32,129 nt of DNA from Sandaracinus sp. Lineage in GTDB: Bacteria > Myxococcota_A > Polyangia > Polyangiales > Houyiibacteriaceae. The stretch spans positions 1 to 32,129 of the forward strand of contig PABA01000029.1 of assembly GCA_002699025.1 (NCBI GenBank), given 5' to 3'. The position numbers and the translations under genes were made by a program. Below the pieces are notes generated by a model. The model was not told the origin of the DNA. It made no database searches and worked only from the letters and a program-made list of their open reading frames with translations. Shown piece by piece: positions 1 to 32,129 of this stretch (positions are counted from its first letter, which is position 1; every line of letters begins with the position of its first letter).

Positions 1-1
1 A

Positions 2-172
2 TTGGCTGCCATTCACGATGCAGAGGCTGGTGCGTCGAAGGGCACGCCGATCGAGGCGCCTGCCGCCACCGCGAGCGGCCCCGTGGCCAAGCCGGTCTCG
101 CCGGCTCCGGAGGCCGCGCCGGCGAGCTTCGGCGAGCTGATCGAGCGCTCCCTGGCGCTCCGCCCGCGCTGA
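2..172 (+). CDS. 3' end of an unidentified protein gene (partial)
   Basis: An open frame runs from the window edge to a TGA at 170-172 and encodes about 56 residues. It is rich in Ala and Pro (a spacer-like stretch with PVSPAPEAAP) and ends in SFGELIERSLALRPR, which looks like a short amphipathic tail. The codon pattern is typical of coding DNA here, with G/C at third positions. It lies upstream of coaX on the same strand but is separated by a 364-bp repeat-filled gap, so it is probably not tightly co-transcribed. The family cannot be identified from the C-terminus alone. Confidence 0.5.
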   Translation: MAAIHDAEAGASKGTPIEAPAATASGPVAKPVSPAPEAAPASFGELIERSLALRPR

Positions 173-536
173 AGCACGTCGGGCTCGCTCGCGCTCGCCC
201 GGGTGCGCTCGCTCCGCTCGCTGTCGGGGGTCCGGCGCTGGGGAACTGGGGCCCGTCGGGCTCGCTGCGCTCGCCCGGGGGGCGCTCGCTCCGCTCGCCG
301 TCGGGGCTCCGGGGCCGGGGAACTGGGGCGTGCCGAATCGCGAGGTCGCGCGTCGGGCGCGCCGTGCTCGTCGGCTCGCTCGCGCTCGCCCGGGGCGCTC
401 GCTTCGCTCGCTGTCGGGGGTCCGGGGCCGAACTGGGGCGCGTCGGGGACGCGGTGCGGATCGGGCTTGCGTCGTTGTCGCTCGTCGTCGGGCGCCGGCT
501 TCCGCTCGGGCCGCGCGGCTGCTAGCTCTCTCGGCG
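173..536 (+). repeat. GC-rich repeat array upstream of coaX (about three units)
   Basis: This gap holds three imperfect copies of a 75-110 bp unit, starting near 178, 253 and 330. Each contains a segment like GCTCGCTCCGCTCGCTGTCG, then a GGGGTCCGG-type stretch, and ends in an AACTGGGGC-type motif. The CGCTCGCTCCGCTCGC parts are themselves near-palindromic and could form small hairpins. Frames are open across the region only because of base composition; their translations are Arg/Ser/Gly-rich and unconvincing. The reverse complement of the same unit recurs downstream of coaX. Confidence 0.7.
523..528 (+). promoter_or_regulatory. Possible -10 element (TAGCTC) close to coaX start
   Basis: The sequence GCTAGCTC places a TA-containing hexamer 14 nt before the coaX ATG. 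A TTCCGC segment sits 17 bp further upstream. There is no Shine-Dalgarno sequence between it and the ATG. The same spacing recurs before several other genes in the window, which would give a transcript starting at or next to the start codon. This is inference from spacing only. Confidence 0.35.
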
Positions 537-1301
537 ATGCTCCTCGCGATCGACGTCGGCAACACCAACACCGTGCTCGGGCTCTACGAGGGGGCCGACC
601 TGGTGCACGACTTCCGCATCGAGACCCACCGCGGTCGCACGACGGATGAGCTGCACGTACTGCTGGCGAGCCTGATGGACATCGCCGGCGTCGCCCGGCG
701 CGACGTGCGGGCGAGCATCCTCGCGTCGGTCGTGCCCTCCGTGACCGACATCATCGTGGAGGCCGTGGACCGGGCCTTCGACCACGACATCCTCGTCGTG
801 CGGCCGGGGGTGAAGACGGGCATGCGCCTGCTCTACGAGAACCCCCGGGAGGTCGGCGCCGATCGCATCGTGAACGCCGTCGCCGCCTTCGAGCGCGTGA
901 GCGGGCCGGTGATCGTCGTCGACTTCGGCACGGCGACGACCTTCGACTGCATCTCGGGGAAGGGCGAGTACCTCGGCGGCGCCATCGCGCCGGGGATGGA
1001 GATCAGCGCCAACGCGCTCTTCAGCCGGGCGGCGCGCCTCTTCCGCGCCGAGATCGCGCGGCCACCGAAGGCCATCGGGCGCAACACGGCGCACTCCATG
1101 CAGGCGGGCATCGTCTTCGGCTACGTCGGCCTCGTGGACGGGCTCGTCGAGCGGCTCTCGGCGGAGATGGAGGGCGAGGTCCGGGTCATCGCCACGGGCG
1201 GGCTCGCGAGGCTCATCGCCGACGAGAGCGAGACCATCGAGGACGTGGACGACTTCCTCACGCTCGACGGGCTGCGCATCCTCTACGAGCGCAACGCCTG
1301 A
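537..1301 (+). CDS. coaX: Type III pantothenate kinase
   Basis: This enzyme phosphorylates pantothenate with ATP, the first step of coenzyme A synthesis, in the cytoplasm. The 254-residue product has the usual length and all the family motifs: the N-terminal phosphate-binding AIDVGNTNTVLG (4-15), GADRIVNA (107-114) with the conserved Asp109, DFGTATTFD (129-137) and GGAIAPGMEISANALF (147-162). The ATG at 537 is chosen because the family's conserved N-terminus begins there; the frame stays open upstream to 330, but that part only translates the repeat array. No Shine-Dalgarno site is visible, and a TAGCTC element 14 nt upstream suggests a leaderless message. The gene sits between two inverted repeat arrays and has no close operon partner. 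Confidence 0.95.
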   Translation: MLLAIDVGNTNTVLGLYEGADLVHDFRIETHRGRTTDELHVLLASLMDIAGVARRDVRASILASVVPSVTDIIVEAVDRAFDHDILVVRPGVKTGMRLLYENPREVGADRIVNAVAAFERVSGPVIVVDFGTATTFDCISGKGEYLGGAIAPGMEISANALFSRAARLFRAEIARPPKAIGRNTAHSMQAGIVFGYVGLVDGLVERLSAEMEGEVRVIATGGLARLIADESETIEDVDDFLTLDGLRILYERNA

Positions 1302-1885
1302 GCCCCACCCGCGGCTCCCCAGTCCCGCGGACCCGAGCACCCGAGCACCAGCGCGCAGCCGCGCAGCTCCCCGGCCCCGGAGCCCCGACAGCGAGCGAAG
1401 CGAGCGCCCCCGGGCGAGCGAAGCGAGCGCCCCCGGCGAGCGCAGCGAGCGCCCCCGGCAAGCGCAGCGAGACCCACGCGCCGACCACGAGCTCCGACTC
1501 GGCGCAGTTCCCCGGCCCCCGACCTCGACCGCGCGAGCGAAGCGAGGCCGGCGAGCCGACCACGCGATCCGACGCGGCGGAGTCCCCCGGCCCCGGACCC
1601 CCCGACAGCGAGCGAAGCGAGCGCCCCCGGGCGAGCGCGAGCGAGCCCGACGGGCCCCAGTTCCCCGGCCCCGGACCCCCGACAGCGAGCGGCGCGAGCG
1701 CCCCCCGGCGAGCGCAGCGAGACCCACGCCGCCGACCACGAGCTCCGACGCGGCGGAGTCCCCCGGCCCCCGACCCCCCACAGCGAGCGAAGCGAGCGCC
1801 CCCCCGGCCGAGCGAAGCGAGGCCGGACGCGTGCGCGGCCGCACCCCCGGGAGGGCGCGGCCGCGAACGCCGGAGTGCGTCGGCC
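1302..1885 (-). repeat. GC-rich repeat array downstream of coaX, inverted relative to the upstream array
   Basis: No gene is seen in this 584-bp gap. It is filled with about four copies of the reverse complement of the unit found before coaX. The landmark CAGCGAGCG, preceded by CCCCGA or CCCCCA and followed by AAGCGAGCGCCCCC-type sequence, occurs near 1387, 1604, 1681 and 1779. CCCCAGTTCCCCGGCCCCGG, the complement of the upstream AACTGGGG end, appears near 1655. A second internal segment with ACCACGAGCTCCGAC occurs twice (near 1482 and 1735). Open frames crossing it are composition artefacts. Confidence 0.7.
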
Positions 1886-3883
1886 TCAGATGGGGCCGTC
1901 GGGCCCCTCGATGACCGGCGGCACGAGGAAGTAGATGTCCCGCGAGTCGAGCTCCGTGAAGCCGTCGCCGAGCACCCGGAGCGTGGCCCGGAAGATCTGC
2001 GGCTCCGCCGTCGGCATGACCGTGTCGTTCTGCTTCACGACGATGTCGAAGCAGACCCGGTTGCCCGGCGTCACCCCCTCGAAGGTGTCGCCGTAGCCGT
2101 CGCCATCCGTGTCGGTCGAGGTCCGCGGCTCGCAGTCGCGCGCCGGGTCCCCCGCCTCGTTCGCCTCGATGTGGTCCACGAAGGCCTCGAAGCTGTCCAC
2201 CGCGTCGCTCGGGTCGTCCTCGTACACGACGCTGATGTCGATGGGCGTCTGGTTCGCCAGCGTGCGGATCTGGTCCACGATGCCCGAGCTCACCGTGCCC
2301 GAGCTCGCCGTGCTGATGAGCGGCGCGCCGCTGCCGTCGACGGCGCCCGTGTCGGTGGCCATCTGGCGCAGATCCGCCTGCGCGCCCGTGCCCACCGTGG
2401 CTCCGACGATGCGGATGCGCGCCGCCTGGATGTCCGGGAGCGCCTCGGCGTAGGTGAGGTAGCCCGCGTAGGTGTCGGCGCCGGAGGGCCCGTTCTGGAA
2501 GGGGGCGTCGGCGACCATCACCAGGATGGGCACGGCGCCTTCGCGCCAGCAGGGGTAGCCGAAGGTGCCGGCCGGGCAGCCCATGCGCGCCGGGTAGCCG
2601 CCGCTTCCGCTCACGCCGTTGCCGGTCGCCACGGACCAAGCCGCCGGGACGCCGCCCTCGGCGTAGTCGCCGCCGCCGCTCGCCCGGAGTCGGTTCACGG
2701 CCGCCTGGGCCGCGGCCACGTCGGACGAGATGTCCTGCTGGTGGTTGTAGATGGCCGGGTCACCGTAGTCGCGGTATTCGCCGACGCCGAACTGCACGTT
2801 CGGGATGACCGACTGCACCTGCTCGATGATGCCGCCGGCGCTCGAGAGGCTGCTCTGCACGTTGCTGATCGCGCCGCCCATCGAGCCGGTCGTGTCGATG
2901 AGGAAGTAGACGTCGGCGATCTGCAGGTTGGTCGCGAAGTCGAGCGTGTCCCGCTCGGGCATCGGCAGCTCCTCGTAGGGCTCGAAGAAGACGAAGTCGC
3001 CGCGCGTCCGCGGGCTCGAGTCCGGGTTCGTCGCGTCGTCGGCGCAGCTCGGATCCCCGTCCGGGCAAGCCGCCGTCTCGACCAGGTCGGTCACGCCGTC
3101 GCCGTCCGTGTCCGGGTCGTCCCGCGCCGTGCCGAGGTCGCGCTCGGCCGCGTCCGAGAGGCCGTCCGCGTCGCTGTCGAGGTCGCGGAAGTCGGGGATG
3201 TCGTCCCCGTCCGTGTCGACGGGCGGCGTGCCGATGTCCGCGTCGCCGGCCTCGTCCGCGTCACTCCAGCCGTCGCCGTCCGAGTCCAGGTCCTGCCGGT
3301 CGAGGATGCTGTCCTCGTCCGTGTCCGCGCCCGTGGGCACGCCCTCGTGCCGGTCGCCGATCGTGTCGTCGTCCGAGTCCGTGTCGAGGAAGTCCGGGAG
3401 CCCGTCGCCGTCGAAGTCCGCCGGCGCGCTCGGGTCGCCGATCTCGTCGGCGTCGAGCACGGCGTCGCCGTCGTTGTCCAGGTCGCGGTAGTCCGGGGTG
3501 CCGTCGCCATCCGCGTCGGCCGTGCCCTCGTCCGCGTCGGGCAGGCCGTTGCCGTCGGCGTCCAGGTCCTGGAAGTTCGGCGTGCCGTCGCCATCGGAGT
3601 CCTGAGGCGGCGTGTCGCCGCCGCCCGAGCCGCGCTCGTCCGAGTCGGGGATGCCGTCGCCGTCCGAGTCGTCGTCCAGGTAGTCCGGCGTGCCGTCCCC
3701 GTCCGTGTCGGTCCCGAGGCCGCGGCCCTCCCAATCGTCTCCGATGCCGTCGCCGTCGGCGTCGCGGGACGGGCCCGGATCGCCGCCGTCGATGGCGGGG
3801 CCACCGTCGCGGTCGGGGGCGTCGTCGCCGCCTGGCGAACAGGCGAGCGCGAGCGCGAGAACCAGCATCGAAACCAAGCGCAT
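1886..3883 (-). CDS. Lipoprotein with Asp-rich Ca-binding repeats and a VWA domain
   Basis: A 665-residue exported protein. The N-terminus MRLVSMLVLALALAC is a signal peptide with lipidation probable at Cys15, although Ala at -3 is not the classic lipobox. Residues about 40-265 hold roughly ten thrombospondin-type-3-like repeats (DxDGDGxxD), known to bind Ca2+. A von Willebrand factor A domain starts near 322 with the metal site DTTGS (330-334, a DxSxS variant) and runs to about 520; a beta-rich tail with one more DTDGDGYGD motif follows. The ATG at 3883 is chosen because GGAGGT lies 5 nt upstream; an in-frame TTG at 3895 would place that site inside the gene. A near-consensus promoter lies about 170 bp upstream. 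Likely a surface adhesion or structural protein; the partner is unknown. Confidence 0.85.
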   Translation of the reverse strand: MRLVSMLVLALALACSPGGDDAPDRDGGPAIDGGDPGPSRDADGDGIGDDWEGRGLGTDTDGDGTPDYLDDDSDGDGIPDSDERGSGGGDTPPQDSDGDGTPNFQDLDADGNGLPDADEGTADADGDGTPDYRDLDNDGDAVLDADEIGDPSAPADFDGDGLPDFLDTDSDDDTIGDRHEGVPTGADTDEDSILDRQDLDSDGDGWSDADEAGDADIGTPPVDTDGDDIPDFRDLDSDADGLSDAAERDLGTARDDPDTDGDGVTDLVETAACPDGDPSCADDATNPDSSPRTRGDFVFFEPYEELPMPERDTLDFATNLQIADVYFLIDTTGSMGGAISNVQSSLSSAGGIIEQVQSVIPNVQFGVGEYRDYGDPAIYNHQQDISSDVAAAQAAVNRLRASGGGDYAEGGVPAAWSVATGNGVSGSGGYPARMGCPAGTFGYPCWREGAVPILVMVADAPFQNGPSGADTYAGYLTYAEALPDIQAARIRIVGATVGTGAQADLRQMATDTGAVDGSGAPLISTASSGTVSSGIVDQIRTLANQTPIDISVVYEDDPSDAVDSFEAFVDHIEANEAGDPARDCEPRTSTDTDGDGYGDTFEGVTPGNRVCFDIVVKQNDTVMPTAEPQIFRATLRVLGDGFTELDSRDIYFLVPPVIEGPDGPI

Positions 3884-3892
3884 CCGAACCTC
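3884..3892 (-). promoter_or_regulatory. Ribosome binding site deciding the VWA lipoprotein start
   Basis: Read on the minus strand, GGAGGT sits 5 nt before the ATG at 3883. It overlaps the alternative TTG codon at 3895 and so argues against that earlier start. Confidence 0.7.
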
Positions 3893-4048
3893 CAAGGGCC
3901 CGACGGGACGTCCGCGAGCCGAGGGGAGGGGGCTTCACGAAACGTGCCGGGCGGAAAGGGCAGCGCTGGGGGGACGAACGGGGTCCGCAAACCGGGCGAA
4001 CGGCACCCACCAGCAGTCGTGTTGGAGACATCCGACCCCAACGGACGC

Positions 4049-4077
4049 ATCCTAACGGAGCGTGGCTGCGCTGTCAG
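4049..4077 (-). promoter_or_regulatory. Sigma70-type promoter for the VWA lipoprotein gene
   Basis: On the minus strand, CTGACA (4072-4077) and TAGGAT (4049-4054) are separated by exactly 17 bp. The -35 matches TTGACA at five of six positions and the -10 matches TATAAT at four of six. It points toward the VWA lipoprotein gene. Confidence 0.6.
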
Positions 4078-4213
4078 CGCTCGCTGTGCGAAAGCCGTAC
4101 ATCCGTGCGAACCGGCCCCGCGGAGCGAACCCCGCTGGACGCGTCGGCGGCCCTCTCCACGGGCGCGGGAAGGCCGGGCGCGGGAGGGGCGTCGCCGCCG
4201 GGCAGGCCGGCGC

Positions 4214-5986
4214 TCAGGAGCCGGAGCGCTGGAAGACCTGGTAGAAGTAGTCGCCCGAGCCGGAGGCCGCCTGGATCTGGAGCCGGAAGCGGCCGGCCCC
4301 CTGGGTGCAGTAGCGGACGTTCGGCATCGCGTCGCGGGTGGTGTCCGCGCTCACGGCCGAGCCGTTCTGCTGGAGCTGCACGTCCAGGTCGATGACCCCG
4401 TCTCCACCGACGACGACCACGGCGACGCAGTGGTTGGCCGGCAGCTCGAGGGTGTGGTTGGCCGAGGCGCCCTGGCGGCGGAGCTGGCCGCGACCCGGCG
4501 CGAAGTTCGCGTCCGGCTCGTAGTTCTCGACGCTGAGCAGCTGCGTGACCTCGGCGAAGCGCACCCAGGTCAGGCCGCGCAGGCCGAAGGGACCGCGCGT
4601 GCCGCGAGGCCAGCGGTAGGCGTGATAGAAGAACGCCCCCTCGCCCTCGGTCATCTTCACCTGCATGGCGTAGGTGCCCGAGCGGTCCGCGCAGACGCGC
4701 ACGATGGGCCGCGCGTCGTCGCCGTCGTTCTGGTCGATCGTCCGGTTGCCGCGCTGCAGGCTCAGGTCGAGGTCCCGCACGCCGTTGTCGCCGACGGCGA
4801 TGATCGCGTAGCACTTGTCGCCCTCGAGCTCGAGGTCGAAGCTCTGCGTCTGGCCCTGCTGAAGCTCCCCGCGCTGCCGGTCGCCGTAGGCCTCGTAGCC
4901 GCGGGCCTGGATGTCGGCGTCGAGCAGGCTGTAGCGCTCGTCGAGGCCCCCGGCGCTGCCGCTCTCGGCGATGACGGGCGCCGTGGGCGCGGGCTCGACG
5001 CCGGCGGGCTGGGCCTGCTGCCGCTGCACCCAGCCGGCGATGAAGAGCGGGCCGTTGCCCGAGTACATGTTGGCCCGGAGCTGGTAGGTGCCCGAGGCCG
5101 GCGGGCAGAACTGGACGAGCGCGTCGACGTCCGTGCTCCGGTCCTGCTGCATGGTCTCGCCGGCGCCGTTCAGGATGTAGAGGTCCGTGTCGCGCGCGCC
5201 CTGCCCGCCGAGGGAGGCGAAGGCGTAGCAGTAGCCCTGCTGGAGGTTGAGCTGGCGCTGGTGGTCCTCGCCGCGGGAGAGCTGGACGCCCATGGGCTCG
5301 CCCACGCGGCGGAAGTTCTGGCCGCCGAGGCGCTGGTCCAGGCTGCTCAGGCGACCCTGCGTGTTCGAGTCGATGCTCGCCGTCTGCACGGTCGACGCGG
5401 CCTGGCCGCCGAGGACGGCCGCGAGCTCGGGCTGGGCGTTCGGCGCGCCCTCGTAGAGCGCGTAGTAGTACTCGCCCGAGCCGGAGGCCATCTGGAGGCG
5501 CGCGATGTGGCGGCCCGCGACGGACGGACAGATGCGCACGTGCGGGTTGGTGTTCGGCTGCACGTCGTGGCCGGCCGGGCGACCCATCGGATCGAGCAGG
5601 ATGAGGTTCAGGTCCGTGCCGTCGGCGCCGAGGGCGACCGCGACGTAGCACTTGCCGGGCTGCGCCTCGACGGCGTAGGCGACGAGGCCGCCCGCGGGCA
5701 TGTTCTGGTTGCGCACGGCCGGGCCGACGCGGGTGAAGCCCCGCTGGCGCATGTGGGCGTCGACGGCGTTCAGGCGCTGCACGGGCGAGCCGGTCGCCGC
5801 CGCGGGGGTCGCGCCGCCCCCGCCGCCTCCGCCGCCGATCACGCCGGCGCCGCTGCCACCGCCCCCTCCCCCTCCGCTCGGGTTCCCGCCGACCCCCGTG
5901 TTCTGCGAGGGGTTGAGGACCACGCGCCGGGGAGAGGGGGCGCAGGCGAGGGAGCAAGCGATGGTGAGAGCAGCGAGGAGGCGCAT
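4214..5986 (-). CDS. Lipoprotein with four tandem Cys-paired beta-domains
   Basis: A 590-residue exported protein of no family I recognise with certainty. MRLLAALTIACSLACAPSP is a lipoprotein-type signal with Cys at 11 and 15. A low-complexity stretch with two runs of 7-8 glycines follows (about 30-60). The rest is four repeats of about 110 residues. Each has a helix-like lead (for example RLNAVDAHMRQRGF), a first Cys in a CYV/A-type strand, a DLDL/DLNL strand, a second Cys near an RxC motif, and a closing GSGxYYY strand. The pattern resembles PPC-type beta-sandwich domains, with one probable disulphide per repeat. The start at 5986 has AAGGA upstream; the frame is open to 6322, but that part overlaps the divergent gene. 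Probably binds something at the cell surface or in the periplasm. Confidence 0.8.
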   Translation of the reverse strand: MRLLAALTIACSLACAPSPRRVVLNPSQNTGVGGNPSGGGGGGGSGAGVIGGGGGGGGATPAAATGSPVQRLNAVDAHMRQRGFTRVGPAVRNQNMPAGGLVAYAVEAQPGKCYVAVALGADGTDLNLILLDPMGRPAGHDVQPNTNPHVRICPSVAGRHIARLQMASGSGEYYYALYEGAPNAQPELAAVLGGQAASTVQTASIDSNTQGRLSSLDQRLGGQNFRRVGEPMGVQLSRGEDHQRQLNLQQGYCYAFASLGGQGARDTDLYILNGAGETMQQDRSTDVDALVQFCPPASGTYQLRANMYSGNGPLFIAGWVQRQQAQPAGVEPAPTAPVIAESGSAGGLDERYSLLDADIQARGYEAYGDRQRGELQQGQTQSFDLELEGDKCYAIIAVGDNGVRDLDLSLQRGNRTIDQNDGDDARPIVRVCADRSGTYAMQVKMTEGEGAFFYHAYRWPRGTRGPFGLRGLTWVRFAEVTQLLSVENYEPDANFAPGRGQLRRQGASANHTLELPANHCVAVVVVGGDGVIDLDVQLQQNGSAVSADTTRDAMPNVRYCTQGAGRFRLQIQAASGSGDYFYQVFQRSGS

Positions 5987-6164
5987 GTTCTTCCTTCGGA
6001 GACGCGGCGCGCGTGCCGCGGGACGACGGAAAGACGGCGCCGGGGCGCGATCCTTCAACGAGGAACCTTCCGCCGGGGGTATCGAAGCACGCCGCCGGTC
6101 GGGGAAGCAACCGGCCGGGAGCCCGGTCGAGGACGCGCCGTCTTCGCCCGGAGCCCCTCCCGCC

Positions 6165-6719
6165 ATGCGCCCGACCGCCCTCGCCCTCGCCCTCCTCCTC
6201 GCCTCTGCCGCTCTCGCCCCGGGCGCGCCCGCCCGCGCCGATGCTCCCCCCGAGGACGCCCCCGCACCCTCGCTCGAGACCCGCACGGACACCGCCGCGC
6301 GCCCCTGGGTCGCCTGGGCCACCAGCGTCGACGCCGTCGGCGCGGTGCTCGGCGACTACGCCGTGCGGCTCGACGTCGGCCTGAAGCGCTTCACCGGGGT
6401 CGCCGTCTCGCCGGGCTGGCGGCGCGCGGAGGGGCGCCACGGGCCGCTCTTGAAGCTGCGCTGGGCGCTCCAGCCCATGGGCCGGGGCGTCGACGGGCTG
6501 GGCGTCGAGCTGCTCGCGGAGGCGGCGTGGATGCCCAGCGAGAACGGGCCCGACCGGGTGGAGCTGGGGCTCGGCGCCGAGCTCGCCTACCGCTGGGTCT
6601 GGGAGGGAGTGCTCCTCGGCGGGGCGCTCGGGGCGCGCCGCCGCTGGCGCTGGGAGGGCGAGCGGAGCGCGGCCTGGCTGCCGAGCGTGCGGGTCTGGCT
6701 CGGCTTCGGCTGGATGTGA
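6165..6719 (+). CDS. Small exported protein, probably outer-membrane-associated beta protein
   Basis: A 184-residue product. It begins with a clear signal peptide, MRPTALALALLLASAAL, with likely cleavage after APARA (residue 25). The mature part is a series of alternating polar/hydrophobic segments rich in Trp, Tyr and Gly (such as VELGLGAELAYRW and LPSVRVWLGFGWM). This suggests beta-strands of a small barrel or beta-sandwich with an aromatic end. GGAG lies 11 nt before the ATG. It is transcribed away from the four-repeat lipoprotein gene across a 178-bp gap and converges with the FHA gene. No family is recognised. Confidence 0.75.
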   Translation: MRPTALALALLLASAALAPGAPARADAPPEDAPAPSLETRTDTAARPWVAWATSVDAVGAVLGDYAVRLDVGLKRFTGVAVSPGWRRAEGRHGPLLKLRWALQPMGRGVDGLGVELLAEAAWMPSENGPDRVELGLGAELAYRWVWEGVLLGGALGARRRWRWEGERSAAWLPSVRVWLGFGWM

Positions 6720-6750
6720 GGCGGCCAGGCGGCGCGCGCGTCCATGGCGC

Positions 6751-7830
6751 TCAGCCCGCGCGGAGCAGCCAGACGAGCCCGGCGAGGCTGAGCGCCAGCA
6801 CCGTGCCCGCGAGCACGTAGATCACCAGGTCGGCTCCGCCGGCGCGGCGACGGGGGGCGGTGGCCGCGCTGCTGAGCGGCGTCGCCGGATCGGGCTCGGG
6901 GGCGTCCTCCGGAGCCTCCTCCGGTGTGGCCTCCCCCGCCGTCTCGGTCCCCTTCTTCCCGCCGGTCTCGGCGCTCTCGCCCCCGTCCGCCGCCTCGGCC
7001 TCCGGGCTCTCCCCGTCGTCGCCGTCCGCGTCGGCATCCGCGTCGTCCGCCGCCTCCGGCTCGAGGGGCGCCGGCTCCGGCAGCTCCATCGCCTCCTCCG
7101 GCGCGGCCGCGAGCGCGTCCACGGCGCTGGCGGCCGCGTCCTCGAAGACGAGGATCGTCGCCCCCAGCTGGAGCTCGTCCCGGTCCGCGAGCAGCACGTC
7201 GTGCACCGGTCGGCCGTTTCGCAGCACGCCGTTCTTGCTGCCGAGGTCCCGGACGCGCACGCCCGCCGACTCGCAGACCAGCTCCGCATGCTCGCGCGAG
7301 GCGTCGCCGTCCTCGAGCACGAGATCGCACTCCTCGCCCCGCCCGAGCACGAGGCTCGCCGGCGGCGGCGGGAGCACCAGCTCGCGCCCCTCGCTCGGCC
7401 CGTTCGCCACCCGCAGCCGCGGCGCCTCGAGCTCGCCCGCGCTCGGGTCGAGCGCGTCGCGGACCAGCCGACGGGCGAGCGCGGCGGTCTTCTCGGCGGA
7501 GGTCGGGCCGGCGATGACGCCGATCTCCACGCGCAGGACGAAGCCGCCGATCTCGAGCACGTCCCCGGCGCGGAGGGGCTTGGCCCGGCCCGGCGCGATC
7601 CGGCTCCCGTTCACGCGCGTGCCGTTCGTCGAGTCCTCGTCGACCAGCGCGTAGCCGGCCCCTTCCGCCCGCACCGTCGCGTGTGTCCCGCTCACGGCCG
7701 GGTGCGGCAGCTGCACGTCCGCGCCCCGACGCCGCCCGATGACGACGCGCGCCTGGTCGAACTCGTAGCGCCCCTCCGTCGCGTCGGAGCGACGCGTCCA
7801 CGAGGAGCGCACGACGAGCCGGAGGCCCAT
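6751..7830 (-). CDS. Tail-anchored protein with two FHA domains
   Basis: FHA domains bind phosphothreonine peptides, so this 359-residue protein is a probable reader of Ser/Thr kinase signalling. FHA-1 spans about 25-105 with GRRRGAD (32-38), the SGTH binding loop (47-50) and STNGTRVNG (67-75). FHA-2 spans about 138-230 with GRGEECD (163-169), SREH (178-181) and SKNGVLRNG (198-206). Both keep the key Arg, Ser, His and Asn positions. A long Asp/Glu/Ala-rich linker (about 240-325) leads to a single hydrophobic helix close to the C-terminus (about 333-356). There is no signal peptide, so the protein is tail-anchored with the FHA domains in the cytoplasm. It lies 54 bp behind the Cys-cluster gene on the same strand and may be read with it. 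Confidence 0.9.
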   Translation of the reverse strand: MGLRLVVRSSWTRRSDATEGRYEFDQARVVIGRRRGADVQLPHPAVSGTHATVRAEGAGYALVDEDSTNGTRVNGSRIAPGRAKPLRAGDVLEIGGFVLRVEIGVIAGPTSAEKTAALARRLVRDALDPSAGELEAPRLRVANGPSEGRELVLPPPPASLVLGRGEECDLVLEDGDASREHAELVCESAGVRVRDLGSKNGVLRNGRPVHDVLLADRDELQLGATILVFEDAAASAVDALAAAPEEAMELPEPAPLEPEAADDADADADGDDGESPEAEAADGGESAETGGKKGTETAGEATPEEAPEDAPEPDPATPLSSAATAPRRRAGGADLVIYVLAGTVLALSLAGLVWLLRAG

Positions 7831-7865
7831 CCGCGGAGAGTGGCGGCTCTGCGCGCCACCGCAAG

Positions 7866-7884
7866 AAAAAAGGCCGACCCGGGC
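7866..7884 (-). terminator. Weak intrinsic terminator candidate after the Cys-cluster gene
   Basis: Immediately after the stop codon, the minus strand reads a GCCCGGG/GGCC-rich segment followed by six Ts. T6 is rare in this GC-rich DNA. The stem is short and imperfect, so partial read-through into the FHA gene is likely. Confidence 0.35.
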
Positions 7885-8721
7885 TCAGGCGTCGAGCAGC
7901 AGGGGCCGGTCGAGGACCCACGCGACGTAGAGCGCGAAGAGCAGCTGCTGGAAGCCGCGCACGCCGCGGTCCTCGCTCGGCTCCCCGAGCTCCACCTTCG
8001 CCAGGGCCTGCCGCTGGGCCGGGGTCGAGGCCTGCGAGAGCGCGGCGAGCGCGCTCGGAGCCTGCGCCGTGCCCGGCCCGGGGATCACACCGTCGACGCG
8101 GAGCGCGCCGAGCCAGAGGAGCAGCATCGCGCCGTGCATCGGGTCGAGCTCGCTCCCGACCATGAGGATCGCCTGGAGGATCTGATCGCTCGAGATGGCC
8201 TCGGGCCCGTCTCCCGTCGTCAGCGCGCTCGTGCGCTCCATCAGGCTCGGGTTCGAGCGCCAGCCGCCCATGGCGCTGCCGTCGTAGCCGAAGTCGCGGA
8301 TGGCGCGCCGCATGAGCGCGCCGCCGAGCGTGTCGGCGGGTTGGGCGCGGGCGAGGATCCAGCGCTCGAGGGCCTCGCTCAGGGGGTAGGTCAGGTAGCC
8401 CACGCAGCCGAAGCGCTCGGCGAGGGCGCAGGCGTCGCACTCGGCGCAGGCGCCGCCGAGCTGCTCGAGGGGCCCGGCCTGGGCGCGCATCTCGGCGAGG
8501 GTGACGTCGCGCTCCTGGTTGCCCTGGGGCGTCTGGACGACGACGCGGATCGTCGCCGTCTCCGGGTCCTGGCCCTCGCGGGCCATCATGGCGGCGATGG
8601 CGTCGGCCCGGTCGCGGGCTTTGAGCATCCCGAGCATGCGGACGGTGCCTTGGACGGTGTCTCCTCCGCCGAGCTGGCGCTTGGCCTCGCACTCGCGGTG
8701 CACGATGAAGTCGGCTCCCAT
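7885..8721 (-). CDS. Unidentified protein with a four-cysteine cluster
   Basis: A 278-residue, probably cytoplasmic protein with no signal peptide. Its notable feature is CAECDACALAERFGC (92-106), a C-x2-C-x2-C-x7-C arrangement that could bind a metal ion or an Fe-S cluster. Before it is an alpha/beta segment (TATIRVVVQTPQGNQERDV); after it the protein is largely helical, ending in LLFALYVAWVLDRPLLLDA. The ATG at 8721 is preferred because the protein-like sequence starts at MGADFIVHREC; the open frame extends upstream, but that part lies across the divergent PilZ gene. A TATGTC hexamer 11 nt upstream could be a -10 element of a near-leaderless transcript. No family is recognised. Confidence 0.75.
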   Translation of the reverse strand: MGADFIVHRECEAKRQLGGGDTVQGTVRMLGMLKARDRADAIAAMMAREGQDPETATIRVVVQTPQGNQERDVTLAEMRAQAGPLEQLGGACAECDACALAERFGCVGYLTYPLSEALERWILARAQPADTLGGALMRRAIRDFGYDGSAMGGWRSNPSLMERTSALTTGDGPEAISSDQILQAILMVGSELDPMHGAMLLLWLGALRVDGVIPGPGTAQAPSALAALSQASTPAQRQALAKVELGEPSEDRGVRGFQQLLFALYVAWVLDRPLLLDA

Positions 8722-8902
8722 GCGCGGACATACGGGTCGGTCGCCGGAGACGTTCCTTCGCCGGCCTGGCTCGTCGAAAATTGGACCGTCCGCCGCGGGC
8801 TCCGGTACGCCCGAGAGGAGCCGCCGGGCGAGGCGGTCAGGGCCGCGAGGGTCGGGCGCTCCCGTCGGAGCGTGGAGGCCGAGGTGCGGCGAAGGAGCGA
8901 CG

Positions 8903-10936
8903 ATGCAGGAAGCCATCGAGCGGCGTGGTCCGCAGAGCGTCCGGGTCCCTCTCGACGAGGTCCATCTCGAGATCTCGCCGGAGGGCTTCGACGAGACCTT
9001 CGAGGCCGACGCCCTGAACGTGGGCGCCGGTGGGCTCGCCGGGCGCTCGGCCATCCTCCCGGACGTGGGCGCGAAGCTGCGCTGTCGCTTCCAGTCGCCC
9101 GTGGACGGCATGGCCGTCGACGCGGACTGCGAGGTGGTCTGGGCGGAGGACAGTGGGCCGAACCGCGGCGAGTTCGGGCTGCGCTTCACGGCGCTCGGGT
9201 CGGACGAGCAGCGCTCGATCACGCAGCTCGTCGAGGAGTGGCAGGACGAGCTGGACGCGCTGGCGGCGGCCTCGGAGAACCCGGGCTCGATCGACTCGGC
9301 GATCGCGGAGCCGGAGCCCGCCGGCGCGACGGGGGGCACCGTGCGGCTGGAGCTCGCGGGTGTGGGTCAGCCGCTCGACGCCGAGGCCGTGCACCGGGCG
9401 GGCGACGTGCTCGTGGCGGAGCAGGGGCTCCCCTTCCTGCGCATCGGTACCCACGTGAGCGAGGGCGAGCGCGAGGGGCGGCTCGAGGCCGTGGACCTGC
9501 GCATCGACGGTGGGACGCCGAAGCTCGTGCTGACGGTCGGCTTCGGCGGCGCGCCCGCGGCGGTGGAGGAGCCGAGCGCCGACGCCACGCTCCTCGACAC
9601 CCCCGCGCCGAGCGCGCCCGCGGCCGAGGCCGAGGCGGGCTGGGACGAGCACGACCACGGCTGGGGCGACGAGGACGCCGGCTGGGACGACGGCGCGCAC
9701 GAGGAGTGGGCCGGCGAGGCCGCCGAGGGCGCGACGCCGGCGGCGATGGACGCCCCCGCGGAGCCAGAGCCTGCGCCAGAGGCGCCCGCCGTCGAAGAGG
9801 TCGCTCGGGCGAAGGGCCCCGAGCAGGACGTCGCGAAGGACGCGGCGGACGACGCAGAGCCGTCGGCGGAGGCGGATGTCGACGCCGAGGCCGCCGCCAT
9901 GCGCGCCCGTCCCGGAGTGGCCCTCGCGAAGATGAAGAGCCAGCTCGGACCGAAGCTCGCTCGCGGCAAGGCGTGGCTCGCCCTGACCTGGGCGCGCCTC
10001 CTGCCCTTCTGCCGGAGCGGCTGGGCGCGCGTGACGCACTTCGCCGGAGACCTCGGTCGCCGGCTCGGGCCCTGGATGAAGGGCGTCGCCGCAAAGGCCA
10101 AGAAGCGCAAGACGGCGCGGCCCGAGGGCAAGAAGGGCGCGAAGCGGCAGACGCGCGCGCCGAAGCGCCGGACCACGGCGCGCCCGGGCGCCCGCGACGG
10201 TCGCCCACGAGGCCCCGAGGCGAGCGCCGCGCCGCAGAAGAAGCGCTGGGGACGCTGGGTCCTGCTCGCGCTCCTGGCGCTCGGCGCGGCCACCTTCTAC
10301 GCCGTCCGTGGCGCCGCGGCGTCGCCGAGCGTCACGCTGGCGAAGCTCCCGAAGCCGCCGGCCGATCCGGAGAGCGGAGACGCGCGCTTCATCCCCGCGC
10401 CCCCACCGAGCGCGCCGGCGGAAGCCCCTGCCACCGCCCCCGAAGCCGCCGCCCCCGAAGCCGCCGCCGAGACCGAGGCCGCCGAGCCGGCCATGCCGCG
10501 CGCGCTCCCCGAGCCCTCGCGGAGCGCCGGGCCGATGCCGGCGCCGAGCTTCCCCTCCCTCGAGGAGCGCGACTCCACGCCGCCGACGCCGGGCACGGTC
10601 CCGCAGAACAGCCCGTACGCCGTGGACCTGCGCGATCTGCCGACGCACTTCGGGGCCGACGCCGTCGAGGGCGAGGCCTTCACGATCCGCATGGCCCACC
10701 CGGTGGCCGGCCTCCGCGGGGAGCAGCGGGCGGACGGCTTCGCCATCGAGCTCCCGGGCAACCGCGCCGAGGAGGGCGCCCGGCAGATCGCCTCCGCGCA
10801 CCCGCACGTCGAGCGCGCGTCGATCCTGAACCAGGGCAGCGGCGCGCAGCTCACCGTCCGCTTCGTCTCGGGTCGCTCGCCGGCCTACCGCGTGGAAGGC
10901 CGCGGCGCCTCCCTCGTCGTCACGATCCAGCGCTGA
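8903..10936 (+). CDS. PilZ protein with a transmembrane helix and a periplasmic AMIN-like domain
   Basis: The 677-residue product has an N-terminal PilZ-type domain (about 12-112). The NVGAGGLAG loop stands where c-di-GMP binders have D/NxSxxG; the RxxxR part is degenerate, so ligand binding is uncertain. A long acidic Ala/Glu/Trp linker (about 200-330) and a very basic Lys/Arg stretch (about 395-450) precede one membrane helix, WVLLALLALGAATFYAV (about 452-470). After a Pro-rich spacer the C-terminal 100 residues look like an AMIN domain (strand, IELPG, ARQIASAHPHVERASIL, final LVVTIQR). AMIN domains target proteins to peptidoglycan or PilQ-like complexes. GAAGGAG lies 5 nt before the ATG. 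It may carry a cytoplasmic signal to the cell wall; this is inference from domain order. Confidence 0.85.
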   Translation: MQEAIERRGPQSVRVPLDEVHLEISPEGFDETFEADALNVGAGGLAGRSAILPDVGAKLRCRFQSPVDGMAVDADCEVVWAEDSGPNRGEFGLRFTALGSDEQRSITQLVEEWQDELDALAAASENPGSIDSAIAEPEPAGATGGTVRLELAGVGQPLDAEAVHRAGDVLVAEQGLPFLRIGTHVSEGEREGRLEAVDLRIDGGTPKLVLTVGFGGAPAAVEEPSADATLLDTPAPSAPAAEAEAGWDEHDHGWGDEDAGWDDGAHEEWAGEAAEGATPAAMDAPAEPEPAPEAPAVEEVARAKGPEQDVAKDAADDAEPSAEADVDAEAAAMRARPGVALAKMKSQLGPKLARGKAWLALTWARLLPFCRSGWARVTHFAGDLGRRLGPWMKGVAAKAKKRKTARPEGKKGAKRQTRAPKRRTTARPGARDGRPRGPEASAAPQKKRWGRWVLLALLALGAATFYAVRGAAASPSVTLAKLPKPPADPESGDARFIPAPPPSAPAEAPATAPEAAAPEAAAETEAAEPAMPRALPEPSRSAGPMPAPSFPSLEERDSTPPTPGTVPQNSPYAVDLRDLPTHFGADAVEGEAFTIRMAHPVAGLRGEQRADGFAIELPGNRAEEGARQIASAHPHVERASILNQGSGAQLTVRFVSGRSPAYRVEGRGASLVVTIQR

Positions 10937-11121
10937 GCGGGCGTCCGCCGGAGGGGCGGCGTCGTGTTCGCCCGCCCGATGGCGTCCGCGCGCCTCGGGC
11001 GGTGTGAGCGCGGCGCGCGGGGTCGGGCCGCGCCGGTCCGGGCGCATGGCGTCGCCGCCGGCCGTGGGCCTCGGGCGCTGCCCGTGGGGGCTGCCGGGGT
11101 TTCGCTGGGCGCCGCTCCGCG

Positions 11122-11129
11122 TATAGCCT
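11122..11129 (+). promoter_or_regulatory. Possible extended -10 (TATAGCCT) adjacent to a GTG start
   Basis: TATAGCCT ends 6 nt before the GTG at 11136. TTCGCT at 11101-11106 is spaced 17 bp from TAGCCT. No ribosome binding site fits between them, so the transcript would start at about the GTG. Confidence 0.45.
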
Positions 11130-11135
11130 CGGATC

Positions 11136-11597
11136 GTGTTCGTGGAGGGGACAGACGCGCCCGAGGCGGGGATCGCCGTCGACCGGCGCCGCTGGCCGCT
11201 GGTCGTGCTCCGCGTGGGTGCGCGCTTCGACGCGGAGGACGCCCGCGCGCTCTGGGAGTCCGCCGTGAGCCTGGCCGCCGAGCGGGGCCCCTTCGCGAAC
11301 CTGATCGACTGCCGCCTGCTGCTCACGCAGCGCGTCGGCCCGGCGGAGCGTCGGGCCCTGGCCGAGCTCTACCGGGCCCATCACGAGGCGCTTCGGCGGA
11401 CGCTGGTCTGCGAGGCCTGGGTGCACGGCTCGCCGCTCGCCCGCGGCGTGCTCCGCGCCATCCACTGGCTCTACCGCACCCCCTGGCCCTCCGCCGTCTA
11501 CCGGACCCTGCCGGAGGCGGAGAACCGCTGCGTGCGCGCCCTCGCCCGACACGGTCTGCGCCCCGGCGGCGACGACGCCTCCGCGCGCCCCGCCTGA
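11136..11597 (+). CDS. Small STAS-like protein of unknown function
   Basis: A 153-residue cytoplasmic protein starting with GTG. The N-terminal half follows a beta-beta-alpha-beta order: WPLVVLRVGARFD, then a helix EDARALWESAVSLAAE, then ANLIDCRLL. This is reminiscent of STAS/SpoIIAA-like folds used in signalling, but there is no clear phospho-Ser motif. The second half is helical and rich in Arg, Trp and Tyr. No Shine-Dalgarno site is present; TATAGCCT just upstream suggests a leaderless message. It stands alone between the PilZ gene and a tandem repeat. The family assignment is tentative. Confidence 0.65.
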   Translation: MFVEGTDAPEAGIAVDRRRWPLVVLRVGARFDAEDARALWESAVSLAAERGPFANLIDCRLLLTQRVGPAERRALAELYRAHHEALRRTLVCEAWVHGSPLARGVLRAIHWLYRTPWPSAVYRTLPEAENRCVRALARHGLRPGGDDASARPA

Positions 11598-11637
11598 AGG
11601 CGGACGGGCTCGGCGGTCCGACGCCCGGCAGCTCGCC

Positions 11638-11819
11638 GTGAGCGCACCGCCGTGAGCGCGCCCCTGTCAGCGCACCGCCGTGAGCGCGCCCCTGTCAGCG
11701 CACCGCCGTGAGCGCGCCCCTGTCAGCGCACCGCCGTGAGCGTACCGTCGTGAGCGCACCGCCGTCAGCGCACCGCCGTCAGCGCACCGTCGTGAGCGCA
11801 CCGCCGTCAGCGCACCGCA
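11638..11819. repeat. 14-bp tandem repeat, 13 units
   Basis: Thirteen uninterrupted 14-bp units of the form GTSAGCGYRCCSYY cover 182 bp. The first part alternates GTGAGCGCGCCCCT with GTCAGCGCACCGCC, making a 28-bp higher-order unit repeated three times. Later units are GTGAGCGCACCGCC or GTCAGCGCACCGCC with point changes. There are no spacers, so it is not CRISPR. It lies in the gap where the small STAS-like gene and the histidine kinase gene converge. Confidence 0.9.
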
Positions 11820-11853
11820 GCGGCAACGGCACACGGCAGCGGGCGCATCGCGA

Positions 11854-13593
11854 TCAGCCTTCTGGCGAGCGTGGCAGCCAGACCCGGAAGGTCGTGCCGT
11901 CGCCGACGAAGCTGCTCACTTCGATCTCTCCACCGTGTTGCTGCACGATCTTCTTCACGATCGAGAGCCCGAGGCCCGTCCCCTTGCCCTCGCCCTTCGT
12001 GGAGAAGAACGGCTCGAAGATCGCCTCCACCTGCTCCGCCGGGATCCCGCTGCCGTTGTCGCGCAGCCGCACCTCGACCCCGTCGTCCCCGCCGTCGAGC
12101 GCGATGCGCAGCTTCCCCGCCCCGTGGGGCATCGCGTGGCAGGCGTTGGTGATGAGGTTGATGAAGACCTGATGGAGCTGCCCGCGGACCCCGTGGATCG
12201 GGGGCACCTCCTCGGCGTAGACCTTCTCCACGTTCGCCGCCGCTTCGCCGATGACGTGCTCGCAGAAGACCACCGCCTGATCGAGCACCTCCTGGAGCGA
12301 GAGGCGCTGCGGCTGCTCGGAGGCCGGCCGCGCGTAGGTCACCAGATCCCGCGTGAAGCGCAGGATCCGCTCGGCGGACTGCACGATGCGGCGCAGCTTC
12401 TCCACGTCGCCGTCGTCCGCGCCGTCCCGCTCGCCCTTCTTGAGCAGGTACTCGCCGTAGACCGAGATGCTCGTGAGCGGGTTGTTCAGCTCGTGCACGA
12501 CGCCCGCCGCGAGCTGTCCGAGCGTCGCCAGCTTCTCCGCCTGCACGATCTGACTCTCCAGAGCGCGCAGCTGCGTGAGGTCGTGGCCGATGGCGATGAC
12601 CCCCTCCACGTCCCCCTGGGGCCCGAGCACGGAGACCAGGTTGGTCGAGAGCCGCACCATCGTGCCGTCCGCCTTGGACAGGCCGATCTCGAAGCTCTCG
12701 AGCGGCTGGCCGCGGAGCGCGCCGAGGAGCGCCGGGAGCAGCTTGCCCCGCTCGGGCTCGGCGACGAAGCGCGCCAGGTCGCGCCCGAGGAGCTCGCCCC
12801 GGTCGCGCCCGAGCAGCTCGAGGAGCGCCTCGCTGACGACCTGGACTCGCCGCCGCCGATCGAGCACGGCGATGGGCACGTTGGCGTGGTCGAGCAGCCG
12901 CCCGAGGTAGCCGCTCAGGTAGCTCGCCTCCTGCCGCGCCCGCGCCCGGGCGAGCGCGCCGGCGAGCTGCGCCGCGAGGAGCCCCACCACGTCCTCGTCG
13001 TCCGCCGGGGGCGCGGCGTCCGGGTGGTACTCGAAGCCGAGGGTCCCGAAGAGCAGCCCGTCGGAGACCAGGGCGGCGTCGGCCCCGGGGGCCCCCTCGG
13101 CGAAGTCCGGATCGTAGGTGGGCACGACCTGGATGCCGGCCTGCTCGGCGTCCTCGAGGGTGAGGCCCGCGGCTCCGACGGCGGCGCGCGTCAGCGCCAC
13201 GCGCTCGCTGCGTCCCTCCAGGAGCCGACCCGTCGAGCGGACGAGGTCGAGCGCCTTGGTCTCCGGGTCGAGGATCCGCGCCACGAGGCGCCGGCCGGGG
13301 AGGATGCGCGCGAAGGCCGCCAGGGACGCGTCCAGGACGTGCTCCTCGTCCGCGTCCGGGGCGAGCTCCCGGCCGAGGTCCAGGCAGACGTGGGCGAGGT
13401 CGGCGACGCGCGCGACCGGCGGTCGCAGGACCGCGTCGACCTTCGCCTGCACCTCGGACCGACGGAGCTCTCCCGTCGACACCTCGCTGACGCGCTCCCG
13501 GCGCCGCGAAGGGGGCAGGGGCACCGAGCCCGAGTCGCGCGTCTCCCAGCCGGGATCGTCCACCGGCCCGCGTTCACCCTCGTCAGCCGCCAA
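11854..13593 (-). CDS. Soluble PAS histidine kinase (complete)
   Basis: A 579-residue sensor kinase without membrane segments. An N-terminal GAF-like region (about 60-215) is followed by a PAS domain (about 228-340). The HisKA helices then carry AAGVVHELNNPL with phospho-acceptor His367. The ATPase domain is complete: N-box HQVFINLITNACHAM (Asn483), G1 DNGSGIP (512-518), F-box FEPFFSTK (526-533) and G2 GKGTGLGLSI. The start is a TTG at 13593 with GGAAGG 9 nt before it. It is the second gene of a minus-strand pair, 42 bp behind a sensor that lacks an ATPase domain. No response regulator is adjacent, so the output partner is unknown. The gene converges with a 14-bp repeat array. Confidence 0.92.
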   Translation of the reverse strand: MAADEGERGPVDDPGWETRDSGSVPLPPSRRRERVSEVSTGELRRSEVQAKVDAVLRPPVARVADLAHVCLDLGRELAPDADEEHVLDASLAAFARILPGRRLVARILDPETKALDLVRSTGRLLEGRSERVALTRAAVGAAGLTLEDAEQAGIQVVPTYDPDFAEGAPGADAALVSDGLLFGTLGFEYHPDAAPPADDEDVVGLLAAQLAGALARARARQEASYLSGYLGRLLDHANVPIAVLDRRRRVQVVSEALLELLGRDRGELLGRDLARFVAEPERGKLLPALLGALRGQPLESFEIGLSKADGTMVRLSTNLVSVLGPQGDVEGVIAIGHDLTQLRALESQIVQAEKLATLGQLAAGVVHELNNPLTSISVYGEYLLKKGERDGADDGDVEKLRRIVQSAERILRFTRDLVTYARPASEQPQRLSLQEVLDQAVVFCEHVIGEAAANVEKVYAEEVPPIHGVRGQLHQVFINLITNACHAMPHGAGKLRIALDGGDDGVEVRLRDNGSGIPAEQVEAIFEPFFSTKGEGKGTGLGLSIVKKIVQQHGGEIEVSSFVGDGTTFRVWLPRSPEG

Positions 13594-13635
13594 GCTGTCC
13601 GTCCTTCCCGTCCCCCACCCCTGTTCGGTGCCGGC

Positions 13636-15693
13636 TCACGATCCGCTCCCGGCTTCGCCCGGACCCTCGTCGCTCGCGTCGCTCGGACGCTCGCTCTCGG
13701 CGCCCCCCGACGCCCGATCGAGATCCAGGATGCGCTGCTCCCCGACGTACGACTTCGTCTCGTAGCGCGTCATCTTTCCGATCTTCTTCACGATGTCGGC
13801 CATCCGCTCCGCTTCGCGCACCATGATGGCCGCCGCGCGTCCCTCGGCGCTGTCCGGAGCGAGCTTGCGCATGAGCAGCTCGCCGTAGGCCATGACGCTC
13901 GTGAGCGGCTGGTTCAGCTCGTGCGCCGCCGTCCCCGCGAGCTCGGCGATCAGCGCCTGACGCTCCGTCGACGCGAGCTTCTGCTGCGCTTCGGCGAGCC
14001 GCTCCTCCACGCGGAGCTTCTCCCGGAGGTCCGTGAAGATGCCGAAGGTCGCGACCGGGTCGCCCCGCTCGTAGATCATCGCCGCCGAGAGGCGGATCGG
14101 GATCCGCTCGGCGTTCTTGCCGACGGCCTCGAGCTGCGTCGGCGCGAGCCGCCCGGCGCCCCCGTGCTGCTCCGACGCGAGCCGCCGCATGACCCACTCG
14201 GCGACGCCCTCCGGGTAGAGCTCGCGCGCGCTCATGCGCCCGACGACCTCCTCCGCCCGGAAGCCGTAGATGCGCTCGGCGCCCTGATTGAAGAGGATGA
14301 TGTTCCCGTCCATGTCCGCCGCGACGATGCCGTCGACGCTCGCGTCGATGAGCGACTCGAGGAACTCCATCGTCTTGACGAACTCGGCCTCCGTGCGCCG
14401 CTGCTCGGTGACGTCCTGGAAGGAGATGAGGACGGCGCCGTCGCCGTCCGCCAGCGTCGCGAAGGAGCAGCTGCAGACGAGCCACTCGCCGTCCGTGTGG
14501 CGGAGGCGCAGGTCGACGCCGCGCGGGTAGTCGCCGCGGGCGAAGCCCTCCCAGAGCGAGCGGGCGCGGTCCCGATCCTCGTCGTGGATGAGCTCCTTCA
14601 CGGCGAGCCCCTTCACGCCCTCCACCGTGGCCCCGAGCATCTCGTAGGCGCGCGGGTTGGCGAAGAGGAGCCGGCCGTCCGAGCCGACCACGGCGATGCC
14701 CTCGGCGGCGCTCGCGAAGAGGTCCGCGTAGCGCTTCAGCTGGCGGAGGCGCCGCTCGGCCTCGAAGCGGGCGAAGGTGATCTGCTGCGTGTGGTCGCGG
14801 AGCGACTGCATGACGCGGGCGTTGCGGAGGGCGACGGCCGTGGCGTTCGCGACGATCTGGCAGAGGCGCGTCTCGCGCGCGGAGAGGCCGCCGCGCTCGG
14901 CGCGGGCGCGGAGGAAGAGGACGCCGATCGCCTGGTCCTCCCAGATGATCGGGAAGAGGCTCATGGCGTTGAGCTCGGCCCGCTCCACGTCCTCGCGGAC
15001 GCCGTCGAGCACCGGGTGCGTCTTGGCGTCGCGGATGGTCAGGGCCTCGCGGGTGCGCAGCACCTGGCGGATCTCCGGGTACTTGGCGAGGTCGAGGCGG
15101 AGGTTGGCGAGCTCCTCGTCGTCGCTGGCCACGACCACGTAGCCGATGTCCTCCTCGTCGGGCTCCGGCGCGAGCACGATGGAGACGCGGGAGACCTGCA
15201 CGACGTCGGCGATGCGGCGAACGACGGTGTAGAGGATCTCGCGGAAGTCGAGGGAGGAGGCGAGGGCCTGGGTGAGCTCGAGCATCACCTGGGCGTCGCG
15301 CTTCTCGTCCGTGAGGGCGTCGACCTCGCCGTGGAGCCGGTGGTGGGCGCGGACGCGGGCGACGAGCTCCGCGTCGTAGAAGGGGCGGCGGAGGAGGTCG
15401 TCGGCCCCGGCCTCGAACACGGCCTCGACGAAGGCCTCGTCGGAGTCGTCGGTGATGGCGAGGAGCGGCTGGTCGCGCGTGCGGGGGTCGCTGCGCAGCC
15501 GGCGCACCAGGGCCAGCGTGCGCTCCGCCTGCTCCCCCTCGACGATCAGCAGGAGGTCGCCGCCGAGGTCGAGCTGCGCGTCCTCGTCGTCCGGAGAGCG
15601 GGCGAGCGCCGCCATCCCGGCCCCCTCCAGCGCTCCCGCGAGGTGCGCTCGGGCGTCGGCATCGTCCGCCAGCACCAAGACGCGGCGCGCCAC
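13636..15693 (-). CDS. Receiver-GAF-PAS-PAS-HisKA protein lacking the ATPase domain
   Basis: A 685-residue cytoplasmic sensor. Residues 1-120 form a receiver-like domain, but the phospho-acceptor position is not Asp (DLLLIVEGEQ has Val where Asp is expected) and the conserved Lys is replaced in LRRPF; only the acidic pair DD10-11 remains. A GAF domain (about 138-295), two PAS domains (about 320-430 and 440-560) and a HisKA region with AAHELNQPLTSVMAYGE (His591) follow. The protein then ends after MTRYETKSYVGEQRILDL and a disordered tail, with no N, G1 or G2 box. The 42 bp before the next gene do not encode the missing domain, so this is not a simple frameshift. GTG start; GATACT lies 14 nt upstream. 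Probably works with the complete kinase behind it. Confidence 0.88.
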   Translation of the reverse strand: MARRVLVLADDADARAHLAGALEGAGMAALARSPDDEDAQLDLGGDLLLIVEGEQAERTLALVRRLRSDPRTRDQPLLAITDDSDEAFVEAVFEAGADDLLRRPFYDAELVARVRAHHRLHGEVDALTDEKRDAQVMLELTQALASSLDFREILYTVVRRIADVVQVSRVSIVLAPEPDEEDIGYVVVASDDEELANLRLDLAKYPEIRQVLRTREALTIRDAKTHPVLDGVREDVERAELNAMSLFPIIWEDQAIGVLFLRARAERGGLSARETRLCQIVANATAVALRNARVMQSLRDHTQQITFARFEAERRLRQLKRYADLFASAAEGIAVVGSDGRLLFANPRAYEMLGATVEGVKGLAVKELIHDEDRDRARSLWEGFARGDYPRGVDLRLRHTDGEWLVCSCSFATLADGDGAVLISFQDVTEQRRTEAEFVKTMEFLESLIDASVDGIVAADMDGNIILFNQGAERIYGFRAEEVVGRMSARELYPEGVAEWVMRRLASEQHGGAGRLAPTQLEAVGKNAERIPIRLSAAMIYERGDPVATFGIFTDLREKLRVEERLAEAQQKLASTERQALIAELAGTAAHELNQPLTSVMAYGELLMRKLAPDSAEGRAAAIMVREAERMADIVKKIGKMTRYETKSYVGEQRILDLDRASGGAESERPSDASDEGPGEAGSGS

Positions 15694-15701
15694 GGCGCCA
15701 C

Positions 15702-15707
15702 AGTATC
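15702..15707 (-). promoter_or_regulatory. Possible -10 (GATACT) for the ATPase-less sensor
   Basis: On the minus strand, GATACT begins 14 nt before the GTG at 15693 and there is no Shine-Dalgarno site. The spacing is the same as for coaX, the PEGA gene and the HEAT-repeat gene. No convincing -35 was seen. Confidence 0.3.
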
Positions 15708-15780
15708 AGGGGTGCTGGCGACACGGTAGTTGTGGGCCATCGGGGCTCTCGGCGGGTTCGACTCGCGAGGCGCCGCGGCG

Positions 15781-15786
15781 TAGACT
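15781..15786 (+). promoter_or_regulatory. Possible -10 (TAGACT) for the PEGA-murI operon
   Basis: TAGACT lies 14 nt before the ATG at 15795, with TTCGAC 18 bp upstream. The 8 nt between element and ATG (GCGCCGCC) hold no ribosome binding site. This would give an almost leaderless transcript for the three-gene operon. Confidence 0.4.
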
Positions 15787-15794
15787 GCGCCGCC

Positions 15795-17129
15795 ATGCGA
15801 AGCGCGGCCTCGGCGGTGGTCTGGCTCGGGCTCGGCGCTTCGTTCGCCGTGGCCTCGCCGCTCGTCGTGGCGTCGGTCGTCGCCGCGCAGGCGCCGCCCG
15901 CCGAGCGCTCCGAGGGGGAGACGCCGGTCGCGGGGGCCGAGGCCGAGCCCGGCGAGCCGGAGCCAGGGGCGGAGGCCGAGGAGCCGGGCGGCGCCCAGCC
16001 GGACGGGCCCGAAGAGGCCGAGCCGGGCGACACCGAAGAGGCGGTCGCGGACGAGGGCCCCGACGCGGGCGGCGCGGCCGGGCTCGAGTCGCCCGGCGTG
16101 GACGGCGACGCCCCGGCCGCCACCGAGAGCCCCCGCGCCGCCGTCCTGGTGCTCGCCGCGGACGCGAGCGACGCTGGCCTCGCGGACGGCCTCAGCGAGG
16201 TGCTGCTCGGCGCCGTGGCGGCCGCGCGCGCCGGCGCCCTCGTCGGCAAGGAGGAGCTCCAGGCCCAGCTCCAGCAGAGCGACGATCGGGCGACGCTCGA
16301 GTGCTTCGCCTCGCCGGCCTGCGTCGGGCAGCTCGCCGTGCGCCTCCGCGTCGGCGAGGTCGTCGTCGCCACGCTCGAGCGGCAGCGCGCGCCGCGCTGG
16401 ACCTTCGCCCTCGACCGGCTCGACGCCCGCTCGGGGGAGCTCGTCCGGCGCGTCTTTCGCGAAGGGGAGGGCGACGTCGGGGACGTGGCCGAGGCGCTCC
16501 AGGAGGCCGTGGGGGCGCTCTACGCCGAGGCCGCCCCGGCTCCGCCCCGGCTCCGGATCCGCGCCAGCGTCCCCGGCGCGGAGGTGCGCGTCGACGGCCG
16601 GCCGGTCGGCACGTTCCGGGCCGAGCCCCTCGAGGTCGAGGGCCTGACGCCCGGGTCGCACGAGGTGGAGGTGAGGGCGCCGGAGCACCGCCCCTGGACG
16701 CGCGAGCTGACGCTCGAGGCCGGCGCCGTGCTGGAGCTCGACGCGGGGCTGGTGCCCGAGCCGAGCGAGGCGGTCCCGCCGCCCCCGATCGATCCCGCCC
16801 CCGCGGGGCCGCGCGTCTCGCCCGTGCTCTGGGTCGGCGTCGGCGCCGCGGCCCTCGGTGGCGCCCTCGCCATCGGCTTCGGCGCGTCCTCGCGGCGCGC
16901 GCCGGCGGCCGACGCGAACCGCGCCGAGGCCGTCGACTTCATGGCGGACCGGCGGCGCGACGCGCGGGCCGCCAACGTCAGCCTCGGCCTCGCGGCGCTG
17001 GGCGTCGCCACCGCGATCACCGGCGCGCTGCTCTCGGACTTCCGCGGCGACGTGGAGGCGGGGCGGCCGCGGGTCGGCCTCGCGCTCGGCCCGGACGGGG
17101 CGGCCCTCTCCATCGGAGGCGCGCTTTGA
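15795..17129 (+). CDS. Exported PEGA-domain protein
   Basis: A 444-residue protein with an N-terminal signal peptide (hydrophobic to about residue 31, likely cleavage after VVAAQA). It is followed by a long Glu/Ala/Pro/Gly-rich acidic stretch (about 34-112). A folded domain (about 115-245, from AVLVLAADASD, with a possible disulphide in CFASPAC) precedes a PEGA domain (about 251-320: PGAEVRVDGRPVG and LTPGSHEVEVRAPEH). PEGA domains are common in surface and cell-envelope proteins of myxobacteria. Two hydrophobic segments near the C-terminus (about 345-366 and 393-413) suggest a membrane anchor. It is the first gene of an operon with the Cys-rich lipoprotein, whose start overlaps this stop codon, and murI. 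Confidence 0.85.
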   Translation: MRSAASAVVWLGLGASFAVASPLVVASVVAAQAPPAERSEGETPVAGAEAEPGEPEPGAEAEEPGGAQPDGPEEAEPGDTEEAVADEGPDAGGAAGLESPGVDGDAPAATESPRAAVLVLAADASDAGLADGLSEVLLGAVAAARAGALVGKEELQAQLQQSDDRATLECFASPACVGQLAVRLRVGEVVVATLERQRAPRWTFALDRLDARSGELVRRVFREGEGDVGDVAEALQEAVGALYAEAAPAPPRLRIRASVPGAEVRVDGRPVGTFRAEPLEVEGLTPGSHEVEVRAPEHRPWTRELTLEAGAVLELDAGLVPEPSEAVPPPPIDPAPAGPRVSPVLWVGVGAAALGGALAIGFGASSRRAPAADANRAEAVDFMADRRRDARAANVSLGLAALGVATAITGALLSDFRGDVEAGRPRVGLALGPDGAALSIGGAL

Positions 17130-18274
17130 GGCGCTCGCTGCTCCTCGCGTGCGCGCTCTTCGCGGCGTCGGCCTGTCGCGTCGACGACGGCTTCCTCGAC
17201 GAGGATCTCTTCGTCTGCGCCGGCCCCTCGGACTGCGGCGAGGGGTGGGGCTGCGTGCGTGGCTCGCCCTACGCCGTCGACTTCTGCGCGGCGCACTGCG
17301 CGGACGAGGGGAACGCGGCCTGCGACGGCATCTGCACGGAGCAGGATGGCCGCGCCCTCTGCCTCCGCGGCTGCCGCTTCGACGAGGAGGGCCTCCCCTC
17401 GGACTGCCCCGGGGAGGGCTTCGCCTGCATCCGCGCCAGCGCCGAGACGGACGAGGGGATCTGCTACCCGGTGGATCCCTGCCGGGGCCCGGCCGACTGC
17501 GCGGAGGGCGAGGTCTGCCTGGCGCAGCTCGTCGGCCTCTCGCCGGAGGACACGGAGAGCGCGGGCTTCTACTGCGTGCCCGCCCCGGACGCGACCGGCG
17601 CCTGTCCCCCGCGCTCCCAGCCCGTCGCCACGGGCGGCGGAGGGAGCCTCTGCGTGGCGACCTGCGACCCGCCGGACACGCGCTGCCCGCCGGGCTTCGG
17701 CTGCCTCCTCCAGAGCGCCGTCTTCGCCGACGAGGGCGAGGACGTGCTCTGCTTCCCCGGCCTCTACGGCGTGCCCTGCGACGACGACACGAACTGCCTC
17801 CTCGGCCGCTGCCTGGACCTCGGCGGGCCCGGCAAGCAGTGCACGCTCGCCTGCGACGAGGCCGCGCGCCTGGCCGGGAGCTGCGGGAACCTGCCCTCCC
17901 TCGCCGACGCCGTCGGCGCGCTCGACTTCGAGTGCGACCCATCGGCGAACGACGGCGAGGACGGCGGCCTCTGCGTCACGCGCTCGTCCATCGGCTTCCT
18001 CTGCACGACGCCGGAGAGCAACGCCTACGTCTGCGCCGACGGGCTCGAGTGCCGCTCCTTCCCGCTCGCCGACGGCGGCGAGGTGCGCCTCTGCACCACC
18101 GAGTGCCGCATCGATCAGCAGTGCAACCGACCCGGCTCGGCCGCGAACTACTGCCTCCGCACCGTGGGGGGCGGGCTCTGCCTGCCGCGGCAGGCGGAGG
18201 GGACGCGCTGCTTCGACGACGGGCAGTGCCTCAGCGGGCGCTGCGCCGACGGCGTGTGCGCCGGGGGAGCTTGA
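17126..18274 (+). CDS. Cysteine-rich lipoprotein
   Basis: A 382-residue exported protein of no named family. MRRSLLLACALFAASAC is a lipoprotein signal with lipidation likely at Cys17. The mature part is full of closely spaced cysteines in short loops (for example CAGPSDCGEGWGC and CNRPGSAANYC), implying many disulphides in small EGF-like or knottin-like modules. Such proteins are frequent in Polyangia, but their function is unknown. The start is a TTG at 17126, sharing bases with the TGA of the PEGA gene (TTGA). GGAGG at 17115-17119 lies 6 nt before it, which supports this start. Translation is therefore coupled to the PEGA gene, and murI follows after 3 bp. Confidence 0.82.
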   Translation: MRRSLLLACALFAASACRVDDGFLDEDLFVCAGPSDCGEGWGCVRGSPYAVDFCAAHCADEGNAACDGICTEQDGRALCLRGCRFDEEGLPSDCPGEGFACIRASAETDEGICYPVDPCRGPADCAEGEVCLAQLVGLSPEDTESAGFYCVPAPDATGACPPRSQPVATGGGGSLCVATCDPPDTRCPPGFGCLLQSAVFADEGEDVLCFPGLYGVPCDDDTNCLLGRCLDLGGPGKQCTLACDEAARLAGSCGNLPSLADAVGALDFECDPSANDGEDGGLCVTRSSIGFLCTTPESNAYVCADGLECRSFPLADGGEVRLCTTECRIDQQCNRPGSAANYCLRTVGGGLCLPRQAEGTRCFDDGQCLSGRCADGVCAGGA

Positions 18275-18277
18275 GCG

Positions 18278-19096
18278 TTGGAGCAGGCGCGGCCCATCGG
18301 CGTCTTCGACTCGGGGCTCGGCGGCCTGACCGTCGCGCGGGCCGTGCGCGCGGCGCTGCCGGCGGAGCACCTCGTCTACCTCGGCGACACGGCGCGGGTT
18401 CCGTACGGCACCCGGAGCGCGCATACGGTGATCCGCTACGCGCGGAGCTGCGCGGCGCACCTGCAGCGGCGCGGGGCGAAGCTCCTCGTGGTGGCCTGCA
18501 ACACGGTGAGCGCCGTCGCCCTCGACATGCTCCGCGTGGAGCTCGACATCCCCGTGCTGGGCGTGATCCAGCCGGGCGCGCGGGCGGGCGTCGAGGCGAC
18601 GCGCTCGCAGCGCCTCGGCGTGATCGCGACGCGTGGGACGGTCGCGTCCGGCGCCTACGTGCGGGCGACGGCGGCGCTCGATCCGCGCGTGGAGGTCTTC
18701 GCGCGCGAGGCGCCGCTCTTCGTGCCGCTCGCCGAGGAGGGCTGGGTCGAGGGGCCCGTGCCCGAGGCGGTGGCGCGGCGCTACCTCGCGCCCTTCGCCC
18801 AGGAGGGCGTCGACGCGCTGGTGCTCGGCTGCACGCACTACCCGCTCTTGCGCCCGGTCATCGAGGCCGTGAGCGCCGAGCTCCTGGGGCCGGGGACGCG
18901 CGTCGTGGACGGCGCCGAGGCGACGGCGGCGGCGCTCGCGGCGCTCCTCGAGGACCGCGCGATGGGCGTCGAGGGGAGCGAGCGAGGCGGCATGGAGCTG
19001 CTCGTGACCGATCTGCCGGACCGCTTCGGCGAGGTGGCGTCGCGCTTCCTCGGGGAGGACGTGAGCGGGCTCGAGGTCGAGCAGGTCGACCTCTGA
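18278..19096 (+). CDS. murI: Glutamate racemase
   Basis: This enzyme interconverts L- and D-glutamate and supplies D-Glu for peptidoglycan, in the cytoplasm. The 272-residue product has the full set of family features: GVFDSGLGGLTV (8-19) with Asp11 and Ser12, YLGDTARVPYG (34-44), the first catalytic Cys in VACNT (Cys74) and the second in LGCTHYPLLRP (Cys185). The start is a TTG at 18278 with GGGGGAG 8 nt upstream; the stop of the lipoprotein gene is 3 bp before it. It is the last gene of the three-gene operon. Linking a cell-wall enzyme to two envelope proteins fits a wall-related setting, but the link may be only positional. Confidence 0.95.
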   Translation: MEQARPIGVFDSGLGGLTVARAVRAALPAEHLVYLGDTARVPYGTRSAHTVIRYARSCAAHLQRRGAKLLVVACNTVSAVALDMLRVELDIPVLGVIQPGARAGVEATRSQRLGVIATRGTVASGAYVRATAALDPRVEVFAREAPLFVPLAEEGWVEGPVPEAVARRYLAPFAQEGVDALVLGCTHYPLLRPVIEAVSAELLGPGTRVVDGAEATAAALAALLEDRAMGVEGSERGGMELLVTDLPDRFGEVASRFLGEDVSGLEVEQVDL

Positions 19097-19098
19097 GA

Positions 19099-19117
19099 CG
19101 CGGGACGCTCCCCCGCG
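19099..19117 (+). terminator. Hairpin after murI, possible terminator without T tract
   Basis: CGCGGG (19099-19104) and CCCGCG (19112-19117) can pair around a 7-nt loop, starting 2 bp after the murI stop. No T run follows, so it is only a weak terminator candidate. Confidence 0.3.
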
Positions 19118-19230
19118 GTGGGCCCTCTCGGGGAGGCTCGTCTTCCGCGGCAGCGATCTCGCCCGGGCGCCGCCCATGGGCCCGCCCTCCGTGTGATCCC
19201 GCGCGCCTTTTCGCGCGCCCCCGCTCTCGA

Positions 19231-19236
19231 TAGGCT
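19231..19236 (+). promoter_or_regulatory. Possible -10 (TAGGCT) upstream of the kinase-receiver gene
   Basis: GATAGGCT resembles the elements found next to other starts in the window, with TTTTCG at 19208-19213, 17 bp upstream. It lies about 100 bp before the first ATG/GTG/TTG start (19332). The kinase frame is already open here without a usual start codon. Confidence 0.35.
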
Positions 19237-19320
19237 CCCCCATCGCCGACGATCGGAAGCCTGACTCCGCGCCCCCCGTCGCCCCCGCCCCCGGGTCGGC
19301 CGCGGGGGCGCCGTCCGTCC

Positions 19321-19437
19321 CCGAAGAGCGGGTGACGCGGCCGGAGCGACCGCTCGGCGCCGAGGAGCGGGTGACGCGGCCGGAGCGACCGCTCGGCGCC
19401 GAAGAGCGGGTGACGCGGCCGGAGCGACCGCTCGGCG
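19321..19437 (+). repeat. 39-bp tandem repeat, three units, inside the kinase N-terminus
   Basis: Three units at 19321-19359, 19360-19398 and 19399-19437 are identical except for one A/G change. They keep the frame and encode the 13-residue repeat EERVTRPERPLGA. Each contains an in-frame GTG, so the true start of the gene is ambiguous and may differ between strains with different copy number. Confidence 0.9.
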
Positions 19438-20885
19438 CACCGGCTGCGCCGGGTACGGCACCCCCCGGTACGCCCCCGCTGACGGGCCTCGAGGCCACCG
19501 AGCGCGGGGAACCTCTCGGCGCGGCGTCTCAGGTCCAGGCCGCCACCTCGATCCGCGCGGGTCGCGCCTCGAGCACGCCGCCGCTGCTGGCTCCGGGCGA
19601 GCTGGTCGACGGGACCTACGAGGTGCTCCGTCTCCTGGGCGAGGGCGGCATGGCGCAGGTGTTCGAGGCCCGCGATCGGGCCCTCGACCGCGTCGTCGCG
19701 CTCAAGGTCGCCACGGCCTCGAGCGAGGGGCCGGGCTCGCTCCGCGCCGAGGCGCGCGCCCTCGCCGCGTTCCGGCATCCGAGCCTGCTCACGGTCCACA
19801 CGCTCGGGCGCCACCGGGGCCTCGACTTCCTCGTCCTCGAGCGCATCTACGGCGTCAGCCTCCAGCGGCACCTGAAGGCCCGCCGGGCCGAGGGGCGCCG
19901 CTTCGACGTCCCCCAGGTGCTCGGTCTCGTCGCGGAGCTCGCGGACGGCCTGGCCGTGCTCCACCGAGCGGGCCTCGCGCACCGCGACGTGAAGCCGAGC
20001 AACGTGATGCTCTCCCCCGACGGCCGCGTCGTGCTCATGGACTTCGGGCTGGCGCTCCCGGAGTTCGAGCTCGCCGACCAGGCGGTGCTCGCCGGGTCGC
20101 CCCCCTACATGCCGCCGGAGGCCTTCGCCAACGCCGTCGAGCCCGGCGGCGGGCGCTACGTCGATCTCTTCGCGCTCGGCGTGCTCACCTACGAGCTCCT
20201 GGTTTTCGAGAGGCCCTTCCCGGGGCGCAGCGCCGGAGAGGTCTGGGACGCCCACCAGCGCGGCGTCCGCCCCGATCTCCGCGCCGTGCGCCACGACGCC
20301 CCCCCCGCGCTGGTCCGGCTCGTTCACGAGATGCTCTCCCCGGCGCCGGAGGACCGCCCGGCGAGCGCCGAGGGCGTCGCCTGGGAGCTGCGCGCGCTCA
20401 TCGCGAAGCAGCGCTCCCGGTCTGCCGCCACGACCGAGCCCCCCGCGGGAGCCGAGGCGCGCGCCGCGGGGGCGCCGCTTCGCGTGTTGCTCGTCGAGGA
20501 CGACGAGGACATGGCGCGCGTGCTCGCCTTCTACACGCAGCAGATCCTCGGCCGGGACGTCGAGCTCCGGCGCGCCCGGGACGGAGTCGAGGCCATCGAC
20601 GCGGTCCGCGCGGAGGCGCCCGACCTGCTCCTCCTCGACCTGCACATGCCGCGCATGAACGGCATCGAGGTCTGCATGGAGCTCCGCGGCGCGCGCCTCG
20701 CGCCCCACGCCCGCATCGTCAGCGTGAGCGCCGGCGCCCAGGAGCACGACCTCCAGCTGCTCCACGCGCTCGGCATGCACCACTTCGTGCCCAAGGGGCA
20801 GGACCTGCGCGGTCGCCTCGAGGCGGCACTCCGCGAGCTCTTTCCGCTGCACGTCTCGCGCGCGGCGGAGGGCTCGCGCGAGTGA
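19332..20885 (+). CDS. Ser/Thr protein kinase fused to a response-regulator receiver domain
   Basis: The 517-residue product (from the first GTG) starts with the 13-residue repeats and a Pro/Ala-rich leader. A complete Hanks-type kinase domain follows (about 95-355): GEGGMAQVF glycine loop, Lys125 in VALKV, HRDVKPSN with Asp219, DFG at 237-239 and PPE in place of APE. After a 25-residue linker comes an intact receiver domain (382-505), with acidic pocket EDDED (389-393), phospho-acceptor Asp436 in LLLLDLHMP and Lys488 in VPKG. There is no membrane segment. It thus joins Ser/Thr kinase output to two-component phosphorelay input. No strong ribosome site fits the GTG, and the frame is open upstream to beyond TAGGCT (19231), so the start is uncertain. 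It converges with the HEAT-repeat gene. Confidence 0.9.
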   Translation: MTRPERPLGAEERVTRPERPLGAEERVTRPERPLGAPAAPGTAPPGTPPLTGLEATERGEPLGAASQVQAATSIRAGRASSTPPLLAPGELVDGTYEVLRLLGEGGMAQVFEARDRALDRVVALKVATASSEGPGSLRAEARALAAFRHPSLLTVHTLGRHRGLDFLVLERIYGVSLQRHLKARRAEGRRFDVPQVLGLVAELADGLAVLHRAGLAHRDVKPSNVMLSPDGRVVLMDFGLALPEFELADQAVLAGSPPYMPPEAFANAVEPGGGRYVDLFALGVLTYELLVFERPFPGRSAGEVWDAHQRGVRPDLRAVRHDAPPALVRLVHEMLSPAPEDRPASAEGVAWELRALIAKQRSRSAATTEPPAGAEARAAGAPLRVLLVEDDEDMARVLAFYTQQILGRDVELRRARDGVEAIDAVRAEAPDLLLLDLHMPRMNGIEVCMELRGARLAPHARIVSVSAGAQEHDLQLLHALGMHHFVPKGQDLRGRLEAALRELFPLHVSRAAEGSRE

Positions 20886-20897
20886 CGGCTCAGCGGC

Positions 20898-21509
20898 TCA
20901 GCGGGTGAGGGCCGCGTCCAGGGCCTCGCGCACCGAACGCGCGCGCTCGACGCGGCGCCGCTCCCGCAGCGCGGCGCGGGCGCTCGGGGTGTCGATGGGC
21001 GCCAGCGCCCGGGCGGCGGCGACGCGCACGGCGGGCGCCGGGTGCGCGAGGTAGGGGCGGAGGTCGGCCTCGGCCTGCGCGCCGAAGGCCGCGCCGAGGG
21101 CCCGCACGGCCCGGCGCACGAAGAGCGCGTCCTGGCCCGGCGCCCCGGCCACGGCCTTCAGGAAGGTCCGCGCCGCGGGCACGGGGTAGTGGGCCGCCGC
21201 CGAAACCGCGCGGGCGCGCACGAAGGGGGGCTCGGTCGGGCTCTGGTAGAGCGCGACGAGCGCCCGGAGACCGCCGGAGCCGAGGGCGCGCCAGGTGGCG
21301 GCCGGCGGGACCGCCTCGACACCCGAGAGGAGCTGCCGCACCTGCGAGACCAGCGCGTCGTCCGGCGCTGGCTGGGCGGCGGCTGGGCTCGCGGGGAGTC
21401 CGGCGGGCACTCCGACGGGCACTCCGACAGGCACTCCGAGGAAGGCGAGGAGCGCGCCGAGGGCGAAGGCGGCGAGGCCGCGCGCGAGCTGGGGGCGCCG
21501 GGCGCGCAT
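20898..21509 (-). CDS. Exported HEAT-repeat-like protein
   Basis: A 203-residue protein with a signal peptide. A basic start MRARRPQLARG is followed by a hydrophobic stretch and a curious repeat VPVGVPVGVPAGLPASP, with likely cleavage after PAAA. The mature part is helical, with HEAT-like pairs (VRARAVSAAAHYPV, FVRRAVRALGAAFG, AVRVAAARALAPI). It probably acts as a small protein-binding scaffold in the periplasm. The ATG at 21509 is chosen because it begins the signal peptide and because TAGGGT lies 14 nt upstream; a start at 21527 would lie upstream of part of that element. It shares a 77-bp divergent control region with the alpha/beta hydrolase gene. Confidence 0.8.
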   Translation of the reverse strand: MRARRPQLARGLAAFALGALLAFLGVPVGVPVGVPAGLPASPAAAQPAPDDALVSQVRQLLSGVEAVPPAATWRALGSGGLRALVALYQSPTEPPFVRARAVSAAAHYPVPAARTFLKAVAGAPGQDALFVRRAVRALGAAFGAQAEADLRPYLAHPAPAVRVAAARALAPIDTPSARAALRERRRVERARSVREALDAALTR

Positions 21510-21517
21510 CGCCGCGC

Positions 21518-21523
21518 ACCCTA
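21518..21523 (-). promoter_or_regulatory. Possible -10 (TAGGGT) for the HEAT-repeat gene
   Basis: On the minus strand GCTAGGGT places TAGGGT 14 nt before the ATG at 21509, with no ribosome binding site in between. No clear -35 was found. Confidence 0.35.
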
Positions 21524-21571
21524 GCATCGGCGGCGTCGAGAATCATCGTGGTCCGGGGCGGGGGCGAATGC

Positions 21572-21577
21572 TATTCC
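21572..21577 (+). promoter_or_regulatory. Possible -10 (TATTCC) for the hydrolase gene
   Basis: TGCTATTCC places TATTCC 15 nt before the GTG at 21587. The intervening bases CCCAGCCGC hold no Shine-Dalgarno sequence. This supports the GTG at 21587 over the one at 21548, which lies upstream of the element. Confidence 0.35.
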
Positions 21578-21586
21578 CCCAGCCGC

Positions 21587-22609
21587 GTGATCCTCCGGAC
21601 CGAGACCGTCGAGCAGATCATCACCGGCGCCCAGCGGGACACCTTCGTCAAGCAGGTGGTGATGACGCCCGGCCAGCCGATCGGCATGGTGCGGAAGTAC
21701 CGCGCCGACCTGGACCCGAGCCGCACCCGCGGCGCGCTCATGCTCGTCCACGGCTTCGGCCAGAACCGCTACACCTGGCACACCTCGAAGCGCTCCCTCT
21801 CCGCCTACTTCGCGCACCACGGCTGGGACGTCTTCAACGTGGACCTCCGCGGCCACGGCCGCTCGCTCGGCTTCGACGGCAAGCGCCCCGAGGCGCTCGA
21901 CGAGTACGTGCAGGAGGACGTGCCCGCCTGCGCCCGCGAGGTGATGCGCCTCTCCGGCCACGAGAAGGTCGTGCTGGTCGGCCACTCCATGGGGGGCCTC
22001 ATCAGCTACAGCGCGGCGGCGACGAAGCTCCGCGGTCAGGTGCGGGCCATCGTCACGCTCGGCTCGCCCTACCGCTTCGGCGACGGCTCCCTCGCCATGC
22101 GCGCGCTGGCGGCGGCCCTCTCGGCGACGCGCATCACGGGCGTGCTCGACGCGAACCTCTCGCTTCCGCTCCGCCTCCTCGGTCGCCACCTGCGCAAGCG
22201 CCGCGACATGTGGGACAGCCGCCTGCTCCCGACGCCGGTGCGCGCCTGGCGGCCGGGCTCCATGGACGACGACGTGCTCGAGGAGTACCTGGAGACCGCC
22301 TTCGAGCGGACCAACATCTCCATCGCCTTCGACATCTTCGCCGGCGGGGATCGGGTGGCGCTCCGGAGCCGCGACGGGAGCATCGACTACGGCACGGCCT
22401 TCGAGACGCTCCAGGTGCCGCTCCTGGTGGTGGCCGGGGACCAGGACGATCTCGCGCCGCCGGCGTCGTGCCGGGCCGCCTTCGACCGGAGCCGGAGCCA
22501 GGACAAGCTCTTCCGGGTGTTCCCGGCGGGCCACGTGGACATCGTGATCGGCCGCGAGGCGACGACGACCATCTGGCCGCTGATGCGCGACTTCCTCGCC
22601 CGCCGCTGA
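21587..22609 (+). CDS. Alpha/beta-fold hydrolase
   Basis: A 340-residue cytoplasmic hydrolase of the esterase/lipase type. MLVHGFGQNRYTW (52-64) forms the oxyanion region, and VDLRGHGRS (85-93) is a typical second motif. The nucleophile elbow is GHSMGG with Ser134. The acid is likely Asp285 or Asp287 in VAGDQDDLAPP, and the His is His316 in PAGHVDIV. Residues about 180-250 form the lid. The Ser elbow excludes a PHA synthase, which would have Cys. The substrate cannot be named. The GTG at 21587 is preferred; an in-frame GTG at 21548 would add 13 unconvincing residues and lies upstream of the -10-like element. Genes for a DUF4112 membrane protein and a coiled-coil protein follow. Confidence 0.88.
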   Translation: MILRTETVEQIITGAQRDTFVKQVVMTPGQPIGMVRKYRADLDPSRTRGALMLVHGFGQNRYTWHTSKRSLSAYFAHHGWDVFNVDLRGHGRSLGFDGKRPEALDEYVQEDVPACAREVMRLSGHEKVVLVGHSMGGLISYSAAATKLRGQVRAIVTLGSPYRFGDGSLAMRALAAALSATRITGVLDANLSLPLRLLGRHLRKRRDMWDSRLLPTPVRAWRPGSMDDDVLEEYLETAFERTNISIAFDIFAGGDRVALRSRDGSIDYGTAFETLQVPLLVVAGDQDDLAPPASCRAAFDRSRSQDKLFRVFPAGHVDIVIGREATTTIWPLMRDFLARR

Positions 22610-22669
22610 GCGCCGGAGCGGAGGGGGTCGCGCCGCTCGTGCGTCCCCCCCTGCGGATCGCGCGCTCAC

Positions 22670-22688
22670 GCTCCCGGGGCCCGGGAGC
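22670..22688. terminator. Strong GC hairpin between hydrolase and DUF4112 genes
   Basis: GCTCCCGG and CCGGGAGC form a perfect 8-bp stem around a 3-nt loop, 60 bp after the hydrolase stop. No T tract follows, so it may be a pause or transcript-end-protecting structure rather than a true intrinsic terminator. Confidence 0.35.
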
Positions 22689-22762
22689 CCCGAGGCCCCG
22701 GCTCGCCTTCGCTGAAATACGCGCCCGGGCTCGCCCGTAGGAACCTGCGGAGGCTCGACCCG

Positions 22763-23332
22763 ATGGAATCCTACCGCTCCCCCGCCCTCGCTCGTTGGGA
22801 GCCCGCCGTGCAGGCGGGCGTCGACGCCGCGATCGCCGAGATCGACGGCCCCATCGCGCCCGCGCCGCCCTCGAGCGCTCTCGCCGCCGCCCGCGCCGAG
22901 CGCCCCCTGGAGGAGGCCGCCCCCTTCACGACCCGCCTCGTGAAGGTCCTCGACGACTACGGCCTCGATGCCATCGCCGGCTTCGTCCTGCCCGGCGTGG
23001 GCGACGTGGCCACCGGCGTCGGCTCCCTCGCCGTGCTCGCCACCGCCCTCCGGGAGGGCGTGCCCACGGTCATCCTCTTCCGGATGGTGCTGAACATCCT
23101 CGTCGACGTCGTGGTCGGCTCCATCCCCTTCGCCGGCGACCTCTTCGACGTCTTCTGGCGATCGAACCGCCGCAACCTCGACCTCGTCGAGCGCTACCGG
23201 GGCGGCAAGGAGAAGCCCTCGGTCGGCGACTACCTGCTCGCCCTCTTCGGCGTCCTCTTCGCGCTGCTCACGATCGTGATGCCGGCCCTCTGGTTCTCCG
23301 GCCTGATCGGCGCCTTCGCGAGCGCCTTCTGA
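22763..23332 (+). CDS. DUF4112 membrane protein
   Basis: A 189-residue integral membrane protein. The signature of the DUF4112 family is present: LDAIAGFVLPGVGDVATG, a hydrophobic helix with REGVPTVILFRMVLNILVD, then GSIPFAGDLFDVFWRSNRRNLDL. Both the PGVGD and IPFAGDLFD motifs have the expected Asp residues. A last hydrophobic pair (LLALFGVLFALLTIVM and WFSGLIGAFASAF) ends the protein. The family's function is not known. The N-terminal 60 residues are a charged Ala/Pro-rich extension. GCGGAGG at 22747-22753 gives a good ribosome site 9 nt before the ATG. Confidence 0.92.
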   Translation: MESYRSPALARWEPAVQAGVDAAIAEIDGPIAPAPPSSALAAARAERPLEEAAPFTTRLVKVLDDYGLDAIAGFVLPGVGDVATGVGSLAVLATALREGVPTVILFRMVLNILVDVVVGSIPFAGDLFDVFWRSNRRNLDLVERYRGGKEKPSVGDYLLALFGVLFALLTIVMPALWFSGLIGAFASAF

Positions 23333-23366
23333 GCGGGTGCGGGGGCGCGGCGCGGGTGCCCCGCGT

Positions 23367-23395
23367 TTGCGCTCGGGGGAGCGCGCGCCTATTAC
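23367..23395 (+). promoter_or_regulatory. Promoter for the coiled-coil protein gene
   Basis: TTGCGC (23367-23372) and TATTAC (23390-23395) are separated by 17 bp. Transcription would start near 23402 and leave a leader of about 17 nt with a G-rich ribosome site (GGGGGG) before the ATG at 23419. Confidence 0.5.
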
Positions 23396-23418
23396 TTCAG
23401 CCCGCGTTTTCGGGGGGC

Positions 23419-23739
23419 ATGGAGGATGGCGAGTTGGCGTTGAAGGACATTCTGACGAAGAAGGGCCTCGAGCTCATGCAGGACCCGCGGGTCGCGAAGC
23501 TCATGCAGGACGAGCGCGTCATGAAGACCATGATGCAGGCGATCCAGCTCCGGGGCCGGCTGCAGGAAGACTTCGACCAGCGCGTCGACCAGGTGGCGCG
23601 CTCGCTGAACCTCGCCACCAAGAAGGAGCTCCGCGAGCTCAAGCGCTCCATGCGCAAGATGGAGCAGGACCTCGAGCGGGCGAAGCGCGAGGCCGCGGCG
23701 GCGAAGAAGTCGCTCGAAGAGCAGCAGCAGAACGCCTGA
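23419..23739 (+). CDS. Small coiled-coil protein, phasin-like
   Basis: A 106-residue, highly charged, all-helical protein. The first half (LALKDILTKKGLELMQDPRV and KLMQDERVMKTMMQAIQLRG) is amphipathic; the second half from about residue 60 (SLNLATKKELRELKRSMRKM) is a regular heptad coiled coil ending in a Gln-rich tail. The phrase ATKKELRELKRSMRKME resembles the C-terminal coil of phasins and other granule- or membrane-associated proteins, but the match is short. ATG at 23419 is used because upstream sequence in the same frame belongs to the preceding gene region. It has its own promoter-like sequence. Function is not established. Confidence 0.75.
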   Translation: MEDGELALKDILTKKGLELMQDPRVAKLMQDERVMKTMMQAIQLRGRLQEDFDQRVDQVARSLNLATKKELRELKRSMRKMEQDLERAKREAAAAKKSLEEQQQNA

Positions 23740-23856
23740 GCCGTCCGAGCCGCAGTGGTCTGAGCTGCGGTGGCTCCGAGCCACGGTGGCGCCGCGCTGG
23801 CGAATGCGGGCGCGTGCTGGTGAATGCGGGCGCCCCCGTGGCAGTCTGATGGGCCG

Positions 23857-24516
23857 ATGCGCGCCCACCGCCTCGCCTTCGCCTGCTTCGCGCTCCTGAC
23901 GTTCGCCGCCGAGCCCGCCGCCGCCCAGAGCGAGGCGGACGTGGCGCGTGCCCGGACCCTCTTCCAGGAGGGGCAGGCCGCCTACGACGCGGGCGAGTTC
24001 CAGCAAGCCGCCCAGAAGATGCGGCAGGCCTACCAGCTCACGCGCGCGCCCGAGCTCGCCTTCAACGTGGGCCGCGTGTACGAGCGCATGAGCGAGTACG
24101 ACGAGGCCATCCGCTTCTTCCGCATCTACCTGCGGCGCGGCTCGCCCGACGAGGAGTCGCGCCGCGACGTGCAGGAGCGCATCCAGGCCCTCCGCGAGGC
24201 GAAGGCGCGAGCCCGCTCGCAGGTCTTCACCGCGCCCCCGTCGAACGACGAGCTCACGCGGGAGGCGCGCACCTTCTTCCTCCGCGGCGTGGCCATGTAC
24301 CGCCGCGGCCAGTACCAGGCGGCCATGCAGGCGTTCATGGCGGCGCACCGCTTCGCGCCGCTCCCCGAGGTCCTCTACAACCTCGCCGTGACCGCCGAGC
24401 GCCTCGGCAGCCGCCGCGACGCGCTCGACTACTATCGCGAGTACCTGCGCCGGCGCCCCGACGCGCCCGACCGCGGCGCCGTCGAGCGGAAGATCGCCGC
24501 GCTCCGAAACCGCTGA
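23857..24516 (+). CDS. Exported TPR-repeat protein
   Basis: A 219-residue periplasmic protein. The signal peptide MRAHRLAFACFALLTFAAEP is probably cleaved after AAAQ. It holds two blocks of tetratricopeptide repeats: residues about 30-105 (LFQEGQAAYDAGEFQQAAQK, PELAFNVGRVYERMSEYDEA) and about 140-210 (FFLRGVAMYRRGQYQAAM, PEVLYNLAVTAERLGSRRDA). Both end in the same RFFRIYLRR/DYYREYLRR helix, so the second block looks like a duplication of the first. TPRs mediate protein contacts; no partner is evident. No ribosome site is seen. CAGTCT lies 15 nt before the ATG and might be a -10 element. Confidence 0.85.
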   Translation: MRAHRLAFACFALLTFAAEPAAAQSEADVARARTLFQEGQAAYDAGEFQQAAQKMRQAYQLTRAPELAFNVGRVYERMSEYDEAIRFFRIYLRRGSPDEESRRDVQERIQALREAKARARSQVFTAPPSNDELTREARTFFLRGVAMYRRGQYQAAMQAFMAAHRFAPLPEVLYNLAVTAERLGSRRDALDYYREYLRRRPDAPDRGAVERKIAALRNR

Positions 24517-24597
24517 GCGCGCCCGCAGGCCGCACGAAGGCTCCGGTCCGTGGCGTGGAGCCCGAGCGAGAGCGGGAGCGAAGCCCGAGCAGGCACT

Positions 24598-24683
24598 CAT
24601 CGGCCTCAGCATCGGCCTCAGTCATCGGCCGCCTCAGCCATCGGCCTCAGCCATCGGCCTCAGCCTCAGTCATCGGCCTCAGC
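24598..24683. repeat. CATCGGCCTCAG tandem repeat, six units
   Basis: Six units of CATCGGCCTCAG with tails of 0-7 bases (C, T or an extra CCTCAGT, and one GCC insertion) lie between two convergent genes, the TPR gene and the last gene of the Hsp70 operon. There are no spacers or unique inserts. A degenerate continuation (CATCGGCGGGTCGGCC) follows to about 24715. Confidence 0.85.
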
Positions 24684-24725
24684 CACCCGCATCGGCGGGT
24701 CGGCCTCCGCCGTCGGCCGCGACCC

Positions 24726-26081
24726 TCAGCCCTCCACCAGCGCCCGCGCCGCCCGCAGCGCCTCCAACGCTTCCTCTTCCTCCCCCGCGCGGAACGCCTC
24801 CCAGCCCCGCCGCACCAGCGCCTCCGCGCGCCGGTCCTCGGCGCCCGGCTCGCGGGCGGCGACCGCGAAGCTCAGGAGCGCCGCGGCGAGGGGCGCGTCG
24901 CTCACGGCGTCCGCCAGCCGCAGCCAGCCGCGCGTCGGGAGCGCCTCGGGCGCCACGCCCTCGGCCAGCGCGGCGAGGCGCGTGGCGATGCGCTCCCCGG
25001 CCACCGCCGTGCGCCCATCGCGGCTCCGTCGCGCGATCCACGCCGCCGTGAGCAGCGGCGCCGTCACCGGCGGGCGAGACGCCCGGACGGCCGCGTCGAG
25101 GGCCTCGGCCCGGTCGAGGAGCGGCTCCTCGCGGCGCGCGGCGGCGACGAGATCCAGCGCTCGCCAGGTCGGCGTCGGGGCCCCCTTCGGCGGACCGGCG
25201 CTGCCGTGCTCGAGCACGGCGCGCGCCCGCCGGATCGCGTCGCTCGCCGCCGGCGCGTCGCTCGCCGCGCCCTCCGCCTCCTGCAGCACGGCGTCCCGCG
25301 CGGCGAGCCGAGCCAGCGCGAGCTCGCGCTCGGCGGCGTCCGGCCAGCCCCGGAGCAGGGTCCGCACCCGGTCGATCTCGATGGGGGTCAGCCGCCCCTC
25401 GGCGTCCGCGTGGCGCGCCGCCAGCCGGCGCGCCGCCCGCGCCACCTCCGGGTCGCTCCGCTCCTCCTGCGCCGCCAGCTCGATCAGCCCGTCGAGGGCC
25501 GCCACGCGCCCGTAGCGCCCCTTGGTCTGGAGCTTCGCCGCCAGCGCCGCCAGCCGCTCCCGCGGCGCCAGGGCCAGCGCCTCGAGGGGCTCCTCGCCGG
25601 CCTGGCCGACGCCGCGCCGCGCGAGCCGCGCCCGCGCCCCCGCCACCAGGCTCGCGTCGCCCCGCTCCTCGCCGAGCATCGCGGCCCGCTGAAGATCGGT
25701 GCGCGCCGCCTCCGCGTCCTCGGCGCAGCGTGCCCGCAGGTAGAAGGCGCGCCCATCCCGCGGCGCGCGCTCGCACTCCGCGTCCGCGAGCGCCCAGGCC
25801 TTCTCCACGAAGCCGCGCCGCCTCAGCCGCGCGCAGGCCCGCGCGAGGGCCCGCCGGTGAGCGCCCCCGGGCGGCTGCGCGCGCCAGCGCCGCAGCTGCG
25901 CGTCGATCGCCGCGCCGTCGCCGAGCTCCAGCGCCCAGTCGAGCGCGAGGAAGATCGCCCGCGCGCGCTCGGCCGGGGCGCCGAGCCCGTCGATCAGGGC
26001 GTCCAGCGCGCGGAGCCCCGCCCGCGGCCCGAGGCGCAGGCCGAGCTGCTCGGCGGCGGTGACGGCGAGCCGGTCCTTCAC
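24726..26081 (-). CDS. Helical-repeat protein, last gene of the Hsp70 operon
   Basis: A 451-residue protein rich in Ala, Arg, Leu and Glu, predicted from its sequence to be almost entirely helical, with TPR-like pairs (AWALADAECERAPRDGRAFY, AARTDLQRAAMLGEERGD, ALVRRGWEAFRAGEEEEA). There is no signal peptide or membrane segment. The GTG at 26079-26081 overlaps the TGA of the Hsp70 gene (GTGA), so translation is coupled and the two proteins are likely made in fixed ratio. Helical-repeat proteins often act as chaperone adaptors or substrate selectors. That role here is inference; no family is recognised. Confidence 0.78.
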   Translation of the reverse strand: MKDRLAVTAAEQLGLRLGPRAGLRALDALIDGLGAPAERARAIFLALDWALELGDGAAIDAQLRRWRAQPPGGAHRRALARACARLRRRGFVEKAWALADAECERAPRDGRAFYLRARCAEDAEAARTDLQRAAMLGEERGDASLVAGARARLARRGVGQAGEEPLEALALAPRERLAALAAKLQTKGRYGRVAALDGLIELAAQEERSDPEVARAARRLAARHADAEGRLTPIEIDRVRTLLRGWPDAAERELALARLAARDAVLQEAEGAASDAPAASDAIRRARAVLEHGSAGPPKGAPTPTWRALDLVAAARREEPLLDRAEALDAAVRASRPPVTAPLLTAAWIARRSRDGRTAVAGERIATRLAALAEGVAPEALPTRGWLRLADAVSDAPLAAALLSFAVAAREPGAEDRRAEALVRRGWEAFRAGEEEEALEALRAARALVEG

Positions 26082-28663
26082 CCGCGCTCCGTGACCAGGC
26101 CGATCTGCGGCAGGCGCTCGACCCCGTTCTCGATCCGCTCGAGCTCCGCCGCGGCCTGGTCCAGCGTCCGACGCAGCGTCGCCGCCGGCGTGCCCTCGAG
26201 CGAGAGCTGCCCGAGCGGCCCCGTCACCTTCTCCCCGAGCGTCGCGAGCAGCCGATCCCGCTCGGCGCTCTGCAGCGCGCGCACCTCTTCCGTCGTCGAC
26301 GGCACGAAGTCGCGGAGCGCTCGCTCGACGTGGTTCGACCAGGCGACGACGTTCATCATGCGCCGCTGCAGGTACGCCGGATCGTCGAGGCGCTTGCTCG
26401 CGAACTCCTGCTCCGAGGCCGTCTCGTAGAGCGCCTGCGTCTCGTTGTAGAGGCGCCGCCAGGCCGCGGCGTCGCCCGCGTCCCAGGCCGCGCTCGCCCG
26501 CTGCTGGAGGTCCTCGATGCGCGCCTCCCAGGCCTCCTGATCCATGCCCAGCATGGTCCCCCCGGCCCGGTAGACGACCCGCCGGAGCGCGTCGAGGATG
26601 CCCTCGAAGCGGTGCATGGGCGGCGAGAGCCCCTCGCCCGAGCCGTCCCGGAACTCCTCGACCAGGAGCTGGAGCCGCGCCGCCAGCGCCGCCGCCTTGT
26701 CCGGGTCCGTGCTCAGCACCTCCCGGAGCCCGGTCGCGAGCGGCTCGAGCTCGCGCCGGTAGAAGCTCGCCTCGCGCCCCCAGAGCCCGCGCGCCACGTC
26801 CTCCGCCTCCGCCAGGAGCGCCTCGACCGCCGCCGCCGACTTCGGCGCCTCGAGCTGCGCCGGCTCGATCTGCGCCCAGAGCTCCTGCCCGGCGACCACC
26901 GCCTTCGCCTCGAGGCGCATGGTCTCGTCGCAGCTCAGCGCGAGGTCCACGGGCGTGCCCACCTCCGTGCCCTCGGGCACGGTCACGACGAGCGTCTTGA
27001 TCGGCAGCCGGTTCTGCAGGAGCCGCAGCACCACGGCCCCGCTCTTGTCCGCCGTGTAGAAGCGGTGCTCGGCCGAGTGGGGCAGGCCCGCGCCGCGGGG
27101 GATGAGCACCTTCCGCTCGCGTCGCCCGGCGCGCACCACCTCGAGGGCGATGTCCTTCGCGATCACCGAGGGCTTGCTCAGGCTGCTCGCGCGCGGGCGC
27201 ACGTCGCCGCGGTAGAGGGCGAAGGGCACCTCGGCGAGGGGCGCGTCCTGCGTGCCGAGGAGCTCGAGGCGCACGCGCTGCTCCGGCTCCTCGCCGAGCG
27301 GCACCACCATGCGCAGGCGCCCCGAGGGGATCTCGCTCAGCTCCGCCGTCACCAGCGGCCCCTCGTCGTCGCTCACGGCGACCTCGCTCACGCCATCCGG
27401 CGCCGCCTCGACCTCGAGGCTCAGCTTGAGCTCGGGCTTGCGCGCGACCAGCGGCGAGGTGAAGAGGACCCGGGTCTCGGGCTTGTTCTCCGTCGCCTCG
27501 AGCCCGAGGCGCAGCCCGCCGAGCTGGGCCGCGTGGATCGCCGCGCCGAGCGCCACGCAGGTGTCGACCTCGTCCTGGAGCGGCGCCTCGATGCCCGCCG
27601 GCGCGCAGAGCTTCTCCTGCACGGCCTTCATCACGGCCGGCACGCGCGTGGAGCCGCCCACGAGCACCACGTGGTCGATGTCGCCCGCGCCCACGCCCGC
27701 CACCTCGAGGCTCCGGGCGATGGCCCGCTCGCAGCAGCGGATCGTCGTGTCCACCAGATCACCGATCGCCTCCTCGTACTCGGCCCGCCCGATCTCCGCC
27801 TCGAAGCTCAGCGGCTCGCCGCCCCGGTCCGTGGCGAAGTCGTGCTTGGCGACCATGACCACCTCGCGCGTGCTCAGGCTCTCCTTGATCTCCTGGGCGA
27901 GGTGCACGAGCCGGAGGAAGCGCGTCGCGTCCTCGGCGTCGTCGCGCACGTCGAGGTCCAGGTCGTAGCCCTGCTCGCTCAGGCGCTTGCGGAGCACCTC
28001 GGCGTAGCGCCGGTCGAAGTCGTCGCCGCCGAGGTAGTTGTCGCCGTCGATGGCGAGCACCTGGTACTCGCCGCCGAGGCAGCGGAGGATCGAGACGTCG
28101 AAGGTGCCGCCGCCGAGGTCGTAGACGAGGAAGTTCCCGTCCCCGAGCTGGTGGCGCCAGGTGTGGTAGATCGCCGCCGCCGTCGGCTCCTGGAGCAGGC
28201 CGAGCACCTCGAGCCCCGCCAGCTCGCCGGCCTTGCGCGTGGCCTCCATCTGCGGCGCGTCGAAGTAGGCCGGGACGGTGATGACCGCTCGCCCCACGCG
28301 CACGTCGATCTCGTCCGGCGCGCCCTTCTTCAGGTGCGCGAGCATGGCCTCCTTGAGCTCGCCGAGGATGGCCGCGCTGACCTCCTCCGGGGCCATCTCC
28401 TTCGGGCCCACCATGACCGTCGTCGGGTGGCCCATCTTGCGCTTGATGGACTCGATGGGCCCGGGCGTCCGGCCGCGGCGGTTGCGCGCGGCGCGGCCGA
28501 CGAGGAGCTCCTCCTTCTTCGGGTCCCAGGCGACGGCCGAGGGGATGGTCTTGCGGCCGAACTCGTCCGCGTACACGAGCAGATCCCGCTCGGAGGGGTC
28601 GAGGATGGCGACCTCGGAGTTGGTGGTGCCGAGGTCGATGCCGACGGGGCGATCTACGAACAT
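26078..28663 (-). CDS. Hsp70-family chaperone with an extra beta insert and long C-terminal helical region
   Basis: An 861-residue ATP-dependent chaperone, compared with about 640 for DnaK. The nucleotide-binding domain (1-383) is intact: GIDLGTTNSEVAI (8-20), SIKRKMG (72-78), GLLQEPTAAAIY (155-166), VYDLGGGTFDVSIL (180-193) and VLVGGSTRVPAV (333-344). Then comes a region of about 100 residues with beta character (about 390-490) that DnaK lacks. A DnaK-like substrate domain follows (about 493-600, from SLSKPSVIAKDIALEVV to TMRLEAKAVV). The last 250 residues are helical, twice the usual lid. There is no EEVD-like or Gln/Gly-rich tail. The start at 28663 begins the conserved domain; no strong ribosome site is seen. 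Fourth of five minus-strand genes; the next gene overlaps its stop. Confidence 0.92.
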   Translation of the reverse strand: MFVDRPVGIDLGTTNSEVAILDPSERDLLVYADEFGRKTIPSAVAWDPKKEELLVGRAARNRRGRTPGPIESIKRKMGHPTTVMVGPKEMAPEEVSAAILGELKEAMLAHLKKGAPDEIDVRVGRAVITVPAYFDAPQMEATRKAGELAGLEVLGLLQEPTAAAIYHTWRHQLGDGNFLVYDLGGGTFDVSILRCLGGEYQVLAIDGDNYLGGDDFDRRYAEVLRKRLSEQGYDLDLDVRDDAEDATRFLRLVHLAQEIKESLSTREVVMVAKHDFATDRGGEPLSFEAEIGRAEYEEAIGDLVDTTIRCCERAIARSLEVAGVGAGDIDHVVLVGGSTRVPAVMKAVQEKLCAPAGIEAPLQDEVDTCVALGAAIHAAQLGGLRLGLEATENKPETRVLFTSPLVARKPELKLSLEVEAAPDGVSEVAVSDDEGPLVTAELSEIPSGRLRMVVPLGEEPEQRVRLELLGTQDAPLAEVPFALYRGDVRPRASSLSKPSVIAKDIALEVVRAGRRERKVLIPRGAGLPHSAEHRFYTADKSGAVVLRLLQNRLPIKTLVVTVPEGTEVGTPVDLALSCDETMRLEAKAVVAGQELWAQIEPAQLEAPKSAAAVEALLAEAEDVARGLWGREASFYRRELEPLATGLREVLSTDPDKAAALAARLQLLVEEFRDGSGEGLSPPMHRFEGILDALRRVVYRAGGTMLGMDQEAWEARIEDLQQRASAAWDAGDAAAWRRLYNETQALYETASEQEFASKRLDDPAYLQRRMMNVVAWSNHVERALRDFVPSTTEEVRALQSAERDRLLATLGEKVTGPLGQLSLEGTPAATLRRTLDQAAAELERIENGVERLPQIGLVTERG

Positions 28664-28739
28664 GGTGGGTCCGGTGTCTTCGAGGTGAGGGGAGGGCGGA
28701 GCGGGTCGCGGGGATGCGAAACGGCTCGCCCGGAGGCGT

Positions 28740-29102
28740 TCAATCCTGGAGGAGCGGATCGTCTTCGAGGGGGACGTCGGGGAGGAGGGGACCCTCGGCG
28801 TGGAGGGCCGCCCCGATCGAGGGGAGGGCGGCGAGATCGGCGAGGGCGAGGGGGGGATGCGCGCGGCGGCGGCGCGGCGGGCGCGGCGGGCGGCCGACGG
28901 GGGGCCGGGTCTCCGGGTGGGCGAGGAGGGCGAGCTCGACGCGGCGGCGCGGGTGGAGCGTGAGCGCCTCCCAGTCCTCGCGGATGGCGGCGCGCTCGTG
29001 CTCGTCGGTGGCGTCCTCGACGCGCTCCCGGAGCGCTTCGGTGATCGCCTGGGGCCCGGCGAGCGGGTCGAGGTCCCAGCGCTCGAAGGGGTTGTCACTC
29101 AT
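28740..29102 (-). CDS. Small acidic/basic protein upstream of Hsp70, faint J-domain resemblance
   Basis: A 120-residue protein. Residues 1-65 are helical (NPFERWDLDP, then QAITEALRERVEDATDEHER, then AAIREDWEALTLHPRRRVEL). The order helix-helix-HP-helix and the HPR at 50-52 vaguely recall a J-domain with its HPD motif, but the Asp is replaced by Arg, so normal stimulation of Hsp70 ATPase would not be expected. A Pro/Arg-rich linker (68-85) leads to an acidic tail ending in VPLEDDPLLQD. The ATG overlaps the stop of the preceding gene (ATGA), and Hsp70 follows after 76 bp. The position right before Hsp70 suggests a co-chaperone; this is inference. Confidence 0.72.
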   Translation of the reverse strand: MSDNPFERWDLDPLAGPQAITEALRERVEDATDEHERAAIREDWEALTLHPRRRVELALLAHPETRPPVGRPPRPPRRRRAHPPLALADLAALPSIGAALHAEGPLLPDVPLEDDPLLQD

Positions 29103-30358
29103 CGCGGCTTCTCCCGGGCGAGGGCCTCGCGGGCGCGCTGCAGGCGGGGGCCGTCCGGCCACAGGCTCTCCGCGCGCTGCACGTCCTGGCGCGCCGCTTC
29201 GACGGCCGGGCCGCGCTGGAAGAGGGGGGCGCGGGAGAGCGTGCGGAGGGCACGCTCGGCGAGCAGATCGGCGAAGACGAGGCGGCCGTTGCGGTGCGTC
29301 TCGCAGAGGGCGACGGCGCGCTCGGCGGCGGCGAGCTGGTCGTCGAGGCGCGCCTCGAGCTCGGCGCGGAAGACGAGCATCTGGGCGCAGCGGGCCGCGT
29401 AGGGGAGGAGCGCGGCGCGGTCGGCCTCGAGGCGCGCCGCGAGCGAGTCGACGGGGGCGCGCAGCGTGTCGTTGAGCCGGCGGAGCGGGTCCCAGCGCCG
29501 GTGGTTGTAGAGCTCCCATGCGAGGGGGAGCGCCTGGTCCACGACGAAGCGCTCGAGCTCGACGTCGCGGTCGGCCCAGCGCCAGGTCTCGACGGCCTCG
29601 GCGAGGAGGGCGAGCTGCTCGTCGCCGGGCTCGCTCCGGGCGTTGGCCTCCTCGAGCTCCTCCAGGAGCGCGCCGGTGGCGGCATCGAGGATGGCCTGGC
29701 GGTGCGCGCGGGCGCGACGGAAGAAGCGCGAAGCGGCTCCGTCGCCGTCCTCGTGCTGGGGCTCGTGCTCGCTCTCACCGAAGGCGAGCCGCGTCGCCAC
29801 CCGCAGGTCCCCGAGCACCCGGAGCGCGAGGCGCGCCTCCTCCGTGCGCTCGGCGGCTCCGGCGCGCCCCGCCTCCCCGAGCGCGTCGAGCCCCCGCAGC
29901 GGGATCGCCCGGGCGACCTCGCGGCGCTCGCGCGCGTCCAGCGCCGGGCCCGCCGCCGCGTCGGCGAGCGCGTCGAGGTAGGCCTCCTCGGCGTCGAGGG
30001 CCATCCAGGCGGCGAGGCCGAAGAGGTGCGCGTCCCGGGCCTCGGCGCCGGGCCCGAGCGTGCGCGCGACGCGCCCCTCGAAGAGCGCGAGGTGGTGGAG
30101 CAGCGCGGGGGCCCGGCCGGCGAGCGGCGTCGGGCGGGCGGCGGCGCGGAGCGGGGCGAGGTCGCCGGCGCGGGCGGCGCGGGCGGCGCGCTCCCCGGCC
30201 TCGTCCTCGCGGAGCAGGTGCACCAGGCCCGCCGCGCGCGGGTGGGGCGGCGGGGCGCTCGGGTAGGTGCGGAGCCGCCAGAGCGCACCGAGGAGCTGCT
30301 CGTTCTCGAGGCGCGTCAGGAGCGCCGCGTCGTCGGGCCGCCACACGGCGCGGATCAT
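29099..30358 (-). CDS. Unidentified helical protein of the Hsp70 operon
   Basis: A 419-residue, Leu/Ala/Arg/Glu-rich cytoplasmic protein, apparently helical throughout and without signal peptide or membrane helix. Segments such as RWDPLRRLNDTLRAPVDSLA and ERAVALCETHRNGRLVFADL resemble TPR-like helical pairs, and the C-terminal part (FQRGPAVEAARQDVQRAESL) repeats the pattern. An acidic, low-complexity loop (SEHEPQHEDGDG) lies near the middle. The ATG at 30358 has GGAGG 4 nt upstream, which fixes the start. Its stop overlaps the next start by 4 bp (ATGA). It lies 20 bp behind the first gene of the operon. Function is unknown; the company suggests a chaperone partner or client. Confidence 0.8.
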   Translation of the reverse strand: MIRAVWRPDDAALLTRLENEQLLGALWRLRTYPSAPPPHPRAAGLVHLLREDEAGERAARAARAGDLAPLRAAARPTPLAGRAPALLHHLALFEGRVARTLGPGAEARDAHLFGLAAWMALDAEEAYLDALADAAAGPALDARERREVARAIPLRGLDALGEAGRAGAAERTEEARLALRVLGDLRVATRLAFGESEHEPQHEDGDGAASRFFRRARAHRQAILDAATGALLEELEEANARSEPGDEQLALLAEAVETWRWADRDVELERFVVDQALPLAWELYNHRRWDPLRRLNDTLRAPVDSLAARLEADRAALLPYAARCAQMLVFRAELEARLDDQLAAAERAVALCETHRNGRLVFADLLAERALRTLSRAPLFQRGPAVEAARQDVQRAESLWPDGPRLQRAREALAREKPR

Positions 30359-30378
30359 CGAGCCTCCGCGCGGCGGGT

Positions 30379-31302
30379 TCAAGCGCGGGCGGCGAGCTCG
30401 GTGAGCCAGTCGCCGAAGGCGTCGTCGGCGAGGAGCGAGCCCAGCAGCGTCTCGGCCTGGACGCGGACCCACGCCCGGACCGTCGGGAGGGCGCCCACCT
30501 CGTCCAGGAACGCGCCGAGCGTCTTGTCGCCCTCGACGGCGAGGAAGGCCTCGATCTCGGCGCGGAGGAGGGCCCGGCCGAAGGCGCTCCGGGCGTTCTG
30601 CTCGACGATGGGCGGGAGCTCGCCGGCGAAGCCCGCCCAGGGGAGGCCCTCGAGGTCGTGGAGGATGGTCGAGAGGGGCACGGTGAGCGTGCGGCGGAAG
30701 GCCTGGGCGCGGATCTCCCGGACGATGGCCCGGCCCTCGTCGGAGGCGAGGCGGGCCGAGAGCGCGTCGCGGAGCCCTCCGACGGCGGCGCGGCTGAACT
30801 CGCGCGCGATGCCCTGGACGCCGGCGCCGACGCCGCGGGTCGCCTTGCCGCCCATCTTCGCCAGCGCCCCCGCGAAGCCGCCGACGCCGGGGAGCTTGCC
30901 GACGAATTGGAGGAGGAGCTCCTGGAGGACCGGGGCGAAGAGCTTCTTCAGGAGCTCGCCGTCGACGGTGTCGCGGGCCCAGGCGAAGCGCGGGAGGCGG
31001 AGGTCGACGACGAGGGCCTCGAGGGCGTCGGCCTGCGCGGGGGGGAGGAGCTCGCCGACCGTGAGCTCGGCTTCCTCGGTGGCGGTGAGGAAGCGGCCGA
31101 CGGCGGGGACGGCGTGGTCGTCGAGGCCGCGAGCGACGGGGGCAGCGGCGAGGAAGGCCTGGGCGAGCTCGGTGAGGCCGGTGACGTCGACGAGGTCCCC
31201 GAGGGGGCGCGCCAGGAGCTGGTCGACGACCAGGGCGACGCCGCGGCGGCGGAGCGCTTCGTCCTCGAGGAGAGTGCGGCGGATGTCCGGGGGCGAGGCC
31301 AT
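30379..31302 (-). CDS. Unidentified protein, first gene of the Hsp70 operon
   Basis: A 307-residue protein of no recognised family. It is mostly helical and lacks a signal peptide. A central segment with hydrophobic helix LLKKLFAPVLQELLLQFVG (117-135) and a Gly-rich stretch (136-165, including PGVGGFAGALAKMGGK) could touch a membrane or form an oligomer. The C-terminal half has several amphipathic helices (GRALLRAEIEAFLAVEGDKT, VRVQAETLLGSLLADDAFGD). The ATG at 31302 (MASPPDIRRTLL) is chosen over an in-frame start at 31353 because the upstream residues are not protein-like; no strong ribosome site helps. It opens the five-gene minus-strand operon and is divergent from the SCP2 gene. Confidence 0.75.
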   Translation of the reverse strand: MASPPDIRRTLLEDEALRRRGVALVVDQLLARPLGDLVDVTGLTELAQAFLAAAPVARGLDDHAVPAVGRFLTATEEAELTVGELLPPAQADALEALVVDLRLPRFAWARDTVDGELLKKLFAPVLQELLLQFVGKLPGVGGFAGALAKMGGKATRGVGAGVQGIAREFSRAAVGGLRDALSARLASDEGRAIVREIRAQAFRRTLTVPLSTILHDLEGLPWAGFAGELPPIVEQNARSAFGRALLRAEIEAFLAVEGDKTLGAFLDEVGALPTVRAWVRVQAETLLGSLLADDAFGDWLTELAARA

Positions 31303-31593
31303 GGGCGGAGCATGGGATGGCCCTCCCGCGGAGGCCACCGGCTTGCCGGCCACGGTTGGGGCACGGTCTGCCGACGCGGTGAGCGGAGCGAGGGGTCGAG
31401 CGTCGGGCCTCCGCGCGCCGGCCCCTTCGCGCGCGGGTCCTCGCGCGCTGGCCCCGAGGAGACGAGCGCGCGCCCGCTTCCCGCCTCGGCGTCCGCTTCG
31501 CGCGGATCGTTCGGATTCCGGTCTCGCGGCGGGTCGCGGCCGCGTCGCTTGCGTTCGGAGGCGCCCCGCACGACCCTCGCGCTCCGCCGACGC

Positions 31594-31622
31594 TTGACAT
31601 GCCTCGGCGCCAATCGTACGTA
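31594..31622 (+). promoter_or_regulatory. Promoter of the SCP2 gene
   Basis: A perfect TTGACA (31594-31599) is followed after 17 bp by TACGTA (31617-31622). The -10 is poor (TA at its start only), so the promoter may need activation or use a neighbouring hexamer such as TACCTG. The predicted start of transcription is near 31629. Confidence 0.5.
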
Positions 31623-31628
31623 CCTGTC

Positions 31629-31646
31629 ACTGAATCGCGATTCAGT
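31629..31646. promoter_or_regulatory. 18-bp perfect palindrome, probable repressor operator
   Basis: ACTGAATCGCGATTCAGT reads the same on both strands without mismatch or spacer. It lies just downstream of the promoter, over the predicted transcription start of the SCP2 gene. Size and AT-rich half-sites (TGAAT/ATTCA) suit a dimeric repressor such as a TetR-family protein; no regulator gene lies in the window. Confidence 0.65.
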
Positions 31647-31674
31647 CAGAGATTTCCCCGAGAAGGAGCAACCG

Positions 31675-31998
31675 ATGCCGGACGCCAAGACCTCGTTCGA
31701 GAAGGACATCCCCGAGAAGATCAAGGCCGACCCCGACAAGGCGAAGGAGGTCGACGCCATCTTCCTGTTCAACATCACCGGCGACGGCGGGGGCACCTGG
31801 ACGGTGAACCTGAAGGACGACCTCGGCGTGACCGAGGGCGACGCTGGCAACGCCGAGTGCACCATCGAGGTCTCGGACGAGAACTGGCAGGAGATCAGCG
31901 ACAACCCGGCGCAGGCCATGCAGCTGTACTTCAACGGTGAGCTGAAGGTGACGGGCAACGCGATGCTCGCGACGAAGCTCCAGGAGATCCTCAGCTGA
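31675..31998 (+). CDS. SCP2 sterol-carrier-type lipid-binding protein
   Basis: A 107-residue, acidic, soluble protein consisting only of an SCP2-like domain. SCP2 domains bind sterols, fatty acids or acyl-CoA in a hydrophobic tunnel. Typical features are the strand GGTWTVNLKD (about 39-48), the ECTIEVSDENWQEI strand-helix, NPAQAMQLYFNGELKVTGN (the conserved F-N/x-G-x-L/I-K-V-x-G-N motif) and the final helix MLATKLQEILS. AAGGAG at 31662-31667 lies 7 nt before the ATG. The gene has its own promoter, an operator-like palindrome and a strong terminator, so it is a single-gene unit, likely well expressed and regulated. The ligand is unknown. Confidence 0.92.
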   Translation: MPDAKTSFEKDIPEKIKADPDKAKEVDAIFLFNITGDGGGTWTVNLKDDLGVTEGDAGNAECTIEVSDENWQEISDNPAQAMQLYFNGELKVTGNAMLATKLQEILS

Positions 31999-32024
31999 GC
32001 TGAGGTCTCTCTCTTCGAAGCGCC

Positions 32025-32059
32025 GACGCCCCGCTGGTTGCAGCGGGGCGTCTCGCGTT
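32025..32059 (+). terminator. Intrinsic terminator after the SCP2 gene
   Basis: GACGCCCCGCTG (32025-32036) pairs perfectly with CAGCGGGGCGTC (32041-32052) around a GTTG loop, giving a 12-bp stem. It is followed by TCGCGTTT, a short T-containing tail. It begins 26 bp after the stop codon. Confidence 0.8.
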
Positions 32060-32070
32060 TCGGGGGCGGT

Positions 32071-32129
32071 GCTCGAAGCGGCGGTGCTCGAAGCGGCGGT
32101 GCTCGAAGCGGCGGTGCTCGAAGCGGCGG
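32071..32129. repeat. 15-bp tandem repeat running off the window end
   Basis: Four copies of GCTCGAAGCGGCGGT start at 32071, 32086, 32101 and 32116; the last is cut by the window edge after 14 bases. The copies are identical where seen. The array lies behind the SCP2 terminator and its full length cannot be known from here. Confidence 0.85.

Follow-up and report, generated by a model that had tools for sequence, protein, structure and literature searches.

Genes at the locus

The window, a stretch of 32,129 nucleotides, is one entire contig of a 9.2 Mb assembly in 238 contigs. It carries five minus-strand genes, including one for an Hsp70 variant, and a plus-strand gene that diverges from them:

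30379-31302, minus strand: g1, 307 aa; same direction as the others here, outside the conserved unit (homologues on other contigs)
29099-30358, minus strand: g2, 419 aa; core partner by conservation upstream of the J-like gene
28740-29102, minus strand: J-like gene, 120 aa; so named from AF2, Foldseek/VIA and HHalign comparisons
26078-28663, minus strand: Hsp70 variant, 861 aa, ATG start; Pfam HSP70 1.7e-72
24726-26081, minus strand: g5, 451 aa, TPR-like; start overlaps the Hsp70 stop
31675-31998, plus strand: SCP2 sterol-transfer-like protein; Pfam SCP2 2.4e-19; divergent from g1

We checked the coordinates and overlaps of the five genes in the sequence, and they bear out the arrangement described in an earlier sequence-only reading of this DNA, namely five minus-strand genes with an ATGA overlap, a GTGA overlap and a 20-bp gap. 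The gap separates g1 from g2, the ATGA (29099-29102) is shared by g2 and the J-like gene, and the GTGA (26078-26081) joins the Hsp70 stop to the g5 start codon; the J-like gene and Hsp70 are 76 bp apart. Pfam and NCBIfam recognise Hsp70 as the sole known product among the five, in agreement with the same reading, which had left the other four unrecognised. Neither an HPD J-domain nor GrpE is encoded among these five genes.

That reading had treated all five genes as one operon, which over-counts. In relatives, the homologues of g1 sit on other contigs, and in three of them (L155, L156 and L158) they adjoin an SCP2 gene. We therefore place g1 outside the conserved unit and reject it as a part of the Hsp70 machine; g1 and SCP2 form a separate divergent pair, and g1 lies upstream of g2 in this genome by happenstance. 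The contig ends, at 32069-32129, in a tandem repeat with a 15-base unit (gccgcttcgagcacc, minus strand). Elsewhere in the window, Pfam identifies a protein kinase domain fused to a response-regulator receiver domain (19332-20885, plus strand) and a protein with FHA and YscD-cytoplasmic-like domains (6751-7830, minus strand).

The rest of the genome holds further chaperone genes. About twelve Hsp70-like genes (L002-L012) were found, together with about ten J-domain matches and one GrpE gene outside the locus, and three other Hsp70 genes (on C61, C221 and C118) lie no more than a few kb from J-domain matches on their contigs. The presence of GrpE, HPD J-proteins and these other Hsp70/J neighbours indicates that the cell keeps normal Hsp70 systems beside the variant.

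Conservation of the unit across Myxococcota

The conserved unit consists of four genes, not five, in the order g2, J-like gene, Hsp70 (and g5). It recurs in Sandaracinaceae, Polyangium, Labilithrix, a Nannocystis MAG and Lujinxingia, and most of the 12 regions examined show this order. g2 is present in 13 of the 58 genomes searched, its own genome counted. The J-like profile matches 47 of 380 genomes of the phylum, spread over 30 of 235 genera, with one match per genome.

The J-like gene and Hsp70 are found together almost without exception. Hsp70 is present at 19 of the 20 J-like loci examined; at the remaining one, L078 (5502-5888), holA, g2 and the J-like gene follow one another with no Hsp70 downstream on the contig, either because the gene was truly lost or as an artefact of assembly. 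A scan of genome contigs for the C-terminal half of Hsp70 yielded 53 loci, including those of Polyangium fumosum, Polyangium sp., Labilithrix MAGs, a Nannocystis MAG and Lujinxingia vulgaris; it relied on short peptide patterns, so genomes without a match may still carry the gene. Where at least 2.5 kb of sequence lies upstream of Hsp70, 38 of 39 loci hold the J-like gene; the lone exception (L143) has Hsp70 and g5 without it. The sets of 20 and 39 loci share genomes, and their counts are not additive. Adjacency of the two genes is kept despite an inversion (L070/L140) and despite spacers (L032, L083). In one group of genomes, the order is lon, J-like gene, Hsp70 and a g5-like gene, with a full Lon protease gene replacing g2 directly upstream of the J-like gene (L131, 2856-5429; L139, 2987-5464; L080, L081, L136 and L137). 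Neighbour clustering of the loci revealed neither a conserved flanking client gene nor a recurring HPD J-gene, and the recurrent neighbours holA and lon were limited to particular locus groups.

These results support the earlier proposal of a dedicated, conserved Hsp70 system, as g2 and the J-like gene adjoin orthologous Hsp70 genes across families and classes. The proposal had named the absence of the partners beside orthologous Hsp70 genes in relatives as the observation that would speak against it; when this was checked, three partners (g2, the J-like gene and g5) proved to be retained there.

The g2 product has no Pfam family match; judged from its sequence, it is probably helical, with a putative TPR-like pattern near the C-terminus. 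g5 can be recognised chiefly within the taxonomic order of this genome; distant homologues in other classes occupy the same position, and HHalign links it to the downstream genes of other locus groups (E 3.7e-10 and 5.3e-7). Weak TPR_2 matches occur in three of eight g5 members. When every sequence in the J-like, g2 and g5 alignments was compared with Pfam, the matches were few, scattered and weak, and profile searches of solved-structure sequences with g2 and the J-like protein returned nothing convincing. From the weak TPR-like signals we infer putative adaptor roles for g2 and g5.

The Hsp70 variant and its J-protein interface

The Hsp70 variant is assigned by sequence to the Hsp70 superfamily (PF00012) and is neither a DnaK nor an HscA equivalog, its NCBIfam scores of 262 and 241 bits lying far below the respective cut-offs of 648 and 620. 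Its AF2 model (pLDDT 86.8, pTM 0.80) and the family alignment define the following features, all on the minus strand:

Residues 1-382, minus strand: NBD (AF2 model)
Residues 384-485, positions 27209-27514, minus strand: extra eight-stranded beta domain of about 100 residues, between NBD and SBDbeta (AF2 strands)
Residues 486-504, positions 27152-27208, minus strand: connector with consensus RASALSxPSVxAKD, replacing the VLLLD linker of DnaK (register ambiguous)
Residues 505-599, minus strand: SBDbeta (AF2 model)
Residues 610-853, minus strand: helical region (AF2 model)
Positions 28199-28201, minus strand: codon of Gly155, equivalent to DnaK Arg167; Gly, Ala or Ser in 39 of 39 family members

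VIA-align places residues 4-603 onto BiP, matching 462 residues at 2.6 A (Z 38.3), implying that the NBD and SBDbeta are modelled in a docked state with the insert accommodated. The model fits BiP and DnaK through SBDbeta and continues in helices, so that an SBDbeta and a helical lid are both predicted. The extra beta domain has no sequence match among solved structures, and a profile search of solved-structure sequences with the C-terminal part gave nothing convincing. A PilZ identity for the insert, suggested by CsdK, was considered and dropped, since in CsdK the PilZ domain is N-terminal and the stretch here that resembles PilZ falls on SBDbeta in the alignment.

The HPD motif of J-proteins is regarded as indispensable for Hsp70 activation. 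In the DnaK complex, D35 of this motif contacts R167 and Q378, H33 contacts L391 and P34 contacts P419 (PMC8215388); DnaK E217 is a further J-domain contact (PMC13012618). We mapped the 39 family members on E. coli DnaK and use its numbering. The R167 position holds glycine in 36 members, alanine in two and serine in one, and the switch residue R151 is replaced by V, I, M or A. N170 has become Q or H, E217 Q, E206 R or K, and Q378 mostly H. T215 has become E, so the change of the interface is not a simple charge swap. K70, P143, E171, D194, T199 and D201 are invariant in all 39 members, and the SBDbeta landmarks P419 and V436 are kept. By this alignment, the Hsp70 side has lost most of its HPD contacts with its catalytic residues intact. 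The combination of Arg167 with a VLLLD linker that characterises the DnaK type is missing from the family.

R151, R167 and N170 are all retained in the eight full-length paralogues of the same genome (8/8), and fixed differences between the family and these paralogues number only six in the NBD, R167 and N170 among them. Loss of R167 alone is not unique to this family: it is also seen in three divergent Hsp70-like proteins that the same genome encodes (L010, L011 and L012), although these carry R or K at position 151.

An extra hinge domain, a rewritten linker and the loss of R151 and R167 would also suit a regulatory or scaffold Hsp70 resembling Ssz1 or StkA, in which the ATPase is not J-driven at all, with the J-like protein forming a structural part of a stable complex that includes g2 and g5. 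StkA of Myxococcus xanthus has itself been proposed as possibly Ssz1-like (PMC4319316). We nevertheless consider such a role unlikely for the variant, as all catalytic residues tested and both SBDbeta landmarks are conserved, and the predicted fit of NBD and SBDbeta to BiP in the docked state points rather to a functional chaperone cycle.

The J-like protein and the meaning of the pair

The AF2 model of the 120-aa protein (pLDDT 85.7) has helices at residues 5-8, 17-30, 34-49 and 51-60, in the order of the J-domain pattern, with a three-residue loop at the place of HPD. The predicted J-fold core (residues 1-65, HPD absent) leads into a segment rich in Pro and Arg, and the C-terminal tail is acidic and conserved (PLxxDPxL). 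No homologue aligned contains an HPD motif, and the loop between helices II and III is shortened. None of 37 members matches Pfam DnaJ (PF00226) at E <= 1; because HPD is absent from its sequence, the protein falls outside the strict J-domain family. The open reading frame is under purifying selection, with dN/dS of about 0.24-0.49 between close pairs.

Structural comparison repeatedly leads to J-domains. Foldseek matches of the model are rich in them, each weak (E 0.33 or higher). In VIA-align, Z reaches 8.0, nearly all of the top 41 rows are J-domains and clearly non-J rows begin at Z 3.8, scores to be read in the knowledge that small helical folds reach moderate structure-match values by chance. 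Tetrahymena complex I chains with putative J-domains occupy the first three rows, and 5nro_B, a J-domain bound to DnaK, superposes at 1.7 A over 54 residues. HHalign aligned the protein with nine J-domains of its own genome across helices I-III (P 1.8e-4) and with a set of 33 J-domains across helices I-II only (P 5.7e-4), compared with P 0.01 for the best of 53 control segments. Together, these comparisons give moderate support to a predicted J-domain helical fold, which is not decisive alone, and the protein appears to be a cryptic J-domain without the HPD loop. Its helix II is acidic (mean charge -0.9), whereas that of canonical J-domains is basic (+2.8), suggesting that the docking surface of the J-like protein has changed too.

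The faint sequence similarity and the missing Pfam DnaJ match could mean that the small protein has no kinship with J-domains or makes no contact with Hsp70, which would then be an ordinary chaperone served by the common DnaJ and GrpE that the genome encodes. This is improbable in view of the near-perfect co-occurrence of the two genes, the consistent J-domain fold matches and the loss of HPD contacts on the Hsp70 side. A second arrangement has a precedent in Pam16/Pam18, where an HPD-less J-like protein pairs with another J-protein (PMC11349236). By this account, the protein would pair with one of the genome's HPD J-proteins, of which the roughly ten J-domain matches provide candidates, tether or restrain it, and act on Hsp70 as a pair. 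Of R167 and Q378, the residues that HPD would grip, the variant has lost the first and mostly the second, and neighbour clustering showed no HPD J-gene recurring at the locus. We therefore also hold this arrangement to be rather unlikely.

We favour a dedicated Hsp70 machine in which the J-protein partner has become HPD-independent and works with helical adaptors (g5 being TPR-like), and we put this predicted arrangement at slightly better than even odds (about 0.55). The joint loss of HPD in the J-like protein and of the HPD-gripping arginine in Hsp70 suggests, at the level of sequence, a naturally rewired chaperone pair. That the pair is naturally orthogonal, having abandoned the HPD-Arg167 trigger together so that a partner, client or the hinge domain drives ATP hydrolysis, is a tentative extension to which we give somewhat less than an even chance. 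Of the sequence-only reading, the dedicated conserved operon stands; its five genes do not, and its failure to see a J-protein or GrpE holds for HPD J-domains and GrpE but not for the predicted HPD-less J-fold, with which the small partner looks like a modified J-protein, not an unrelated replacement. Its further idea, of partners standing in for the usual co-chaperones, is plausible as regards the J-protein, R167 and HPD both being lost; for nucleotide exchange, one GrpE gene is present elsewhere in the genome.

In the machine that we favour, the J-like protein would dock on Hsp70 permanently or through its changed surface. Its C-terminal tail, with g2 and g5, may recruit a limited range of clients, in the way that AtcJ-AtcC may direct DnaK to a single task, and binding of a client or partner, not the HPD-Arg167 contact, would trigger ATP hydrolysis. 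Both halves of the HPD contact are gone, yet the catalytic residues and the gene linkage are kept over a large evolutionary distance. If the proposal is true, the question of what HPD is needed for becomes directly testable, and the pair may offer an orthogonal chaperone system; should the J-like protein serve solely as a scaffold, bacteria would have in it a counterpart of Pam16.

A search of the open literature, with most subscription papers outside its range, found no described bacterial operon of an HPD-less J-like protein and Hsp70. By analogy, the closest parallels to the locus are specialised Hsp70s that have a J-partner of their own (HscA/HscB, HscC/DjlB/DjlC), to which it adds a Pam16-like twist in the J-protein and the operon logic of atcJABC. 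HscA/HscB and HscC/DjlB/DjlC likewise combine a divergent bacterial Hsp70 with its own J-type partner for a narrow task (PMC8215388). However, HscB, DjlB and DjlC are described as J-domain cochaperones (PMC8215388), whereas here HPD is deleted, the Hsp70 residues that contact it are replaced, a beta domain separates NBD from SBDbeta, and two more partner genes are present. Pam16/Tim16 and kinetoplastid Pam18 share a J-fold without canonical HPD, but they are mitochondrial import-motor or inner-membrane proteins (PMC11349236), while the protein described here is bacterial and co-encoded with its Hsp70, its loop is itself shortened and the Hsp70 side has changed too. AtcJABC of Shewanella resembles our unit in its short J-protein with a C-terminal extension, in operon partners of unknown function and in linking Hsp70 to one task; AtcJ, in contrast, has a functional J-domain and uses DnaK, and the operon as described (atcJ, A, B, C) contains no Hsp70 gene (PMC6715715).

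Extra specialised Hsp70s are also known from myxobacteria, in StkA (PMC4319316) and CsdK1/CsdK2 (PMC10313047) of M. xanthus, for which the accessible portions of the two reports describe no HPD-less J-like partner. StkA, a 540-aa protein, is encoded next to stkB, a downstream gene for an SCP2-like protein (PMC4319316). With SCP2 neighbouring an Hsp70 gene in M. xanthus as well, the association between the two kinds of gene may recur.
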